Below, one piece after another: positions 1-64,000 of a DNA stretch of 64,000 nucleotides (positions are counted from its first letter, which is position 1; the number at the start of each line of letters is the position of its first letter). Where the stretch lies: contig OY282519.1 of NCBI GenBank assembly GCA_958296405.1, positions 2,154,132 to 2,218,131 on the forward strand, in the 5' to 3' direction. Below the pieces are notes generated by a model. That model was not told where the DNA came from, did not search any database, and worked only from the letters and a program-made list of their open reading frames with translations. A program made the position numbers and the translations under genes. Source of the stretch: an uncultured Pseudomonadales bacterium (GTDB taxonomy: Bacteria > Pseudomonadota > Gammaproteobacteria > Pseudomonadales > Azotimanducaceae).

Positions 1-870
1 TTGGCTCAGCAGTCCCCCAGCCCTTGGCTCGAGTTGCTGCACGAAGCTGCCGATGAACTCTCCTTGGAAACCGGCGGCGCGGAACTGCCGATGGCCCACT
101 GCATCGAATGGCTGGCGGAGTGGGGCCGGGAGGTGCGCCGCCGCCAACGCGGACTGCTGCTGTTGACCGCGCACCGCGCCAAGGGCTTGGAGTTCGACCA
201 TGTGGTCGTCTTGGACGGTGGCTGGCGCGACGCCAACCAAGGCGAGGACGCCGATGCGCCGCGCCGCCTGTTCTATGTGGCCATGACCCGCGCCCGGAAG
301 ACCTTGGCGCTGATGCGCTTTCAGGAGGGGCCCAACCTGCGTAGTGAGGCTGCGCCGCTGAATCCCGGGGAGGAACGAACGTCGCGCGGCGTCGAGGAGC
401 CGCGCCCCCCGCCGTACCTGGCCGAATCGCATCCCCTTCAGGCTGCTCTGCGCAGCAATGCCTCGGTGCTGCATCGTCAACCGGCGCCTTTGCCGCCGGT
501 CGGCCCCGAACTTGAATCCCGCTACCGGCGGCTTGCCATGGGCGACGTCGATCTTGGCTTCGCCGGGCGGCGGGCCGCCGGCCACCCCATGCACAAAGCC
601 ATCGCCGCCCTCGCCCCCGGCGACCCGCTGACTCTGCGCCACGCCGGCGGCGACGGCAATCGCTGGGAGTTGTTCGACAACGCCGGGCACCGGGTGGGCC
701 GCCTTGCCAGAGACTTCAAGCCCCCGCCCGGGATGTACTGTCGCTCAGCAACGGTGCTGGCCATCGTCACTTGGAGTCGGGAGCTTTCCGAGCCTCAGTA
801 CCAGCCCGGCATCAAATGCGATGCTTGGGAGGTGGTCGTGCCGGAATTGACATTTGCGCCGCAGCGCTGA
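1..870 (+). CDS. UvrD-type DNA helicase C-terminal part (probably RecQ-UvrD fusion), partial
   Basis: The frame is open from the first base, so the gene starts upstream of the window and the TTG at base 1 is only the edge. Visible are superfamily 1 helicase motif V (TAHRAKGLEFDHVVVLDGG, about residues 56-74) and motif VI (RRLFYVAMTRARKTL, about 88-102), the region that couples ATP hydrolysis to DNA translocation. About 180 residues follow motif VI, including a conserved-looking block around HPMHKAIAAL and a basic WELFDNAGHRVGRLARDF stretch. In proteobacteria this tail after a UvrD_C domain is typical of very long RecQ-family proteins fused to UvrD_C, which is why that identity is preferred over plain UvrD/Rep. 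The Walker A and DEAH regions lie outside the window, so the fusion is inferred. Confidence 0.75.
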   Translation: MAQQSPSPWLELLHEAADELSLETGGAELPMAHCIEWLAEWGREVRRRQRGLLLLTAHRAKGLEFDHVVVLDGGWRDANQGEDADAPRRLFYVAMTRARKTLALMRFQEGPNLRSEAAPLNPGEERTSRGVEEPRPPPYLAESHPLQAALRSNASVLHRQPAPLPPVGPELESRYRRLAMGDVDLGFAGRRAAGHPMHKAIAALAPGDPLTLRHAGGDGNRWELFDNAGHRVGRLARDFKPPPGMYCRSATVLAIVTWSRELSEPQYQPGIKCDAWEVVVPELTFAPQR

Positions 871-941
871 CGCCAAGCACGGGGGCGTCTGCCGACGGGT
901 CGCCTTGCGATGGGGCTGCCGAGCCTTCATGCTGACACGCA

Positions 942-3221
942 ATGAACGAGTCGATCGTGCGCGTCGCCGTGCCTCGTCCGCTGCGTCGCGGCTTCGACTA
1001 CGCCGTGCCGCCCGGCATGGCGACGCCGCCGGTGGGAGCAAGGGTGCGGGTGCCGTTCGCGCGCGGCCAAGTGGTCGGCGTGGTCATCGAGCATCGCAGC
1101 CGTTCGGAGCACGCCCTGAAGCCCGTTTCGGCGTTGTTGGACGATGCGGCGCTGGTGCCGCGAGACCTGATGGAACTCGCGCAATGGCTCGCGGATTACT
1201 ACCACCATCCGCTGGGTGAGGTGTACGCCGCGATGCTGCCGAACGCGGCGCGCCAAGGCGCTGCGTTCGCGCCGCGCTGGCCGCGCGCTTGGCGCTTGGC
1301 AACCGCGGGCGCGGATGTGGAGTTGGCGCGGGCGCCCCGCCAGCGCGCCGCCTTTGATGCGTTGCGCGATTCTGGGACACCGATGCCGGAGAGCGAACTG
1401 CGGGCGCTCGGCCTCGAGCGCAGGGTGTTGGAGGCGTTGCAGCGCAAGGGGCTCGCGCACTGCGTGGACACCCCCCCGGCGTATCGCGTTGGCGCATCGC
1501 CACACAACTTGAGCGACGAGCAGCGCGTGGCCGCGGAAGCGGTGGTCGGCGCCCTCGGCGGCCATGCCGTCATCGCGCTGGAGGGCGTCACGGGCAGCGG
1601 CAAAACAGAAGTGTACATGCGCGCCATCGCCGCGGTGTTGGAACGTGGCGGGCAGGCGTTGGCGCTGGTGCCCGAGATCGCGCTCACGCCGCAGACGCTG
1701 GCGCGTTTCCGCGCCCGCTTCGGCGCTGCCGCGGCATTGCATTCCCAAGCGTCGGACCGTGAGCGCTTCGACACTTGGATGAACTGCCGCCGCGGCATCC
1801 ACAAGGTGTTGGTTGGCACCCGCTCCGCCGTGTTCACCCCGTTTGCGCGCTTGGGCCTCATCGTCGTGGATGAGGAGCACGACGATTCCTTCAAGCAGCG
1901 CGACGGGCTGCGCTATTCGGCGCGGGATGTGGCGGTGAAGCGGGCGCAGTTGCTCGGGGCGCCGGTGGTGCTCGGCAGCGCCACGCCTTCGCTCGCCACC
2001 CTGGCGAACGTGGCGCGGCGGCGCTATCGACACCTTGCCTTGATGCGCCGCGCCGGTGGGGCGGCCATGCCGGCGTTGCGGGTGCTCGATGTGCGCGGAC
2101 AACGCCTGCGCGATGGCTTTAGCGACCGCTTGGCCGCTGCGCTGCGCCACCACTTGGATGCCGGCAATCAAGCGCTGGTGTTCATCAACCGGCGCGGCTT
2201 CGCCCCGGTGTGCCTCTGCACAGACTGTGGCTGGCAGGCCCGCTGCGCGGACTGCGACGCGAGGCTCACCATGCACGGCCCCCGCGCGGTTGCGCCGGCC
2301 GCCGGCTGGGAGGCTAGTGGTGAGAAGCAGTCACAGCCGGGGCAGGGCGGCGCGGCAGGAGGGCAATGTGCTGCGGCCACCGACCCGCTGCGCCATCCCG
2401 CCACCCGCCTCCGCTGTCATCACTGTGGCCGCAGCTATCGCCGCCCGGCAAAATGCTCAGACTGCGGCGGCGAGGCGCTGCTTGCGGTGGGCATCGGCAC
2501 GCAGCGGGTGGAGAGCGGCCTCGCGGAACGCTTCGCCGACGTGCCGCTCTACCGCATCGATCGGGACACCACGCGGAGCCCTGCGCAGATCGAGCGGCGG
2601 CTGCAAGCCTTGAGCGATGGCCGGCCGGCCATTCTGGTAGGCACGCAGATGCTCGCCAAGGGGCATCACCTGCCCGGTGTCACGTTAGTGGCTGTGCTCG
2701 ATGCAGACAGCGGCTTTCTGTCGCCGGACTACCGCGGCGCCGAACGCACGGCGCAGACCATCATCCAAGTGGCCGGCCGCGCCGGGCGGGGCGCTCGCGC
2801 CGGCGAGGTATGGATTCAGACCCATCACCCAGATAACCCGAACCTCTTGGCCCTCATTCAATCGGGCTATGCCGGATTCGCGGCGGCCGAGCTTGCAGAC
2901 CGTTCGGACGCGGGGTTGCCCCCTTTCGCTGCCATGGCCGTGGTGCGCGCCGAGAGCGCGGACAGCGCTGCCGCCGAGGCGTTGTTGCGCCGGGTGGTGG
3001 CCACGCTGCGCGCTGTGCCGGAGTCTGCCGGCGCCATTGAGGTGACGGGGCCGGCGCCATCGCCGCTGGCGCGCCGGGGCGGGCGCCATCGCCACCAATG
3101 CCTCGCCATCGCGCCGCGGCGCCGTCCCTTGCGCACCGCGCTCGCAGCCCTTGCGGCGGCGGACATCCGGGCGCCGAACGTGCGTTGGTCCATCGACGTG
3201 GATCCTTACGACGTGTTTTGA
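942..3221 (+). CDS. priA: Primosomal protein N' (replication restart helicase PriA)
   Basis: PriA is a 3'-5' DEXH helicase that recognises stalled forks and loads the primosome. The 759 residues contain the N-terminal 3'-DNA-binding region (about 1-110), Walker A GVTGSGKTEVY (about 214-224), DEEHD (about 310), and the zinc-binding insertion within the helicase core: CTDCGWQARCADC, then LRCHHCGRSYRRPAKCSDCGG. The family normally has eight paired cysteines with a short linker between the two knuckle halves. Here about 40 Gly/Ala/Gln-rich residues separate them (about bases 2270-2400). Helicase motifs IV-VI follow (VGTQMLAKGHH, QVAGRAGR). E. coli PriA is 732 residues, and the insert accounts for the extra length. 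The ATG at 942 gives the canonical N-terminus IVRVAVPRPL; no strong Shine-Dalgarno sequence is visible. Confidence 0.97.
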   Translation: MNESIVRVAVPRPLRRGFDYAVPPGMATPPVGARVRVPFARGQVVGVVIEHRSRSEHALKPVSALLDDAALVPRDLMELAQWLADYYHHPLGEVYAAMLPNAARQGAAFAPRWPRAWRLATAGADVELARAPRQRAAFDALRDSGTPMPESELRALGLERRVLEALQRKGLAHCVDTPPAYRVGASPHNLSDEQRVAAEAVVGALGGHAVIALEGVTGSGKTEVYMRAIAAVLERGGQALALVPEIALTPQTLARFRARFGAAAALHSQASDRERFDTWMNCRRGIHKVLVGTRSAVFTPFARLGLIVVDEEHDDSFKQRDGLRYSARDVAVKRAQLLGAPVVLGSATPSLATLANVARRRYRHLALMRRAGGAAMPALRVLDVRGQRLRDGFSDRLAAALRHHLDAGNQALVFINRRGFAPVCLCTDCGWQARCADCDARLTMHGPRAVAPAAGWEASGEKQSQPGQGGAAGGQCAAATDPLRHPATRLRCHHCGRSYRRPAKCSDCGGEALLAVGIGTQRVESGLAERFADVPLYRIDRDTTRSPAQIERRLQALSDGRPAILVGTQMLAKGHHLPGVTLVAVLDADSGFLSPDYRGAERTAQTIIQVAGRAGRGARAGEVWIQTHHPDNPNLLALIQSGYAGFAAAELADRSDAGLPPFAAMAVVRAESADSAAAEALLRRVVATLRAVPESAGAIEVTGPAPSPLARRGGRHRHQCLAIAPRRRPLRTALAALAAADIRAPNVRWSIDVDPYDVF

Positions 3222-3275
3222 GCGTCCCGCAGGCGCCGCCGGCGGGGATGCCAAGGCTGGTTGGGTGTAAAATCC

Positions 3276-3917
3276 ATGCCCATGCCGAGGTCTCAGAATC
3301 GTCGCGCCGGGGGACGTAAGGCCCGTTCCCGTGAGCCGGCGTCTGCGGCAAGACCGTCCGCGGCTAGCAAGGGTGGCGGGTTCAGCTTGGCATCGTTCGT
3401 CGGCGGCCTCGCCGTGGGCGCCATCGCGACCGTCGCTGCGCTCGTTGCGCTGCAATTGGAAGGTGCCGCGACGCCGTCGCCCGATGCGCCGCCAGTGGCG
3501 ACGGTGACGCCAGCGCCAGTGAGTTTCGAGTTCTGGGAACGTTTGCCGAGCGAGCGGGTTGGCCCCGTGCCGCCACCGCCGCCAGCGCCTAGTGCTGGTG
3601 GCGTTGCGGCGAGCGCACCGGCCACCGACGCTCCAGCGCAATCGCCGACGCCGGCACCTGCGGCGCCGACGCGCACGGAGTACCTGCTGCAAGTCGGCGC
3701 GTTCCGCGAGGCAGGGGCGGCGGAACAGCGGCGGGCAGAGCTGATTTTGTCTGGGATGCAGGCGCAAACGAAGTCGATTGGCGTGGAAGATGGCGTGCTG
3801 TACCGGGTGATTGTCGGGCCGTTTCCGACCATGGCGGAGACCCGCCGCGTCATGGGCGAACTGCAGGCGCGGCAAATCGCGCCAATCCTGCTTGAGCGCG
3901 CTGCGCGCCGCGGTTGA
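3276..3917 (+). CDS. SPOR-domain, single-pass inner membrane protein (FtsN/DedD-like)
   Basis: Layout: a basic N-terminal cytoplasmic tail (RSQNRRAGGRKARSR), one membrane segment (about residues 33-52), a long Pro/Ala-rich periplasmic linker, then a SPOR domain (about 135-210) starting YLLQVGAFREAG and containing YRVIVGPF. SPOR domains bind denuded septal peptidoglycan. A SPOR protein immediately before hslVU is a standard gammaproteobacterial arrangement (often argS-SPOR-hslVU; argS is not present here). It is therefore likely a divisome or cell-wall protein, with FtsN as the best-known relative, but the length and linker do not decide between FtsN and DedD types. ATG 3276 and ATG 3282 are both possible starts, the second giving the typical MPRSQNRR-like basic start. 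Confidence 0.85.
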   Translation: MPMPRSQNRRAGGRKARSREPASAARPSAASKGGGFSLASFVGGLAVGAIATVAALVALQLEGAATPSPDAPPVATVTPAPVSFEFWERLPSERVGPVPPPPPAPSAGGVAASAPATDAPAQSPTPAPAAPTRTEYLLQVGAFREAGAAEQRRAELILSGMQAQTKSIGVEDGVLYRVIVGPFPTMAETRRVMGELQARQIAPILLERAARRG

Positions 3918-4044
3918 TTGCGCGCCGCTGCGCAGCGCTATGCTGAGCGTGGGGCGCCCAGTCGGCGTTTGAGATGAGCGAGTGGTTCGAGCGTTCCCAA
4001 GGGCGACGAACCGCAGTCACAACGTGCCAAGGGGAGGCCACACA

Positions 4045-4587
4045 TTGCGGCAATTCAGCGGTACGACCATCCTTTGCGTGCGGCGCGGCGACGCCGTGGC
4101 CATGGGCGGCGATGGCCAAGTGTCCTTCGGCGCCACGGTGATCAAGGGCAACGCCAGAAAGGTGCGCCGCTTGCACCAGGAGCAGGTGCTTGCCGGCTTC
4201 GCCGGCGGCACCGCGGACGCCTTCACGCTGTTCGAGCGCTTCGAAGGCATGCTGGACAAGTATCAAGGCAACCTCATCCGCGCTGCCGTGGAACTCGCCA
4301 AAGAGTGGCGCTCAGACCGGGTGCTGCGCCGCCTTGAGGCGATGCTGGCGGTGGCCGACGCCACCGCGTCGCTGCTCATCAGCGGCAATGGGGACGTGAT
4401 CGAACCCGAAGGCGGCCTGATCGCCATCGGCTCTGGGGGCGGCTACGCCCAAGCGGCCGGGCGGGCGCTGCTCGCCAACTCAGAACTCACCGCGGAGGAG
4501 ATCGTTCGCAAGAGCCTCGCCATTGCCGCCGAAATCTGCATCTACACCAACCACAACGTCACGGTCGAGGCGCTGACCGCCCCATGA
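4045..4587 (+). CDS. hslV: ATP-dependent protease peptidase subunit HslV
   Basis: HslV is the proteasome-like threonine peptidase of the HslUV complex in the cytoplasm. A TTG start at 4045 is chosen because AAGGGGAGG lies 8-15 bases upstream and because it gives the short propeptide MRQFSG followed by Thr (GTTILCVRR), exactly where the family cleaves to expose the catalytic N-terminal threonine. The resulting 180 residues match family length; the frame stays open further upstream but that part has no homology-like features. Conserved blocks seen: [62 protein letters not shown] and ICIYTNHNV. The stop overlaps the hslU ATG (ATGA), so the two subunits are translationally coupled. A possible TATGCT -10 element lies at 3939-3944. 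Confidence 0.97.
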
Positions 4588-5903
4588 GCATCATGACCCC
4601 GAAGGAGATCGTCCGCGAACTGGACAAGCACATCGTCGGCCAAGACGCGGCGAAGCGGGCCGTTGCCATCGCCTTGCGCAATCGCTGGCGGCGGATGCAG
4701 CTGCCCGACCCGTTGCGTGAGGAGGTGACGCCGAAGAACATCCTGATGATCGGCCCCACCGGCGTCGGCAAGACGGAAATTGCCCGCCGCCTCGCGCGCC
4801 TCGCCGGGGCGCCGTTCATCAAAGTGGAAGCCACCAAGTTCACTGAAGTGGGCTATGTCGGGCGGGATGTGGAATCCATCGTCCGAGATCTGACCGATGT
4901 GGCCGTGAAGATGCTGCGCGACGAGCAGTTGGAGGAAGTGCAGGAGCGCGCCGACGCCGCCGCGGAAGACCGGCTGCTGGATGCCATGCTGCCGAAATCC
5001 CGCGGCGCCGCTGAGGGTGATGGCACCGAGGCGCGACAGTTCCTGCGCGACAAACTGCGCGCCGGGGAATTGGATGACCGCGAGGTGGAGTTGGAGGTGG
5101 ATGCCGCGTCCATGGGCGTCGAAATCATGACGCCGCCGGGCATGGAGGAGATGACGAGCCAGCTGCAGGACATGTTTTCCAACATCGCCGGCAGCCGCAA
5201 GAAGTCTGTGCGCTTGCGGGTGCGCGACGCGCGCCGGCGCCTCCGGGAAGAGGAGGCGCTGAAGCTGGTGAACGAAGATGAGATCAAGACGCACGCCATC
5301 GACGCCGTGGAGCAGACCGGCATCGTCTTCTTGGACGAACTGGACAAAGTGGCGCGGCGCGCCGAGGCGCATGGCGCCGATGTCTCCCGGGAGGGCGTGC
5401 AGCGAGACCTGCTGCCCCTCATCGAGGGCTGCACCGTCTCGACGCGCTACGGCATGGTGCGCACAGACCACATTCTGTTCATTGCATCGGGCGCCTTTCA
5501 TCTGGCTAAGCCTTCAGACCTCATCCCCGAGCTGCAGGGGCGCCTGCCCATTCGCGTCGAGCTGGCCGCGCTCGGCCCAGCCGATTTCGAGCGCATTTTG
5601 GAAGAGCCGGACGCCTCGTTGACGGAGCAGTACCGGGCGCTGTTGAAGACAGAGGGCGTGGTGCTGCGCTTCACCCCTGCGGCCGTCAAGCGCATCGCGG
5701 AAATCTCATGGGAAGTGAACGAGCACACGGAGAACATCGGCGCTCGCCGCCTGCACACGGTGCTTGAGCGGCTGCTGGACGAAGCGTCCTTCGAGGCGGC
5801 CGGCTGCACGGCCGAGCGCGAGTTCACGGTGGATGCAGACTATGTGAACACGCGCCTCGGCGACATCGCCCGAGACCAAGACCTGTCGCGCTACATCCTG
5901 TGA
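4584..5903 (+). CDS. hslU: ATP-dependent protease ATPase subunit HslU
   Basis: HslU is the AAA+ unfoldase that feeds substrates to HslV. The 439 residues contain Walker [14 protein letters not shown] (about 57-69), [13 protein letters not shown] (pore-loop region), the coiled I-domain (about 110-240), Walker [10 protein letters not shown] (about 246-254), and sensor and C-terminal helices. The C-terminus DLSRYIL matches the hydrophobic tail that inserts into HslV to activate it. The length is normal (E. coli 443). The start overlaps the hslV stop by four bases, and the stop overlaps a GTG start of the next gene, so hslV, hslU, the DUF971 gene, ubiE and ubiB form one coupled run. Confidence 0.98.
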
Positions 5904-6304
5904 ACGCCGCATCCGCCAAGCCAGTCAACCTCGTCTACCGCAGCGAATCCCGCGCCTTGGCCATCGAGTACGGCGACGGCGAGCAGGCGGTGCTGAGCGC
6001 CGAGCTGCTGCGAGTGTACTCGCCGTCGGCGGAGGTGCGCGGCCACTCGGACGCCGAGCGTGTCCTGCAAACTGGCAAGAAGCATGTCGGCATCGACAAG
6101 GTGGAGGCGGTGGGCAACTACGCCATCCGCATCACCTTCGATGACGGCCACGACACCGGCCTCTACTCTTGGGGATTCCTTCGGGAGCTGCATGAGCGGC
6201 GCGAAGAACGTTGGCAGGCGTACCTCGCCGAGTTGGAGGCGGCCAACGCCTCGCGCCTGCCGACCATCCCGGTGGGCCAGTGGACGCCGCCCACGCCGCG
6301 GTGA
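5900..6304 (+). CDS. DUF971 / gamma-butyrobetaine hydroxylase-like N-terminal domain protein
   Basis: This small 134-residue cytoplasmic protein has the signature of DUF971 (GBBH-like N-terminal): [11 protein letters not shown] near the start and [24 protein letters not shown] (about residues 75-98). The domain is a beta-rich fold found at the N-terminus of gamma-butyrobetaine hydroxylases and, alone, as a single-domain protein of undefined function often encoded next to hslVU. The GTG start at 5900 overlaps the hslU stop (GTGA), and the stop at 6302-6304 overlaps a possible GTG of ubiE. Co-translation with hslVU and the ubiquinone genes is seen; a functional link is only inferred. Confidence 0.85.
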
Positions 6305-7062
6305 GTGCGCCGGACGAGCGCAAGATGGCTGGCAAAACCGTCGATTTCGGCCATGAGGCGGTGACGCCAGAGGAAAAGACGGCGCGGGTGGCGGGAGTGT
6401 TCGACGCCGTGGCGCGGCGTTACGACGTGATGAACGATGTCATGTCGCTTGGCAGCCATCGCATCCTGAAGCGCATCGCGGTTGAAGCGACGGGGTTGCG
6501 CCGTGGCGGCCGGGCATTGGATCTAGCCGGCGGCACCGGCGACATGGCACGGCGTTTGTCGCCGGTGGTGGGCGCGGACGGCCAAGTGGTGCTGTGCGAC
6601 GTCAATGCCAGCATGTTGGGCATCGGACGCGACCGTCTGCTCAACGCCGGCCTCGTCAACGTGGCCACCGTGCGTGGCGACGCGGAGCGCCTGCCCTTCG
6701 GGGACGATGCGTTCGACTGCGTGGTCATCGCCTTTGGCCTGCGCAACCTGACAGACAAGGAAGCCGGTTTGCGCGAGATGCGCCGTGTGCTGCGGCCGCA
6801 GGGCGCGTTGGTGGTGCTGGAGTTCTCGACGCCGCCGAACCGCCCGCTGCGCGCCGCCTACAACGTGTGCCAGAGCGCTTGGCCGCTCGCTGGCCGCTTG
6901 GTGGCCGGGGACGCAGCGCCCTACCGCTATCTGGTTGAGTCCATCGCCCGCCACCCAAGCGCTCCCGCCTTGACGCAAATGATCGAGGACGCCGGCTTCT
7001 CCGCCGTGCGGGGAGACCGGCTGCTCGGCGGCGTGGTCGCCTTGCACCGGGGCGTGAAGTGA
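6301..7062 (+). CDS. ubiE: Demethylmenaquinone/ubiquinone C-methyltransferase UbiE
   Basis: UbiE is a class I SAM-dependent methyltransferase that performs the C-methylation step of ubiquinone (and menaquinone) synthesis. Seen: [21 protein letters not shown] near the N-terminus, SAM motif [15 protein letters not shown] (about residue 72 on), [24 protein letters not shown], and [19 protein letters not shown]. The usual family consensus is DxAGGTGD, which fits. GTG 6301 overlaps the preceding stop (GTGA) and is taken as start; ATG 6325 (MAGKTVDFG) is an equally plausible alternative. The stop overlaps the GTG of ubiB. The ubiJ gene that often lies between ubiE and ubiB is absent here. Confidence 0.95.
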
Positions 7063-8693
7063 AGCGCGTCCGCCGTTTCGCCAAGATCGTCTGGACCGTC
7101 GCCAAGCACCGTTTGGATGACATCGCGGTGGCGCTGGCGCCGCGCCGCCGGTTGGTGCGGATGCTGCCCTGGCGCTTGCTGCCGGCGGCGTCGGCCTCGC
7201 CGGCGCGGCGCTTGCGCGAGGCCTTGGAAGAACTGGGCCCGGTGTTCGTGAAGTTCGGCCAAGTGCTGTCCACCCGGCGCGACCTGCTGCCCACAGACTA
7301 CGCCGACGAACTCGCGCTGCTGCAGGACCAGGTGCCGCCATTCGCGGCGGCCCTCGCGGTGGCGCGCATCGAAGGCCACGCTGGGCGCTCCATCGGCCAA
7401 GTGTTCGCCACCTTTGAGGAGACGCCGCTCGCCTCCGCGTCCTTGGCGCAGGTTCACGCCGCGACGCTGCCAACCGGCGAAGAGGTGGTGGTGAAAGTGA
7501 TCCGCCCCGGCGTGGAGCACGTGATTGCCAATGACTTGGCGCTCCTCTACGCCATCGCTCGGCTGTTGGAGCGGTTGTCCAAGGAGGCGCGCCGGTTGCA
7601 CCTCGAGCAATTGGTGGCGGACTACGAGCGCACTATCTTCGATGAGCTGAACCTGCTGCTCGAAGCGGCGAACACCGCCACGCTGCGGCGCAACTTCGCG
7701 GCGTCGCCGCTGCTCTACGCGCCGCGCGTGCATTGGGACTACTGCTTCGAAGACGTGTTGGTGATGGAGCGGGTGTACGGCGTGCCCATTGCGGACGTCG
7801 AAACGCTGCGCGCGCGCGGCGCCGACATGCGCAAACTCGCGGAGCGAGGCGTGGAGACGTTCTTCACGCAGGTGTTTGAAGACAACTTTTTCCATGCGGA
7901 CATGCATCCAGGCAACATTTTCGTGGATGTCACCGATGCCGCGAACCCTAGCTACATCGCTGTCGATTGCGCCATCATCGGGCGCCTCACAGAGGCGGAC
8001 CAAGCCTATCTGGCCAAGAACATCGCCGCGTTCTTCAATCAAGACTATGCCCGCGTGGCGCGCCTGCATGTCGAATCGGGTTGGATCCCTGCGGGCACGG
8101 ACGTGGGCGCCTTCGAGGCGGTCATCCGCCAGCTCTGCGAGCCGATTTTCCAGCGGCCACTGAAAGACATCTCCTTCGGCCACTTCCTGGTGGCGCTCTT
8201 CCGCACGGCGCGCCGCTTCGAGATGGAAGTGCAGCCGCAACTCGTGCTGCTGCAAAAGACGCTGCTCAATGTGGAGGGCTTGGGACGCCAACTCTATCCG
8301 GACTTGGACCTCTGGCACACGGCAAAGCCCTTCATGGATCGCTGGATGGCGCAGCGATACGGGCCGCTGGCCATCGCGCGGGGGCTGCTCGAACAGGCGC
8401 CGGCGTTGATCGATCAGTTGCCGCGGTTGCCGGAGTTGCTGGCCGCGGCGGGCACCCGCTTCGGCGATATGGATCGCGCGGCGGCCGAGCAGCGCGACGC
8501 GATGCGCGCCCTGACCCGCGCCTTGGACACCCGGCGCCGGGGGGTGCGCTGGCGGCAATTGGCCGGCGCGGCGTTGGCCCTTGCTGGGCTAGGGCTGTTG
8601 TGGCGTTCGGCGGCGGCCACGGCCGTTGAGCCGACGGTGCTGGCCGGGGCCGGTGCCATCGTCATTGGCGTCCTGCTGGCCGGGCGTGGCTGA
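7059..8693 (+). CDS. ubiB: Ubiquinone biosynthesis regulatory ATPase/kinase-like UbiB
   Basis: UbiB is an atypical protein-kinase-like (ABC1/ADCK/COQ8) membrane ATPase required for ubiquinone synthesis. The 544 residues carry the family KxGQ motif ([15 protein letters not shown], about 63-77), the Ala-rich nucleotide loop ([12 protein letters not shown], about 127-138), a catalytic-loop equivalent ([15 protein letters not shown], about 274-288), a DCAIIGRL segment in place of DFG, and two C-terminal hydrophobic helices (about residues 500-540). The length matches E. coli UbiB (546). The GTG start overlaps the ubiE stop. tatABC follows after a short gap with its own -10 element, the standard proteobacterial order. 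Confidence 0.97.
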
Positions 8694-8737
8694 GGGCTGC
8701 CGCGCCGGCGGCGCGAACCGGCAACTTGGGCGGCGCG

Positions 8738-8743
8738 TATAAT
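8738..8743 (+). promoter_or_regulatory. Putative tatA promoter -10 element (TATAAT)
   Basis: A perfect TATAAT lies 30 bases upstream of the tatA ATG, between the ubiB stop (8693) and the tatA ribosome binding site. No good -35 hexamer is found 16-18 bases upstream (that stretch is GC-rich), so strength is uncertain. It would allow tatABC to be transcribed separately from ubiB. Confidence 0.45.
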
Positions 8744-8772
8744 GGGCGGTCATCGACATGTGGAGGTGCCCC

Positions 8773-9006
8773 ATGTTCGGATTGAGCGTTTGGGAGCTTC
8801 TGATCGTCTTGGCCATCGTGCTGCTGCTCTTTGGGCCGCGGCGCCTGAAGACCTTGGGGGGAGACTTGGGGTCTGCCATCAAGGGCTTTCGCTCCGCGGT
8901 GAAGGACGAGGAGAAGGCCGGCAGCGACGACGCCCGCACCATTGGCGACGATGGCGTCATTGAAGGGCAGGCGAGCGTGAAGGCGAAACCGGGCGCGAAT
9001 GTTTGA
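8773..9006 (+). CDS. tatA: Sec-independent translocase subunit TatA
   Basis: TatA is the pore-forming subunit of the twin-arginine translocase in the inner membrane. The 77 residues begin [29 protein letters not shown]: one N-terminal membrane helix, the FGPRRL hinge, then the amphipathic helix ([19 protein letters not shown]) and a charged tail. ATG 8773 is chosen because GGAGGT sits 6 bases upstream and it gives the standard TatA start; the ATG at 8758 lacks such a site. Two likely Tat substrates are encoded in the window: the PhoD-like phosphatase (22578-20896) and the HiPIP (38684-38331). Confidence 0.95.
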
Positions 9007-9463
9007 CATTGGCTTTCCGGAACTCGCGCTGGTCAGCGTGGTCGCGCTGCTGGTGCTCGGCCCGCAGCGCCTGCCGGAAACCCTGCGCACATTGGGGCTT
9101 TGGATCGGCCGCATGCGGCGCAGCTTCGCCCGGGTGAAGGTGGAGGTCGAGCGCGAGATCGGCATGGATGAAGTGCGCCGCCAACTGCACAACGAAGCGG
9201 TGATGGAGCAGATGCAGGACATCGAGCGCGACGTGCAGGGATTGCGCAACGATCTCCGCGAACCGCTCACTACCGCGTCCGAGGGCCCCGTCGGGGCGCA
9301 GGTAGTGGAACCGGATGCACCGCTGGCGCCGCCGCCTAGCCCAACCCCGAACGCGGCGGACGCCGCCGAGGCCACGCCCACGCGCCAAGCGAGCGACGCG
9401 GCGCAGCAAGCCGCGACGGCTGCCCGAGCGACGGAGGCTTGGAACGCCGACCCGAGGGCATGA
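8999..9463 (+). CDS. tatB: Sec-independent translocase subunit TatB
   Basis: TatB binds the twin-arginine signal together with TatC. The 154 residues start [21 protein letters not shown], the typical TatB membrane helix with the conserved acidic-Pro pattern, then [15 protein letters not shown], a long amphipathic and coiled helix (about 35-100), and a low-complexity Ala/Pro/Thr tail. The tail distinguishes it from TatA and matches TatB lengths (E. coli 171). Its ATG overlaps the tatA stop by 8 bases, and its stop overlaps the tatC ATG. Confidence 0.94.
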
Positions 9464-10245
9464 AGCGGGCCGGCAAAGCGGTTGCCCCGGTCGATCCCCA
9501 GGCGCACGACGCCGCGGTCGATCAGCATGAGATGCCCTTCCTCGATCACCTGTTGGAGCTGCGCTCGCGGCTCTTGCGGGCGCTCTTGGCGGTGGGCGTG
9601 CTGTTCTTCCCCATCTACTATTTCGCCAACGACATCTACGAGTTTGTTGCCGCGCCGCTGATGACTCACCTGCCCGGCGGCAACATGATTGCGACGGAAG
9701 TGGCGTCGCCGTTCCTCACGCCGTTCAAGCTGGCCGCCTTCACATCGTTCTTCGCAGCCATCCCCTATCTATTGCATCAGGCTTGGGGTTTCGTGGCGCC
9801 GGGGCTGTATCTGCGCGAAAAGCGCTTCGCGCTGCCGCTGCTTGCATCGAGCATCCTGCTTTTCTACCTCGGCATGGCGTTTGCGTATTACGCGGTGTTT
9901 CCGCTGGTGTTTCAGTTCTTCTCTGGCGTCACTCCCGAGGGGGTGACGATGATGACGGACATCAATCGTTACCTGGATTTCGTGCTGAAGATGTTCTTTG
10001 CCTTTGGCGTGGCCTTTGAGGTGCCCGTCGCCACCTTTTTGCTGGCGCTTTCTGGCCTAGCGACGCCGCAGGGCATGGCGCGCAAGCGTCCCTACGTCAT
10101 TGTCGGATGTTTCATCATTGCGATGCTGCTGACGCCGCCGGACGTCATCTCGCAACTCCTGCTCGCGCTGCCGACCTGGGTGCTGTTCGAGGTTGGCGTG
10201 GCGTTGTCCCGGCTGGCGCGGCCGGGCGAGAAACGCGAGGAGTGA
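9460..10245 (+). CDS. tatC: Sec-independent translocase subunit TatC
   Basis: TatC is the six-helix receptor for the RR signal peptide. After a hydrophilic leader comes the diagnostic [19 protein letters not shown], then periplasmic [33 protein letters not shown] with the conserved Pro-Tyr and Trp-Phe-Pro-Gly features, EKRFALPLL, and the last helices ending in a basic tail. ATG 9460 overlaps the tatB stop (ATGA) and is preferred over an in-frame TTG at 9439. The stop overlaps the ATG of the following lipoprotein gene (TGATG). Confidence 0.96.
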
Positions 10246-11996
10246 TGGCGCCTCGGTCACGGATGGCGCGCTGGCGCGTGGGCGGCTTGGGGAGGCGGTG
10301 GCCCATGCTCGTCTTCGCGCCGAGCCTCGCGTTGGCGGCGGCGTGCGGCGGTGGAGAGGCCACTTCGGCGCCGGCGGAGCGGCCCGTGCCCCCCGCGCCC
10401 TCGCGTTCCTTGCCGCTGCCGCAGGCGGCCCTCGAGACGCTCGGCGTGTTGGATTCCGTGCCGGCGTCGGGCGCCACCGTGGCGCCGGGCGCCGCGAACA
10501 TCAGCGTCGCCCACTTGGCGCCGGCGGGGCTGGCGTTCTCCCCAAGTGGAGACTGCCGGCCGAGCGGCGTGACGTTGCGGCGCGCCGTCGCGGGCTTGAG
10601 CGGCACTGCAACGCAGCAGCTCATGGAGCATCATCTGCGCTGCGAACTGGCGCCGCTTGCCGCACATGAGTTGGCCATTGAGGATGGCGATGGGCGCTAT
10701 CGCGCCGAGTTGCGGTTCGCCACTGGCGCAGACCCTGGGCCGGCGTCGCTCGTTGTGCAGGAGGCGCGATCCTTGCCGCGCCAAGCGGTGAACGAGCTGT
10801 TCGACACCTATGTGTCGGGGGCCTTGGCGCAACAGCTTGAAGACCTTGGCGCGGACGTCACGGCCGCCATTCTCGCCGGCATCGGGGACATTGCGGAACG
10901 CGCTTGGGGTGAACTCGCGAACCCAAATGCCGCCTATGATGTGGTCGCGCAACGCGTCGCGTATGCATCGCGCACCCCACGCGGCGAACCGGATGCCCAG
11001 CTCACCGGCCTCATCGCCATGCCCGATGCTGGGTTGGGCAGTTTCACGCGCAAGAGCCGGGTGATTCTCTTGAGCCACGCCACTGGCTCCACGCCAAGCA
11101 GCTTGGAGAGCACGGATTCTTGGTTCATGCTCGCCGCGATGTTGGCCGGGCGCGGGCACTTGGTGATCGCCCCAGACAACTGGGGGCGGGGCGGGCAACG
11201 GAGTGGGCCAGAGACGTACCTGATTGGCAATCGCGTCGCCAACAACAGCGTGGACCTGTTGCGGATTGTGCTTGCCAGCGAGGACTACAGCCAGTTTCTG
11301 CCCGCGGAAGGCCCTGCAGACCTCTCCATCATCGGTTACTCGCAGGGTGGCCACAGCGCCTTGGCGGTTTGGCTTGCGTTGCACACCGCGGAGGTGGGCG
11401 CATCAGTGCGCGAACTTTACAGCGGCGGGGCGCCGCACAACCTGTATCAGACTGTGATCGGTGCCCTTGAAGCCCTCGCCGGCCGTTGCGACGGCAACCG
11501 CTGGTGCCGAGACGTCGGGCGAGACGCCATCCGCACCTATGTCATTGGCCGGGCGGTGCCCGCCTTCCTGGCTTACACCAACATCGGCTTGGCAGAGGAG
11601 GATGTGTTGGTGGACGGCGCACTCACGCAAGACTTCTTGCGTGGCATGCTCGAAGCCGACAGCCGCTTCGACAACGCGAAGGCGCTGCTGCAGCTCAACT
11701 CCTTCACCAACCTCGTGGACTTGGGCGCGGCCCTGCCGGCGAATGCCGCCCACATTCACCTTTATCACTCGGAGTTCGACCGGCTGGTGCCGGAGCGCAA
11801 CACCAGCGAACTGGCGGAGCTGCTTGAGCCAGCGTTCCGCGTGACCCATCACGATGACGAGTGCTCATCGACGGAATATCGCCTTCTTGCTGACTTGTTG
11901 CAGAACACCGTCGGCGCCATCCACACACTGTGCGGTTTGGAGATGCTCGATGAGACGCTTCAAGACTTGGATCGGCTGCCGCCCGCGGGCGCTTAG
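10245..11996 (+). CDS. Secreted lipoprotein with alpha/beta-hydrolase (lipase/peptidase-like) domain
   Basis: A 583-residue predicted lipoprotein: a basic N-terminus, a hydrophobic stretch and the lipobox LAAAC with Cys at residue 34, followed by a Gly/Ala/Pro-rich linker. The C-terminal two-thirds is an alpha/beta hydrolase: VILLSHATGSTPSS (oxyanion region), LVIAPDNWGRG, and the nucleophile elbow GYSQGGHS with Ser366. A candidate acid and histidine lie in the last 100 residues (HSEFDRLVPE; THHDDE). Fold and lipidation are read from sequence; the substrate is unknown, with secretory-lipase-type esterase or peptidase both possible. The ATG overlaps the tatC stop, with GAGGAG immediately upstream, so it is coupled to tatC. 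It carries no RR motif, so it is not an obvious Tat substrate. Confidence 0.8.
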   Translation: MAPRSRMARWRVGGLGRRWPMLVFAPSLALAAACGGGEATSAPAERPVPPAPSRSLPLPQAALETLGVLDSVPASGATVAPGAANISVAHLAPAGLAFSPSGDCRPSGVTLRRAVAGLSGTATQQLMEHHLRCELAPLAAHELAIEDGDGRYRAELRFATGADPGPASLVVQEARSLPRQAVNELFDTYVSGALAQQLEDLGADVTAAILAGIGDIAERAWGELANPNAAYDVVAQRVAYASRTPRGEPDAQLTGLIAMPDAGLGSFTRKSRVILLSHATGSTPSSLESTDSWFMLAAMLAGRGHLVIAPDNWGRGGQRSGPETYLIGNRVANNSVDLLRIVLASEDYSQFLPAEGPADLSIIGYSQGGHSALAVWLALHTAEVGASVRELYSGGAPHNLYQTVIGALEALAGRCDGNRWCRDVGRDAIRTYVIGRAVPAFLAYTNIGLAEEDVLVDGALTQDFLRGMLEADSRFDNAKALLQLNSFTNLVDLGAALPANAAHIHLYHSEFDRLVPERNTSELAELLEPAFRVTHHDDECSSTEYRLLADLLQNTVGAIHTLCGLEMLDETLQDLDRLPPAGA

Positions 11997-12031
11997 CAGG
12001 AATTGCGGGCGGGCAGGGCGGGCCTGTGGGC

Positions 12032-12253
12032 ATGAATGAATACAGTGGGGTTTACGGCGGCTTCCAGTGGGAAATCGTCGGCCGTTCGCTGAAGGTGTTC
12101 AGCGCCCGGCGTCGCATTGGCTTGCTGTCGCAGTTTGAGCCGGTGAACGCGGTGAACTCGGAACAGGCGCAGTGGTCGGCGCAGGCGAAGATAGACCTCA
12201 ATCTGGATGCGTTGCGCGCCGCGGAGGCGAGCAAGGCCGCTGAGTTGGAGTGA
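12032..12253 (+). CDS. Small hypothetical protein (73 aa)
   Basis: A short protein, acidic at its end, starting MNEYSGVYGGFQWEIVG, with a central stretch around LLSQFEPVNAVNSEQ and an alanine-rich C-terminal helix (ALRAAEASKAAELE). No known domain is recognised. ATG 12032 is chosen; a GTG at 12026 would add two residues. A G-rich stretch upstream (GGGCAGGGCGGG) is a weak ribosome site. It lies 35 bases after the hydrolase gene on the same strand and ends 15 bases from the convergent end of the E2 gene. Its codon use (GTG, CTG, GCC-rich) looks coding, but a chance frame cannot be excluded. Confidence 0.5.
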   Translation: MNEYSGVYGGFQWEIVGRSLKVFSARRRIGLLSQFEPVNAVNSEQAQWSAQAKIDLNLDALRAAEASKAAELE

Positions 12254-12268
12254 GTTTGGGCGCTGGGG

Positions 12269-13486
12269 CTACGCCAGCAAGCGATAGGGCGCTTCCAAAT
12301 AGTCTCGCACGCAGGCGAGGAACGTCGCCGCCGGGGCGCCGTCCAACACGCGGTGGTCCCAAGTGAGCGAGAGCGTCATGCACTGGCGCTTGCGTGGCAC
12401 TTCGCCGTTCCAGCCCACGCCGTCGTAGAGCCGGCCCACGCCGAGGATGCCGGTTTGCGGCGCGTTCAGGATGGGCGTGAAGCCATCGACGTCGAACATG
12501 CCAAGGGACGTGACCGTGAACGTGCCGCCCTGCACGTCTGCAAGCGCCAAGGCGCCAGCGCGGGCCCGCTCCGCCAGCGCGGCCGAGGCGCGGGCGATGT
12601 CCTTCAGCGGTTTGTTCGCGGCATCTTGGATGACTGGCACGACGAGGCCCTCGTCCAACGCCACCGCCATGCCGACGTTCACCGCTTCGGAGGCGACGAT
12701 GGCGTCGCCGATGAGGGCGGCGTTCATGCGCGGGTGGCGCTTGAGCGAGCGGGCCGCGGCCAGCATGACCAGATCCGTGTAACCCACCTTCACGCCATCG
12801 TCGCGCCACTCGGTGGCGAGCTGGGCGCGCAGCTTGATGGCTTCGTCCATCACCGCCTCCATGTGGATGGTGAGCTGCGCGGTTTGCGTCAGGCTCGCGT
12901 GCATCCGCTCCGCGATGGTCTTGCGCATTCTTTTGAGCGGGGTTCCTGCTGGCGCGGCGGCAGTGGCGGGGGCGGGTTGGCTCGTCGCGGCGGCCGCCTG
13001 CTCGACGTCTTCTCGCGTGATGCGCCCGCGCGGGCTGGTGCCGGCCACGGCGTCTAGGTTTACGCCGAGTTCTTGCGCCAACTTGCGCGCCGCCGGCGAG
13101 GCTGGGCGGCGGCGATCGGCCGCTTGGGGCGCGGCCGCGGCGACCGCGGGTTGCGCGGCGGCACCGGGTGGCTGCGGCCTGTCTTGCACCGTGGCGGCGT
13201 CATCTTGGCGGCGCGGCGTCGCGGCCGGCAGCGTTTGCGGGATGGCCTCGCCGGGCGCGTAGATGAAGCCGATGACGTCGCCGGGCGCCAACGTGTCGCC
13301 GGCGGCGGCCAGTTGCTTGACGGTGCCCTGCGTTTCCGCGTCCACGTCTAGGTTGACCTTTTCCGTTTCGAGGCGATAGAGCAGGTCTCCGGGCGCCACT
13401 TGGTCGCCGTCTTGCACGTACCACTCCTCGACGGTGCCTTCCGTCATGGTCATGCCCACCTTGACGAGGTAGATCTCAGACGGCAT
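12269..13486 (-). CDS. acoC: Dihydrolipoamide acyltransferase E2, acetoin dehydrogenase type
   Basis: E2 transfers the acyl group from lipoate to CoA. Domains in order: lipoyl domain (residues 1-78) with the lipoylated lysine in LETEKVNLD (Lys43), an Ala/Pro linker, the E3/E1-binding domain (about 127-162, ASPAARKLAQELGVNLDAV), a second linker, and the catalytic domain (about 185-405) beginning PLKRMRKTIAERMHAS and ending with active-site DHRVLDG (about 377-383). The start overlaps the end of acoX by 11 bases. Clustering with E1alpha, E1beta and an AcoX homologue indicates an acetoin-cleaving complex rather than pyruvate dehydrogenase. No E3 gene is present here, so a shared lipoamide dehydrogenase would be needed. 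Confidence 0.9.
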   Translation of the reverse strand: MPSEIYLVKVGMTMTEGTVEEWYVQDGDQVAPGDLLYRLETEKVNLDVDAETQGTVKQLAAAGDTLAPGDVIGFIYAPGEAIPQTLPAATPRRQDDAATVQDRPQPPGAAAQPAVAAAAPQAADRRRPASPAARKLAQELGVNLDAVAGTSPRGRITREDVEQAAAATSQPAPATAAAPAGTPLKRMRKTIAERMHASLTQTAQLTIHMEAVMDEAIKLRAQLATEWRDDGVKVGYTDLVMLAAARSLKRHPRMNAALIGDAIVASEAVNVGMAVALDEGLVVPVIQDAANKPLKDIARASAALAERARAGALALADVQGGTFTVTSLGMFDVDGFTPILNAPQTGILGVGRLYDGVGWNGEVPRKRQCMTLSLTWDHRVLDGAPAATFLACVRDYLEAPYRLLA

Positions 13487-14546
13487 CGGGAATCTCCATC
13501 AACTCGTCCGGCACCTTGAGCGCGGCCAGTGCGCGCGCAATGTCGATGACTTGGGGGCCGTCGCGGCGCACAGTCATGTGTACTCGGCTGCTGCGTGTCA
13601 GCGTCCGCTCGCGCTCGCCATCGAAGGCGAGCGCCCCAGTACCCGTCATGGTGATGCGCTCGTTCAGCGCCACGCGCCGCGCCGCGGCCACGTCGATGTC
13701 TTCCAGCCTGCCGGGAGCGGTGACGGCGCGGATGCGCCAGCGCACGGGGTGGCCGGGTGCGGCGAACTGAATGGCGAGGCCGTCGTCGTCGGTGTCCGTG
13801 AATGCCCGCAACATGCCGCCAACGCTGGCGAGGCCAACGCCGGCTGGGCTGGCGCGCGTCAAGAGCGCCCAGCGCAAGCGGCCCGCGTCGAGCAATGCGC
13901 GGGCGCCGGCGAAGCGATCTGTCGTCATCGCAACGTCGATCAACGCCACATCCTGCTCGCCATCGACGTCAACATGGATCGACTTCGCGCGTCTCGCCAC
14001 GTCCGCGAGCGGCGTGACGCCGGCAGCGACCAGCGCCGCGGCCATTCCGGCCACCGTCGCTTCCACCGTTTGCGGGAAGGCGTTGTTGGTGCCCGTGGCG
14101 AGCGCGATGAGCGGGGCGTCGCGCCAGCCCTTGGCGAATGCCCGTTGGGTGCCGTCGCCGCCGAGCACGATGGCCGCGCCACAACCAGCGCTCTGCATCG
14201 CCGCCGCGGCGCGGGTGGTGTCGTCGGCGTCGCCGGTGGCCGCGACGGGCAACCGCGCCCCGGCAAGCCCCACACTTTGCAGAGCGCTCTCCGCGATGCC
14301 GTGTGCGTCGTTGAAGTAGTGGATGGGGCAGGGCGCCGTGCGCCGGATGCCGATGAGGCAGCGCGTCACGATGGCACGCTTTTCTTGCGTGTCGAACACC
14401 GAGGCGCGCGTCGCAAGGCGGCGGATGTCTTTGCCGGAGGCAGGATTGGCGACAATGCCGATTGGACGCGGCGCAGCCCCGCTTTTGGGAAGGCGTTCCA
14501 AGATGCCTTGGTTTGTCGTGGTCCGCCCGGCGTCGGCGACGGTCAT
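13476..14546 (-). CDS. acoX: AcoX-like ATP-NAD kinase-fold protein
   Basis: The 356-residue protein has an NAD-kinase-like fold: PIGIVANPASGKDIRRLATRASVF near the N-terminus (about 28-51) and the nucleotide-binding GGDGTQRAF (about 129-137), then LIALATGTNNAFPQ. These are hallmarks of the AcoX family, found in acetoin dehydrogenase operons with unresolved biochemical role. The ATG overlaps the E1beta stop (ATGA), and the 3' end overlaps the E2 start, so it is co-translated with the complex. The C-terminal half is beta-rich and lacks the typical NAD-kinase zinc motif. An alternative is a generic diacylglycerol/NAD-kinase family member, but the context favours AcoX. Confidence 0.85.
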   Translation of the reverse strand: MTVADAGRTTTNQGILERLPKSGAAPRPIGIVANPASGKDIRRLATRASVFDTQEKRAIVTRCLIGIRRTAPCPIHYFNDAHGIAESALQSVGLAGARLPVAATGDADDTTRAAAAMQSAGCGAAIVLGGDGTQRAFAKGWRDAPLIALATGTNNAFPQTVEATVAGMAAALVAAGVTPLADVARRAKSIHVDVDGEQDVALIDVAMTTDRFAGARALLDAGRLRWALLTRASPAGVGLASVGGMLRAFTDTDDDGLAIQFAAPGHPVRWRIRAVTAPGRLEDIDVAAARRVALNERITMTGTGALAFDGERERTLTRSSRVHMTVRRDGPQVIDIARALAALKVPDELMEIPDAV

Positions 14547-15547
14547 GCGCCGAGCAGGCGCCGCGCTTCCGCGACGATTTTCGCGGCGTTCGGCACATAA
14601 CTCTTTTCAAGTTGCGGGCTGAACGGAACGGGCGAAAACGGCGCCCCCACCCGTCCCACCGGCGCGTCCAAATCATCAAAGGCGTGTTCTTGGATTTGCG
14701 CGGCGATTTCGCCGCCCAAGCCGCCAAACCGCACCGCTTCGTGTACCACCATGGCGCGATGGGTCTTCCGGACGGAGGCGAGCACCGTTTCTGAATCCAG
14801 CGGCTGCAGGGAGCGCAGGTCGATGATCTCCGCGTCCACGCCCAGCTCGGCGAGTTCCTGCGCGGCCTGCAGCGCTTCATGCACCATGCGGCTGTAGGTG
14901 ACGATGGTGAAGTTCTCGCCGCGCCGGACGATGTTCGCGGCGCCGATGGGCACTTCATAGGCCGCCTCTGGCACCTCGCCCTTGAACCGCAGCGACATCT
15001 TGTTGAGCGCGACGATCACCGGGTTGTCGTCCCGCGCCGCAGCGATGATGAGGCCCTTGGCGTCATAGGGCGTGGCCGGCATCACCACCTTCAGGCCCGG
15101 CAGATGGCACAGCCACGCCTCAAGGCTCTGCGAGTGCTGCGCGGCCATGTTCATGCCGGCGCCGGACATGGTGAGCAGGGTGATGGGCAGTGTGGCGGCG
15201 CCGCCAAACATGTAGCGCATCTTCGCCATCTGATTGGTGATCTCGTCCATGCACTCGCCCATGAAGTCCATGAACATGATGTCGATGACGGGGCGCAGGC
15301 CCGTGGCCGCGGCGCCCACGCCAAGCCCCACGATGCCCTCTTCGCTGATGGGCGTGTCGAACACGCGCTCGGGGCCGAACTCCTCGAGCAACCCTGCGTA
15401 GTAGCCGAACACGCTGCCGGCGCCGGCCACATCTTCGCCGGCCACGAAGGCGGTGGATTGCTCGGCGAGCACTAGGCGCACCGCCTCGTTGATGGCGCGA
15501 ACGTAGGTGAGTTCACGCACCGCCGGCACCGCTTCAGCTTCGGCCAT
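14543..15547 (-). CDS. acoB: 2-oxoacid/acetoin dehydrogenase E1 component beta subunit
   Basis: E1beta forms the alpha2beta2 TPP enzyme that cleaves the substrate and reductively acylates lipoate. Seen: REINEAV-type N-terminus (VRAINEAVRLVLAE), GEDVAGAGSVFG, VFDTPISEEGIVGLGVGAA, MFMDFMGECMDEITNQMAKMRYM, the C-terminal transketolase domain (ITIVTYSRMVHEALQAA) and EIIDLRSLQPLDSETVLASV. The 334 residues match the family. The C-terminus PNAAKIVAEARRLL is typical. It follows E1alpha by 14 bases and overlaps acoX by 4. The gene symbol is assigned from operon context. Confidence 0.9.
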   Translation of the reverse strand: MAEAEAVPAVRELTYVRAINEAVRLVLAEQSTAFVAGEDVAGAGSVFGYYAGLLEEFGPERVFDTPISEEGIVGLGVGAAATGLRPVIDIMFMDFMGECMDEITNQMAKMRYMFGGAATLPITLLTMSGAGMNMAAQHSQSLEAWLCHLPGLKVVMPATPYDAKGLIIAAARDDNPVIVALNKMSLRFKGEVPEAAYEVPIGAANIVRRGENFTIVTYSRMVHEALQAAQELAELGVDAEIIDLRSLQPLDSETVLASVRKTHRAMVVHEAVRFGGLGGEIAAQIQEHAFDDLDAPVGRVGAPFSPVPFSPQLEKSYVPNAAKIVAEARRLLGA

Positions 15548-15561
15548 CCCTCAAACCTCCA

Positions 15562-16533
15562 TCACGCATACACGTCGTCGAGCAGAACCGCTGGGTCTGG
15601 CATCGGGCTCGCTTCGGCGAACTCGATGCCGGCCTGCACCTGCGCGGCCACCGCGTCGCGCACGGCGAGGGCGGCGCCGGGGTCGAGCACGCCGAGCTCT
15701 GCCAAGCGCTGCTCGAACAGCACGATCGGGTCGCGCTGCTGCCACTCGGCCAGTTCTTCGTCCGTGCGATAGGAGAGGCCCATGCCGCGCACTCCCACAT
15801 GGTCGAAGAAGCGGTAGGTTTTGCACTCCAGGAGCGTGGGGCCGGCGCCGTCCCGGGCCCGCTCCAAGGCCACTCCCGCGGCCTCGTACACCGCCACCGC
15901 GTCCATGCCGTCCACGACAGCGCCGGGCATGCCATAGCCGGGCGCGCGGTCCGCCACGTCCACCACGGCTTGGTGGTTGGCCTGCGGCGTGTACTCGCCA
16001 TAGCCATTGTTTTCGCAGACGAAGACGATGGGCAGCTTGTAGAGCGCCGCCATGTTTGCGGCCTCGTGGAAGGAACCTTCGTTGCTGGCGCCGTCGCCGA
16101 AGAAGGTGACGGCGACGTTGCGTGTCTGCTTGAAACGGCACGAGAACGCCGCGCCGACCGCGATGGGCGGGCCGGCGCCGACGATGCCGTTGGCGCCCAG
16201 CATGCCCAGCTCCATGTTGGAGATGTGCATGCTGCCGCCCTTGCCCTTGCAGTAACCGTCTGAGCGGCCGAACAACTCCGCGAACATGCGCCCGAACTCA
16301 CCGCCCTTGGCGATGAGGTGGCCGTGGCCGCGATGGGTGCTGGTGATCCAGTCTGCGTTGGAGAGGTGCGCCATCACGCCAGCGGCCACCGCTTCCTGGC
16401 CCACATAGAGATGCAGGGCGCCGGGAATCTTGCCGTCTTCCATCAGCTTGCCCGCTTCCGTCTCGAAGATGCGGATGCGCGTCATGCGCTCATGGATGTC
16501 CAACAACGTGGCGTCGTCTGGCTGTGCCGTCAT
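15562..16533 (-). CDS. acoA: 2-oxoacid/acetoin dehydrogenase E1 component alpha subunit
   Basis: The first gene of the operon, 323 residues. TPP-binding motif GDGASNEGSFHEA (residues 147-159) ends with CENNGYGEYT (Asn about 175-176), the GDG-N(about 27)-NN pattern of TPP enzymes. Also seen: HLYVGQEAVAAGVMAHL, STHRGHGHLIAKGGEFGRMFAELFGR and GKGGSMHISN. The phosphorylation-loop region HVGVRGMGLSYRTDEEL is typical of the AcoA/PDHA type. GAGGAG precedes the ATG. Upstream (16534-16658) lie a near-palindrome and a possible promoter, suggesting regulated expression of acoABXC. Confidence 0.92.
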   Translation of the reverse strand: MTAQPDDATLLDIHERMTRIRIFETEAGKLMEDGKIPGALHLYVGQEAVAAGVMAHLSNADWITSTHRGHGHLIAKGGEFGRMFAELFGRSDGYCKGKGGSMHISNMELGMLGANGIVGAGPPIAVGAAFSCRFKQTRNVAVTFFGDGASNEGSFHEAANMAALYKLPIVFVCENNGYGEYTPQANHQAVVDVADRAPGYGMPGAVVDGMDAVAVYEAAGVALERARDGAGPTLLECKTYRFFDHVGVRGMGLSYRTDEELAEWQQRDPIVLFEQRLAELGVLDPGAALAVRDAVAAQVQAGIEFAEASPMPDPAVLLDDVYA

Positions 16534-16606
16534 TACTCCTCCCCCTCTAGGCCCCTAGGCCGAGCTCCCCAACCCTAGCGCGACCGTGCGCTTAACCTAC
16601 CGAAAA

Positions 16607-16624
16607 GCGTCGCAATTGCAACGC
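16607..16624. promoter_or_regulatory. 18-bp near-palindrome upstream of the aco operon (candidate operator)
   Basis: GCGTCGCAATTGCAACGC is symmetric at 8 of 9 base pairs around a perfect GCAATTGC core. It sits about 75-90 bases upstream of acoA on the minus strand, where a TTGCAA / TAGGTT pair with 16-base spacing could form a promoter overlapping it. That position and symmetry fit a dimeric regulator binding site, but no cognate regulator gene is adjacent. Confidence 0.35.
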
Positions 16625-16658
16625 TAGGCACTACGCCGATGCCCTTCCTTCCGCATCT

Positions 16659-17192
16659 CTACAGCGACCACAGCGGGACCACTCGCGCCACTGTCGCCGC
16701 GAGTTGGCCGTCATCGACGCTTTCGGCCAATTCGGCCAGCGCTTTGAGGCCGATCGTCTTTTGGCGGCCAACTTGGGCGGTGAGGGCAGCTTCGCTGACG
16801 ACGAAGAACTGCCACTGGGACGCTTGCCGATGATCGGCGACTTCCGGGTCTTCGATGTCATGCAACGCGAAGATGTAGAAGTCCGCCACGCGCCGCCCAG
16901 TCGGGCGCGGGGCGATGGAGAAGGTCGGCCCGCCTTTGCTGGCCGGCACGTCCTTGTGCCAAGACTGCAAGACGGCGGATTGCTTCACTTCGCCTCGAGC
17001 GCCGTCGCCGCGGCGCACCAAGTCGTAACTGGCCCATGGATCCGTCTGCATCCAATCGTCGACGCCGAGGAGGTGCAGCACCATCGCCTCGACGTACTCG
17101 CCGCGGAAGAGGTTCGGGATCAAGGGCCGGTCATAGCACCGATCGAGGAGATGCGCGACTACTTGGCTGTGGAGGCTTGACGGCTCGATCAT
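16659..17192 (-). CDS. Hypothetical protein with possible PD-(D/E)XK nuclease-like core
   Basis: A 177-residue protein without a recognised named family. It contains an acidic helix LFRGEYVEAMVLHLLG (Glu32/Glu35), WASYDLVRRGDGARGEVKQSA with Asp57 and Glu68-x-Lys70, and later FSIAPRPTGRRVADFYIFALHD. A helix with Glu, then D...ExK on consecutive strands, is the arrangement of restriction-endonuclease-like folds, so a nuclease or nuclease-derived fold is possible but unproven. Its ATG overlaps the stop of the ADP-ribosylglycohydrolase gene (ATGA), so the two are co-translated. It ends 126 bases before acoA on the same strand. No signal peptide or membrane segment is seen. Confidence 0.6.
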   Translation of the reverse strand: MIEPSSLHSQVVAHLLDRCYDRPLIPNLFRGEYVEAMVLHLLGVDDWMQTDPWASYDLVRRGDGARGEVKQSAVLQSWHKDVPASKGGPTFSIAPRPTGRRVADFYIFALHDIEDPEVADHRQASQWQFFVVSEAALTAQVGRQKTIGLKALAELAESVDDGQLAATVARVVPLWSL

Positions 17193-19309
17193 CGGCTGAT
17201 GGAAGGTGCGCCTTCGATTGTTTGTGACGCCGCCTCGACGGGCGCCACGGTCACGGCTTGCGTGGCTGCGCGGCCTTCCTCGATCAGCAGCGCGATGCCG
17301 CCTTCGCTCAGGGCGGGGTCTTTGGCGCTCAGTTCAATCGTGTCGTTCAGGCGCGCGGAGATGGTGTCTCCCGCCACCGTCAACTCGAAGCGGTGCGTCG
17401 CGTAGAGGTCCAGCTCGCAATCGGCTTCGGCCAGCGTAGTGGTGCCGTCCAACTCGCGCACGAGCATGAGCTTGTTCTCGCTCGTCAGCGTCAGCGCGTA
17501 GTAGCGTCGCATCCCTTGGGCGCGGGCGACGAGGCCGAAGCGACGGGCCAGATGGGGCGTGATGTCCGCGCTGACGCGATAATCCCGCCAGTCCCGGGTG
17601 CCGTAGAACAAGAGGCCGGTGCCGCGGTTGTGGATGAGGCGGAAGCTCTCCCGGGGAGTCGCCCACACTTGGTCCACGCCTCGCACCCAAGCGCGCCGCC
17701 ACATCTTGCCGCTGGTGCTGCTGAGCGTCACTTGCGGGGCGCCGTGCCATGTCAAACGGTCCAGCAACAATGCTCCGGCGTGTTCGGTGGCGGTGATCTC
17801 CAAGCCCACCGCCGCAATCGGGTGTCCGCCGGTGTCGGGAACGCGCCAACTGAAGTGCGTCCAAGCGCTGCCTTCGACCCGCTCGGCGGGGCCGCGCAAG
17901 GTCGTCAGGGCGTCCTCGCCGTCAAAGACGCGCACGCACAGGGCTGCTTCCAACGCGCTCTGCGTCCCCGGCGCCGGCATCGCCCGCGCGGTGACGGTTT
18001 GCCCTGGGTTCAAGGTGGGGCTTGCCGCCAGCGCGTAGCCGCGCCCGTCGAAGTACTGCGCCGTTGTAAGCGAGTCGATGAACGTGGCAGTGGTGGCGCG
18101 CACCGTGTCGCCTTGGAGCGCTTCGAACTCGATGGCCAGCGCCCGCGCGCCGCCGGGGGCCTCGGCGTTGCGGACTACGCAGCCTTCTCCTTGAAACCCC
18201 TGCACGGCTCCCGGATGGCTGAAATGGAAGCGGGCGCCGTCCTTGGGCGCGGCGGTTGGGGCATTGGCCAAGCGCCGCCCCATGCGAGCGATGCGCGCGG
18301 CTTCGCCTACGGCGTCGCTGATGGCGCCGCCGCTGTCCGCGCTTGGCAGATAGCAGATGTCGGCGATGGGGCCGCGCCAGTCCGCATCGGCATCCAAGCC
18401 AGCCAAGCCGCCCCGAATCCCCATCAGGCACCCCAAGTTGCCGGAGTTGCAGTCTGTGTCCCACCCGGCGGTGTTGACGATCTTCAACGACTTACCGAAG
18501 TCGCCGTCGCCGTGCAGCAGCGCCAAGGCGATGAGGCCGTGGTTCGGCACGATGTGGCAGTTGCCGCCGTACTTGTCGTAGCCGTAGCGATCTTGGATGT
18601 TGCGGAAGGTGGCGCGCCAATCATCGCCGGCGCCGGCGTGCCAGCCGCGGATGTCGTCGATCATGCGTCGGATCACGCTGTCCGCCGGCACGAAGGCGAC
18701 GCCGGTGTCCAACAGCTTGTCGATGTCGTCCTCAACGAACGCTTGGGCCTCCATCGCGGCGAGCAGTCGCGCGCCGTGGACGGCTTCGCCATCGTGGGAA
18801 ACGCTGCCGGCGCGGCGCGCGAAATCTGCGGCGCGCTCCGGGTCGCCAGGGCACACCATGGCCCAGCCGTCGATGAAGATCTGCGCGCCGATCTGCTCCG
18901 CCACCACCTTGCCGTTCAGCGCCGCGCTGCCGCTGCGCGGCGCCTCGATGCCGGCCTTCAAGCGCAGATAGGCCGTGTGTTCAGTAGAGTTGCCGAGGCC
19001 GCCCCACCACAGGATGGTGCGATTCTCGATGAGGTAGTTGAGCCAGGTCTGGCCGATCTGCGCCGGGGTGATGTCGGCATCGCAGCCGTAATCCTCCAAG
19101 GCGCGGATGAACGTGAAGGTGCCGGCGATGTCGTCGTCCGTGACGATGAGGCGCACGCCGAGGCGGTCATGCACGTAGTAGTCGATCTCGCCCAGCTCGC
19201 GTTCGATGCGGGCGTTGGTCCACCCCTCGAAGGGGCGGCCAAGATAGACGCCGATGATCTTGCCGAGCACGCCGGCGTAAACGCGCTCATCGTAGTCTTG
19301 CGTTACCAT
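17189..19309 (-). CDS. ADP-ribosylglycohydrolase-family protein with C-terminal beta-sandwich/LamG-like domain
   Basis: The 706-residue protein begins with an ARH domain (about 5-350): AGVLGKIIGVYLGRPFEGW, metal-binding TDDDIAGTF (Asp58-60), YGGNCHIVPNHGLIALALL, and the second metal site TAGWDTDCNSGNLGCLMG (about 278-295). ARH enzymes remove ADP-ribose from proteins or small molecules using Mg ions. Residues about 360-520 are beta-rich, and about 530-695 look like a concanavalin/LamG-type jelly roll (WRDYRVSADITPHLARRFGLVARAQ, RFELTVAGDTISARLND), usually a carbohydrate-binding or 3-keto-disaccharide-hydrolase-like module. No signal peptide is evident. The combination suggests activity on a glycosidic or nucleoside substrate rather than classical protein de-ADP-ribosylation, which is inference. 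It is divergent from the MaoC gene with only 43 bases between starts. Confidence 0.8.
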   Translation of the reverse strand: MVTQDYDERVYAGVLGKIIGVYLGRPFEGWTNARIERELGEIDYYVHDRLGVRLIVTDDDIAGTFTFIRALEDYGCDADITPAQIGQTWLNYLIENRTILWWGGLGNSTEHTAYLRLKAGIEAPRSGSAALNGKVVAEQIGAQIFIDGWAMVCPGDPERAADFARRAGSVSHDGEAVHGARLLAAMEAQAFVEDDIDKLLDTGVAFVPADSVIRRMIDDIRGWHAGAGDDWRATFRNIQDRYGYDKYGGNCHIVPNHGLIALALLHGDGDFGKSLKIVNTAGWDTDCNSGNLGCLMGIRGGLAGLDADADWRGPIADICYLPSADSGGAISDAVGEAARIARMGRRLANAPTAAPKDGARFHFSHPGAVQGFQGEGCVVRNAEAPGGARALAIEFEALQGDTVRATTATFIDSLTTAQYFDGRGYALAASPTLNPGQTVTARAMPAPGTQSALEAALCVRVFDGEDALTTLRGPAERVEGSAWTHFSWRVPDTGGHPIAAVGLEITATEHAGALLLDRLTWHGAPQVTLSSTSGKMWRRAWVRGVDQVWATPRESFRLIHNRGTGLLFYGTRDWRDYRVSADITPHLARRFGLVARAQGMRRYYALTLTSENKLMLVRELDGTTTLAEADCELDLYATHRFELTVAGDTISARLNDTIELSAKDPALSEGGIALLIEEGRAATQAVTVAPVEAASQTIEGAPSISR

Positions 19310-19352
19310 GCCTCAAAGCGTAACGGAAACCCGATGGGGAGGGGAACGGGGC

Positions 19353-19823
19353 ATGAACGAGAACCTTGCAGCTGCTCTTGAAACGATGACCGCGCGCATC
19401 GGCGAGTCTGGGCCGCCGACCGAATGGTTCGAGGTGGATCAAGAGCGCATTAACCACTTCGCCGATGTGACGATGGACCATCAATGGATCCACGTCGATG
19501 TGGACCGGGCGAAAGCCGGCCCTTTCGGCGCGCCCATCGCGCACGGCCACTTGACCCTCTCCATCATGGGGCACCTGCCGCGCGCGCAAGCGCCGGCCGC
19601 CCCTGCCCTTGACGGGCAGAAGCTCGGCATCAACTACGGCTTCGACAAGGTGCGCTTTCCGGCGCCGGTGCCGGTCGGCGCGCGCATTCGCGCCCAGAGC
19701 ACGTTGAAGCGCGTGGAAATCAAGGGCGGGATGCTCGAGGTGATGAACGAAGTGGTGGTGGAGGTGGAAGGCCAGCAGAAGCCTTGCTGCGTGGCGGAGA
19801 GTTTGGGCCGGCTCGTCTTCTAG
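19353..19823 (+). CDS. MaoC-like (R)-specific enoyl-CoA hydratase domain protein
   Basis: A 156-residue hot-dog-fold protein. The hydratase-2 motif is present: INHFADVTMDHQWIHVDVDRA followed by GPFGAPIAHGHLTLSI, including the Asp and His residues that act on the enoyl-CoA double bond. The C-terminal half LGINYGFDKVRFPAPVPVGARIRA is typical of MaoC dehydratases. ATG 19353 is chosen: a G-rich ribosome site (GGGGAGGGG) precedes it and it gives the expected family length. Likely role: reversible hydration of trans-enoyl-CoA in fatty acid or side-chain degradation. The enoyl-CoA hydratase gene at 30254-29478 is of the unrelated crotonase fold. Confidence 0.9.
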   Translation: MNENLAAALETMTARIGESGPPTEWFEVDQERINHFADVTMDHQWIHVDVDRAKAGPFGAPIAHGHLTLSIMGHLPRAQAPAAPALDGQKLGINYGFDKVRFPAPVPVGARIRAQSTLKRVEIKGGMLEVMNEVVVEVEGQQKPCCVAESLGRLVF

Positions 19824-19953
19824 CGCGTTTCGGCACGCGGCGCGCCGTTGCGGATGCCACGCTCTGTGCCTTCGCCATCTCGCTCGGTGATTTGGCTATG
19901 GCCATGGCGCTTGGCCCCCGCCGCCGATTGGCGGCATGGGGGAGGTGCAAGCC

Positions 19954-20874
19954 ATGAGTAGCGGAAAGTGGCGCGAGATGCGCCTTCAGCAGTTGCATGC
20001 CACATCGGAAGTCGTCGCCACAGCGCGCGGCCCGATGGAGTTCGCCCGAACCGGCGAGGCGCCGTTCGTGCTGCAGTTCCACGGCACGCCGGGCGGCCAT
20101 GATGCCGGGCCATCCATGGGCGCTGCGTTCAGGGACGCGGGCCTCGGCGTCATCACGCTATCCCGCCCTGGCTACCTGCGCACGCCGCTCGCCAGCGGTC
20201 GCACGGCGGCGGAGCAAGCCGATGCCGCGGCTGCCCTGCTCGATGCCTTGGAGGTCGACCGTGTGGCTGCACACGGAGTGTCTGGCGGTGGCCCCTCCTC
20301 GGCGCAGTTCGCGGCGCGCCATCCAAGCCGCGCCGCCGCGCTCTTGCTCACCTGCGCCGTGTCCGCGGCGTTCCCCGCGGACATCCCCAAGTGGGCGGAG
20401 CTCATCTTCTCGCCGACTGGCGCGCGTCTCACAGCGTGGATGATGCGCGTCGCGCCGGGCCTGCTTTTGAAGCAGATGGTGGCTCAAGAGAGCACGCTGT
20501 CGCCCAAGGAGTGCGCCGCGGAAGCGCGACGCATCGCCAACGCTCCTGACCTCCTGGCGTGGGTGTTGGATCTCACCAACGGCGCCACCACGCCTTGGGA
20601 AGATCGGCGCGCCGGCTTCCACAACGACATGGAGCAGTTCCGGGGCATCGAGGCGGCGCCGCTGCCGTTGGAGGAGATCGCGTGCCCGACGTTGATCACC
20701 CACGGCACCGCGGATCGCGACGTGCCGTTCAGCCATGCCGAGCAAGCCCATCGCCGCATTCCCAACGCGACGCTGCAGGCGTTTGAGGGCGCGTGGCACA
20801 TCCTGTGGGTTTGCGAGTGCGCCGCGGCCATGGCGCAAGCGCAAGTGGAGTTCGTGCGCCAGCACTTGAGCTGA
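19954..20874 (+). CDS. Alpha/beta-fold hydrolase
   Basis: A 306-residue cytoplasmic alpha/beta hydrolase. Seen: FARTGEAPFVLQFHGTPGG (oxyanion HGTPGG), VITLSRPGYLRTPLASG, nucleophile elbow HGVSGGGPSS with Ser110, an acidic site in HGTADRDVPFSHAEQ, and a C-terminal histidine in GAWHILW. This is the usual Ser-Asp-His order. ATG 19954 is chosen over ATG 19936 because GGAGGTG lies 7 bases upstream of it. The substrate cannot be told from sequence. It ends convergently with the PhoD-like gene, 21 bases apart. Confidence 0.85.
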   Translation: MSSGKWREMRLQQLHATSEVVATARGPMEFARTGEAPFVLQFHGTPGGHDAGPSMGAAFRDAGLGVITLSRPGYLRTPLASGRTAAEQADAAAALLDALEVDRVAAHGVSGGGPSSAQFAARHPSRAAALLLTCAVSAAFPADIPKWAELIFSPTGARLTAWMMRVAPGLLLKQMVAQESTLSPKECAAEARRIANAPDLLAWVLDLTNGATTPWEDRRAGFHNDMEQFRGIEAAPLPLEEIACPTLITHGTADRDVPFSHAEQAHRRIPNATLQAFEGAWHILWVCECAAAMAQAQVEFVRQHLS

Positions 20875-20895
20875 CGGCTCGGCATTCCCCGCCCG

Positions 20896-22578
20896 TCAAC
20901 CGCGCCGTTTGATGGTGTGAACGTGGTACGGCTCTAGCTGGTCGATGGCGGCCTCCGGCTCGCCGCGCCGCCATGCGAAGAGCCGTGCCGTCACCGCGTC
21001 CCGCTCGATGTCGAAGAGCGCAAAGCCGTTCTTTTCCTGCACCGGGGCAATGGCCTCGACATCCAAGCCAGTGGCCGTCAATGGCGGCGTGCCCCGCGCG
21101 CGGGATGGCCAGCCACGCCCGGTGCCCAGTGGCCCGGTGAGGATGGCATGCACCGGGTTGGCGTCTAGGGACAACTCGCCGCTCGATCGGATGAGCGCAT
21201 GGCCAGTGGCGTGCAGGTCCCCAGACAGCACCACGCCGGCGCGGCGCCGCTGCGCGGCAAGGCTCGCCAGCAGGCGCTGATGCTGCAGGAACCAGCCGCG
21301 CTGCCACATGAACTTGCGCTTGGCGGTGGTGAGGCGGAACGTTTCCCGGCCATCGGCGCGCATCTGCGCCACCGCCGTGTCCCCCTCTCCCACGTCCGCA
21401 ACATCCGGATACCACTCGCGCCACTTGCCCGCCGTCCAGCCGAATGGATGCGACGGCACATGGAAGAGATGGCGCACGCGCTCGTCCGCGGCGCGGGCGG
21501 TCAGCCACGCCTCCGCCTCGGGCGGCACCAGCCCGGCGACGTCCCCTTTGAGGGAGAGAAAACGCGCACAGTCGTAGATCAGCGCCTCGGCGAGGTCTCC
21601 ATAGCGAAACGTGCCAAAGCTCTCGGAGATGCCCGGCGCCCGGTCGCCGGCATTGGCGCCAGACAGCAGGGTGGGGCGATGCCGGTCTGGCAGGAACTCG
21701 GGCATGAACAAGTCCCGCGTGAACCGGGCGAACGCGAGTTGATAGGCATGGGGAGGCAGCGTCACGAAACGATCGGTGGCTTCGTCGTTCTCGTAGTAAT
21801 CGTGATCGTCTGAAACGAAATAGCTTGGCGTGGAGCGCAGCATCACGCCGTAGAGGTGTGCGAATTGGGGCTCCACCGCCGCCTTGATGATCGCTTCGTT
21901 GGCGGTGCCGCGCGCCGGCAAACTGCGGTCGAGCATGCCGAAGCTGCCATACAGTTCGGCGCTCCGGCGGCGCGTGTCCTCCCGGTGCGCATCCAGTTGC
22001 GTGCGTTGGTCCCAATACAGATGGTCGCCAATGGCGATGGCCGCGGCGGGTGCGAAGGAAAGGGCGCGGGCCAGCAATCGTTGGCGGGCCGCAAGCGCTA
22101 GGAAGGGTTGTTCGGCGGGTGCCACGCCCGGATAGTTGGGCAGCCCGCCGGCGCAGGTGTAGGCGAGCAGGCGCACAGACTTGGGGCGGTCTTCCGGCGC
22201 CGGGAAGGTGCGCACCGGCCAAGCATCCGCCAAGGGATGATTGTCGCGGTCCACTAATTGCAGGGAGTACTCGTGGTTGGGCTTCAGGCCCGGCATATCA
22301 AAGGCGAAGTAGCGGCTCTCGGTGTCCGTCGCGCGGGCGCGGGCCAACTCGCCGCCGATGCGCAAGAGCGGTGGTTTGCGGGGCGCGTGGAACGAGCACT
22401 TTACGATGATGCGCTCATGGTTGGCGCCGGGAATCAGATGCGCGAGGTCGCCCCGGCGCCAGCCATCTGCGGCGAACGCTGCGTCCGCTGCGGCGCCGGC
22501 GCTGGGCGCCTTGCTCAAGGTTGCGAGCGCCGCGCCGGCGCCGGCTTGGGCAAACCGTCGCCGGCTGATGCCTGCCAT
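20896..22578 (-). CDS. Tat-exported PhoD-like alkaline phosphatase / phosphodiesterase
   Basis: The N-terminus MAGISRRRFAQAGAGAALATL is a twin-arginine signal (SRRRFAQ), so this 560-residue enzyme should be exported folded by TatABC to the periplasm. Metallophosphoesterase features: AIAIGDHLYWDQRT (about 178-190), YFVSDDHDYYENDEATDRF (about 252-270), and VVLSGDLHATGHAL (about 448-461), matching PhoD-like enzymes that use Ca/Fe to hydrolyse phosphomonoesters or diesters. It starts one base into the stop of the MFS transporter gene (TGATG), suggesting a hydrolase-plus-uptake unit. No Pho box was identified upstream. Confidence 0.88.
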   Translation of the reverse strand: MAGISRRRFAQAGAGAALATLSKAPSAGAAADAAFAADGWRRGDLAHLIPGANHERIIVKCSFHAPRKPPLLRIGGELARARATDTESRYFAFDMPGLKPNHEYSLQLVDRDNHPLADAWPVRTFPAPEDRPKSVRLLAYTCAGGLPNYPGVAPAEQPFLALAARQRLLARALSFAPAAAIAIGDHLYWDQRTQLDAHREDTRRRSAELYGSFGMLDRSLPARGTANEAIIKAAVEPQFAHLYGVMLRSTPSYFVSDDHDYYENDEATDRFVTLPPHAYQLAFARFTRDLFMPEFLPDRHRPTLLSGANAGDRAPGISESFGTFRYGDLAEALIYDCARFLSLKGDVAGLVPPEAEAWLTARAADERVRHLFHVPSHPFGWTAGKWREWYPDVADVGEGDTAVAQMRADGRETFRLTTAKRKFMWQRGWFLQHQRLLASLAAQRRRAGVVLSGDLHATGHALIRSSGELSLDANPVHAILTGPLGTGRGWPSRARGTPPLTATGLDVEAIAPVQEKNGFALFDIERDAVTARLFAWRRGEPEAAIDQLEPYHVHTIKRRG

Positions 22579-24143
22579 CAGCCCGTCTCCTTGCCGCTGT
22601 CCTTTGCCTGTGCCCGCTGCTGCTTAATCTCTTCCTGCACTTCGAGCACCTTCTCCTCCGTGAGGGGGTACTTCCACAGAATCGGCATGCCGATGAACTT
22701 GAAGATGGCTGGAATGATGGAGTAGAAACAAGCGAGCCACATCAGCGCGGCCCAAGAGTTGGTGCCGCTCATCGGGTCTGCATTGGCGTCGAAGCCCAAC
22801 CAGACCACCGCCCCGGTGCCGATGAAGATGCCGAGGGCATAGGCCGCCTTGCGCGTCATGGACCAAATGGCGAAGTAGGCGCCGGCGCGTTGTTCGCCGG
22901 TACGCGCCGTGTCCACGTCCACCACATCCGCGGCCATGGCGTTGGGCAGGGCGGCCAAGGCGCCGATGGAGGAGCCCTTGAGGCACATCACCAGAATGAA
23001 GAAGAAGAACTTGCCGGTGTCGATGCCCTCGAAGTAGTTCACCAGCCCGTCATAAAGGTTGGCCGGCAGGAAGGCGAAGATCACTGGAATCTCAAACGCA
23101 TCGAACCATTCATCCGGCGCGATGGCGATGAGCGGAATGAAGCAAGACCACAGCGCATACCAGCCAATGGCCGCCATGGTCGCCCGATGCTTGCCGACCT
23201 TGCGCGAGAGCCAGAGCCAGAACGGCACAGCGGCAATCTGGCTCAAGAAATAGGGCGCCAAGTACAGGCCGTACAACTCCCCCGCCAGCAACACATGCTT
23301 CACGAAGTAGAAGGACAGGCTGTTCGTCATGGCCGCCCCCAAAGTGGAGAACAAGAACACGACGATGAGCATCATGTAGGGCCTGTTGCCACGCACATAG
23401 CGCAGCCCTTCCCGGATGGATGCGCGGCGCCGCGCCGTCTCCTGCAGCGGATACTCCGGCACCGCGATCATGGCGTTCGTCACGAAGACGAACATCATGG
23501 CGGCCATGCCCCAAGACAGGAAGTAAACGGCGTCTGCCGGTTTCGTGTAGCCGAAGAATAGGATGATGGCCGGGACAAACGCGGAAATCAGCGAACCAGC
23601 CACGCCGAACCCTTCGCGCCAGCTAAAGATGAGCGTGCGTTCGTGGTAGGTGCGGCCGAGTTCAGCGCCCCAAGCGTAATACGGCAGGTCTTTGATGGTG
23701 GAGCCGAGGTAGACGAGCGCGACCATCGCCAGCAGGTAGGGATAGCCCCAATTGAAGGTGAAGCCCAGCCAAGTAATCTCGGAGAACTCCCACGGCGGCA
23801 CGAACAGCAAGAAAATGCCCGCGATGTAGATGGGCGTGCCGGCCAGCACCCAAGGCTTGCGCCGCCCCCAGCGCGTCCTCATGCGGTCTGACAGATAACC
23901 GATCACCGGGTCTGTCACCACGTCGGTGAGCCGGGACACCATGATGATGGCGCCGACTAGGGCGAGCGACAGCCCGAAGCCGTCTGAGTCTGCGTAGAGC
24001 GGCGGCAGAAAGACGGCGAGCGGCAGGCCCGCCAGCGCAAGCGGCGTGGATGGCGCCGCGTACGAGGCTATGCGATAGAGCGAGAGGCCCTTGTCGGGCT
24101 CTTGCGCCGCCGCCCCGCCGCCGGCGGCGGGTGCCGTGGCCAC
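22578..24143 (-). CDS. GPH-family (glycoside-pentoside-hexuronide:cation) symporter, MFS
   Basis: A 521-residue polytopic membrane protein with about 12 helices. Diagnostic N-terminal GPH features: SLYRIASYAAPSTPLALAGLPLAVFLPPLY, then SRLTDVVTDPVIGYLSDRMRTRWGRRKPWVLAGTP, the conserved cytoplasmic loop with its D-P-x-x-G pattern. The central loop and helices 7-12 include KHRATMAAIGWYALW and ALPNAMAADVVDVDTARTGEQRAGAYFA, another GPH signature. The family imports sugars or related organic solutes with Na+ or H+. The gene lies between an amidohydrolase (4 bases upstream) and the PhoD-like gene (overlap), all on the minus strand, so the three are likely co-transcribed. Confidence 0.88.
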   Translation of the reverse strand: MATAPAAGGGAAAQEPDKGLSLYRIASYAAPSTPLALAGLPLAVFLPPLYADSDGFGLSLALVGAIIMVSRLTDVVTDPVIGYLSDRMRTRWGRRKPWVLAGTPIYIAGIFLLFVPPWEFSEITWLGFTFNWGYPYLLAMVALVYLGSTIKDLPYYAWGAELGRTYHERTLIFSWREGFGVAGSLISAFVPAIILFFGYTKPADAVYFLSWGMAAMMFVFVTNAMIAVPEYPLQETARRRASIREGLRYVRGNRPYMMLIVVFLFSTLGAAMTNSLSFYFVKHVLLAGELYGLYLAPYFLSQIAAVPFWLWLSRKVGKHRATMAAIGWYALWSCFIPLIAIAPDEWFDAFEIPVIFAFLPANLYDGLVNYFEGIDTGKFFFFILVMCLKGSSIGALAALPNAMAADVVDVDTARTGEQRAGAYFAIWSMTRKAAYALGIFIGTGAVVWLGFDANADPMSGTNSWAALMWLACFYSIIPAIFKFIGMPILWKYPLTEEKVLEVQEEIKQQRAQAKDSGKETG

Positions 24144-24146
24144 GGC

Positions 24147-25307
24147 TCAGTTCGCGCCGAACACGCGGGTGAAGTTTTGCGCGTAGAACTTGTCGCGGGT
24201 GGCGTCGTCGAGCCCTCCAAGGCTCGACTCGAAACGGCCGATGGGATTGCGTCCGCCCTCGGTGTGCGGGTAATCGCTGGAGAAGAGGTAGAGGTTTGGG
24301 TTGGAAGCGCGGATGAATGTGCCCACGTCTTCATAGACGTATGGGGTGAACGCGAACTGCTCCGCAAGCTGCTCGCTTGGCTTGCGGCGAAAGGCGCGCA
24401 GTTCGGGTTCCGTGCGTTGCCAAATCTCGTGAATCCAATCGAGCCTGGTGAGCAGGGCGGGGACGAAGCCGGCGCCAAGTTCCACCGCGGCGCCAGTGAG
24501 CTGCGGGAAGCGCTCGAAGACGCCATCGAGCAGCATCACGCTGACGAACCGCTCCGGGCCGTGGTGCTGGGTGGTCATGTCCTTGCCGCGCACGTTCTCG
24601 CCGCCGCCGAGCCAGTCCGTCGGCGCTGGGCGCCCGGTGTTCATCCATACCGGGTCGATTTGCAGGGCAGCACCGCCGACATGCAGCACGAACGGCACTT
24701 GGGCTTCCTGCAGGCGCGCCCAGAACGGGTTCAAGTCCTCGTGGCCGGGCGAGCGCCCGCCACAGTGTCGATGCGGAATCCACACGGCCTTCAAGCCGAG
24801 CTTCAGCAGGTGTTCCAACTCTTGCGTGGCCCTCGCTGGATCGTCCAAGGCCACGGCGCCGACGCCCAAGAGGCGTTCGTCCGCGCCGGTGAACGCGGCC
24901 ATGGCGCGGTTGTGCGCCGCCGCCCCGCCGTAGCGCACGTCGATGTCCAGAGCGGGGTCGAACACCGGGCCGGTGCTGAAGGTGGCGAACACCAACTGCC
25001 GCTGAAAGCCGAGCAGATCGAGCGCGGTGCTGCGCTCTCCGGCATCGAACGCGCCGAGGGCCTGATAGAGCTTGGGCCCCGTGAGCAGGGCATCGCCCTG
25101 CGCCACCAGTTCAGCGCGATGTGTCGCGCTATGGCCGCCACGCTGCACCAACTCGCCCAAGGCGTCCTCCGCCACGGTGCCGTCGCCGAACGACAAAGGC
25201 GGCAGCTGCGCCCGCGTGCGGGCGTCCGCATGGGCGTGCAGGAAGTCTGGCAACTCCATGATGTGGCTGTCCGCGTCGTGATAGACGCGCCCGCTCGCGT
25301 AAGCCAT
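24147..25307 (-). CDS. Amidohydrolase-family (amidohydrolase_2) metal-dependent hydrolase
   Basis: A 386-residue TIM-barrel hydrolase. N-terminal metal ligands sit in YHDADSHIMELP (Asp11, Asp13, His15); VPFVLHVGGAALQ supplies a later histidine and LFSSDYPHTEGG (about 341-352) the C-terminal Asp/His. The pattern matches the ACMSD/ortho-metalated amidohydrolase_2 group, which performs decarboxylations or C-C and C-N hydrolysis. The start at 25307 is preceded by GGGAGGGG at good spacing; the frame is open about 575 bases further upstream but that overlaps the divergent ATPase gene and has no homology-like features. It is first in the likely amidohydrolase-symporter-PhoD run. Confidence 0.85.
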   Translation of the reverse strand: MAYASGRVYHDADSHIMELPDFLHAHADARTRAQLPPLSFGDGTVAEDALGELVQRGGHSATHRAELVAQGDALLTGPKLYQALGAFDAGERSTALDLLGFQRQLVFATFSTGPVFDPALDIDVRYGGAAAHNRAMAAFTGADERLLGVGAVALDDPARATQELEHLLKLGLKAVWIPHRHCGGRSPGHEDLNPFWARLQEAQVPFVLHVGGAALQIDPVWMNTGRPAPTDWLGGGENVRGKDMTTQHHGPERFVSVMLLDGVFERFPQLTGAAVELGAGFVPALLTRLDWIHEIWQRTEPELRAFRRKPSEQLAEQFAFTPYVYEDVGTFIRASNPNLYLFSSDYPHTEGGRNPIGRFESSLGGLDDATRDKFYAQNFTRVFGAN

Positions 25308-25507
25308 GAAACCCCTCCCGTGGTCTACGCCGCTTGTTTTAGCCGATGTTGCCGTTGAAACGGCGTGGCTGCAAGGCGTTGTGGCGGATGAGCGCTTCTG
25401 GATGGCATGAGGCAACGGCTTCGCGCGAGCGGATGGGCTATGCTCTCGCCCGTTCAGCGCCGGCGGCGGGGCGGAACCTCCGCTCCGCAGCGAGACGAGG
25501 CGACTCG
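25308..25507. other. Divergent intergenic region between amidohydrolase and AAA ATPase genes
   Basis: A 200-base non-coding stretch separates the two divergent genes. It holds the ribosome site of the amidohydrolase at one end and GAGACGAGG before the ATPase ATG at the other. A TATGCT at 25438-25443 could be a -10 element for the ATPase gene, but no convincing -35 is seen. No strong hairpin or repeat was found by eye. Confidence 0.4.
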
Positions 25508-27004
25508 ATGGCCACGCCACACCCATCCGAACACGACACGCTCTCGGTGAAGGACTTCGGCCCGATTGCCAGAGCGACCGTCGAACTACGTCCCTTGACG
25601 GTGTTCGTGGGCGCAAGCAACACCGGCAAGTCTTACTTGGCCATGTTGCTGTACGCGCTTCATCGGTTCTTCGGCGGACGATCTGCCAGCGAGGGGCCGT
25701 TTTCTCTGTTTGGGTACCAGCAGCGACCTCCCGGAGAGGCGACGAACGAGCAGCTCGAGACGACGCGGGCGTGGTTGCGGACGCTGGAATCGCGTGGTGG
25801 CCAAGGCGGCCTTGATGTCGTGCTGCCAGAAGAAGTGGCTGCTTGGGTTCGACCGGTCTTCGAAGACATTGGCGATCTGGCACCCCTGCTCGACGACGAG
25901 GTTACCCGGTGTTTCGGCGTCGCAGATCTCCGTGCCCTAATCCGACACCCAAGCGCCAAGGATGCTCAAGTGACGTTGCATCGGAAGCTCCGCGGCGGCC
26001 GGCGCGAGTGGCTGCCCAACATGCGTTACACCACCACCCGTGCGCGAACACAACTCTCTGCGTTCATCCCGACCGACATGCCGTTGCGAATTGAAGGCTC
26101 GGCCCTACGCTCCGGTCTGTGGCGCACCATTCGGCTTACTGACGTCCGAGACCTATCCCCCAATTTCGCTGACATGCTCGCGACCTTAGTGCTTCCCCAC
26201 ATCGTGGGGACGGCGAGCAGGCCCGTCCACTACCTGCCGGCTGGTCGAGCCGGTGTCATGCATGCCGATCCGGTCGCGAGTTCACTGATTAACAGTGCAT
26301 CGCGCGTCATGACGGGAGACCCGTCGCTGCCGGTGCCCTCGGGTGTGCGAGTCGACTTCTTGCAACAACTCACCAAGCTTAAGGATGCGGAACCGGGTAG
26401 CGGCACCCCGGCGGAGCTTGCCCAGAGCCTTGAAGCGAACATCTTGGGCGGCGCCATCGGCGTCCGCCGATCCCCGGGGATTGGATATCCATCGTTCCGC
26501 TACCGCCCGACGGATTGGAAGAATGAGATCGCCCTGATGAACACTTCTTCTATGGTGTCGGAGCTGGCGCCGGTGGTGTTGTATCTGCGCCATGTTGTTG
26601 GCCCCGGCGACGTGCTCATCATTGAAGAGCCGGAGTCTCATCTGCATCCGGAGATGCAAGTGGCTTTTACACGTTTCTTGGCCAGCGTCGTGCGCTCAGG
26701 GATCCGTGTCGTCGTCACGACGCACAGCGAGTGGGTGCTCGAAACGCTAGCGAACCTTGTGCTACTGTCCGAAGTGGAGGAGTCGCATCGCAAGGAAGTT
26801 GCCGGCGATGATCTCGCGCTCACGCGAGACCAAGTTGGCGTTTGGCTGTTCGAGCGCGAGGAGCGTCCTATTGGATCGGTCGTCAAGGAGATTCCCCTTG
26901 ATGCTTCCAGCGGTACGTTTCCGGCAGGCTTTAACGAACTGACCGAAGAGCTCTACAACAATTGGGCCGAGATCGCCAACCATGTGGCGAAGCAGGCCCC
27001 ATGA
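25508..27004 (+). CDS. AAA/ABC-type ATPase (OLD-like, AAA_21/AAA_15 type), candidate defence ATPase
   Basis: A 498-residue cytoplasmic ATPase. It opens LSVKDFGPIARATVELRPLTVFVG and has Walker A GASNTGKS (residues 35-42). A roughly 320-residue insertion follows before the Walker B/signature block DVLIIEEPESHLHPEMQ (about 368-384) and the switch TTHSEWVLETL (about 403-413). This split arrangement is that of SMC-like/OLD-like ATPases common in phage-defence modules such as PARIS and Gabija-type systems, but no fused TOPRIM is seen. The next gene overlaps by four bases (ATGA). Base composition is visibly less GC-rich and codons more mixed (AAT, TTA, CGA, GAT) than in the neighbours, suggesting acquisition by transfer. 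ATG 25508 is chosen for its ribosome site and because homology-like sequence starts there. Confidence 0.82.
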   Translation: MATPHPSEHDTLSVKDFGPIARATVELRPLTVFVGASNTGKSYLAMLLYALHRFFGGRSASEGPFSLFGYQQRPPGEATNEQLETTRAWLRTLESRGGQGGLDVVLPEEVAAWVRPVFEDIGDLAPLLDDEVTRCFGVADLRALIRHPSAKDAQVTLHRKLRGGRREWLPNMRYTTTRARTQLSAFIPTDMPLRIEGSALRSGLWRTIRLTDVRDLSPNFADMLATLVLPHIVGTASRPVHYLPAGRAGVMHADPVASSLINSASRVMTGDPSLPVPSGVRVDFLQQLTKLKDAEPGSGTPAELAQSLEANILGGAIGVRRSPGIGYPSFRYRPTDWKNEIALMNTSSMVSELAPVVLYLRHVVGPGDVLIIEEPESHLHPEMQVAFTRFLASVVRSGIRVVVTTHSEWVLETLANLVLLSEVEESHRKEVAGDDLALTRDQVGVWLFEREERPIGSVVKEIPLDASSGTFPAGFNELTEELYNNWAEIANHVAKQAP

Positions 27005-27465
27005 CCGGGCCACTCGATCAGGTCAAGATCGACTCTCGGTGCGAGGTCGAGACGTGTCTAAGACAGAAATGCAAGGTGAACCTTGACGGCGTGCCCCACC
27101 CGTTCCGCCTAATCGACATGGATCACTCGTCCTCGCCGCCCGCGAAGGGCGCACGATGCGACTACCTGTTTGTCGGTGCTGTCGACACGAAGGCAAACGC
27201 TCTCCATGTCGTTCCTCTGGAGCTTAAGAGCTCGAGTTTCAAGGCCGATGGCGTTAAGAAACAACTCGAGGGCGGAGCAATAGTGGCGAATAAGGTCGTT
27301 CCCAAAGGGGAGTGTGAATTTGTGCCGGTAGTTGCATACAAAAGGGCAGCCCGATGGCAGATCAAGAGCCTGGCCCAGCACCCGGTCTCCTTTCGGGGCA
27401 AGGAGTACCTAATCAAAGTAATGAAGTGCGGAACGGGGCTGGTTGAGGTCCTAGGGAAGGTCTGA
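27001..27465 (+). CDS. Small PD-(D/E)XK nuclease-like partner of the AAA ATPase
   Basis: A 154-residue protein not matched to a named family. Residues ARCDYLFVGAVD (Asp54) followed about 20 residues later by HVVPLELKSSSF (Glu74-x-Lys76) and then VKKQLEGGA reproduce the strand-turn-strand D...ExK core plus a following basic/Gln helix of PD-(D/E)XK nucleases. Four cysteines occur in the first 53 residues (CEVETCLRQKC, RCDYL), which could bind metal. The ATG overlaps the stop of the ATPase gene, so the pair is translationally coupled, and both share an atypical base composition. Role inferred: the effector nuclease of a two-gene ATPase-nuclease system; this would need experiment. Confidence 0.7.
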   Translation: MTGPLDQVKIDSRCEVETCLRQKCKVNLDGVPHPFRLIDMDHSSSPPAKGARCDYLFVGAVDTKANALHVVPLELKSSSFKADGVKKQLEGGAIVANKVVPKGECEFVPVVAYKRAARWQIKSLAQHPVSFRGKEYLIKVMKCGTGLVEVLGKV

Positions 27466-27684
27466 ACAAGTGCCGGCGACGCGGGATGATGGGCGTGCCG
27501 ACCATGAGGAGGGGCGTTCGAAGGCGTCCTCGAACCAGCGATCCGTCGCCCTGTCGTCCGTCACTGCGTCAGCGTTGTCCGCGTGCTCGCAGTGGGCGCC
27601 GTGAACGTTGCCGTGGCGGACAACCGTCCGCCTCGCCATCTGCTTCCACCTGCGCAAGCGCCTCAAACAAGCCAAAAGAAACGA

Positions 27685-27704
27685 CCAAGGGGCTTGGCCC
27701 TTGG
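27685..27704 (-). terminator. Hairpin followed by T-rich tract downstream of the FGE-like gene
   Basis: A perfect 7-base-pair stem (CCAAGGG/CCCTTGG) with a 6-base loop; read on the minus strand it is followed by TCGTTTCTTTTGG. This resembles a rho-independent terminator for the FGE-like gene, 54 bases after its stop, although the stem is short and the U tract interrupted. See also the hairpin at 27714-27738. Confidence 0.45.
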
Positions 27705-27713
27705 AATCCCATT

Positions 27714-27738
27714 GGGGGCTGACGCCCTCCAAGCCCCC
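27714..27738 (-). repeat. Inverted repeat (GGGGGCT/AGCCCCC) after the FGE-like gene
   Basis: A 7-base-pair GC-rich stem with an 11-base loop, located between the FGE-like stop codon and the T-tailed hairpin. It may contribute to termination. In diversity-generating retroelements a hairpin of this kind often lies just 3' of the variable region, which is relevant given the nature of the upstream gene. Confidence 0.4.
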
Positions 27739-27757
27739 GAGGCAAGGAGGTTAGGAC

Positions 27758-29332
27758 TCATGGGGTGAGCGTCCGAGCCACGCGGAACCCGATGTTGACG
27801 TTGCGGGCGCCGGAGGGCAACCCGCTCCGGTTCGCGGCGCGGAGGGCCGCTGGGAAGTCGATCCAGGAGCCGCCGCGCAAAACGCGCGCGCCGCAATTGT
27901 CCGTCAGCCACGCGCTCCCATCGCTCGGCGCTCCCGCGTAGCTGTCATTCCAGCAGTCTTCCACCCACTCGTACACGTTCCCATGCACATCACGCAGGCC
28001 CCAAGCGTTCGCTCCGAACGAACCCACCGGCATCGTCTGCTCGCGATAGATTCCGTTCGGATCGCGGGTACGGGTAGGATCGGGATAGGAGTACCGTCCG
28101 TTGTAGTTCGCCTGACCCGCGGTGATCGTCGCGCCCGTGTGGAACGGCGTGGTCGTCCCCGCCCGAGCGGCGTACTCCCACTCCGATTCGCTCAGAAGGC
28201 GGTACGTCTCACCCGTCTTCTTGGACAGCCACTCGACGTAGCGTTTGGCATCGTCCCAGTTCACATCGATCACCGGACGGTCGTCGCGACCCCAGCCCAA
28301 GACGTCCAGCCGATAGTCGCCGCAGCCGGGACTCGCCACGCACGCGTCCCACTCCGCGAACGTCACCTCGTAAACGCCAACAGCGAACGACGGAACCGAC
28401 ACCGCATGCACTGGACGCTCCAAATGGCCCGAACCGAATTCCGATTCCGGCGCGCCCATCATGAACGTCCCCGCCGGCACCACCGCCATCAGCGGACACT
28501 CGGCGCAGTCGCGGAACCTCTCCGTCGGCTGCCCGCCAGTGTCTCCCGCTGCCGCAACACCAGCCGTCGAGAGGTTTGTCAGATGGCCGCTGGGCGTTTC
28601 CAGCAGGCTCATTCCGGTCACCGCTCGCGAGGCGGTTATCAGCAGTTGCCACTTCCCCGCGCCGTCGCCGAGCGTTCCTTCCGCGTGCCGCGAGCCTTCT
28701 TCAAGCCCAACCGCCGACAGGGTGCGGGACTGCCCGGCCGCCAACGTCAAAGTCACGGGCCCCGCGCGGCTCCCCGCATCATCCACGCCTGCGATGGTCA
28801 CCCGTTCGGAGTCTACGCCAGCGTTGACAAGGCGTAGCGAACTGCGCTGGCTGCGGTTGCTAGCGGGATTGAACGTCCGCACCAACAGTCGCCCTCGCGT
28901 GTCCCTTGGCAACACGTCGTGCATGGCTGTCAGGAACCCATCCCTTGTGCGAATGAACGAAAGCACTTGAACGTCCAAGGCCGTCTCGACGCGCAATCGC
29001 CAGCTTCCTTCACGCGGCGAGCCAATCCCGTCGATCCCCTTGCTCGCGTTCCCGTCGGTGAGGTCGCCGGAATTGAAGTGAAGGACGGAGTTGGCCGCCA
29101 AGCGGATCTCAATCGGTTCAGCGGCATTCCCGCCATCGTCGACGGCGACGATGCGCACGGCGCCGGCTTCACTGGACTCGTTGATGAGGCGCACGAAGCT
29201 CTGCCGCACGGCATCGGAGGCCGGCAGCATCAACGGAACGGAAACTGCGGTCGACGCATCTTGCGCGTGAACCGTTGCCGGCGGGAAGGCGGCCGCCAAA
29301 GCGAGCCCGGCTGTTGCGATGGTCCGTTTCAT
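27758..29332 (-). CDS. Secreted FGE-sulfatase/C-type-lectin-fold protein with two beta-sandwich repeats
   Basis: A 524-residue protein with a Sec signal (MKRTIATAGLALAAAF...VHAQD). Two tandem beta-sandwich repeats of about 110 residues follow (SFVRLINESSEAGAVRIVAVDD... and SSLRLVNAGVDSERVTIAGVDD...), then a formylglycine-generating-enzyme (SUMF1-like) domain (about 280-524): VPAGTFMMGAPE, VYEVTFAEWDACV, RLLSESEWEYAARAG, GLRDVHGNVYEWVEDCW, RVLRGGSWI and GFRVARTLTP. The typical active-site cysteine pair of true FGE is not evident, so display or binding rather than Ser/Cys-to-formylglycine oxidation is likely. The C-terminal stretch between GGSW and GFR is rich in NNC codons at presumed surface positions, as in targets of diversity-generating retroelements. 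ATG 29332 gives the signal peptide; the open frame continues upstream without one. Confidence 0.85.
   Translation of the reverse strand: MKRTIATAGLALAAAFPPATVHAQDASTAVSVPLMLPASDAVRQSFVRLINESSEAGAVRIVAVDDGGNAAEPIEIRLAANSVLHFNSGDLTDGNASKGIDGIGSPREGSWRLRVETALDVQVLSFIRTRDGFLTAMHDVLPRDTRGRLLVRTFNPASNRSQRSSLRLVNAGVDSERVTIAGVDDAGSRAGPVTLTLAAGQSRTLSAVGLEEGSRHAEGTLGDGAGKWQLLITASRAVTGMSLLETPSGHLTNLSTAGVAAAGDTGGQPTERFRDCAECPLMAVVPAGTFMMGAPESEFGSGHLERPVHAVSVPSFAVGVYEVTFAEWDACVASPGCGDYRLDVLGWGRDDRPVIDVNWDDAKRYVEWLSKKTGETYRLLSESEWEYAARAGTTTPFHTGATITAGQANYNGRYSYPDPTRTRDPNGIYREQTMPVGSFGANAWGLRDVHGNVYEWVEDCWNDSYAGAPSDGSAWLTDNCGARVLRGGSWIDFPAALRAANRSGLPSGARNVNIGFRVARTLTP
27776..27872 (-). other. Variable-region-like 3' end of the FGE-like gene (candidate DGR VR)
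   Basis: This covers the codons from the Trp of RGGSW to the GFRV end block. Many codons are of NNC type (ATC GAC TTC, GCC, AGC, GTC, AAC), exactly the outcome expected if template AAC codons are mutated at adenines. Framework residues (Leu-Arg-Ala-Ala-Asn-Arg; Arg-Asn-x-Asn-Ile-Gly-Phe-Arg) are those of known DGR targets. No template repeat or reverse transcriptase is visible in this window, so the assignment is inference. Confidence 0.35.
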
Positions 29333-29477
29333 CGGTGCAAGTCTTCCGTTTTGATCGGGTATGCGGAAGGGAGACAATCGAAGCCTCAAGCGGGCGTAGA
29401 CGCCGAACTTCATCCGTCAAGGTTCGCTCTTACCTTAGCGCCCCGCGGTAGGACGCTCAACGGGATGGAGCCGCCCC

Positions 29478-30254
29478 TCACATCGCCCTCTGCTCCCGCG
29501 CCCGTCGCTGAATGTCCGCTCGCCTCGCTGCGATCTCCTCTGGAGCTGGCCGCGGATGCCGTCGGGCGATTTCTGTCTCCCAGGTCATGGCGTCGCCGAG
29601 GGCTAAGTCGAAGCCGCGGTCGATTTGGCGTTTGTACTCGAACATCGCTTCCGGCACGCAGGAGAGCATGTCTTGCGCGAGTGCCTGGCAGGTGGGCAGC
29701 AATTCTTCCGGCGCCACCACGCGGTTCACCAAGCCCCATTCGCAAGCGCGTTCTGCGGAAAGGTAGTTGCCGGTGAGCGAAAGCTCCTTGGCGCGGTTTG
29801 GCCCGATCAATCTGGAGAGGCGTTGCGACAGCCCCCAGCCGGCCAGCAGCCCCACGCGCGCATGGGTGTCGGCGAAGCGGGCGTTGGGGGTGGCGATGAG
29901 CAGGTCGCAAGACAGCGCGATCTCGAAGCCGCCGGTGACGGCGAAGCCATTGATGGCGCCGATGACGGGTTGCCGCAGGCTGCGCAGCAGGGCCGGTGGG
30001 TCCGGCGGCGCCGCCGAGCGCTCCGGCGCTGCGCCTCTTTCGCCGCCGAGTTCCTTGAGGTCTAGGCCAGCGCAGAATGCCCTCCCTGCGCCGGTGAGAA
30101 TCACCACGCCCACAGCGTCGTCTTGGCGGATGTCTTCTATCGCATCCACCAGCGCTTGCCGCAACTCCAAGGACAGCGCGTTCATCTGTTCCGGTCGATT
30201 CAAGGTGAGGGTGGCGATGCCGTCGCGTTTCTCCACCTGCAGCACGGATTGCAT
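29478..30254 (-). CDS. Enoyl-CoA hydratase/isomerase (crotonase) family protein
   Basis: A 258-residue crotonase-fold protein: GIATLTLNRPEQMNALSLEL, oxyanion-hole region GAGRAFCAGLDLKEL (about 55-69), and INGFAVTGGFEIALSCDLLIA (about 104-124) with the first catalytic Glu position. In the segment ARFADTHARVGLLAGWGLSQRL the second catalytic Glu of classical hydratases (PEI/PEV) is His/Ala. So it may be an isomerase, a hydrolase or a hydratase subgroup using one acid. The ATG is preceded by AGGAG. It is transcribed divergently from the membrane-protein gene at 30422. Confidence 0.87.
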   Translation of the reverse strand: MQSVLQVEKRDGIATLTLNRPEQMNALSLELRQALVDAIEDIRQDDAVGVVILTGAGRAFCAGLDLKELGGERGAAPERSAAPPDPPALLRSLRQPVIGAINGFAVTGGFEIALSCDLLIATPNARFADTHARVGLLAGWGLSQRLSRLIGPNRAKELSLTGNYLSAERACEWGLVNRVVAPEELLPTCQALAQDMLSCVPEAMFEYKRQIDRGFDLALGDAMTWETEIARRHPRPAPEEIAARRADIQRRAREQRAM

Positions 30255-30421
30255 GGCGTTTCGCTCCTGTGGTTTGGTTGGGGACTGGTCTTGGGGACTA
30301 ATGGTAGCCAGCAGCGGAACGAACGGCGAGCAGAGCAACCAGCGGCCTTCGGTGGCGGCAACGTGCCCCCGGCAGTAGGCTCACGCGATGCTTGGAGGCC
30401 GCCCGAGGAAACAACCGCCCC

Positions 30422-30940
30422 ATGTCGCGTGAGGTGGCCGGCGTCATCGCGGCCGTCTGGGGCGCGGCCGGGCTGATGGCGCTCTTGGGGTTTGCGGTCG
30501 CGCGTCTCACCGCCGTCGTTCTGGATGGGCTGGATGCGGACTGGCAGTGGATGCACGTCGCCACCGCCGCGGCGAACGCGGTGTTCATGGCGTGGTCAGA
30601 GGGCTACCGCGGCTTCCAGCTTCGCTTGTCGCCGCGCGGCGCAGCCCGCGTGAAGTGGCTGCTGGAGAACCCGTCTGCGCTGCGCATCGCGTTGGCGCCG
30701 CTGTTCGTCTTGAGCTACTTCGGCGCGCCCCGCCGCCGCATAGTCGCCACATATGCGCTGACGCTGGGCATCGTCGTCGCCATCGTGCTGGTGCATGCGC
30801 TGCCGCAGCCGTGGCGCGCCGCTTTGGACATCGGCGTGGTGATCGGGCTTGCTTGGGGCATGGCCAGCTTCGGGTGGTCGCTGCTGGCGGTGCTCGGCCC
30901 GCGGCAGGCGCCCGTTTCACCCGAAATCGGCAATGCCTGA
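30422..30940 (+). CDS. Conserved hypothetical inner-membrane protein
   Basis: A 172-residue protein with about four to five hydrophobic helices: residues 3-30 (VAGVIAAVWGAAGLMALLGFAV), a segment around 45-60, a basic cytoplasmic loop (LSPRGAARVKWLLENPSALR), FVLSYFGAP, TYALTLGIVVAIVLVHAL and a last helix near LAWGMASFGWSLLAVLG. No named family is recognised. ATG 30422 follows GAGGAAACAACC; an in-frame TTG at 30392 would add ten hydrophilic residues. It stands alone between divergent and collinear genes; no role can be assigned. Confidence 0.65.
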   Translation: MSREVAGVIAAVWGAAGLMALLGFAVARLTAVVLDGLDADWQWMHVATAAANAVFMAWSEGYRGFQLRLSPRGAARVKWLLENPSALRIALAPLFVLSYFGAPRRRIVATYALTLGIVVAIVLVHALPQPWRAALDIGVVIGLAWGMASFGWSLLAVLGPRQAPVSPEIGNA

Positions 30941-31052
30941 ACGCCGCTCCGCCTCATCTGCCGCCCGTGGATGCCGCCGGCCCGGATGGCGAACGGCTGG
31001 CCACGCCGCAAGTCTCGGCTAAACTCAGCGCACGCTGACAAGGAGCAACGCC

Positions 31053-32324
31053 GTGAAGAACCTATGGTTCCACCTCATGCCGTACAAAGACCTGCCGGAT
31101 AACTTCCGTGAGGAACATCCGTCCGTGTGGGTGGATATCGACTCCTCGCTGCTGGACTCGAAGCGGGTGCATCAGCACTACAACGAGTTCTTGGACGAGC
31201 TGGAGTTCGCCGGCGAGGCGGGTTTCGACGGCGTCTGCTGCAACGAGCACCATCAGAACGGCTATGGCCTCATGCCCTCGCCGAACCTCATCGCCTCTGC
31301 GCTTACACGCCGCACCAGTGCCCCGGCCATCTGCGTGATGGGCAACTCGCTGGCGCTCTACAACCCGCCCACGCGGGTGGCGGAGGAGTTCGCCATGCTG
31401 GATTGCATGTCCGGCGGCCGCCTGATCGCCGGGTTCCCGGTGGGCACTCCGATGGACACCATCTTCGCCTGCGGCCAGAACCCCTCCAAGCTGCGCGAAC
31501 GCTACTACGAAGCGCATGACTTGGTGATGCGGGCATGGCAAGAGCCGGAGACGTTCTCCTTCGACGGGCGTTTCAACCAGTTGCGCTACGTGAATGTATG
31601 GCCGCGGCCAGTGCAACAGCCGCATCCGCCGGTGTGGATTCCCGGCGGCGGCTCCGTGGAGACATGGCGGTGGTGCGCCGAGAAAGATTATGTGTACAGC
31701 TACCTCTCCTACTTCGGCTACAAGGCCGGCGAAGCCACGATGAAGGGCTTTTGGAACGAGATGGATCGCTTGGGCAAAGATCGCAATCCCTATCGCGCCG
31801 GCTTCCTGCAGTTCGTGGCAGTGGGCGAGACGGAACAGGAAGCGCTTGAACTCTACCGAGAGCCGGCCGAATACTTCTATGGTCGTTGCCTGCATGTGAA
31901 CCCGAAGTGGGCGTCGCCGGCGGGCTATCAGTCTGAAGCCACGTTGCGCGCGCGAGTGCAATCGCAGGTGGCGCTGGCCGCCCAACGCAGCGCTGCCGCG
32001 CCGCCCAATGCCGGCGGCCGCCGCGCCGCGCAAGACTGGCAGGACATCCTGGACCTTGGCTATGTCATCGCGGGAGACCCGGACCAAGTGGCCGAACGCA
32101 TCCGCGAGGTGTGCGTCAACCTGAACGTCGGCCATCTCATGCTGCTGTGCCAATTCGGCAACATGAGCACCGAACTCGCGCAGTACAACACCCGCCTCTA
32201 TGCCGAACGGGTGCTGCCGCAGATCAAAGACCTGTTCGACGATCAGTGGCAGGACGACTGGTGGCCGAAGCCCTTGGCCGAACGCGCAACCCCCCGCGCC
32301 AGCAACGGCGCCAGAGCCGCCTGA
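31053..32324 (+). CDS. LLM-class (luciferase-like) flavin-dependent oxidoreductase
   Basis: A 423-residue bacterial-luciferase-type (F420/FMN) TIM-barrel enzyme. Seen: AGEAGFDGVCCNEHHQNGYGLMPSPNLIASALTRRT (the conserved NEHH site), VMGNSLALYNPPTRVAEEFAMLDCMSGGRLIAGFPVG, WPRPVQQPHPPVWIPGGGSVETW and the C-terminal GDPDQVAERIREVCVNLNVGHLMLLCQFGNM. These are hallmarks of LLM monooxygenases that hydroxylate or oxidise small organic substrates. A GTG start is preceded by AAGGAG. The stop overlaps the ATG of the alpha/beta hydrolase gene (TGATG), so a monooxygenase-hydrolase pair acting in sequence on one compound is plausible. Confidence 0.9.
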   Translation: MKNLWFHLMPYKDLPDNFREEHPSVWVDIDSSLLDSKRVHQHYNEFLDELEFAGEAGFDGVCCNEHHQNGYGLMPSPNLIASALTRRTSAPAICVMGNSLALYNPPTRVAEEFAMLDCMSGGRLIAGFPVGTPMDTIFACGQNPSKLRERYYEAHDLVMRAWQEPETFSFDGRFNQLRYVNVWPRPVQQPHPPVWIPGGGSVETWRWCAEKDYVYSYLSYFGYKAGEATMKGFWNEMDRLGKDRNPYRAGFLQFVAVGETEQEALELYREPAEYFYGRCLHVNPKWASPAGYQSEATLRARVQSQVALAAQRSAAAPPNAGGRRAAQDWQDILDLGYVIAGDPDQVAERIREVCVNLNVGHLMLLCQFGNMSTELAQYNTRLYAERVLPQIKDLFDDQWQDDWWPKPLAERATPRASNGARAA

Positions 32325-33142
32325 TGCCTCAGGAACACACGCTTGATGTGGGCGGCCACCCGGTTCGCATATTGGAAGACGGCCACAACCCCGCGGCGCC
32401 GCCAGCGGTGTTTTTCGCCGGCATCGGCGGCTTGCCGCAGTGGCCGCCGTTTCTCAGTGAACTCGCGCAGACGCGCCGCGTGATTGCGCCCTCGCTGCCA
32501 GGGTTTCCGGGCGCCGAGCACTTCCGCCACTTAGACAGTTTGCTCGATTGGATCGTGCAGGCCGTGGAAACCTTGGAAGCGCTGGACGCCTTGCCTGGGG
32601 GTTCGGACGGGCCCGTGGATTTGGTGGGCAGTTCCGTGGGCGGCGCGTTGGCGGCGGAAGTGGCGGCCCTCGCCGGCCCCTTGGTACGCCGGCTGGCGCT
32701 CATCGCCCCGTTCGGTTGCTTCGACGCCGATGAACCTGCCGCCGACATCTGGGCACAAGTGCCGGGGCCAGACACCATCCCAAACCTCGTGTGTGAGCAT
32801 CCAGCGTGTTGGCAGGCGCTTTGGGAAGTTCCAGAAGACGGCGACGCCTTGGAGTGGCAGGTGATGCAAGCCCGCGCCCAAGAAGCCGCCGCCCGCCTGC
32901 TGTTTCCGTTTGGCGACACGGGTGTGCTGAGGCGCTTGCATCGCGTGGATTGCCCGACGCTGCTGTTGCGCGGCGCCAACGATCGTGTGCTGCCCGCCTC
33001 CTACAACGCGCGCTTCGCCGATGCCTTGGCTGGCCCGGTGCGCAGCGCCACCGTTGCGGACGCCGGCCACTTAGCCGAACTGGACGCCCCAGAGGCGACA
33101 GCGCGCGAAATCAATGCGTTTCTAGCGGATCAGGGGCTCTAG
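32324..33142 (+). CDS. Alpha/beta-fold hydrolase coupled to the LLM oxidoreductase
   Basis: A 272-residue alpha/beta hydrolase. Features: VFFAGIGGLPQWPPF (oxyanion region), RVIAPSLPGFPGAEHF, nucleophile elbow VGSSVGGALA with Ser104, an acid in LRGANDRVLPASY and a catalytic His in VADAGHLAEL near the C-terminus. The order and spacing fit the meta-cleavage/C-C hydrolase and haloalkane-type group. It begins inside the stop codon of the LLM gene (TGATG), so translation is coupled. Product and substrate are not determinable from sequence. Confidence 0.87.
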   Translation: MPQEHTLDVGGHPVRILEDGHNPAAPPAVFFAGIGGLPQWPPFLSELAQTRRVIAPSLPGFPGAEHFRHLDSLLDWIVQAVETLEALDALPGGSDGPVDLVGSSVGGALAAEVAALAGPLVRRLALIAPFGCFDADEPAADIWAQVPGPDTIPNLVCEHPACWQALWEVPEDGDALEWQVMQARAQEAAARLLFPFGDTGVLRRLHRVDCPTLLLRGANDRVLPASYNARFADALAGPVRSATVADAGHLAELDAPEATAREINAFLADQGL

Positions 33143-33246
33143 GCGCGTTTGCTGCCTCCTGCGTAAGCCGTAACGGGAATCCGCGTGTCCGCCGCGGCGC
33201 GCACGGATTTGCGAACTCCGCGGATTTCGCGCATCATCCACGCGCC

Positions 33247-33984
33247 GTGGCGGGGTGCGACGGGAAGCGCATTTTGGGGAGGATTCGCAAAGCGTGCGTT
33301 TGGGGAGCGCTGCAACTGGCCGTGTGGCCGGGCGCGGTGGCGGCCGCGCTTGAGCCGGGCGCCGCGGCGCCAGCCTTTTCGCTGCCATCGTTGGCGGCGC
33401 CGGCTGAGCGCGTGGCGCTGGCGGATCATGGCGGCAAAGTGCTCTACATCGATTTCTGGAGCGCATGGTGCGCACCATGCCGGGATGCGCTTCCGGCGCT
33501 GGCCGCGCTGCGCGAAACGTATCCGCGCGAGCGCTTTGAGGTGATCGGCATTAATGTCGACCCGCTGCCCGATGCTGCGCGCCGGGTGCTCGAAGGGGTC
33601 GGGGCGCGCTATCCAACCGCTAGCGACGCCAGTGCGGAATCTGCGACAATGTATGGCGTCGAGGCGCTGCCTGCCGCGTTCGTGGTGGGTGCCGATGGCA
33701 TCGTTCGCCATGTGCAGCGCGGCCCCCTCGCCAAGGACATCAACGTGGTCAAGGCGGCGCTCGCTGCCCTGATCGAACCCGAATCGGCGCAGCCGGAAGA
33801 GCGGCCCGAAGGCCGGGACATGGCCAGAAGGCTGGAAGGACCGGAAGTGCCGGAAGCGGAAGTGCTTGAAGCAGAAGTGGCCGGAAGGTCGGAAACCCAG
33901 AAACAAAGGAACGCCATGACGTCGAATGCCTTTGCCGCGCCTCGGGCGTCGGCCGCGCAGGGCTTGGGAGCCGCCGCGCCATGA
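33247..33984 (+). CDS. TlpA-like thiol:disulfide interchange protein preceding the cox cluster
   Basis: A thioredoxin-fold protein with an N-terminal hydrophobic export/anchor segment (ALQLAVWPGAVAAAL) and a redox-active WCAPC (Cys75/Cys78 from this start) in YIDFWSAWCAPCRDALP, then IGINVDPLPDAARR and VEALPAAFVVGADG with the cis-Pro. TlpA/ResA proteins keep cysteines reduced in the periplasm, for cytochrome c or CuA-site maturation, which fits its place just before coxB. After the domain (about residue 175) comes a strange tail of repeated Gly/Pro/Glu codons (bases about 33790-33900) and MTSNAFAAPRASAAQG, ending in a four-base overlap with the coxB ATG. The start is uncertain: GTG 33247 or TTG 33274. 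Confidence 0.8.
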   Translation: MAGCDGKRILGRIRKACVWGALQLAVWPGAVAAALEPGAAAPAFSLPSLAAPAERVALADHGGKVLYIDFWSAWCAPCRDALPALAALRETYPRERFEVIGINVDPLPDAARRVLEGVGARYPTASDASAESATMYGVEALPAAFVVGADGIVRHVQRGPLAKDINVVKAALAALIEPESAQPEERPEGRDMARRLEGPEVPEAEVLEAEVAGRSETQKQRNAMTSNAFAAPRASAAQGLGAAAP

Positions 33985-35333
33985 CCACTGCCATCATTCT
34001 GCTCATCGTCGTGCTGGGCTCGGTGCTGTTCAACATGCTGAGCCCGTGGTGGTTCACGGACATCGCGTCGAACTGGGGCAGCATCGATTTTGCGGTGTTC
34101 GTCACGTTCTGGATCTGCGGCGTCGCCTTCGTGCTGGTGGGCCTGTTCATGGTCTACGCGATCTGGAAGTACCGCCGCCGCGATGGGCAACGCGCCGCCT
34201 ATGAGCCGGAGAACAAGCGCCTTGAGTGGTGGCTCACCATCGTCACCACGGTGGGCGTCGTCGGCATGCTGGCGCCTGGCCTCGTGGTGTGGGAGGAATA
34301 CGTCGACGTGCCGGACGAAGCGGCGCAACTGGAAGTTGTCGGCCAACAGTGGAATTGGAGTTACCGGCTGCCAGGGGAAGACGGCCTGCTTGGCGCGGCG
34401 GACGCGCGCAGAATCACCGCAGACAACCCGTTCGGTTTGGATCCGGAAGATCCCACCAGCCACGATGACGTGCTCATCGCGCAGGCGACGCTGCACCTGC
34501 CCATCGACCGGCCGGTCAAGGTGCTGCTGCGCTCCAAGGATGTGCTGCACGATTTCTATGTGCCGGAGTTCCGCGCCAAGATGGACGCGGTGCCCGGCAT
34601 GATCTCCTACTTTTGGTTCACGCCCACCAAGGCCGGCACTTATGAAGTGTTGTGCGCGGAGCTTTGCGGCGTCGGCCACCACACCATGCGCGGCACCGTG
34701 GTGGTGAACGAGAGGGAAGATTACGAGGCGTGGTTGGGCAGCCAGCAGACGTTCGGCGACACGCTGACGCGCCCGGCTGGGGACGTGGCGGCGGGGCAAG
34801 CGGCCTATGTGGTGTGCGCGGCCTGCCACGGCGCCCAAGCCGAGGGCAACGTTGCCCTCAACGCGCCGAAGCTCACGGGGCAGAGCGCATGGTATCTGCG
34901 CCGCCAGATAGCCGCCTACAAGCAGGGCCTGCGCGGCACCCATGAAGACGACGAGTTTGGCCGCCAGATGGCGCCGATGGTGGCGACGCTCTTCGACCGA
35001 ACCGCGGTGGAGAACGTCATCGCCTACATCCATTCGCTGCCGGACAATCCGGCGCCGGCGACGGTGTCGGGCGATGTCGCGCGCGGCCAAGCGCTCTACC
35101 GCGGGTGCGTGGTGTGTCACCGCGCCGATGGCAGCGGCAGCCACGGCACCTTGGCGCCGCGTTTGGCGGGGATGACGGATTGGTACATGGCGCAGCAGTT
35201 GCACAACTTCCAAGCTGGCATCCGCGGCCACCTGATGGAAGACACCTTGGGACGCCAGATGGTGCTCATGTCGAAGCAATTGCACGGCGATGAGGCGATC
35301 GACGACGTCGTCGCCTACATCAATACGCTCTGA
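33981..35333 (+). CDS. coxB: Cytochrome c oxidase subunit II fused to two cytochrome c domains
   Basis: A 450-residue membrane-anchored subunit II. Two N-terminal helices (about 1-25, 38-62) lead to a cupredoxin domain with VVGQQWNWSYRLP, DVLHDFYVPEFRAKMD and the CuA site CAELCGVGHHTM (Cys225, Cys229, His233 and the following Met). Two class I cytochrome c domains follow with haem motifs CAACH (279-283) and CVVCH (376-380), and distal Met candidates such as RQMAPM and RQMVLM. A caa3-like oxidase with a diheme subunit II can take electrons directly or from c-type donors; two fused haems are less common than one. The ATG overlaps the stop of the TlpA gene (ATGA). It begins the coxB-coxA-coxC-subunit IV set. 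Confidence 0.95.
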   Translation: MTTAIILLIVVLGSVLFNMLSPWWFTDIASNWGSIDFAVFVTFWICGVAFVLVGLFMVYAIWKYRRRDGQRAAYEPENKRLEWWLTIVTTVGVVGMLAPGLVVWEEYVDVPDEAAQLEVVGQQWNWSYRLPGEDGLLGAADARRITADNPFGLDPEDPTSHDDVLIAQATLHLPIDRPVKVLLRSKDVLHDFYVPEFRAKMDAVPGMISYFWFTPTKAGTYEVLCAELCGVGHHTMRGTVVVNEREDYEAWLGSQQTFGDTLTRPAGDVAAGQAAYVVCAACHGAQAEGNVALNAPKLTGQSAWYLRRQIAAYKQGLRGTHEDDEFGRQMAPMVATLFDRTAVENVIAYIHSLPDNPAPATVSGDVARGQALYRGCVVCHRADGSGSHGTLAPRLAGMTDWYMAQQLHNFQAGIRGHLMEDTLGRQMVLMSKQLHGDEAIDDVVAYINTL

Positions 35334-35413
35334 TGCGGATGGCGTCGGGATGTCTGGCGCGGCAGCCGGTTGAATGCCGGTTGGCCGCCAGTTGAGTAAA
35401 AAGGAGAGAGCCG

Positions 35414-37162
35414 ATGGCCGTTGAAGCGCAAGTTCCCTATCAGGAAGCGATCGAGGTACATCACCCGCACAGCTGGATCACGAAGTATTGGTTCAGCCAA
35501 GACCACAAAGTCATCGCCATCCAGTACGGCATCACCGCCATCGGCGTCGGCTTGGTGGCGCTGGCGCTGTCGGCGCTGATGCGGCTGCAGCTCGGCTTCC
35601 CGGACACCTTCGATTTCATCGACCCGGAGGCCTATTACCAGTTCATCACCATGCACGGCATGATCATGGTGATCTATCTGCTGACGGCGCTCCTGCTCGG
35701 CGGCTTCGGCAATTACCTCATTCCGCTCATGTGCGGCGCGCGAGACATGGTGTTCCCGTTCGTCAACATGATCAGCTACCACGTCTACTTCTTGTCGGTG
35801 ATCGTGCTGCTGGCGAGCTATTTCGTGCCCGGCGGCCCCACCGGCGCTGGTTGGACGCTGTATCCGCCGCAGGCCATCCTCGAGGGCACGCCAGGGGTGG
35901 ATTGGGGCATCCTCACCATGCTGGGCTCCCTCGCCATCTTCATCGTGGCGTTCACGATGGGCGGCCTTAACTACGTCACCACCATCCTGCAGGCGCGCAC
36001 GCGGGGCATGACGCTCATGCGCATGCCGCTCTCGGTGTGGGGCATCTTCATGGCCACGGTGCTCGGCTTGCTTGCGTTCCCGGCGCTGTTCGTGAGCGCC
36101 ATCATGATGCTGCTGGATAAGACCATTGGCACCAGCTTCTTCATGCCTGCCATCTCTTCCATTGGCGAGACGCTCGATTACAGCGGTGGCAGCCCGCTCC
36201 TGTTCCAGCACCTCTTCTGGTTCTTCGGGCATCCAGAGGTGTACATCGTCGCGTTGCCGGCGTTCGGCATCGTGTCTGATCTCATCAGCACCCATGCCCG
36301 CAAGAACATCTTCGGCTACCGCATGATGGTGTGGGCCATCGTCGCCATCGGCGTGCTCAGCTTCATCGTGTGGGCGCATCACATGTATGTGAGCGGCATG
36401 CATCCGTGGTTCGGCTTCTTCTTCGCCACCACCACGCTCATCATCGCGGTGCCAACGGCCATCAAGGTGTACAACTGGACGCTCACGCTCTGGCGCGCCA
36501 ACATCCACTTGACGGTGCCGATGCTGTTCGCCATCGCCTTCGTCATCACCTTCGTCATGGGCGGCATCACCGGCCTGTTCCTCGGCAACGTCATCGTCGA
36601 CGTGCCGTTGTCCGACACCTACTTCGTCGTCGCGCACTTCCACATGGTGATGGGCGTCGCGCCCATCCTCGTGATCTTCGGCGCCATCTACCACTGGTAC
36701 CCGAAGATGACCGGCAAGATGCTGAACGACACCTTGGGGCACATCCACTTCTGGGTGACGTTCCTCGGCACCTACATCATCTACTACCCCATGCACTACC
36801 TCGGCTTCGTGGGGGTGCCGCGCCGCTATTTCGCCAACGGCGACATGGCGATCATCGATTCGTCGGTGGAAATGTTGAATCAGACCATCACCGTGGCAGC
36901 GCTGATCGTGGGCATCTTCCAGGCCGTGTTCATCTGGAACCTGATCTACAGCTACTTCCGCGGCAAGGACTCGGGCCATAACCCGTGGAAGGCGACGACG
37001 CTGGAGTGGCAGACGCCCGAAACGCCGCCGCGGCATGGCAATTGGGAAGACAAGAAGCTGCCCACGGTGCATCGCTGGGCCTACGATTACAGCGTGCCCG
37101 GCGAAGAGGACGACTTCGTGCCCCAGACGGCGCCGCAAACCGGGTCGCAACCCGCCACTTGA
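35414..37162 (+). CDS. coxA: Cytochrome c oxidase subunit I
   Basis: The catalytic subunit of the haem-copper oxidase, 582 residues, 12 or more membrane helices. Ligands are visible: MHGMIMVIYLL (haem a His), FFGHPEVYIVALP (CuB His cross-linked to Tyr), WAHHMYVSG (CuB histidines) and YFVVAHFHMVMG (haem a and a3 histidines). The Tyr in GHPEVY places it in type A (aa3). It reduces O2 to water and pumps protons. A strong ribosome site (AAAAAGGAGAGAG) precedes the ATG. The first residues (VPYQEAIEVHHPHSWITKYWFSQDHK) are typical. Assembly factors (cox11, haem a synthase) are not in the window. Confidence 0.97.
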   Translation: MAVEAQVPYQEAIEVHHPHSWITKYWFSQDHKVIAIQYGITAIGVGLVALALSALMRLQLGFPDTFDFIDPEAYYQFITMHGMIMVIYLLTALLLGGFGNYLIPLMCGARDMVFPFVNMISYHVYFLSVIVLLASYFVPGGPTGAGWTLYPPQAILEGTPGVDWGILTMLGSLAIFIVAFTMGGLNYVTTILQARTRGMTLMRMPLSVWGIFMATVLGLLAFPALFVSAIMMLLDKTIGTSFFMPAISSIGETLDYSGGSPLLFQHLFWFFGHPEVYIVALPAFGIVSDLISTHARKNIFGYRMMVWAIVAIGVLSFIVWAHHMYVSGMHPWFGFFFATTTLIIAVPTAIKVYNWTLTLWRANIHLTVPMLFAIAFVITFVMGGITGLFLGNVIVDVPLSDTYFVVAHFHMVMGVAPILVIFGAIYHWYPKMTGKMLNDTLGHIHFWVTFLGTYIIYYPMHYLGFVGVPRRYFANGDMAIIDSSVEMLNQTITVAALIVGIFQAVFIWNLIYSYFRGKDSGHNPWKATTLEWQTPETPPRHGNWEDKKLPTVHRWAYDYSVPGEEDDFVPQTAPQTGSQPAT

Positions 37163-37246
37163 ACAACGGTAACTGATCGCCCGTCCTCCGTCGCGCGCCG
37201 AGCGTCGGCGCGGGGAGGGGCGGCTTTGAGAGGAGCTAAGCACCGG

Positions 37247-37912
37247 ATGGCCGAAGCAACCGGACTGCGCAACCTTCAGGTCGTGGACGACTGGGCCGCG
37301 GATGTCGAAGTGTTCCGGGGTGTGCCCTGGGGCAAGGCGATGATGTGGATCTTCCTGCTGTCAGACACCTTCATCTTCACCTGCTTCCTCACGGCGTACA
37401 TGACGGTGCGCATGACCACTTCGGAACCGTGGCCGAATCCAAGCGAAGTGTTCGCATTGGAAGCGTTTGGCGTTCCGGTGCCGTTGCTCCTCATCGCCAT
37501 CATGACGTTCATCCTCATCACGTCGAGCGGCACGATGGCCATGGCGGTGAACATGGGCTACCGGCGCCGGCGCGGCCCCGCGGCGTTGCTGATGGTCATC
37601 ACGGCGTTGTTGGGCGCCAGCTTCGTGGGCATGCAGGCGTTCGAGTGGACGAAGCTCATCATGGACGAGGGCGTGCGGCCGTGGGGCAACCCCATGGGCG
37701 CCCCGCAGTTCGGCTCCACGTTCTTCATGATCACCGGCTTCCACGGCCTGCATGTCTCCGCGGGAGTGGTCTATTTGGCCGTCGTCGCTTGGCGGGTGTG
37801 GCGTGGCCGCTACGAGAAGCAGGGCTACGACATCGTCGAGATCACGGGCCTGTATTGGCACTTCGTCGATCTCGTTTGGGTCTTCATCTTCGCGTTCTTC
37901 TATCTCTGGTAG
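37247..37912 (+). CDS. coxC: Cytochrome c oxidase subunit III
   Basis: A 221-residue protein with five predicted helices: WGKAMMWIFLLSDTFIFTCFLTAYMTVR, PLLLIAIMTFILITSSGTMAMAV, PAALLMVITALLGASFVGMQAFEW, STFFMITGFHGLHVSAGVVYLAVV and ITGLYWHFVDLVWVFIFAFFYLW. The motifs FHGLHV and YWHFVDLVW are the signature of subunit III. ATG 37247 is used with GAGAGGAG upstream; an in-frame TTG at 37226 would add seven residues. Length and five-helix form match the quinol/cytochrome-oxidase short-type subunit III. Confidence 0.94.
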   Translation: MAEATGLRNLQVVDDWAADVEVFRGVPWGKAMMWIFLLSDTFIFTCFLTAYMTVRMTTSEPWPNPSEVFALEAFGVPVPLLLIAIMTFILITSSGTMAMAVNMGYRRRRGPAALLMVITALLGASFVGMQAFEWTKLIMDEGVRPWGNPMGAPQFGSTFFMITGFHGLHVSAGVVYLAVVAWRVWRGRYEKQGYDIVEITGLYWHFVDLVWVFIFAFFYLW

Positions 37913-37919
37913 GGCAGTC

Positions 37920-38273
37920 ATGGCAGCAGACACAGGCCAACAACATCCAATCTCGGTCTACTTTTGGATTTGGACGCTGCTGTTCGTCTTCAGCGCCGCT
38001 TCCTACACGGTGGACTATATCGGCTTCCAAGGCTATATGCGTTGGACGCTCATCATCATCTTCATGATGCTGAAGGCTGGCTTCATCGTGGCCATCTTCA
38101 TGCACATGCGTTGGGAGCGGGTGGCGCTCATCACGGCCATTCTGGTGCCGCCCGGCGCGTTGCTCGTGCTCGTGGCGTTGATGGCGATGGAATCAGACTA
38201 CACATGGGCCACGCGCATCCTGTATTTCGGGGAAGACCCAGCGCCCGTGCCGCTGCCGCCGCCTTCGCACTAG
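37920..38273 (+). CDS. Cytochrome c oxidase subunit IV (prokaryotic type)
   Basis: A 117-residue membrane protein with three helices (IWTLLFVFSAASYTVDYI, MRWTLIIIFMMLKAGFIVAIFMHM, ALITAILVPPGALLVLVALMAM), the organisation of the COX4_pro family, an accessory subunit of bacterial haem-copper oxidases. The ending YFGEDPAPVPLPPPSH is a short cytoplasmic tail. It starts 7 bases after the coxC stop and ends the oxidase operon. Confidence 0.88.
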   Translation: MAADTGQQHPISVYFWIWTLLFVFSAASYTVDYIGFQGYMRWTLIIIFMMLKAGFIVAIFMHMRWERVALITAILVPPGALLVLVALMAMESDYTWATRILYFGEDPAPVPLPPPSH

Positions 38274-38283
38274 GGCACAGACG

Positions 38284-38307
38284 CGCGGCGCAACGCTGCG
38301 CGCCGCG
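38284..38307. terminator. Strong GC hairpin between convergent subunit IV and HiPIP genes
   Basis: CGCGGCGC and GCGCCGCG form a perfect 8-base-pair stem around an 8-base loop, 10 bases after the subunit IV stop and between two converging genes. There is no U tract, so intrinsic termination is uncertain; it may act bidirectionally or protect the transcript end. Confidence 0.4.
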
Positions 38308-38330
38308 GCCGGCGGCCTAGCGGTTGCCCC

Positions 38331-38684
38331 CTAGGCGGGGGGCTTCACCACCCAGACGTTGCACCATCCCTTGGCGGCGACGGTTTGGCCGGGAAAGATC
38401 GCGCAGGGCGCCCAGCCGTCCTGCTCTTCCGCCGTGTTGTAGTGGATGCAGTTGTCGCAGAACTGCGTCTTACCTTCCGGCGTGTCGCGTTTCGGGAATC
38501 GAGTGACATCCACGTCAGCGACGTTGTGCCGGTAGCCGAGGGCCATCGCCGTGGGGTGCGTTTCCTCTAGGCGGGTTTGCGCCGCGGCGCCGCGGCCGAT
38601 GAGACCGGCGGCGGGGATGAAGGCAACCCACTTCGTTGTGGTGCCCATGAAGCGCCGGCGGCTGCAAGTGCTTGTTTGCGACAT
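38331..38684 (-). CDS. High-potential iron-sulfur protein (HiPIP), Tat-exported
   Basis: A 117-residue precursor. The twin-arginine signal SRRRFMGTTTKWVAFIPAAG (about residues 8-27) predicts folded export by TatABC. The mature part has the four [4Fe-4S] cysteines of HiPIPs: FCDNCIHY (Cys76, Cys79), PCAIFPG (Cys94) and KGWCNVWV (Cys108), plus the usual aromatic cage residues. HiPIPs are periplasmic one-electron carriers in gammaproteobacteria that can donate to terminal oxidases; the convergent position beside the aa3 oxidase suggests it may feed the diheme subunit II (inference). AGGAAG precedes the ATG. The 4.5S RNA gene ends about 40 bases upstream on the same strand. Confidence 0.93.
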   Translation of the reverse strand: MSQTSTCSRRRFMGTTTKWVAFIPAAGLIGRGAAAQTRLEETHPTAMALGYRHNVADVDVTRFPKRDTPEGKTQFCDNCIHYNTAEEQDGWAPCAIFPGQTVAAKGWCNVWVVKPPA

Positions 38685-38724
38685 GCTTCCTCTTGCTCTG
38701 CGAATTGCTTTCGAATGTGTGAAT

Positions 38725-38828
38725 GGAGGCGACCCAACCAGCCACACCTCGGCGCCCGAGTCCGCTGCTGCCGCTGCTCCCTTCCGGGCCTGACGGGGTT
38801 CACAACTTGTCGCCGCGAGGGGGCCGGC
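38725..38828 (-). ncRNA. ffs: Signal recognition particle 4.5S RNA
   Basis: Read on the minus strand, the conserved SRP core is present: GTCAGGCCCGGAAGGGAGC followed by AGC repeats, matching the GGAAG tetraloop domain that binds Ffh. The flanks pair as the long hairpin of small bacterial SRP RNA: the 5' arm GGCCCCCTCGC...AGTTGTGAACC pairs with the 3' arm GGTGTGGCTGGTTGGGTCGCC. The size (about 104 nt) agrees with gammaproteobacterial 4.5S RNAs; exact ends are estimated from pairing. It functions with Ffh in co-translational targeting to the membrane. A CATAAT -10 element lies just upstream. Open frames crossing this region are spurious. Confidence 0.9.
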
Positions 38829-38846
38829 ATGGGTCACCATCGCCGC

Positions 38847-38852
38847 ATTATG
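38847..38852 (-). promoter_or_regulatory. Putative -10 element of the 4.5S RNA gene (CATAAT)
   Basis: CATAAT on the minus strand lies about 20 bases before the start of the conserved RNA body, correct for a -10 box given a start near 38835-38840. The -35 region is not clear (a TTGCGT is 22 bases away, too far). Confidence 0.4.
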
Positions 38853-38969
38853 GTAGCGCCACGCCACTGCGGGACGCAACCAAAAGTGGGTGCCGAGCGC
38901 TGGATGAGCGTCCCGTCGGCACGCCGCCAACGCGATGCCCAGGATCGCTTTCCTTTTGTTGTGAGAGCC

Positions 38970-39980
38970 TCAACCGCTGTCGTCTTTGGGCTGCAGCCCG
39001 TGCTTGCGCAGGTAGCCCCGGAACTGATGGTAGGTGAGGCCGACGAGCTCGGCGGCTTTGCGCTGGTTGTGACGCGCTTGGCGCATTGCGGCTTCCACCA
39101 ACCCCACCTCGAACCGAGCGACGGATTCCTTCAGATTTGCCGGCAGCTGCTGGGCCAGCGCATTGCCGCCCAGCCCCTGCCCTGCCGCAGCATCCGGCGC
39201 CGGGCGAAAGGGCGATTCGAACGGGTCGATGGACACATCGTCCACCGGCGCTTCCGGCGCGGCGCGATAGACGGCGCGTTCCACGACGTTCTTCAGTTCG
39301 CGCACGTTGCCGGGCCAATCGTGGCCGCGCAAACGCTCGACAGCCGCCTCGGTGAAGCCGGGGAAGTACTCGCGGTCGAGCTCCGTGGCCATGTTGATGG
39401 CAAATGCCTCGGCGAGCAGTTCCAAATCTTCGCCGCGCGCCCTTAGTGGTGGCAGCGTGATGACATCGAAGGCGAGGCGGTCCAAGAGGTCGCGCCGGAA
39501 CTTGCCGGCGTTGGCCAAACGCGGCAGGTCCTCGTTGGTGGCGGCGATGAGCCGCACGTTGATGCGCTGGGTCTTGCTGCCGCCCAGGCGCTCAAATTCG
39601 CCGTACTCGATGACGCGGAGCACCTTTTCCTGCACCAGCCCAGAAGTGGTCGCCAGTTCGTCGAGGAACAGTGTGCCGCCGTCCGCGCGCTCGAAGCGCC
39701 CCGCATGGGCCCGCGTCGCGCCGGTGAACGCGCCGGCCTCGTGGCCAAACAGTTCGCTCTCGAGCAGCGAATCGGAAATCGCTGCGCAGTTCATCTTCAC
39801 GAACACGGCGTCCCACCGGTTCGAGAGGTAATGCAGGCGCGCCGCCATTCCTTCCTTGCCAGTGCCGCGTTCGCCGACGATGAGGATGGGCTTCTCCAGC
39901 GGCGCTGCCGCAGACACCTCGTCCAAGGCCTGCAGGAAGGCCGGAGATTCGCCGAGCAGCCGATCTTGTTCCGTTTGCAT
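38970..39980 (-). CDS. pspF: PspF, sigma-54-dependent activator of the psp operon
   Basis: A 336-residue bacterial enhancer-binding protein without an N-terminal receiver or GAF domain, as PspF. AAA+ features: Walker A GERGTGKEG (about 37-45), the sigma-54 contact loop ESELFGHEAGAFTGATRAHAG with GAFTGA, Walker B GGTLFLDELA, VRLIAATNEDLP and the arginine finger region LLDRLAFDVITLPPLR. A C-terminal Fis-type helix-turn-helix (RKAAELVGLTYHQFRGYLRKHGL) binds upstream activator DNA. It is divergent from pspA with 236 bases between, the classical layout; PspA would bind PspF to hold it inactive until envelope stress. Confidence 0.95.
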   Translation of the reverse strand: MQTEQDRLLGESPAFLQALDEVSAAAPLEKPILIVGERGTGKEGMAARLHYLSNRWDAVFVKMNCAAISDSLLESELFGHEAGAFTGATRAHAGRFERADGGTLFLDELATTSGLVQEKVLRVIEYGEFERLGGSKTQRINVRLIAATNEDLPRLANAGKFRRDLLDRLAFDVITLPPLRARGEDLELLAEAFAINMATELDREYFPGFTEAAVERLRGHDWPGNVRELKNVVERAVYRAAPEAPVDDVSIDPFESPFRPAPDAAAGQGLGGNALAQQLPANLKESVARFEVGLVEAAMRQARHNQRKAAELVGLTYHQFRGYLRKHGLQPKDDSG

Positions 39981-40090
39981 GGTTCGATTTTAGCTAAGGT
40001 TTGGCCAATTCAACCACGGCAACCTCCGTGTCCTGCGCGGAGATCCATAAAAGTGCAGTGGAAACAGTGCATTGCAGGAGGGTGTCGGTG

Positions 40091-40106
40091 TTGGCACGGA
40101 TTGTGA
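40091..40106 (+). promoter_or_regulatory. Candidate sigma-54 promoter for pspABC
   Basis: TTGGCACGGATTGTGA has a perfect -24 element (TTGGCACG) but a weak -12 element (GTGA where TTGC is expected, at the correct 10-base spacing from GG). It lies about 110 bases before pspA in the divergent pspF-pspA region, where PspF activation would be expected. No better -24/-12 match was seen there. Confidence 0.45.
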
Positions 40107-40216
40107 AAGAACAAGGGCAAGCGGATCGACAGTCCCCAAGGACGCGCCGACCCGCCGACTCAACGGGAGATGCCCACAAGGCGTCTCGCTTGGCACAGAC
40201 TAGGAGGCTATGCAAC

Positions 40217-40894
40217 ATGAGCGTGTTTTCCCGCATGACGGACATCATCAACGCCAACCTCAACGCCATGCTCGACAAGGCGGAGGATCCGGAGAAGATG
40301 GTGCGCCTCATCATCCAGGAGATGGAGGAGACCTTGGTGGAGGTTCGCACGACGTCGGCGCGAGCCATCGCGGACAAGAAGGAGTTGTCGCGCCGCCAAG
40401 CATCCCTTCAAGAAGAAGCCGCGAATTGGGAGCGCAAGGCGGAACTGGCCGTGCGCAAGGAGCGCGACGGCCTTGCCCGGGCTGCGCTGGCAGAGCGCAA
40501 CAAGGCGGCCGAAGCGGCGGACGCAGTGGCGGCGGAGTTGGAACTGCTCGGCGAGACGCTTGCCCGGCTGGGCGGCGACATCGCCGCGCTGCAGGCCAAG
40601 ATCAAAGACGCCAAGGCGCGCCGCAACGCCATCACGCTGCGTGGCCAAGCTGCGCAGACGCGGCTGCAGGTGCGGCGTCAGCTCTCAGACCACAACATCA
40701 ACGATGCGATGGAGCGCTTCGACATGTACGAGCGCCGCATGGATGACCTCGAAGGCCGCGTGGAGTCCTATGATCTCGGACACAGGACGTTGTCTGAGGA
40801 GATCGAGGGCTTGGAAGACGAAGAGCGCTTGGACGACGAGCTTGAGCAACTGAAGGCGCGGGTGAAGAAGCCCGCTGCCGGGGCCAGCGAATAA
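40217..40894 (+). CDS. pspA: Phage shock protein A
   Basis: PspA is a peripheral membrane-associated ESCRT-III-like protein that stabilises damaged inner membrane and inhibits PspF. The 225 residues start MSVFSRMTDIINANLNAMLDKAEDPEKMVRLIIQEME, the amphipathic membrane-binding helix and conserved start of helix 2, then long coiled-coil helices (about 25-190) and AVDKAAGASE-like tail. E. coli PspA is 222 residues. ATG 40217 has TAGGAGG upstream; the in-frame upstream extension to 40001 has no conservation-like features and crosses the promoter region. pspB follows after 15 bases. Confidence 0.96.
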   Translation: MSVFSRMTDIINANLNAMLDKAEDPEKMVRLIIQEMEETLVEVRTTSARAIADKKELSRRQASLQEEAANWERKAELAVRKERDGLARAALAERNKAAEAADAVAAELELLGETLARLGGDIAALQAKIKDAKARRNAITLRGQAAQTRLQVRRQLSDHNINDAMERFDMYERRMDDLEGRVESYDLGHRTLSEEIEGLEDEERLDDELEQLKARVKKPAAGASE

Positions 40895-40909
40895 GGTGGG
40901 ACGCGCAAC

Positions 40910-41152
40910 ATGGATGGACTGTTGTTCGCATTCGTTCCGACGATCCTCTTCATGGTGGTCGTCGCGCCGCTTTGGATCTTCCTGCACTATCGCAGCAAGC
41001 ACCGCGAGCGAACCGCGCTGTCGGACGACGAGCGGTTGGAGCTGGAGCGCCTGACGCAAACGGTTGGGCGCATGGGCGATCGCATCAAGACGCTCGAAGC
41101 CATCTTGGACGCCGAAACGCCCGGTTGGCGCAAGCGCGACGGCGCGCAATGA
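40910..41152 (+). CDS. pspB: Phage shock protein B
   Basis: An 80-residue inner-membrane protein: one N-terminal helix (LLFAFVPTILFMVVVAPLWIFLHY) then a leucine-zipper-like amphipathic helix (ERLELERLTQTVGRMGDRIKTLEAILD) ending GWRKRDGAQ. This is the standard PspB form, which with PspC senses envelope stress and recruits PspA away from PspF. Its stop overlaps the pspC ATG (ATGA). Confidence 0.94.
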   Translation: MDGLLFAFVPTILFMVVVAPLWIFLHYRSKHRERTALSDDERLELERLTQTVGRMGDRIKTLEAILDAETPGWRKRDGAQ

Positions 41153-41901
41153 CCTGGGGGGCGACAGTGACGCAATCAACTGACGACAACTCCCGCGCTC
41201 AGCGCGACTTCAGCGACGCTGCGAGGAACTTCCAAGGCGCTGCCGAAGAGTTCGCCGCGAGCGCGGCCAATCAAGCGTCAGAGCGTGCGGCGGACTTTTT
41301 GGATGAAGCCGCGGCGCGGTTGCGTGGCGAGGGCGCGGCGGGCGCCGATGATGCAGCACCCGCCGGCAGTGGCCGCGAACGCCGCGATGCCGGCCGCCGC
41401 TCCAACCGCTCCCAGCGCTCCCGCCGCCGGCGCGATGCCGAGCGCCGCTTTCATGCGCTCACGCGCCGGCCGCGCCGCCTGTATCGCGACGTGTCGCGCC
41501 GCAGGATCGCCGGCGTCTGCGCCGGCATCGCCAACTACTTCGGCGTGGAAACTTGGGTGACGCGCTGCGTGGCGGTTGTTGGGCTCATCTTCATGGGGCA
41601 GGTGACGCTGCCGGCGTATTTGGTGGCGTGGGTGGTCATGGAACGGGCGCCTGTGCCCGGCGAACCAAGCCGCCATCGCCGCCGTCGTTTTGGCTTGGGT
41701 GGCCCTGGCGCGTACAGACGCGCGAACAGCGGCGAGAGCACCGAACGGTCGGCAATGGGCGCGTTCTCTCCCAAGGGGCGGCTCAGGGCATTGCAGGCGG
41801 ACGCGGGGGAACTCGAACTGCGCCTGCGCCGGATGGAAACCCATGTCACTTCCGGTCAATATGAACTGCAACGCGAGTTGCGCAACATCGAGGAAAACTG
41901 A
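41149..41901 (+). CDS. pspC: Phage shock protein C with long basic N-terminal extension
   Basis: The PspC domain lies at about residues 107-165: RRLYRDVSRRRIAGVCAGIANYFGVETWVTRCVAVVGLIFMGQVTLPAYLVAWVVM, with its two hydrophobic helices. A leucine/arginine-rich C-terminal helix (LRALQADAGELELRLRRMETHV) resembles the normal PspC end. The protein is about 250 residues, roughly twice E. coli PspC (119), because of a 105-residue leader that is first acidic/alanine-rich (an amphipathic helix around FQGAAEEFAASAANQASERAADF) and then strongly arginine-rich. The ATG overlaps the pspB stop; GTG 41167, after GGGGGG, is an alternative. Confidence 0.9.
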   Translation: MTWGATVTQSTDDNSRAQRDFSDAARNFQGAAEEFAASAANQASERAADFLDEAAARLRGEGAAGADDAAPAGSGRERRDAGRRSNRSQRSRRRRDAERRFHALTRRPRRLYRDVSRRRIAGVCAGIANYFGVETWVTRCVAVVGLIFMGQVTLPAYLVAWVVMERAPVPGEPSRHRRRRFGLGGPGAYRRANSGESTERSAMGAFSPKGRLRALQADAGELELRLRRMETHVTSGQYELQRELRNIEEN

Positions 41902-41907
41902 AGGCTC

Positions 41908-42144
41908 ATGGATCTCTTCCTGTTCATCTTTCTCATTGTGCTGGTCGGCTGTGGCAGCGGGGTAGCGAACGAATGGCTGAAGCGCCGCCCGCCGCGCGAG
42001 CGCGCAGACCCTGGGCTTGCCAAGGAAGTGGATGCGCTTAAGAGCCGCGTCGAAACCTTGGAGCGCATCGTGACAGACCGGCGCTACGGCTTGGAGATGG
42101 AACTCGATGCCTTGGATGAAGGCAGCCAGCGGGCGGCTGGGTAG
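41908..42144 (+). CDS. Small membrane protein with coiled coil, fourth gene of the psp operon
   Basis: A 78-residue protein: one N-terminal hydrophobic helix (LFLFIFLIVLVGCGSGVANEWL), then a charged coiled coil (LAKEVDALKSRVETLERIVTDRRY) and a short acidic tail. The layout and the ETLERIVTD pattern echo the C-terminus of PspB (KTLEAILD), so it may be a PspB/PspD-type component. It starts 6 bases after pspC. No named family is certain. Confidence 0.7.
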   Translation: MDLFLFIFLIVLVGCGSGVANEWLKRRPPRERADPGLAKEVDALKSRVETLERIVTDRRYGLEMELDALDEGSQRAAG

Positions 42145-42349
42145 CTGGCGCGGCGAGCGGGGCGCGGCGGGTTGGCGAGCGCCCGTTCGCCACTAGGTCG
42201 GCGCCGGGGCAACGGCACTGCAGAGCGGCTCCCGCCAAGCGGCTGTCGGCCTTGCCGCACGGCGCTAGGGCTGGCGTCACGAAGACGCGGCCTCGGGACC
42301 CATTGGCTGCCCATGCTTCGCCCCACCAAGCGGCGCTAGGCGCTGGGCG
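42145..42349. other. Intergenic stretch after the psp operon
   Basis: A 205-base GC-rich non-coding interval between the fourth psp gene and the convergent end of the phosphodiesterase gene. A short sequence CCAAGCGGC occurs twice (in GCCAAGCGGCTGT and ACCAAGCGGCGC). No tRNA fold, terminator with U tract or coding frame with plausible composition was seen. Confidence 0.4.
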
Positions 42350-43066
42350 TCAGCGTTGGCCGTCGCTTTGCCGATCCCCGCGCCGCCCGCCTGCGCTCAC
42401 GCGGTTCGGATAGTCCGTGAACACGCCCTTGACGCCCCACGCGGCAAGCTGCCGGGCGCGCGCCAAATCGTTGACGGTGTAGACCAGCGTAAGTGCCCCA
42501 GCGGCCTGCGCCGCGCGTACCAAGCTCCGGTTTGCCAAATGGTCCGCCACATTGATGGACCAGGCATTCAACCCCCGCGCCACCGCCAGCATGTCGCTGC
42601 GGCGGCGGTGAAAGAGCGGAGCGCAGCGCGCGTGCCGGCAACTGCGCCGAAAATTCGCCAGTTCCGCTAGGTCGAAGCTCGACACCAGCACATCCCGCTC
42701 GCCACCGGGCCAACATGCCGCCAACGCGGCACCGCTGCCTTGGCTCTTTAACTCGATGTTCACGCCGGTCTGCGGCGGCAGGCAGGCAAGCACTTCTTCA
42801 AGGAACGGAATCCGCTCGCCGCCGCCGGCATCCAAGCGCCGCAACGTCGCGAGGGTGTGGCCGGCGACCTTGCCGCGACCATTCGTGGTGCGGTCCACCG
42901 CGTCATCGTGGATGACGATGAGCCGGCCTTGAACGCAGTGGACGTCGAACTCCACCGCGTCCACCCCCAAGGCGACGGCGCGCCGGAAGCTCGCCAAGGT
43001 GTTCTCCGGCGCGAGGCCGGCAGCGCCCCGGTGGCCAAAGATGAGAAAGTTCCCGCCGAAGCCCAT
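42350..43066 (-). CDS. Glycerophosphodiester phosphodiesterase
   Basis: A 238-residue TIM-barrel GDPD enzyme. Signature residues are present: FGHRGAAGLAPENTLASFRRAV (catalytic His and the Arg-Gly), EFDVHCVQGRLIVIHDDAVDRTTNGRG (Glu-x-Asp metal ligands and the His-Asp pair), VNIELKSQG (Glu and Lys) and the C-terminal VYTVNDLARARQLAAWGVKGVFTDYPNRV. It hydrolyses deacylated phospholipids to glycerol-3-phosphate and an alcohol. No signal peptide is seen, so it is cytoplasmic (UgpQ-like). It is divergent from dnaX, with 114 bases between starts. Confidence 0.93.
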   Translation of the reverse strand: MGFGGNFLIFGHRGAAGLAPENTLASFRRAVALGVDAVEFDVHCVQGRLIVIHDDAVDRTTNGRGKVAGHTLATLRRLDAGGGERIPFLEEVLACLPPQTGVNIELKSQGSGAALAACWPGGERDVLVSSFDLAELANFRRSCRHARCAPLFHRRRSDMLAVARGLNAWSINVADHLANRSLVRAAQAAGALTLVYTVNDLARARQLAAWGVKGVFTDYPNRVSAGGRRGDRQSDGQR

Positions 43067-43166
43067 CGCCGCATCATAACGGGCTGGTGGCGCGTCTTGC
43101 GTGGCGGTGCCGCGCGAACTGCTCCAATGCCACCCTGCGTCGGGGCATTTGGCGGGCGGGAAACGC

Positions 43167-43172
43167 TACAAT
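43167..43172 (+). promoter_or_regulatory. Putative dnaX -10 element (TACAAT)
   Basis: TACAAT lies 8 bases before the dnaX ATG, which would leave almost no leader, so either initiation is nearly leaderless or the true promoter is further upstream. No -35 at proper spacing is seen. Confidence 0.25.
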
Positions 43173-43180
43173 CCTTGGCG

Positions 43181-44968
43181 ATGAGCTATCAGGTTCTGGC
43201 GCGCAAATACCGCCCCCGCAAGTTCGAGGACGTCGTGGGCCAAGAACATGCGGTGCGGGCGCTGGTGCATGGACTGGATGCAGATCGTCTGCATCACGCC
43301 TATCTCTTCACGGGCACGCGGGGCGTCGGCAAGACGACGTTGGCGCGCGCCTTCGCCAACTGCCTGAACTGCGAGCGCGGCGTGAGCTCGACGCCGTGCG
43401 GCGAATGTGGCGCTTGCGAAGAGATCATGGCGGGGCGCTTCGTCGATCTCATCGAGGTGGATGCGGCGTCGCGCACTGGCGTGGAGGCCACCCGGGAACT
43501 GCTCGACAACGCGCAGTACATGCCCGCCCGCGGCCGCTACAAGGTGTACCTCATCGACGAGGTGCATATGCTCTCCACGGCCAGCTTCAACGCGCTCTTG
43601 AAAACTTTGGAGGAGCCGCCGCCGCACATCAAGTTCCTGCTCGCCACGACAGATCCGCGCAAGGTGCCGATCACCGTGCTGTCGCGCTGCCTGCAGTTCA
43701 ACTTGAAGAACATCGTGCCAGAACGCATCGCCGCGCACTTGGCCGACGTGCTGCGGGATGAGGCCATCGAGTTCGAACCGGCTGCGCTGGATGTGATCGC
43801 GCTGGCGGGGCAGGGCAGCATGCGCGATGCGCTGTCCATTGCAGACCAGGCCATTTCCTTTGGCGGCGGCACCCTGCGGGCAGACGATGTGGCTAATCTG
43901 CTCGGCGTCACGCGCCGGGACGAAGTGTCTGCGCTGCTCGGCGCGTTGGCGGATGGCGACAAGGAGCGGCTGCTCGGCTGCGCCGCGGAGCTCGCCGAGC
44001 GCGGGGCAGACTTCGCCGATGTGCTGGCAAGTTTGCAACGCGCCTTTCACGATTTGGCGATGGCGCAGGCCATCGGCGGCGAAGCGACGCCGGCGGTGCG
44101 CCCATTCGTGGATCGCTTGCCGCCGGAGGATGTGCAGCTTTGCTACCAGATCGCGCTGTTGGGCGGGCGCGATTTGCAGTACGCGCCAGACCCCCGGGTA
44201 GGGTTCGAGATGACGCTCATCCGCATGTTGGCGTTTCGCCCGGCGGGCGATGCTGCAGAGCGCAGTGGGGCGCCGGCTGCCCAGCCAGCGCAGCGTGACA
44301 CGGCGAACGCCGCAGCCGCGGTGCCGGCTGCGCAGCCACCTGCCGCACAGGTCGCAGCGCCGCCGCCGCGAAAAGCTGCGCCGCCACCGGCTGCTCCCGC
44401 CACCCCGCCACCGGCGCGAAGGCCATCTGCACCGCCGCCAACCGTCGCAGCCACGCCGCCCCTGGCTGTTGCGTCCACAGCTTCACCAGCCAACGCAACT
44501 GCGCAAGCAGCCCCCGATGTCAACTCCACTCCGCCGCCATCGCCGGCGCCGGCCGCGGCCCCGCCCGACAACGACGCCGCGAACTGGCACGAGTTGCTGC
44601 CGGCCTTGCAACCCGACAGCATGGCCAACGCTTTGCTACGCAACAGCCTGCTGGTTTCGCGTGGCGAAGCCGAGTGGAAGTTCTTGCTTGATGCCGGCCA
44701 AGCTGCGCACTTGAGCGCCGCTCGTGAGGCCGCGGTGCGCGATGCCGTGTGCGCTTTCACTGGCTGCGACACAGCCGTGACGTTTGCGATTGGCGCGCCG
44801 TTCGCGGAGACGCCGGCGCAGCGCGATCGGCGCCAGAAAGAAGAGCGAAAGGCCGCCGCCGAGGCGGCGCTGCTCGGCGACGAGCGCTTGCAGGCACTGG
44901 TGCAGCGGTTCGATGCGCGGGTGGAATCCGTGGTGCCGCTGCCCTCGGTTCCCGCAGGGCCAGTTTGA
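43181..44968 (+). CDS. dnaX: DNA polymerase III subunit tau (DnaX)
   Basis: The clamp-loader ATPase that also couples polymerase cores and helicase. The 595 residues start MSYQVLARKYRPRKFEDVVGQ; Walker A TGTRGVGKTTLARA (about 43-56), the zinc module CLNCERGVSSTPCGECGAC, DEVHMLSTASFNALLKTLEEPP (Walker B) and sensor SRCLQFNLKN. A Pro/Ala-rich linker (bases about 44280-44570) leads to the tau-specific C-terminal domain (NWHELLPALQPDSMANALLRNS...). ATG 43181 matches the conserved start; the open frame extends upstream but without conserved sequence. The E. coli slippery heptamer AAAAAAG for making gamma by frameshift is absent. ybaB and recR follow, a standard order. Confidence 0.97.
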   Translation: MSYQVLARKYRPRKFEDVVGQEHAVRALVHGLDADRLHHAYLFTGTRGVGKTTLARAFANCLNCERGVSSTPCGECGACEEIMAGRFVDLIEVDAASRTGVEATRELLDNAQYMPARGRYKVYLIDEVHMLSTASFNALLKTLEEPPPHIKFLLATTDPRKVPITVLSRCLQFNLKNIVPERIAAHLADVLRDEAIEFEPAALDVIALAGQGSMRDALSIADQAISFGGGTLRADDVANLLGVTRRDEVSALLGALADGDKERLLGCAAELAERGADFADVLASLQRAFHDLAMAQAIGGEATPAVRPFVDRLPPEDVQLCYQIALLGGRDLQYAPDPRVGFEMTLIRMLAFRPAGDAAERSGAPAAQPAQRDTANAAAAVPAAQPPAAQVAAPPPRKAAPPPAAPATPPPARRPSAPPPTVAATPPLAVASTASPANATAQAAPDVNSTPPPSPAPAAAPPDNDAANWHELLPALQPDSMANALLRNSLLVSRGEAEWKFLLDAGQAAHLSAAREAAVRDAVCAFTGCDTAVTFAIGAPFAETPAQRDRRQKEERKAAAEAALLGDERLQALVQRFDARVESVVPLPSVPAGPV

Positions 44969-44979
44969 GGAGCATGACG

Positions 44980-45297
44980 ATGGACTTGAAAGACATCATG
45001 CAACAAGCCAAGGCGCTGCAGTCGCGCTTGAGCGACGCGCAAGCCGAAATCGCCGACATGGAAGTGACGGGCGAAAGTGGCGCCGGATTGGTGAAGGTGA
45101 CGCTGACGGGCCGTTATGAAGCGCGCCGGGTGGAGATCGACGCCGCCGCCTTCTCGGGCGACCGCGAGCTGCTGCAGGGCCTCATCGCCGGCGCCATCAC
45201 CGACGCGGCGCGGCGGGTGGAAGCCGAGCAGAAGTCTCGACTCTCTGCCTTCGGCCAAGGCTTGGGCCTGCCGGCCGGCTTCAAGCTGCCCCTTTGA
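44980..45297 (+). CDS. ybaB: YbaB/EbfC nucleoid-associated DNA-binding protein
   Basis: A 105-residue protein of the YbaB/EbfC family: MDLKDIMQQAKALQSRLSDAQAEIADMEVTGESGAGLVKVTLTGRYEARRVEID, then AGAITDAARRVEAEQKSRLSAFGQGLGLPAGFKLPL. It forms dimers that bind DNA and affect nucleoid structure or gene expression. ATG 44980 is chosen because GAGGAG lies 7 bases upstream; ATG 44974 is too near that site. Between dnaX and recR, as in most proteobacteria. Its stop overlaps the TTG start of recR. Confidence 0.95.
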   Translation: MDLKDIMQQAKALQSRLSDAQAEIADMEVTGESGAGLVKVTLTGRYEARRVEIDAAAFSGDRELLQGLIAGAITDAARRVEAEQKSRLSAFGQGLGLPAGFKLPL

Positions 45298-45893
45298 TTC
45301 GCGTCAGCCCCCTCATCGACCGCTTGGTCGAAGCGCTGCAAATGTTGCCGGGCGTTGGCCCGAAGTGGGCCACGCGCATGGCGCTGAATGTGTTGCAGCA
45401 CAATCGCGGCGGCGGCAGCGCGTTGGCGACGGCGTTGGCAGAAGCGGTGGCGGAAGTGACGCGGTGCACCCAATGCCGGATGCTGTGCGAGGCCGAAGTG
45501 TGCGCGATTTGCGCCAATCCGAAGCGCGACGAGCGGCTCCTCTGCGTGGTGGAATCCCCCGTGGACGTCATCGCCATCGAGCAAGCCGGCAGCTACACGG
45601 GGCGCTACTTCGTCCTGCACGGGCGCCTGTCGCCCATCGACGGCATCGGCCCGGCGCAGCTTGGCTTGGACGACATCGCCGGCCTTGCGCGCGAGCGGGG
45701 CGTCGACGAGGTGATCCTCGCCACCAATCCGACGATTGAGGGCGAGGCCACCGCCCACTACATCAGCGAGGCGCTGGCCGGCGCCCCCGCGCGCCTCACA
45801 CGCATCGCCCACGGCGTGCCGTTGGGCGGCGAACTCGAGTACATCGATGGAGGCACCATCGTCCATGCCTTGCAAGGGCGCCGCTCTGTCTGA
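45294..45893 (+). CDS. recR: Recombination mediator RecR
   Basis: RecR acts with RecF/RecO to load RecA on SSB-coated gaps. The 199 residues show the helix-hairpin-helix region (LIDRLVEALQMLPGVGPKWATRMALNVLQ), the C4 zinc finger CTQCRMLCEAEVCAICANP, and a Toprim domain (LLCVVESPVDVIAIEQAGSYTGRYFVLHGRLSPIDGIGP; VILATNPTIEGEATAHYI) and C-terminal Walker-B-like region. The TTG start at 45294 overlaps the ybaB stop (TTGA) and gives MIRVSPLIDRLVEAL, the expected N-terminus. The 3' end overlaps the start of rnd by 29 bases. Confidence 0.97.
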   Translation: MIRVSPLIDRLVEALQMLPGVGPKWATRMALNVLQHNRGGGSALATALAEAVAEVTRCTQCRMLCEAEVCAICANPKRDERLLCVVESPVDVIAIEQAGSYTGRYFVLHGRLSPIDGIGPAQLGLDDIAGLARERGVDEVILATNPTIEGEATAHYISEALAGAPARLTRIAHGVPLGGELEYIDGGTIVHALQGRRSV

Positions 45894-46965
45894 CCTCATC
45901 GTCACGGATGCGGCGCTGCGCGCGGCCGCTGCTGGCTGGGGCAAAGTGGTTGGCGTGGACACAGAGTTCGTCCGCGAGCGCACTTTCCATCCCATCGCAG
46001 CGCTGTATCAGATCGCCGGCGACGCTGGGGTGTGCTTGGTGGATGCCTGCGCGGAGCAGAGCTTTGAGGCGCTGAAGAGCTTGTTCGCAGACGCGCGCCG
46101 CATCAAGGCGATGCACGCCTGCTCGGAAGATTTGGAAGTGGTGGACCGGCATTTGGGCGTGGCGCCGGCCGGCATCGTCGATACGCAGCTCGCCCATGCG
46201 TTCCTGCGTCCGGAGCTCTCCATCAGCTACGCTGGGTTGGTGGAGATGCATCTCGGCATCTCTCTGGACAAGCGCGAAACGCGCTCGAACTGGCTGTTGC
46301 GCCCGCTGTCTGCGGAACAGCTGGCCTACGCCAGGGAAGACGCCGCGCATCTCACGCACATCTGGGCGAGCTTGGGCAAGGAGCTGAACGCCACCGGGCG
46401 CATGGCTTGGTTCAACGAAGAGATGGCAACGCTGCTCCAGCGGTCGCAGCCAGAGCCGCTGGACTACTACCGCGCCATCAACGGCGCGCAGCGTTTGTCG
46501 CGGCGCCAACTGGCCGTCCTCCGGCGCGTGGCGGCGTGGCGCGAGGTGGAGGCGCGACGCCGCGACCGGCCGCGCGGGCGCATCGTGACGGACGCTCAGC
46601 TCATCCAACTCGCCCAAGCGCACACGGCGTCGCGGGACACGGTGTTCCAACTGCTGCCGAAGGGCGCGGCGCGGCGCTACGCCGACGACATCATGAAAGC
46701 CCGCGAGCGAGCGCTGGAAGCAGATCCGCTGCCGCCGCCGTTGCCGGGGCCACTGTCGTCCCGCCAAGGCGAAGCGCTGAGGGCGATGCGCGCCTTTGCC
46801 ACCGAACGTGCCGAGGCGCTGGGCATGGCGCCGGGGCTGCTGGCGCGCAAGCGCGTTTTGCAGGAGTTCGCTCGATCCGGCGCGGTGACGCCGGCAGCGC
46901 TCGGTTGGCGCGCTCAAGCCTTGGGCGATGCCTTCTTGAACTTGCTGCCGGCGCGACGCCGGTGA
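45865..46965 (+). CDS. rnd: Ribonuclease D
   Basis: A DEDD-family 3'-5' exoribonuclease involved in tRNA 3' maturation. Exo I is VVGVDTEFVRERTFHP, Exo II contains KAMHACSEDLEVVDRHLG, and Exo III contains AEQLAYAREDAAHLTHIW with the conserved Tyr and Asp. An HRDC-like C-terminal domain follows (LDYYRAINGAQRLSRRQLAVLRRVAAWREVEARRRDRPRGRIVTDAQLIQLA) and a second helical region. The 366-residue length is normal. ATG 45865 lies within the recR 3' end, with GGAGG 11 bases upstream; ATG 45847 is an alternative. The stop overlaps the GTG of the next gene. Confidence 0.94.
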   Translation: MPCKGAALSDLIVTDAALRAAAAGWGKVVGVDTEFVRERTFHPIAALYQIAGDAGVCLVDACAEQSFEALKSLFADARRIKAMHACSEDLEVVDRHLGVAPAGIVDTQLAHAFLRPELSISYAGLVEMHLGISLDKRETRSNWLLRPLSAEQLAYAREDAAHLTHIWASLGKELNATGRMAWFNEEMATLLQRSQPEPLDYYRAINGAQRLSRRQLAVLRRVAAWREVEARRRDRPRGRIVTDAQLIQLAQAHTASRDTVFQLLPKGAARRYADDIMKARERALEADPLPPPLPGPLSSRQGEALRAMRAFATERAEALGMAPGLLARKRVLQEFARSGAVTPAALGWRAQALGDAFLNLLPARRR

Positions 46966-47405
46966 GCGCGCCGTTTTGGGAGACCAAGCCGCTGGCGGAG
47001 ATGAGCGCAGCGGAGTGGGAATCGCTCTGCGACGGCTGCGGACGCTGCTGCCTGTTGAAGCTTGCGGACGACGCCACGGGGGAAGTGCTGCACACCGCCG
47101 TCGCCTGCCGCTGGCTGGACCTTGAAGCGTGCCGCTGCGGCTGTTATCCAGAGCGCCACGCGCGCGTGCCGGATTGCATTGAGATCAACGCGGCCAACGT
47201 GGAGACCTTGGGCTTTCTGCCGGCATCCTGCGCCTACCGGCGCGTCGCTGAGGGGCGCGGCCTCGCTTGGTGGCATCCGCTCGTGTCCGGAGACCCGGCC
47301 ACCGTGGAGGCGGCCGGCATCGCCGTGGCCGGCAAGGTCGTCTCCGAAGCTGGCGTGCATCCGGACGACTTGGACAGCTATGTCATTCGTTGGGTCGAGA
47401 CGTGA
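46962..47405 (+). CDS. ycgN: YcgN-family cysteine-cluster protein
   Basis: A 147-residue protein of the YcgN/YkgJ (zinc/iron-chelating CxxCxxCC) family: WETKPLAEMSAAEWESLCDGCGRCCLLKL begins with the diagnostic cluster, followed by ACRWLDLEACRCGCYPERHARVPDCIEI and FLPASCAYRRVAEGRGLAWWHPL. Metal binding is likely; function is undefined. The GTG start overlaps the rnd stop (GTGA), an arrangement seen also in other gammaproteobacteria. The stop overlaps the GTG of the following membrane-protein gene. Confidence 0.88.
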   Translation: MSAPFWETKPLAEMSAAEWESLCDGCGRCCLLKLADDATGEVLHTAVACRWLDLEACRCGCYPERHARVPDCIEINAANVETLGFLPASCAYRRVAEGRGLAWWHPLVSGDPATVEAAGIAVAGKVVSEAGVHPDDLDSYVIRWVET

Positions 47406-47749
47406 GCGGCTATGCGTTGGGCTGGGCGGTCGCCGCGGCGGCGGCGGTTGGCGGCGCCCTGTGCCTGTCTTTCGCGCTGCGGCCGTGGCGCTGGCTGCGC
47501 TGGCTGGCTGCGCTCATGGTGGTCACGTTGGCGCTCCTGCCGTGGCGCTTCCAAGATGATCCCGAGCGCTTCGCGCCGGCCTTCATCGTGGTCGCTTTCC
47601 GCTGGCTGTTCGAGGCCGGCGCAGACCCCGGCCCGCCGGCGCGGGCGCTGCTCTTGGCCGGTGGTGGGGCGCTCGCGGCGTTCCTCGCCACGCTTGCGGT
47701 GCGCGGCATATTCCAAGCGGGACGTGCCAGAAGGCGCTCCATGCGGTAG
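47402..47749 (+). CDS. Small hypothetical membrane protein
   Basis: A 115-residue protein with three hydrophobic helices: GYALGWAVAAAAAVGGALCLSFAL, RWLRWLAALMVVTLALLPW and PARALLLAGGGALAAFLATLAVRGIF; the segment FQDDPERFAPAFIVVAFRWLFEAGADPGPP is the conserved-looking loop. It begins in the ycgN stop (GTGA) and is followed by the MoxR gene after about 90 bases. A membrane partner of the MoxR/VWA pair is possible but only from position. Confidence 0.65.
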   Translation: MSGYALGWAVAAAAAVGGALCLSFALRPWRWLRWLAALMVVTLALLPWRFQDDPERFAPAFIVVAFRWLFEAGADPGPPARALLLAGGGALAAFLATLAVRGIFQAGRARRRSMR

Positions 47750-47840
47750 AGTTTGCGGCTCGCCCGTCGCCCGTCGGCGGAACGCAGCACAATGGCCGTC
47801 CGGCGAGCCGGATGTCCAAGCGCCAGAACGAGAGACCTGA

Positions 47841-48689
47841 ATGATCTTCGAGAGCACTGAAACCTACATCTCCACCGACGAACTCTCCATGGCGGTCGAT
47901 GCGGCCGTCAAACTGGAGCGGCCGCTTTTGATCAAGGGCGAGCCGGGCACCGGCAAGACGCTGCTCGCGGAGGAGGTTGCGGCCACGCTGAAGCTCAATC
48001 TCATCCAGTGGCACATCAAGTCGCAAACGAAAGCCCTGCAGGGCCTCTATGAGTACGACGCGGTGTCGCGGCTGCGCGATTCACAGCTCGGCGACGAGCG
48101 CGTGGCGGACATCCGCAACTACATCAAGCGCGGCAAGCTGTGGGATGCGTTCGACGCAGAAGAGCGGGTGGTGCTGCTCATCGACGAAATCGACAAGGCC
48201 GACATCGAGTTCCCGAACGACCTGTTGCAGGAACTCGACCGGATGGAGTTCTTCGTCTACGAGCTGAACCAAACCATCGCCGCCAAGCACCGTCCCATCG
48301 TCATCATCACGTCGAACAACGAAAAGGAGCTCCCAGACGCTTTCTTGCGCCGCTGCTTCTTCCACTACATCAACTTTCCAGACCGGGAAACCATGCAGCG
48401 CATCGTCGAGGTCCACTTCCCAGAGATCAAACAAGAACTGGTGAAGGAGGCGATGGAGATCTTCTTTGACGTGCGCAAGGTGCCGGGCCTCAAGAAGAAG
48501 CCATCCACCTCGGAACTCATCGACTGGCTCAAGCTCCTCATGGCGGATGACATTCCGGACGAAATCCTCACCAACAGGGATCCGAGCAAGGCCATTCCGC
48601 CGCTCTATGGCGCCTTGGTGAAGAACGAGCAGGATGTCCACCTGCTTGAAAGGCTCGCCTTCATGAATCGCCGCGACAGCCGAGGCTGA
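47841..48689 (+). CDS. MoxR-family AAA+ ATPase
   Basis: A 282-residue MoxR-type AAA+ ATPase: Walker A IKGEPGTGKTLLAEEVA (about 31-47), Walker B VVLLIDEIDKADIEFPNDLLQELDRMEF (about 110-137), sensor 1 IVIITSNNEKELPDAFLRRCFFHYINFP. Such ATPases act as chaperone-like remodelers of VWA-protein complexes and metal insertion. It directly precedes a VWA gene (5 bases). Its promoter is probably in 47750-47840. No membrane segment. Confidence 0.9.
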   Translation: MIFESTETYISTDELSMAVDAAVKLERPLLIKGEPGTGKTLLAEEVAATLKLNLIQWHIKSQTKALQGLYEYDAVSRLRDSQLGDERVADIRNYIKRGKLWDAFDAEERVVLLIDEIDKADIEFPNDLLQELDRMEFFVYELNQTIAAKHRPIVIITSNNEKELPDAFLRRCFFHYINFPDRETMQRIVEVHFPEIKQELVKEAMEIFFDVRKVPGLKKKPSTSELIDWLKLLMADDIPDEILTNRDPSKAIPPLYGALVKNEQDVHLLERLAFMNRRDSRG

Positions 48690-48694
48690 ACGCC

Positions 48695-49864
48695 ATGCTC
48701 ATCAACTTCTTCCTGGCGCTGCGCAAGTACAAAGTTCCGGCCACCATCCGCGAATTGTTGGACTTGGTGGATGCCATGCGCCATCGCGTGGTGTACTCGA
48801 GCATTGACGACTTCTATCTCCTCAGCCGCACATGCATGGTGAAGGACGAGAAGGACTACGACAAGTTCGACCGTGCGTTCGGCGCCTACTTCAAGGGCTT
48901 GGATGACCTGCATGGCCTGTTGGAATCCCTCATTCCGGACGAATGGCTGCGGCGCGAGTTCGAGAAATCGCTCACGCCGGAGGAACTCGAAAAGATCAAA
49001 TCCCTAGGCGGCTTGGAGAAACTCATCGAATCCTTCCGCGAAGCCCTTGAAGAGGCCGAGCGGCGCGCCCAAGAAGGCGAGAATGGCGAGGAGGACGGTG
49101 ACGAGGGCGATGCGGACCGTCCTGGGCGCGATGGCCCCGGCGGGCGTGGCAAGGGGAAGAAGAAAAAGGCGCGCAAGGTGTGGGACGATCGCCAGTACAA
49201 GAATCTGGACGATTCGGTGGAGCTCGGCACCCGCAACATCAAGATGGCGCTGCGGCGCCTGCGCAAGTTCGCCCGCGCCGGCAAAGATGAAGAGCTGGAC
49301 ATGGACAACACCATCCGCTCGACGGCGCACAACGGCGGCATGCTGGACATCAAGATGCGGCCAGAGCGCAAGAACACGGTGAAGGTATTGTTGTTCTTGG
49401 ACATCGGCGGCTCGATGGACGCGCATGTGAAAGTGTGCGAAGAGCTGTTCTCGGCCACGCGCACCGAGTTCAAGCACATGGAGAGCTTCTACTTCCACAA
49501 CTTCGTCTATGAATCCGTGTGGAAGGACAACCGCCGCCGCATGAATGAACGCTTGCCCACTTGGGAAATCCTGAACAAGTACGCGCGGGACTACAAGGTG
49601 GTGTTCGTTGGCGATGCCACCATGGCGCCGTATGAGATCACCCACGCCGGCGGCAGCGTGGAGCACTGGAACGAAGAGCCTGGCGCGGTGTGGATCGCGC
49701 GCTTCATGGAAGCCTACGACCGAACGGTTTGGATCAATCCCACGCCGCAGGAAACTTGGGAGTACTCCACGTCGGTGGGGATGACCCAGGAACTGATTGA
49801 TGGGCGGATGTTTCCGTTGACCGTGCGCGGCCTTGAAGAAGGCATGAACGTCCTCTCCAAGTGA
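48695..49864 (+). CDS. VWA-domain protein, CoxE-like partner of the MoxR ATPase
   Basis: A 389-residue cytoplasmic protein. The N-terminal half is helical with an Asp/Glu-rich acidic stretch followed by a Lys-rich run (EEDGDEGDADRPGRDGPGGRGKGKKKKARK, about 130-160). The C-terminal half is a von Willebrand A fold with the MIDAS-like VKVLLFLDIGGSMDAHVK, where the first MIDAS serine of DxSxS is Gly, then FYFHNFVYESVWKDN and VVFVGDATMAPYEI. It is the standard partner of MoxR ATPases. Cellular target unknown. Confidence 0.87.
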   Translation: MLINFFLALRKYKVPATIRELLDLVDAMRHRVVYSSIDDFYLLSRTCMVKDEKDYDKFDRAFGAYFKGLDDLHGLLESLIPDEWLRREFEKSLTPEELEKIKSLGGLEKLIESFREALEEAERRAQEGENGEEDGDEGDADRPGRDGPGGRGKGKKKKARKVWDDRQYKNLDDSVELGTRNIKMALRRLRKFARAGKDEELDMDNTIRSTAHNGGMLDIKMRPERKNTVKVLLFLDIGGSMDAHVKVCEELFSATRTEFKHMESFYFHNFVYESVWKDNRRRMNERLPTWEILNKYARDYKVVFVGDATMAPYEITHAGGSVEHWNEEPGAVWIARFMEAYDRTVWINPTPQETWEYSTSVGMTQELIDGRMFPLTVRGLEEGMNVLSK

Positions 49865-49901
49865 CGCCACGCGGCGGCCGCTGTTTGGCCGCCCACCTTG
49901 C

Positions 49902-52900
49902 ATGACGAAGCTCGCGCCCTGTGCCCGCCGCGCCAAGCCGGCAGCGCGCCGAGCCGCGCTGCCGGACGTCTCGTTCCCGCCGGAATTGCCCATCTCGGCG
50001 CGCATCGACGAGATCGTGGCGCTCATCCGCACCCACCAAGTGGTGATCGTCGCCGGCGAAACCGGTTCCGGCAAGACGACGCAGCTGCCCAAGGCGTGCC
50101 TCCGCGCCGGTTTGGGCAAGCGCGGCATGATCGGCCATACGCAGCCGCGGCGCTTGGCGGCGCGGGCATGCGCCACGCGCATCGCCAAGGAGATGAACGT
50201 GCCGGTGGGCGGCGCCGTGGGTTTCGCCGTGCGCTTCGAGGAGGCCACCAGCGACGATATGCTCATCAAGGTGATGACCGACGGGCTGCTGTTGGCGGAA
50301 ATCCATGCCGACCGGCGCCTCAGCGCTTACGAGGCCCTCATCATCGACGAGGCCCACGAGCGCAGCCTGAACGTGGACTTCCTGCTCGGCTACGCGAAGC
50401 GCCTGTTGCGGCGACGGCCGAACTTTAAGGTCATCATCACCTCCGCCACCATTGATGTGGAGGCGTTTCAAGCACACTTTGACGGCGCCCCGGCGGTGAC
50501 GGTGAGCGGCCGCGGCCACCCGGTGGATGTGGTCTACCAGGAAGAAGCGGACGATCAATTCGAGGCGCTGGACCGCTGCTTGGCCGAGATCAGCCGCCGC
50601 CGCGCTGGCCGGGCGCGGGACACCTTGGCGTTCCTGCCCGGCGAGCGGGAAATCCTGGACGCCTCGCACTGGCTGCGGCGCACATGGGGGGACCGCTTCG
50701 AGGCGCTGCCGCTGTATGCCCGCCTGCCGGCCAAGGAGCAGCGCCGCATCTTCGCGCCGAGCGCCCGCCCGCGCATAGTGCTCGCCACCAACGTCGCGGA
50801 GACGAGCATCACCGTGCCGAATGTCGGTTATGTGATCGATTTCGGGCTGGCGCGCATCGCCCGCTACAGCCATCGCTCGAAGATTCAACGCCTGCCGGTG
50901 GAGCGCGTCTCCCAAGCGAGTGCCGAGCAACGGGCTGGACGCTGCGGCCGCGTCGCCCCGGGCACGTGCTTTCGCCTCTACTCGCAGGCAGATTTCGAGA
51001 GTCGGCCGCGCTACACCGTGCCGGAGATCAAGCGTTCCAACTTGGCTGCCGTCGCGCTGCGGATGTTGGACTTGGGGCTTGGCGACATCGAAGGCTTTCC
51101 CTTCATCGACCCGCCGGAGCCCCGCGTCGCCCGCGATGCGCTGCGCAGCCTCGGCGAGTTGGGCGCTCTGCGGGAGGCCCCGCAGGAGGTGCCGGGGGCG
51201 GGTAACCGGGAGGTGAAGGGGGCGGGCAACCGGGAGGTGAAGGGGGCGGGTAGTAAGGACGGCAAGGATAGAGGCGGCGTCACGCGCCTCAGCCGCATTG
51301 GCCGCACGATGGCTCGCCTGCCGGTGGATCCGCGTTTGGCGCGGATTCTCGTCGGCGCATCCCGCTTTGGTTGCCTGCGCGAAGCCCTCGTTGTCGTGGC
51401 GGCGCTCTCCGTCCAAGACCCACGCGAACGGCCACCGGAGCGGCGCGAGGCGGCGGACGCCGCGCACCGCCAAGACGCCCACAAACAGTCGGATTTTCTA
51501 ACCTTCGTCAATCTTTGGAATGTGTTGGAGGCGCAACGCGCGGCGTTGACCCGCGCCGCGTTCCGCGCGGAACTCACGCGCCGGTTCCTCTCCCCGCACC
51601 GCGTTGCCGAGTGGCGCGCCGTGCATCGGCAACTGCTGCTTGCGGCCAAGGCCCTCGGCTGGCCGCTCAACCGAGCGCCGGCGGAAGAGGCCAGCCTGCA
51701 TCGGGCGCTGTTGATCGGTTCGCTGGATTTTGTCGGCTTGCGCGACGAGGACGGCGTCTATCTCGGTGCGCGGGGCCTGAAGTTCCGCATCTTCCCCGGC
51801 TCGCCCGTCGCCCGCCGTGCTCCGCAGTGGTTGATGGCGGCGGAAATCGTGCAAACGCGGCAAACCTACGCTCGCGACGTCGCCAAGGTGGAGGCGCATT
51901 GGGTTGAAGAAGCGGCCGGGCCGTTGTTGCAGCGCGCTTGGTCCGAGCCGCACTGGAATGTGAAACGCGGCGAAGTGATGGCATTCGAGCGCGCCACGCT
52001 GCATGGCTTGCCCGTGGTGGAGCGCCGCTTGGTGCGCTACGCGCCAGTGAACCCGTCCGCGGCGCGGGAACTGTTCGCTCAAGAGGCGCTGGCGCCGGCG
52101 ACGCTGGGCGTTGAGGATGTCGGCGTCGAGGCCCCGTTTCTGGCGCACAACGCTGCGGTCGCCGCCGGCATCGCCGAGCTGGAGGCGCGCCATCGGCGGC
52201 ATGACCTCTTCGTCGCCGCGAATGTGCTGGCTGCCTTCTACTTGGAGCGACTGCCGCCCGACGTGTGCGGCGTCAGCACCCTGCGCGCTTGGCTCAAGCA
52301 GGCGGATCGGCCCGCCATCGGCCGTCTGACCATGACCGAAGCGGACTTGCTCGCCCGCTTCGACGTCGAGGCGTCTGCGACGGACTATCCGGCCACCTTG
52401 GAGGTGGATGGCCTGGCATTACCGCTGAAGTATCGCTTCGCTCCCGGCGCGGTGGACGATGGCGTCTCCGTTGAAATCGGCCTCGGCGCGTTGCCGCATC
52501 TGCGCCAAGCGCCGCTGGATTGGCTGGTGCCGGGGTTCTTCGAGCGCAAGTGCGCGGCGCTCTTGAAGGGGTTGCCGAAGCGTTTGCGCCGCCGCCTGCC
52601 GCCAGGCAGCGCCGCCGTCGATGTGGCGCCGGCGCTGTTGCGCGAGCCGCGCTATCGCGATGGCGCCTTGCTGGCGGCCCTCGCCGTGCGCTTGAGTGAA
52701 GCGTTTGGCATGGACGTGGCGCCCAGCGATTGGAGCGTGGAGCGTTTGGAACCCTTCCTGCGCATGAACGTGCAGGTGTTGGACGCGCGACGGCGTCTCA
52801 TCGATCAAGACCGAGACTTGGCGGCGCTGCAGTCGCGCCTGCTGGCCCGCGTTGAGCGCGAAGCCACGGCGAGCGCCCGCGAGGGCTACGAACAGCGCGG

Positions 52901-53759
52901 GCTGACGACGTTCCCAGCTGCCGGCGTGCCGGCGACGCTCACCGTGGGCGCCGGTGGCGAGCAAACCGTCGCCTATCCGGCCTTGCGCGATGCCGGCGAT
53001 GCCGTGGAGCTGGTGCTGCTGACGCACCGCGCCGATCAAGGGCGCGCTAACCGGCGCGGATACAGCCGCCTTGCCCTGCTCATGAATCGCAAGGCGGCGC
53101 GTCACTTGCGCGGGCGCGTGGCCGCCGAGCGGACGATGACGCTGCACTACGCCGCCCTCGGCGGGGCGGCGGACCTCGCGGACGAGCTGGCGTTGGCGGC
53201 ATCTTGGGCTTGCTGTTTTGAGGGGCGCCCGCTGCCAACGGAGAAGGACAGTTTCGAGCGCCGCTGCGCGGACTGCCGGCCGCGCCTCGTCGCCCTGTTT
53301 GGCGATGCGCTGGAGGCCACCCGCGCCGTGCTCGCCCGCCGTATCGAGGCCGCGCAGCGCATCGCGTCGCTCGCATCTCCGGCCTTCGCCGCCAGCCGGG
53401 CGGACATGGAGGCGCACCTTGGGCGCTTGGCGCCGGCGGACTTCCTCAGTCGCACGCCCATCCAAGCCTTGCCGGATGTGGCGCGCTATCTCGATGCGTT
53501 GATCCACCGCGCCGCGAACCTGCACGGCAAAGTGCGGCGCGATCAGGAACACCTTGCCGACGCCGCGCGCTGGCAGGCGCGGTTGGAAGCCTTGGCCGCG
53601 GCCGCGCCGGAAGCGACCGCCGCGGCGGATGTCGCGGGGCTGGTGGAGGAGTATCGGGTGTCGCTTTTCTGCCAGCGTCTCAGCTTGAAGGGCAAGGCTT
53701 CGCCGCAGCGCTTGGAGCGTGTGTTGGCGCCACTCGAAAAGGCTGCTGGCTTGCGTTGA
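49902..53759 (+). CDS. hrpA: ATP-dependent RNA helicase HrpA
   Basis: A 1285-residue DEAH-box RNA helicase (E. coli HrpA is 1300). N-terminal RecA core: VAGETGSGKTTQLPKACL (Walker A, about 50-67), GHTQPRRLAARACATRIA, DEAHERSLNVDFLLGY (about 149-164), TSATIDVEAF, LAFLPGEREI, AETSITVPNVGYVIDFG, and QRAGRCGRVAPGTCFRLYS; then the winged-helix, ratchet and OB-like domains and a long C-terminal HrpA-specific region (DUF3418) ending LAPLEKAAGLR. Between residues about 428-455 is an in-frame insert of three near-identical 24-base repeats (51194-51265), encoding GAGNREVK units, immediately before the conserved LSRIGRTMARLPVDPRLARI block. Confidence 0.97.
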   Translation: MTKLAPCARRAKPAARRAALPDVSFPPELPISARIDEIVALIRTHQVVIVAGETGSGKTTQLPKACLRAGLGKRGMIGHTQPRRLAARACATRIAKEMNVPVGGAVGFAVRFEEATSDDMLIKVMTDGLLLAEIHADRRLSAYEALIIDEAHERSLNVDFLLGYAKRLLRRRPNFKVIITSATIDVEAFQAHFDGAPAVTVSGRGHPVDVVYQEEADDQFEALDRCLAEISRRRAGRARDTLAFLPGEREILDASHWLRRTWGDRFEALPLYARLPAKEQRRIFAPSARPRIVLATNVAETSITVPNVGYVIDFGLARIARYSHRSKIQRLPVERVSQASAEQRAGRCGRVAPGTCFRLYSQADFESRPRYTVPEIKRSNLAAVALRMLDLGLGDIEGFPFIDPPEPRVARDALRSLGELGALREAPQEVPGAGNREVKGAGNREVKGAGSKDGKDRGGVTRLSRIGRTMARLPVDPRLARILVGASRFGCLREALVVVAALSVQDPRERPPERREAADAAHRQDAHKQSDFLTFVNLWNVLEAQRAALTRAAFRAELTRRFLSPHRVAEWRAVHRQLLLAAKALGWPLNRAPAEEASLHRALLIGSLDFVGLRDEDGVYLGARGLKFRIFPGSPVARRAPQWLMAAEIVQTRQTYARDVAKVEAHWVEEAAGPLLQRAWSEPHWNVKRGEVMAFERATLHGLPVVERRLVRYAPVNPSAARELFAQEALAPATLGVEDVGVEAPFLAHNAAVAAGIAELEARHRRHDLFVAANVLAAFYLERLPPDVCGVSTLRAWLKQADRPAIGRLTMTEADLLARFDVEASATDYPATLEVDGLALPLKYRFAPGAVDDGVSVEIGLGALPHLRQAPLDWLVPGFFERKCAALLKGLPKRLRRRLPPGSAAVDVAPALLREPRYRDGALLAALAVRLSEAFGMDVAPSDWSVERLEPFLRMNVQVLDARRRLIDQDRDLAALQSRLLARVEREATASAREGYEQRGLTTFPAAGVPATLTVGAGGEQTVAYPALRDAGDAVELVLLTHRADQGRANRRGYSRLALLMNRKAARHLRGRVAAERTMTLHYAALGGAADLADELALAASWACCFEGRPLPTEKDSFERRCADCRPRLVALFGDALEATRAVLARRIEAAQRIASLASPAFAASRADMEAHLGRLAPADFLSRTPIQALPDVARYLDALIHRAANLHGKVRRDQEHLADAARWQARLEALAAAAPEATAAADVAGLVEEYRVSLFCQRLSLKGKASPQRLERVLAPLEKAAGLR
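51194..51265 (+). repeat. 24-bp tandem repeat inside hrpA (about three copies)
   Basis: Two almost identical 24-base units (51194-51217 and 51218-51241, one T/C difference) and a third diverged partial copy (51242-51265). They are in frame and encode the repeated peptide GAGNREVK. E. coli HrpA has no such element at this point, so it is a recent expansion in a surface loop. Confidence 0.8.
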
Positions 53760-53802
53760 GCGTGATGCCGGCGGTGTTCAACACGGACGCGCACGCCGCC
53801 GC

Positions 53803-53829
53803 TTGACCGCCGGGGGACTGTGCTATAGT
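53803..53829 (+). promoter_or_regulatory. Putative bufA promoter (TTGACC, 15 bp, extended -10 TGCTATAGT)
   Basis: A -35 TTGACC (53803-53808) and -10 TATAGT (53824-53829) preceded by TGC form a plausible sigma-70 promoter 55 bases upstream of the bufA ATG. The 15-base spacer is short, a defect usually compensated by the extended -10. No copper-responsive operator was identified. Confidence 0.45.
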
Positions 53830-53884
53830 CGCCTCGCCAACGCTGGCTCAAGTCGGAGCTGGCCCAAGCTAGGAGAAAGGACTC

Positions 53885-54154
53885 ATGAACATTCGCAACC
53901 TGAAGCCTCTCGTCGCCGCCATCGGCACCGCGCTGGCCGCCTCCATGCCTGCTTTTGCAGCAAACGACGCGAGCGAGAACCCCTTCGCTTTGGATGAGCT
54001 GCGCGACGGCTATCACCTGTTCGCGAAAGGCCATGGCGAAGGCGATGGCGAAGGCGATTGCAGCACCGACGGCGAAGGCCATTGCAGCGGCGAAGGCAAT
54101 TGCAGCGGCGACGGTGAGAAAGACAAAGACGATTCGGGCCACGACGAAGCCTGA
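53885..54154 (+). CDS. bufA: Bufferin-like RiPP precursor (secreted, Cys-containing)
   Basis: An 89-residue precursor: signal peptide (MNIRNLKPLVAAIGTALAASMPAFA), a mature part starting ANDASENPFALDELRDGYHLFAKGHGE, then a low-complexity Gly/Asp/Glu/Ser core with exactly three cysteines, each in an EGxCS unit: EGDC (Cys59), EGHC (Cys67), EGNC (Cys73). The NPFALDELRDGY block is shared with bufferin-type BufA proteins, in which EGKCG motifs are converted to thiooxazoles by an MNIO enzyme to buffer copper in the periplasm. Here Lys is replaced by Asp/His/Asn and the following Gly by Ser. AGGAGAAAGG precedes the ATG. It is followed by MNIO and DUF2063 genes. Assignment as a RiPP precursor is strong from context; metal specificity is unknown. 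Confidence 0.82.
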   Translation: MNIRNLKPLVAAIGTALAASMPAFAANDASENPFALDELRDGYHLFAKGHGEGDGEGDCSTDGEGHCSGEGNCSGDGEKDKDDSGHDEA

Positions 54155-54171
54155 TCTGCGTTTTTCCTGCT

Positions 54172-54209
54172 GGCAGCGGCCGGCCTTGGCTTCGGCCAGG
54201 GCCGCTGCC
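54172..54209 (+). promoter_or_regulatory. Strong hairpin between bufA and bufB (UUCG loop), no U tract
   Basis: Perfect 10-base arms GGCAGCGGCC (54172-54181) and GGCCGCTGCC (54200-54209) enclose an inner TGGC-TTCG-GCCA helix with a stable UUCG-type loop. There is no U run after it, so it is more likely a transcript-stabilising or partial attenuating element that would favour the precursor over the downstream enzymes, a common ratio control in RiPP operons. Confidence 0.5.
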
Positions 54210-54234
54210 GCCAAGATCTGATTGATCGCCATCC

Positions 54235-55095
54235 ATGACGGCGGCGTTTGGCGGCGCGGGCCTAGGCTTGCGCCGCATGTTTCTTCCTGCGTTGCAGGAA
54301 CATCGCGAAGCCGTTTCGCAAGGCATCGATTTCGTGGAGGTGGCGCCCGAGAACTGGATTGGGGTCGGCGGCCGTTCCGCTCGCCAGTTCCGCCAGTGGA
54401 TCGAGCGCTTCCCCCTTGTCTGCCACGGCCTCTCCCTGTCCCTTGGTGGCCCAGACCCGCTTGACGTCGCCTTCTTGAAGCGCGTCAAGGCATTCTTGGA
54501 CGACACCGGCGCCGTCCATTACACCGAGCACTTGAGCTTCAGCGGCGCCGATGGGCAGCTCTACCATCTGCTGCCGATCCCCTTCACCGCCGAAGCGGTG
54601 GACTACGTTGCCGCCCGCATCCGCCAAGCGCAGGATGTGCTTGAGCGGCGCATCGCGGTGGAGAACGTCTCCTGCTACGCGACGCCGGGCCAAGAGATGG
54701 ACGAGCTTGCGTTCATCAACGAGGTCGTGGCGGCGGCGGATTGCGCGCTCCTGCTCGATGTCAACAACATCGTCGTCAACAGCGTGAACTTCGGTTTTGA
54801 CGCTGAGGCGTTCTTGGACGGCCTGCCCGGCGACCGCACGGCGTACATCCATGTCGCTGGCCACCGCGTCATCGCGCAGGACTTGCGCGTGGACAACCAC
54901 GGCTCGCCGGTGAGCGCCGAGGTGTGGGCGCTCTTGGAACGCGCCTACCGCAACTTCGGCGTTTTGCCAACGGTGCTTGAGCGGGACATGCACCTGCCTC
55001 CGGTGCCAGAGTTGCTGGACGAGGCGGCGCAGATTCGCGCCATCCAAGCCCGCAGTTCGGCGCCCGAAGCGGCCCCCGCCGGGGTCGGCGCCTAG
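54235..55095 (+). CDS. bufB: MNIO (DUF692) multinuclear non-heme iron oxidase, BufB-type
   Basis: A 286-residue TIM-barrel of the DUF692/MNIO family. Conserved blocks: GIDFVEVAPENWIG, CHGLSLSLGG, VHYTEHLSF, IAVENVSCYA, LLDVNNIVVNSVNFG, AYIHVAGHR and DNHGSPVSAEVWALLERAY, containing the His, Glu and Asp residues that bind two or three iron ions. In characterised systems (MbnB, TglH, ChrH, bufferin BufB) the enzyme oxidises cysteines of a precursor peptide to heterocycles. The precursor is immediately upstream. Start ATG 54235 begins right after the inter-gene hairpin. The tail after AIQARSS is low complexity. Confidence 0.9.
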   Translation: MTAAFGGAGLGLRRMFLPALQEHREAVSQGIDFVEVAPENWIGVGGRSARQFRQWIERFPLVCHGLSLSLGGPDPLDVAFLKRVKAFLDDTGAVHYTEHLSFSGADGQLYHLLPIPFTAEAVDYVAARIRQAQDVLERRIAVENVSCYATPGQEMDELAFINEVVAAADCALLLDVNNIVVNSVNFGFDAEAFLDGLPGDRTAYIHVAGHRVIAQDLRVDNHGSPVSAEVWALLERAYRNFGVLPTVLERDMHLPPVPELLDEAAQIRAIQARSSAPEAAPAGVGA

Positions 55096-55110
55096 GCCAA
55101 CGGGTCTTAA

Positions 55111-55860
55111 GTGAGCGACGTGGGCGAACTGGGCTTTCAAGCGATCCAGCGCGAGTTGGCCGCCTACCTCCGCGCTCCAGATGCGATCCCGCCTCCAGCC
55201 GGCATCGATGCGCGGCGGCTGCGCCTCTACGTCGATATCTGCTACACCAACGTCGAGGGCTTCCTCGCGCGCACCTTCCGCGTCGCCCGGAGCATCACGC
55301 CAGATGCGCGTTGGCATGCCATGGCGCGGGACTTCTACCAGCGTCACCGCTGCGAGTCGCCGTACTTCTACGACATCGCGAAGCAGTTCCTCGACTACTT
55401 GGAAGGGCAGCGGAACGCGGCAGACGATCCGCCGTTCCTGCGCGAACTCTGCCACTTCGAGTGGGTGGGGCGGATGCTGGATCGCTTGGATGCGGCGCTG
55501 CCGCCGGCCACCCCGGCACCGGCGACGTTGCTGGGGCATCACTTCATCGTTTCACCTCTAGCCAAGGTGCTGTGTTACCGCTTCCCCGTCCACGCCATCG
55601 GGCCAGACGCGCAACCCACGGCGGCGCCCTCGGCGCCCACATGGTTGATCGCCTACCGCGACCGCAGCGACCGCGTGGACGTGATGGCCTCGAACGCGCC
55701 CACTGCGCGGCTTGTTGAGCGCGTCGGCGCTGGCGACAGCTTGCGCCAAGCGCTGGCGGAGGTGGCGCGGGAACTGGGCCGCGACGTAAAGGGAATGTTG
55801 CAGTTCGGCGAGACCATCGGGCGGCGCCTCGTTGAGCGCGACATCCTGCTGCTGGCTTAA
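55111..55860 (+). CDS. bufC: DUF2063 (BufC-type) partner protein of the MNIO enzyme
   Basis: A 249-residue protein with the DUF2063 fold: an N-terminal DNA-binding-like helical domain (FQAIQRELAAYLRAPDAIPPPAGIDARRLRLYVDICYTNVEGFLARTFRVARSI) followed by a beta-rich region (HFIVSPLAKVLCYRFPVHAI, WLIAYRDRSDRVDVMASN). In bufferin and related operons this partner recruits the precursor leader to the MNIO enzyme, analogous to MbnC. GTG 55111 is used. The gene ends the operon; no DoxX-type bufD follows. Confidence 0.85.
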   Translation: MSDVGELGFQAIQRELAAYLRAPDAIPPPAGIDARRLRLYVDICYTNVEGFLARTFRVARSITPDARWHAMARDFYQRHRCESPYFYDIAKQFLDYLEGQRNAADDPPFLRELCHFEWVGRMLDRLDAALPPATPAPATLLGHHFIVSPLAKVLCYRFPVHAIGPDAQPTAAPSAPTWLIAYRDRSDRVDVMASNAPTARLVERVGAGDSLRQALAEVARELGRDVKGMLQFGETIGRRLVERDILLLA

Positions 55861-56289
55861 GCGCCGCCGAACTGCCCGGCCCGACGTTCCGCAGGGCGCT
55901 CATCCATTGCGTTGCCACGCTGCTCTGCTTGGCTCGGCTAGGTTGTGAGCGGTGCGCCTTGGGTGACGGGTAGGGCGGTTGGCGCGTTCGACGGTGCCGT
56001 TGAGGTGCGGTGAGCGGGGCGGCAGCACGGGCGGCGGCAGGCCCGCGCCCTGCGCGGAGCTCCTTCAAGGTCACGCGGTCGATGTGCGTGGCCATCCTGT
56101 GCGGACATCGGCATCGCTCGGTTTCCCATGTTTGTCCAGCTCATAGGCTGTCGAACCGCCGCGCCCGAGGGCTTCCTTGGGCGCGGCACTGTCCGAAGGC
56201 GATGATTCCGTTCAAACGCTTGACTCCCTTGGTCGGCGGCAGGACACTGCCGGCGCAATGTGGCTGGTTGCCGGCGGAGGGCTCGCGCC
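55861..56289. other. Long intergenic stretch containing a degenerate transposase fragment
   Basis: A 429-base interval between bufC and the TPR gene. The minus strand carries a recognisable transposase remnant (about 55950-56040, annotated separately). The rest (56100-56289) is GC-rich without an obvious promoter, terminator or RNA gene. Small frames on both strands here have no domain and are not called. Confidence 0.5.
55950..56040 (-). pseudogene. Relic of an IS481-type (rve/DDE) transposase
   Basis: On the minus strand one frame reads LPPPVLPPRSPHLNGTVERANR, which is the canonical block near the third catalytic residue of IS481/IS3 integrase-type transposases (PPRSPxLNGxVERxNR with the catalytic Glu). 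A short second piece upstream is in another frame with a stop between, and nothing matches the rest of the enzyme. No terminal inverted repeats were found. So it is a decayed insertion-sequence fragment, not a functional gene; extent is approximate. Confidence 0.65.
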
Positions 56290-57768
56290 ATGATTCTGCC
56301 TCGACAACTTGGCTGGATGGCAGCGCTAGCGATGGGCTGCAACGCGTGGGGCGGCGCTGCGTCCGAGGCGCCGGCTATGCCGGCTGGCGACGTTGCCTCG
56401 GCGTCCGAGGCACCGGCCACGGTGGCCGGCGAGGTGGCCGCGGCGTTTGAGGAGGGCCCGAACGACCCCGCCCTGCGCATCGAGACGCAGCTCATCGGCA
56501 GCGAATTCGCCGCCGCCGCGGCGCAGGCGGAGCAACTCATCGACGCACTGCAGCGCGCCACCACCCGCTACGATCCAGCGCTGTCGCGGCCCTTGGCGCT
56601 GCTTGGCGATGCCCGCCTTGGCTTAGGCGATGCGCCGGGCGCCTTGGAAGCCTACGATCGGGCGCTGCACATCGCCCGCATCAACCACGGCCTCTTTGAC
56701 CCGGGACAAGTTGACATCGTGTATCGGGAAGCGGTGGTGCATGCGGCGATGGGCGACGCGGCCACTGCGGACGCGCGCCACGAATACGCCTACAACGTGT
56801 TGGTGCGCGCCTACGGCCACAACCATCCAGACCTTGTGCCGGGCATCTTCGCACGCGCGGAATGGTTTCGCGCCAGCCACAACATTTTCTTCGCCCGCAA
56901 CCTCTATCAGCGTGCCGCCAAAATTGGGCTGCGTGAGTTCCCGGCCGGCGACGCGCGCACCATCCGAGCGCTGCGGGGCGTGGCCGCCACGTTCCGGGAC
57001 GAGCGCTTCCCGCCGGCGCGGGTGCGCGAGCGGCCCGGCAATGCCGCCGCCCGTCGCTCTGGCGGCAACACGCCGCATGGGCAAATCTCGCTCAATGACT
57101 TCTCGCCCGGCGAGCAGGCCTTGATCGATGTCATCAACCAACTGCAGGCGCGCGCAGACGCCACCGAGGCGGAAATCGCGCTGGCCATGCTCGAATTGGC
57201 GGATTGGTATCTGTTGTTCGACAAGCACAGCCGCGCCGTGCCCCTCTACCGCCGCGTTTGGCAACTGTTCGAGGCGGGTGCGCCGCATTGGCTGGAAGCG
57301 CAAAGGCCAGAGCGCGGGGTGCGGAGCGTTGAAGGCGGGGCGAGCAAGCTTGAGAGCGCAGCGACTGTCGTTGAGGCCGGGGCAGACGGGCTGGGGGGGC
57401 GGGCCAACGGGTTCGAGAGCGTGGCAAAAGGGTCACAGCGCGGGGCAGCGTGGCGCGCCGAGACCTTGGGTGCACCGGCGCCGCTTTACCTGCCGTTGCC
57501 GCCACCACCGACGCGGCCGAAGGGCGGAGCGAGCGACACGGCGGAGCAGGGCATCGTCGAACTCGCCATCACCGTGACGGAACGTGGCCGCGTGGTGGAC
57601 ATCGAAACCTTGCGTTCCGAACCGGAGGGATTGATGGACCATCGGGTGCGGCGGGCGACGCGCAGCGCCCGCTATCGGCCCATGTTGACCGATGGCGGCC
57701 CGGTGCGCACCGAAGGTGTGCGCATTGAGTATCGCTTTGCGCACTATCCGCTCGCGGCAGGCCAGTGA
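56290..57768 (+). CDS. TPR protein with C-terminal TonB-C-like domain
   Basis: A 492-residue exported protein: a signal peptide with an Ala/Gly-rich stretch (MILPRQLGWMAALAMGCNAWG), then a TPR-like helical region (about 60-290) with LGDARLGLGDAPGALEAYDRALHIARINHG and AVVHAAMGDAATADARHEYAYNVLVRAYGHNHPDLV. The last 80 residues (GIVELAITVTERGRVVDIETLRSEPEGLMDHRVRRATRSARYRPML) have the TonB C-terminal fold, as in periplasmic proteins that pair tetratricopeptide repeats with a TonB_C domain. Residues about 345-395 are a Gly/Ala-rich low-complexity insert. First of the envelope cluster 56290-64000. ATG 56290 is preferred over the TTG-frame extension; no clear ribosome site. Confidence 0.75.
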   Translation: MILPRQLGWMAALAMGCNAWGGAASEAPAMPAGDVASASEAPATVAGEVAAAFEEGPNDPALRIETQLIGSEFAAAAAQAEQLIDALQRATTRYDPALSRPLALLGDARLGLGDAPGALEAYDRALHIARINHGLFDPGQVDIVYREAVVHAAMGDAATADARHEYAYNVLVRAYGHNHPDLVPGIFARAEWFRASHNIFFARNLYQRAAKIGLREFPAGDARTIRALRGVAATFRDERFPPARVRERPGNAAARRSGGNTPHGQISLNDFSPGEQALIDVINQLQARADATEAEIALAMLELADWYLLFDKHSRAVPLYRRVWQLFEAGAPHWLEAQRPERGVRSVEGGASKLESAATVVEAGADGLGGRANGFESVAKGSQRGAAWRAETLGAPAPLYLPLPPPPTRPKGGASDTAEQGIVELAITVTERGRVVDIETLRSEPEGLMDHRVRRATRSARYRPMLTDGGPVRTEGVRIEYRFAHYPLAAGQ

Positions 57769-57869
57769 ACGCGCGATGCCACGCCGCGCCGGCTTCAGGC
57801 GCGGTTCAGCCTTGCCGGGCTAGCATGGCTTGGGTAATGCGCCACGGGCTCTTCAAGGAACATCACGCC

Positions 57870-58967
57870 ATGACATTGCGATTCACAGCGCTTGTCGCCG
57901 CCGCCAGCTTGGCCCTTGCCGCCTGCTCTTCGTCGCGGCCACCGAGCGTGCCGCAGCCGCCATCTAGGCCGTCGCAGAGCATGCCTTCGCCGTCGAGTTC
58001 GCCCTCGCAGCCGAGCATGCCCTCGCCATCGAGTTCCCGTTCCCAGCCCAGTTCACCGTCGCGGCCGAGCATGCCGTCGCCGCCATCGAGTTCGCGTTCC
58101 CAACCGAGCCTGCCGACGCCGAGCAGTTCGCCGTCGCGGCCGAGCATGCCCTCGCCGCCATCGAGTTCCCCTGCACGGCCGAGCTCGCCTTCCGATTCCC
58201 GTTCGCAGCCCATGCCAACGCCTTCGGACTCGCGTTCCCAGCCCGGTCTGCCAACGCCGTCCAGTTCCTCCACGCCAGCGAACTTGCCAACGCCGGCTGG
58301 CCGGCCGGGTGCGCCAGCGCCCGGAAGCGCGCCAACCCGGCCGGGAGAGGATGCGTCGAGCCAAGGCGATCCATCCTCCCAGCCGGGTGGCCGCCCCGAC
58401 GCTGGGGACGAGGCAAACGGTGGTGGCCCCAACCGGCCGGCCAATGACGGTTGGGAATCCAGCAATCAACTGCCGGAAACGGCCGGTGGCGAAACCCGAT
58501 CTGTGCCCGGCAACGGCGGGCAGCCAACGGCTCAGCAACGTGGAAGTGGCCAGCCTGGCGGCGGACGGCCAACGCCCGGCGATGGCGAGCTCGACGCCGC
58601 CTTGGGCGAAATCGATGGCGAGATTTTGAGCGAGCGGGCGACAATACTGGCGCGACGCAACGAGACCGCAGGGCAACGCCCGGCGCCGGAGGCATCAGGC
58701 GGCGGCGCCGAAGACGCGGACGAAGCGCCGGCGGCCGGCGGTGGCGACGCCGCGCAGATGCCTGGCCGGATGCCCGGCGGGGAGGCCCGCCGGGCGCCGC
58801 GCCCAACGCCAGTGCGCATGCCCGGCCGGCCGGTGCCGCCGGATGTGGCGGACGCGCGCGATGACGATGTGGTGTGCCGGCAACTGCGCGAGGCGGCCAT
58901 GCAAGAGGTGGACGTGGCGTTGCGCGAAAAATTGTGGGACGAATATCGGCGCTGCAGGGAGCGATAG
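57870..58967 (+). CDS. Ser/Pro-rich lipoprotein
   Basis: A 365-residue lipoprotein: signal MTLRFTALVAAASLALAAC with lipobox LAAC and Cys19. Residues about 20-145 are a Ser/Pro repeat region (many SMPSP, SSSRSQP units), then an Ala/Gly/Pro-rich acidic linker, and a short helical C-terminus with DDVVCRQLREAAMQEVDVALREKLWDEYRRCRER carrying two cysteines. The Ser/Pro stretch is like a cell-wall-spanning spacer. Its stop shares a base with the GTG start of the next gene. No family is recognised. Confidence 0.75.
   Translation: MTLRFTALVAAASLALAACSSSRPPSVPQPPSRPSQSMPSPSSSPSQPSMPSPSSSRSQPSSPSRPSMPSPPSSSRSQPSLPTPSSSPSRPSMPSPPSSSPARPSSPSDSRSQPMPTPSDSRSQPGLPTPSSSSTPANLPTPAGRPGAPAPGSAPTRPGEDASSQGDPSSQPGGRPDAGDEANGGGPNRPANDGWESSNQLPETAGGETRSVPGNGGQPTAQQRGSGQPGGGRPTPGDGELDAALGEIDGEILSERATILARRNETAGQRPAPEASGGGAEDADEAPAAGGGDAAQMPGRMPGGEARRAPRPTPVRMPGRPVPPDVADARDDDVVCRQLREAAMQEVDVALREKLWDEYRRCRER
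57950..58200 (+). repeat. Ser/Pro-coding repeat array in the lipoprotein gene
   Basis: A repetitive tract of short PS-rich units. Two blocks of about 48 bases with a 75-base period (25 codons; 58050 and 58125 on) are almost identical and both contain TCGCGGCCGAGCATGCC, differing mainly at synonymous sites, so recent unequal duplication is likely. Confidence 0.7.
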
Positions 58968-60343
58968 TGGCAACGATGGAGGAGTTAGGGCAGGGCAGCG
59001 CCGCCGCAGAGAACCAGGCTTGCCGCGGCTGGCTTGGTTGGCTCGCCCAAACGCGCCAGCGGCGCCAAGCGTTCGCGGGCACTGCTGGCAAGCCCTGTTG
59101 GCGCGCCGCTGGCCGAGGGTTGGGGTTCGCCCTCCTCGCGCCGCTTGCGGCCTGTGTCACCGAGACAGTGCGCGTGGTTGACATGACGCCGCCGCAGCAG
59201 GCGTCGCGCGCCATTCCGGAGGAGATGCTGCTCGATGTCGGCGTGGCGGTCTTTGATGCCAACGTGCCAGAGGGATACGACGAGCAAGTTGAGCGCAATG
59301 TGCAGCCCGAAGTGCGCCGCGCGGAAGCCAACTACATGGCGTTCTTTCTGAAGAACCTCCTGCAATCGACGGGCAATTGGGGTGCGGTGCGCGTGGTGCC
59401 CCGGCGCACCGATGCTGTGGACATCGTGGTCGCGGCGACCATCGAACACTCGGATGGCGAGAGCCTGCGCCTTCGCGCCACCGTCACGGATGCGCGCGGC
59501 GAACGCTGGTTCACGCGCGAGTATGAGTCCCTTGCGAGCAAATACGCCTACGACGGCAGCATCCCCGCTGGCATCGACCCATTTCAGAGCGCCTATCGCA
59601 CCCTCGCCGATGACATGTTCGCCTACCTTGAGCGCTTGGCGCCGGCGGATGTCAGCGCCATTCGCAACACCGCGGAGCTGCAGTTCGCGCGCGGCTTCGC
59701 CCCGGAGGCCTTCGGGGATTACTTGGCTGTCGCCGCAGATGGCCGCGTGGTCGTGCGGCGGCTGCCGGCCGCCGACGACGCCATGCTGGCTCGCACCCGG
59801 CGCGTCCGCGAGCGCGAGTACCTCTTCATCGACACGCTGGATGAATACTACGAAACCTTCGCGGCCAACATGTTCACGCCATATCAAAATTGGCGCCGCG
59901 CCACCTACGAGGAAGCCATCGCGTACAACTTGGCGCGCCAGCAAGCCCGCTCCCGAGTGCTGGCTGGTTCCGCCGCGGTGATCGGCGGCATCGCCGCACA
60001 AACCCAAGGCCGGCGCTTGGCGACGCGCTACGGCGGTTTGGTGAGCATCATCGGCGGCGCTGGGCTGCTGAAAACCGCCATCGACAAGTTTGCGGAAGCG
60101 AAGGTGCATGCGGAAGTGCTGCAAGAGTTGGGCACTTCGGCGGAAGCGGAGATCGTGCCGACCACCATCGAGCTCGAGAACCAAACGTTGACCTTGCAGG
60201 GCGCGGTCGATGCGCAGTACGAAGAACTGCGGCGCATCCTGAAAAAGGTGTACTTGGAGGAACTCGGCTTGCCCGCATCGGCCGAACCGGCGTCGAACGC
60301 CGCTCGGGAGGCCGCCCGTGCGCAAGCGGATGAACCGGCCTGA
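58967..60343 (+). CDS. Envelope lipoprotein of unknown function, cluster partner
   Basis: A 458-residue protein with a long N-terminal leader and a lipobox in FALLAPLAACVTETVR (Cys at about residue 64); the first 45 residues look cytoplasmic, so the true start may be further in, e.g. the hydrophobic segment. The mature part has LLDVGVAVFDANVPEGYDEQVERNVQPEVRRAEANYMAFFLKNLLQSTGNWGAVRVVP, reminiscent of a conserved lipoprotein in gliding/FGE clusters, then an acidic tail with helices. GTG 58967 shares one base with the previous stop. No enzymatic motif seen. Confidence 0.7.
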   Translation: MATMEELGQGSAAAENQACRGWLGWLAQTRQRRQAFAGTAGKPCWRAAGRGLGFALLAPLAACVTETVRVVDMTPPQQASRAIPEEMLLDVGVAVFDANVPEGYDEQVERNVQPEVRRAEANYMAFFLKNLLQSTGNWGAVRVVPRRTDAVDIVVAATIEHSDGESLRLRATVTDARGERWFTREYESLASKYAYDGSIPAGIDPFQSAYRTLADDMFAYLERLAPADVSAIRNTAELQFARGFAPEAFGDYLAVAADGRVVVRRLPAADDAMLARTRRVREREYLFIDTLDEYYETFAANMFTPYQNWRRATYEEAIAYNLARQQARSRVLAGSAAVIGGIAAQTQGRRLATRYGGLVSIIGGAGLLKTAIDKFAEAKVHAEVLQELGTSAEAEIVPTTIELENQTLTLQGAVDAQYEELRRILKKVYLEELGLPASAEPASNAAREAARAQADEPA

Positions 60344-60385
60344 AACGCCGTCGCGCTGCCACCGCATCGCTAGCTAGGCCAAGCT

Positions 60386-61879
60386 GTGGAGCCGCTCACC
60401 ATCAAGCCGGCCGCGGCGCCCCTCACACAGGGTGGCGACCGCAAGCGGCGCGCTCGGCTGCCAACGCCGCGCGCAGCCGTGTTGGCTGCCGGTGCCTTGG
60501 CGCTTACGGCGCTCTTGGGTTGGATTGTCCTTGCCTTGCCGGATCGCGTGGCAACGCCGCGCTTGGCTGTGTCCAATTCAGCCGACCAACCGGCGGCGTC
60601 CGAGCGCAGCCAAGTGGCGGCAGACGTGACGCCGCCCTTCCGTCAGTTGGAACTGGAGCGAGCGGAGCGGGCCGCCCGAGAATCGTTGGCGCGGTTCGTG
60701 GAGCTCACGCGCGCGTTGGAGCAAGACATGAGCGTGGCCGCGTGGGGCCAAGCGGAGCTCGTCGCCGCCACCGATCGTGCCGTTGCCGCCGATCAGCTGT
60801 TCCTGCAGGAGCGCTACGAAGCGGCGCTTGAGGAATACGACGCGGCCGTCGCGGCGCTTGTGGCGCTCCAAGAGCGCGGCGTGGCGCTGCACGATGCGGC
60901 AGTGGCGCGTGGCGCCGAAGCCTTGGACGCCAGGCAGCCGGCGACGGCCGCCGCGGCCTTCGCAGAAGCGCTGGCGATTCGGCCGCAGTCGCAAGCGGCG
61001 CTGGCCGGCGCTCGCCGGGCGGCGGCGCAGCCGCGGGCGCTGGAACTCATGCGCGAGGGCGAACGCGCCAGGCTGCGCGGGGATTTCGCCGCCGCGATGC
61101 AGCACCTTGAAACTGCCCGTGCGGTGGATGCGGCGACGCCGGGCCTTGCCGCTGCCCTCGCCGCAGTGCAACGGGAAGTGGCGCAAAACGTGCGCGAGCA
61201 GGCGCTCTCGGCTGGTTTTCGAGCACTGAGAGATGGCGATTTCGATGCGGCGCAGGGCGCGTTCGATGGCGTGTTGGCGGCGTCTCCGGAAGAGCCGGCG
61301 GCCTTGGATGGATTGCGGCAAACCGCGCAGCAGCGCATGCTGGCGGTGATTGAGCGCCACAAGCGCGAGGCGCTCGAACGCGAAGCGCAGGGCGATTGGC
61401 AGGGCGCGCTCGCGAGCTATGCCGCCGCGCTGCAGGTGGACGGTGCGCTCCGCTTCGCCCGCGACGGCCAGGCGCGGCTCAGCGCCCGCGTTGAAACCCT
61501 CGCCGAGATGCAGGCGTTGCTCGCCGACCCGGCGGCGCTTTCAGAAGACGCGACGTTCAAGGCGGCCGAAGCGTTGCTGGCCGAAGCGCGGGCGCAGGGA
61601 GCGGCCAGCGGCCCCGACGCGCAAGCGGTGACGGCATTTGCGGAGCTGCTCGCCCGGGCTGGCAAACCGTTGCCCTTGGTGCTCGTTTCGGACAATGCCA
61701 CCACGGTGACGATCTACAAAGTGGGGCAACTCGGCGCATTCGAGCGTCGCGAGCTCAACTTGCGGCCTGGCCGCTACACCATCGTCGGCAGCCGTGACGG
61801 TTGCCGCGACGTGCGCAAGGAGATTGTGCTGGCACCGAACATGGCGCCGGTGGCGGTGCGCTGCGAGGAGCGCATCTGA
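60386..61879 (+). CDS. Membrane-anchored TPR-like helical protein
   Basis: A 497-residue protein: a basic N-terminus, one membrane helix (about 30-51, AVLAAGALALTALLGWIVLAL), then periplasmic Ala-rich TPR/coiled repeats (about 90-400; ALAVRPQSQAALAGARR-like arrays) and a beta-rich end GKPLPLVLVSDNATTVTIYKVGQLGAFERRELNLRPGRYTIVGSRDGCRDVRKEIVLAPN, a PEGA-like fold with the C-terminal Arg-Cys pair. A GTG start (60386) lies 42 bases after the previous gene. It probably docks other envelope proteins of this cluster; that is inference. Confidence 0.75.
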   Translation: MEPLTIKPAAAPLTQGGDRKRRARLPTPRAAVLAAGALALTALLGWIVLALPDRVATPRLAVSNSADQPAASERSQVAADVTPPFRQLELERAERAARESLARFVELTRALEQDMSVAAWGQAELVAATDRAVAADQLFLQERYEAALEEYDAAVAALVALQERGVALHDAAVARGAEALDARQPATAAAAFAEALAIRPQSQAALAGARRAAAQPRALELMREGERARLRGDFAAAMQHLETARAVDAATPGLAAALAAVQREVAQNVREQALSAGFRALRDGDFDAAQGAFDGVLAASPEEPAALDGLRQTAQQRMLAVIERHKREALEREAQGDWQGALASYAAALQVDGALRFARDGQARLSARVETLAEMQALLADPAALSEDATFKAAEALLAEARAQGAASGPDAQAVTAFAELLARAGKPLPLVLVSDNATTVTIYKVGQLGAFERRELNLRPGRYTIVGSRDGCRDVRKEIVLAPNMAPVAVRCEERI

Positions 61880-61883
61880 TGGC

Positions 61884-64000
61884 ATGGCGCACTGCGGTCA
61901 GCGCATGGCGGTCGCACCCGTCGCACCTCGCGCTCGCCGGGCGGTGCTCGTGATGACGGACGCAGCGCCCGTTGCCGGCGCAATTCAACCCACCCGCTTC
62001 GCACCAACGCCGGATGCGCCGCGTCGCGTTGCAGCCTGGCTCACGCCGGGGCGCGGGGCGCTGCTCGTCGCAGCGGCCGCGACGGCGTGGTTCCTGTGGT
62101 TTTTGTTCACCGCCAAGTCCGTGCGGTTCGACATCGACCCACCCACCGCGGCCGTGACCGTAAGCGGCGGCTTCGAACTGCAGTTCTCCGGCATCCGGCT
62201 GTTGCGTGAGGGGCGTTACCAATTGCAGGCCACGGCGGCTGGCTATCACCCGCTGGAGGCCGAGGTCGATGTGGCGGCGCCGCGCAACCAGACACTCTCC
62301 TTCGCCCTTGCGCCATTGCCAGGCCGGGTGACATTTCAATCCACGCCCCCCGGCGCCACCGTGCGCGTGGATGGCGAGGCCTTTGGCGTGACGCCGTTGG
62401 TCGCGGATGTTGCCGCTGGAGCACGGGCCGTTGAGATGATCTTGGACATGCACCAGCCGGCGCAGGCGACGGTCGATGTGATCGGCCGCGAAGTCGCCCA
62501 AACCGTCGCGCACACGCTGCGTCCAGACTGGGCATCGGTGACGCTGGTCACGTCGCCGCCGGGTGCTGGGATTTATGCGGACGACGTGCTGGTCGGCGCC
62601 GCGCCGGGCCCAGTGCGTGTGCCGAGCGGCGAGCGGCGCATCGAGGTGCGGCTCGACGGCCACAAGACTTGGCGCGATGTTTTGCATGTCGTCGCGGAGC
62701 AGCAACTGACACTGCCGCCGGTGACCCTTGCCCGCGCCGATGGCCTGCTGACGGTGCGGTCAACGCCGCTTGGCGCCGGCGTGACGGTCAATGGCGCGTA
62801 TCGGGGCGTCACCCCCACCCAAATCGAGGTGGCGCCGGGGCGTTCCCATCAAGTTGAGGTATCTCTGGCAGGACATGCGCCGGTGACGCGCCGCGTCCGC
62901 GCGCAGTCGAGCCGAGAGATGTTCGTGGACGTAGAGTTGGCGCCGCTGACGGGCGAGTTGGCCGTGACGCTTGCGCCGCCGGACGCGGAACTGTGGATCG
63001 ACGGTGCATTGGTCGGCGCGGGGTCGCGTACGCTGGCCTTGCCGGCGCGGGCACATGACGTTGAGGTGCGCAAGGAAGGGTACGCCGGCTACCGCCGCGC
63101 AGTGACGCCGCAGCCGGGTTTCATGCAGGAGCTCAAGGTGCGCCTGCTCACCTTGGAGGAAGCGCGCGTCGCCCGCTTGACGCCAACCGTCACTACCTCC
63201 GCGGGCCAAGTGCTGCTGCTCCTGAAGCCGTCGCCGATTCGCTTGGGCGCTTCGCGCCGGGAGCCGGGCCGCCGCGCCAACGAGGCGTTGCGGGAAGTTC
63301 AGCTCACGCGGCTCTATTACCTTGGCGCGCGGGAAGTGACAAACGCCGAGTTCCGCGAGTTCGCCGGCGGCCACGCCTCCGGCGAGTTCGAGACGCTCGA
63401 CATCGACAAAGACGCGCAGCCGGTGGCCAACGTCGCTTGGGAAGAGGCGGCGCTGTACTGCAATTGGCTTTCAGAGCGCGACGGTCTCGTGCCCTTTTAC
63501 TTGGTGGAGTTCGGCAAGGTGACGGGCTTCGTCGACAGCGCCGTGGGCTATCGCTTGCCCACCGAGGCGGAGTGGGCTTGGGCCGCGCGCCATGCGGGCG
63601 AAGACGAGCCGCTGCTGCGCTTTCCGTGGGGCGACCAACTGCCGCCGGAGAACCGGCACGGCAACTATGCGGACGCTTCGGCGCGGCATGTGGTGGGGCG
63701 CATCGTCTTCGGCTACAACGACAACCACATCGTCAGCGCGCCCGTGGGCACCTTCAAGCCGAACGCCAAGGGCCTGTATGACTTGGGCGGCAATGTGGCC
63801 GAGTGGGTACACGATTACTACGACATTCCGGAGCCGGATGCGCCAACGAACCCGCTTGGCCCCCCAACGGGCGACTACCACGTCATCAAGGGCTCAAGCT
63901 GGATGCACGGCGCCATCTCGGAACTGCGCCTCGCGTTTCGAGACTATGGCGCCAAGGGGCGGCCCGATGTCGGCTTTCGCATCGCCCGCTTCGCGGAGGC
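61884..64000 (+). CDS. PEGA-repeat protein with C-terminal FGE-sulfatase domain, partial
   Basis: The gene runs off the right edge (705 codons visible). N-terminus: cytoplasmic tail, one membrane helix (about 57-75, LLVAAAATAWFLWFLF), then four to five PEGA-type beta units (LPGRVTFQSTPPGATVRVDGEAFGVTPL; VTLVTSPPGAGIYADDVLVGAAP; LLTVRSTPLGAGVTVNGAYRGVTP; LAVTLAPPDAELWIDGALVGAGS), then an FGE/SUMF1-like domain from about residue 477 (YYLGAREVTNAEFREFAGG, YRLPTEAEWAWAARHAGED, GLYDLGGNVAEWVHDYYD, VIKGSSWMHGA, GFRIARFAE). It probably acts as a surface or periplasmic scaffold or a formylglycine-type enzyme; the active-site cysteines are not seen. The start is uncertain (ATG 61884 after GAGGAG, or ATG 61905/61953). 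Confidence 0.82.
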   Translation, partial: MAHCGQRMAVAPVAPRARRAVLVMTDAAPVAGAIQPTRFAPTPDAPRRVAAWLTPGRGALLVAAAATAWFLWFLFTAKSVRFDIDPPTAAVTVSGGFELQFSGIRLLREGRYQLQATAAGYHPLEAEVDVAAPRNQTLSFALAPLPGRVTFQSTPPGATVRVDGEAFGVTPLVADVAAGARAVEMILDMHQPAQATVDVIGREVAQTVAHTLRPDWASVTLVTSPPGAGIYADDVLVGAAPGPVRVPSGERRIEVRLDGHKTWRDVLHVVAEQQLTLPPVTLARADGLLTVRSTPLGAGVTVNGAYRGVTPTQIEVAPGRSHQVEVSLAGHAPVTRRVRAQSSREMFVDVELAPLTGELAVTLAPPDAELWIDGALVGAGSRTLALPARAHDVEVRKEGYAGYRRAVTPQPGFMQELKVRLLTLEEARVARLTPTVTTSAGQVLLLLKPSPIRLGASRREPGRRANEALREVQLTRLYYLGAREVTNAEFREFAGGHASGEFETLDIDKDAQPVANVAWEEAALYCNWLSERDGLVPFYLVEFGKVTGFVDSAVGYRLPTEAEWAWAARHAGEDEPLLRFPWGDQLPPENRHGNYADASARHVVGRIVFGYNDNHIVSAPVGTFKPNAKGLYDLGGNVAEWVHDYYDIPEPDAPTNPLGPPTGDYHVIKGSSWMHGAISELRLAFRDYGAKGRPDVGFRIARFAE

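Follow-up and report, generated by a model that had tools for sequence, protein, structure and literature searches.

A putative hvfABC-type operon with a six-residue EGxCSG precursor repeat and a changed gate residue in its HvfB maturase

The window analysed here, a 64,000-nucleotide stretch of contig OY282519.1 from an uncultured Pseudomonadales bacterium, carries what is probably (we would put it at roughly three in four) a working thiooxazole-metallophore operon of the hvfABC type, retuned to Cys-Ser substrates. The three-gene layout is of a known type, apparently serving a modified, probably copper-binding secreted peptide; what appears to be new is the altered EGxCSG repeat of the precursor, combined with a Met at the gate position, residue 252, of the maturase. 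Three things set the operon apart: a Ser stands after each Cys, the repeat is six residues long, and the enzyme carries a corresponding change. The genes and sites concerned are the following.

49902..53759, + strand: hrpA, the upstream neighbour of hvfABC
53800..53884, + strand: block before hvfA common to the window and its sister species, with promoter-like letters TTGACC..TGCTATAGT and AGGAG, recognised by eye
53885..54154, + strand: hvfA-type precursor, 89 aa
53978..54013, + strand: leader block NPFALDELRDGY of hvfA, residues 32-43, inside the HvfA-profile match
54050..54109, + strand: core of hvfA, EGDCSTDG-EGHCSG-EGNCSG, residues 56-75
54235..55095, + strand: hvfB, MNIO maturase, 286 aa
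54988..54993, + strand: Met252-His253 of HvfB, within ERDMH (ERDFN in most relatives)
55111..55860, + strand: hvfC, DUF2063 plus NGO1945_C (RRE-type) partner, 249 aa

Organization and class of the operon

The first-pass annotation of this DNA had described precursor, MNIO and DUF2063 genes in that order on one strand, an arrangement that holds in coordinates and description alike; the secreted 89-residue precursor that it reported does contain three EGxCS units, at Cys59 (EGDCS), Cys67 (EGHCS) and Cys73 (EGNCS). By eye, a Sec-type signal peptide spans approximately residues 1-25, and the tail of the protein is acidic. The block at 53800..53884 has no clear counterpart in an alignment with six other loci of the genus, and a strict promoter and terminator scan gave 0 promoter-like sites and 1 terminator-like site, not above shuffled sequences.

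The operon had been filed as a bufferin (bufABC) locus, and on this point the family models point elsewhere. The MNIO passes the HvfB model NF003818 (386.4 bits; cut-off 360) and misses both the BufB model NF050167 (260.6 bits; cut-off 310) and the methanobactin MbnB model TIGR04159 (56.1 bits; cut-off 325), and its partner passes the HvfC model NF050145 (243.2 bits; cut-off 142). The corresponding Pfam families are MbnB_TglH_ChrH for the MNIO and DUF2063 with NGO1945_C for the partner, and the relatives with known structure are 3BWW for the MNIO (6.5e-62) and 3DEE for the partner (2.6e-6). All 21 of the near-invariant H, D, E, N, Y and W residues of HvfB are retained.

The precursor was compared with a profile made from the first ~68 residues of relatives' precursors (signal peptide, leader and start of the core), window and sister species excluded. 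It matches this HvfA profile at 56.5 bits (E 2.6e-15), against a best score of 13.7 bits for 20,000 shuffles of the same precursor, and none of the 404 other ORFs of the window rises above the inclusion line. The NCBI HvfA models NF050137 and NF050188 match neither the window nor the sister precursor at E 1. NF050137 does find a canonical relative (L034, 7.8e-22), but the test is a weak one, since these models also miss L007, a precursor of the genus that has EGKCG units and a Phe-gated enzyme; another genus precursor, L003, scores under the cut-off. A match of the window precursor to PF22807 (1.6e-5) lies under the Pfam cut-off and was set aside as probably due to acidic composition.

The HvfB and HvfC model passes, together with the HvfA-like N-terminal part, put the operon in the oxazolin/fontiphorin branch, and on these sequence grounds we class it as hvfABC-type by its enzymes and the N-terminal part of its precursor, with a core that falls outside the EGKCG definition. 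The statement made at first pass that bufferins carry EGKCG needs correction, in that the motif marks precursors of the HvfA, oxazolin and fontiphorin kind, and bufferins proper are Buf1 and Buf2 (PMC12452194). Buf1 is DUF2282 and Buf2 has 6/12 Cys, with the EGKCG set listed apart as Buf_EGKCG/oxazolin (PMC12452194). Since bufferins, oxazolin and fontiphorin have been united as one class, the captophorins (PMC13097082), "bufferin-type" is right at that level only. That the window holds a true bufferin operon (BufABC) strikes us as scarcely credible: the gene order is alike, bufferins and oxazolin do share a class (PMC13097082) and there is a weak match of the precursor to BufA2 (NF050166, 15.2 bits, E 0.018, below the cut-off of 60), but DUF2282 (BufA1) is absent among the precursor's Pfam matches at E 1, the MNIO falls under the BufB cut-off and over that of HvfB, the HvfA profile is matched at E 2.6e-15, and the place of the operon 3' of hrpA is that of the EGKCG-, EGECG- and EGNCG-type operons of the genus. 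The leader block NPFALDELRDGY, which had been taken as support for BufA-type recognition, lies in the part that matches HvfA and gives no evidence for BufA.

The core repeat

The core had been called divergent, and it does depart from EGKC(G), there being no EGKCG in the window precursor; the accompanying reading of a Gly replaced by Ser is better exchanged for that of a six-residue repeat, EGxCSG. With the change of period from EGxCG (5) to EGxCSG (6), a Ser comes to stand next to each Cys. Tandem Repeats Finder reports a DNA repeat at 54070-54111 with an 18-bp unit in 2.3 copies, and a Ser codon would presumably have been inserted between Cys and Gly, the new unit then being duplicated. Successive Cys lie 8 and then 6 residues apart in the window; in the sister species, whose core reads DGDCSG-DGDCSG-DGHCSG, both spacings are 6. 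Among the precursors of Phe-gated enzymes the commonest spacing is 5 (527 of 1075). Of at most 192 loci, in a count that leaves out rows with masked letters and L085, 7 have a spacing of 6 anywhere, window and sister among them. In the survey described below, Ser follows every Cys at 2 of the 193 loci with a precursor, the window and the sister alone.

The replacement of Lys by Asp, His and Asn is present as described; the loss of Lys alone, however, is not unusual. Lys is also absent at that place in 13 further surveyed loci (besides the window, the sister and the spurious L085), including the nearest members of the genus, which have EGNCG/EGQCG and keep the usual Phe.

Sister species and genus

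G008 (OY282379.1), the sister species, is a MAG of an uncultured Pseudomonadales bacterium and has kept all three genes. The window genome, 3.83 Mb in one contig, gives a single MNIO match and a single precursor match, and an MNIO is present in 9/9 genus genomes searched. Elsewhere in the genus the cores are EGECG/EGKCG (L004, L005, L007) or EGNCG/EGQCG (L002, L003, L006); in one genus genome (G005, loci L008 and L208) the HvfB frame has one stop, and no precursor was found there. DoxX (PF07681), a frequent but not universal fourth gene, has no match at E 0.001 in the window genome, in a search that gave matches in 7 of 14 control genomes.

Upstream of hvfABC lies hrpA in the window and in seven of the eight other genus loci examined, with 1.3 kb between them in the sister, so that the operons occupy one place across the genus, and this shared place downstream of hrpA suggests vertical descent. 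A tblastn search of HvfB against plasmids yielded 352 records, all at less than 60% identity. In an HvfB tree from which the columns around 252 had been removed, window and sister group together (100/100); they join the EGNCG/EGQCG group (93/93) and lie inside the genus (88/85), both of the latter values being below the starred support level. Within this genus nature has in effect run an experiment: operons that share one place range from EGECG/EGKCG and EGNCG/EGQCG, with the gate unchanged, to EGxCSG, with the gate changed.

The gate position of HvfB

The ERDF of most HvfB proteins is ERDM in the window and the sister. At seven positions that are at least 90% conserved in Phe-gated HvfB, these two are changed: C103S, D111H, Y188F, T221N, L247V, F252M and N253H. 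T221N sits between the near-invariant D220 and H222, which we take to be probable metal ligands, just as we take the Asp before residue 252 to be catalytic. Since six other conserved positions have changed as well, Met252 need not be the cause of Cys-Ser use.

Experiments on FonB may bear on this position. Phe250 of that enzyme stands directly after the proposed catalytic base Asp249; in a model it faces substrate positions 3 and 5, and mutating it alters substrate tolerance (PMC13097082). Among position-5 double variants, wild-type FonBC accepted Ala alone; FonBC with its Phe did on one occasion modify an LVHCY variant, so that Phe is no absolute bar to a larger residue after the Cys (PMC13097082). 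Position 252 of HvfB seems to be the equivalent of FonB Phe250, to judge from the Asp-Phe dyad and how far it lies from an Arg pair: the Arg-to-Asp distance is 234 in FonB and mostly 235-236 in the surveyed HvfB, and among the 12 commonest Asp-Phe places listed, ERDF alone lies near the FonB distance.

The association between the gate and the residue after Cys was followed through a survey of HvfB at 237 of 251 loci. Left out were a chance match (L065), L066 (identical to L009), longer copies (L204-L211) and loci under the HvfB cut-off (L010, L123, L219, L220); L002, L006 and L067 were retained without an HvfB-model score. The rule used identified a precursor at 193 of the 237 loci and none at the other 44. 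Residue 252 is Phe in 221 loci, Asn in 4, Met in 3, Thr in 3, Leu in 2, Glu in 2, His in 1 and Ala in 1. At the 179 Phe-gated loci with a precursor, Gly follows the Cys in 1252 of 1270 cases (Ala in 11, Ser in 2), as against 42 of 72 (Ala in 15, Ser in 10) at the 14 non-Phe loci. Any non-Gly residue after Cys is found in 12 of the 14 non-Phe loci vs. 12 of the 179 Phe loci (Fisher 6e-11, a value that ignores relatedness); the non-Phe exceptions, with solely Gly after Cys, are L143 and L216, and the non-Gly threshold was exceeded in 9/178 Phe loci.

When 70 conserved columns of HvfB were scanned for association with non-Gly after Cys, column 252 came top (9e-13) and 253 second (1e-8), the next-best column reaching 5e-5; with window and sister removed (69 columns), 252 (5e-11) and 253 (4e-7) still lead. 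On the best tree, 11 non-Phe clades were compared with their nearest Phe tip, and the non-Gly fraction was higher in 9, lower in 0 and equal in 2 (sign test p 0.004, many of the branches being unsupported). Sister-pair tests confined to supported branches had only 4 and 2 pairs and were not significant. The four-pair test came from a first survey, which included some spurious upstream ORFs; for the column scan, the 11-clade test and the two-pair test, the spurious L085 was dropped and L156 was added by hand.

Natural Met gates were sought with the pattern PT..ERDM[N/H] in genome contigs (one genome per species, GTDB r220), which gave three matches: the sister, a chance match and a Methylophilaceae MAG. 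The pattern is narrow and records close to the window genome may be missing, so this count is a lower bound. The chance match, from Robiginitalea (L065), has no MNIO reading frame and was rejected. The Methylophilaceae locus (L067) is a separate Met-gated HvfB, with a core of DGSCC, DGSCC, DGSCS and EGNCK plus DGKCG and TGKCG.

Proposed working and alternatives

HvfC, as the RRE partner, would recruit HvfA, presumably via its leader, and present the core to HvfB. By analogy with HvfB, FonB and NgoB, the window HvfB would be a multi-iron oxidase performing a four-electron oxidation of each core Cys to a 5-thiooxazole, with a predicted mass shift of about -4 Da per Cys and -12 Da in all; by the same analogy it would have a mixed-valent diiron centre (PMC13419390). 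After export by the Sec route the peptide would bind copper, as Cu(I), or a soft metal like it, either in the periplasm or outside the cell. For the window peptide itself, Cys modification, 5-thiooxazole chemistry and metal binding are all predictions, and it is a matter of speculation that metal preference might shift under the influence of the Ser hydroxyls and of the Asp, His and Asn side chains adjacent to each ring. Bufferins are reported to aid growth under copper stress (PMC12452194), but for a marine Microbulbifer relative the authors were hesitant to assign a copper-stress role (PMC12538549). In the lineage of the window the repeat would have passed from EGxCG to EGxCSG and HvfB would have changed along with it, at all seven of the positions given above; F252M, we infer, is what lets Cys-Ser be processed.

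That the repeat is instead eroding in a decaying operon whose pathway is no longer used seems very improbable, although position 3 has lost its Lys, DoxX is without a match in the genome, and HvfB has diverged further than the neighbouring hrpA on the stem leading to window and sister. In identity to L205, the window stands at 64.1% against 73.5% for L209 in HvfB, at 61.2% against 64.9% in HrpA and at 50.2% against 54.4% in HvfC. Since the split from the sister, however, dN/dS (NG86, point values) has been ~0.21 in hvfA (dN.058, dS.278), ~0.17 in hvfB (.038,.218) and ~0.10 in hvfC (.029,.300), and such values of 0.1-0.2 in all three genes argue against decay. All Cys-Ser pairs are retained in both species, as are the near-invariant residues of HvfB, and three Cys is not a low number for the genus (2-3). 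We read this picture as one of retuning under selection, not of decay.

It is unlikely that Met252 and the Cys-Ser repeat occur together merely as an accident of descent and are functionally unconnected. Independent events are few and the tests on supported branches underpowered, which leaves room for such a view; columns 252 and 253, however, stand far above the rest of the 70 conserved columns, also without the window lineage, and 9 of the 11 non-Phe clades agree in direction with none opposed. We regard it as slightly less probable still that the enzyme is active and its product something other than a plain 5-thiooxazole, or that another metal is preferred, through the Ser, Asp, His and Asn flanks and a remodelled pocket. 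The changes beside the probable metal ligands (T221N) and following the presumed catalytic Asp (F252M, N253H) would fit such a difference, as would the rarity at repeat position 3 of Asp (1 of 1250 Cys) and His (0 of 1250) where the enzyme is Phe-gated. Against it, all characterised MNIO-PME1 cases give 5-thiooxazole and FonB F250D still produced it (PMC13097082), the same paper leaving open whether it is the sole product.

A working, retuned hvfABC-type operon remains the preferred reading. A bolder version of it, which we hold only tentatively and think rather doubtful, would have a distinct EGxCSG subclass in which residue 252 is a one-site code for the residue after the modified Cys, F252M (with N253H and T221N) having opened the way to Cys-Ser and the six-residue register, and in which Ser-flanked heterocycles with Asp, His or Asn neighbours have a metal preference or ring chemistry unlike that of known captophorins. 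The survey and the window lineage together nominate HvfB 252, linked to selectivity by the FonB mutation, as a position from which to predict what follows the Cys. Such a predictor is directly testable and could aid the annotation of these pathways, and the altered repeat with its matching enzyme site is a testable clue to how MNIO enzymes choose their targets.

Comparison with known systems

The literature searched yielded neither an EGxCSG core nor a natural Met at the gate; published data sets may hold such cases. With the BufA1 and BufA2 bufferins and their BufBC enzymes the window shares an MNIO, a DUF2063 partner, an exported Cys precursor and a presumed copper role, and differs in having neither DUF2282 nor a BufA2 match at the cut-off, and an MNIO under the BufB cut-off. 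It resembles the Buf_EGKCG/oxazolin set (PMC12452194) in its MNIO, DUF2063 protein and exported EG-Cys precursor, but that precursor is without EGKCG and is unmatched by the NCBI HvfA models. At the gate, the Met of the window HvfB contrasts with the Asp of the Cys-Lys MNIOs. The Methylophilaceae locus L067 (CAILHX010000031.1) likewise combines a Met-gated HvfB with non-Gly residues after Cys, but it belongs to another lineage, has Asn rather than His after the Met and retains DGKCG and TGKCG.

The closest likeness in kind is to HvfABC (oxazolin) of Haemophilus influenzae and FonABC (fontiphorin) of Fontimonas thermophila, with which the window shares the A-B-C order, an HvfB-family MNIO, an HvfC-family RRE partner and an exported precursor whose N-terminal part is HvfA-like and whose Cys repeats are of the EG type. 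Unlike those two systems it has no DoxX gene that we could find, its repeat is EGxCSG with a period of 6 rather than EGKCG with a period of 5, Asp, His and Asn stand where they have Lys, and Met-His rather than Phe-Asn follows the presumed catalytic Asp.

Neighbourhood of the operon

51185-51252, within hrpA, the gene upstream of the operon: tandem repeat, 24-bp unit, 2.8 copies
56260-57768: ORF with TPR and TonB C-terminal domains
57765-58967: Ser/Pro-rich ORF, 400 aa

The repeat in hrpA is in frame and is translated as EVKGAGNR repeats; several overlapping tandem-repeat arrays also lie at 57977-58189, within the Ser/Pro-rich ORF. The TPR/TonB ORF is the next sizeable one past hvfC in the window, whereas at the corresponding place the sister genome and G007, another genome, carry, as judged by eye, a 370-aa ORF and further on a gltX-like ORF, so that the downstream neighbourhood is not the same.

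Precursors at other hvf loci

L067, about 600-2750: hvfABC of a Methylophilaceae genome, HvfB Met-gated
L153, 730-1038, coding strand of the locus: precursor ORF
L156, 728-1051, coding strand of the locus: precursor ORF

The L067 precursor mixes GKCG, GSCC, GSCS and GNCK units in one peptide, and an ORF upstream resembles, by eye, a sigma factor. Both L153 and L156 have Glu at the HvfB gate (the residue after the catalytic Asp), and their adjoining precursors, which lack EGKCG, share the C-terminal motif DPAVCG[ST]FAG[TS]SCSMAHL. The enzyme is Phe-gated in L126 and L214, and the precursor there carries EGKCG repeats together with PAVCG and AAKCS. These are possibly a further precursor type. 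The precursor cores of L125 and L139 have Cys pairs four residues apart (for example KCGTFCA and AKCGNICA in L125) in place of EGKCG.
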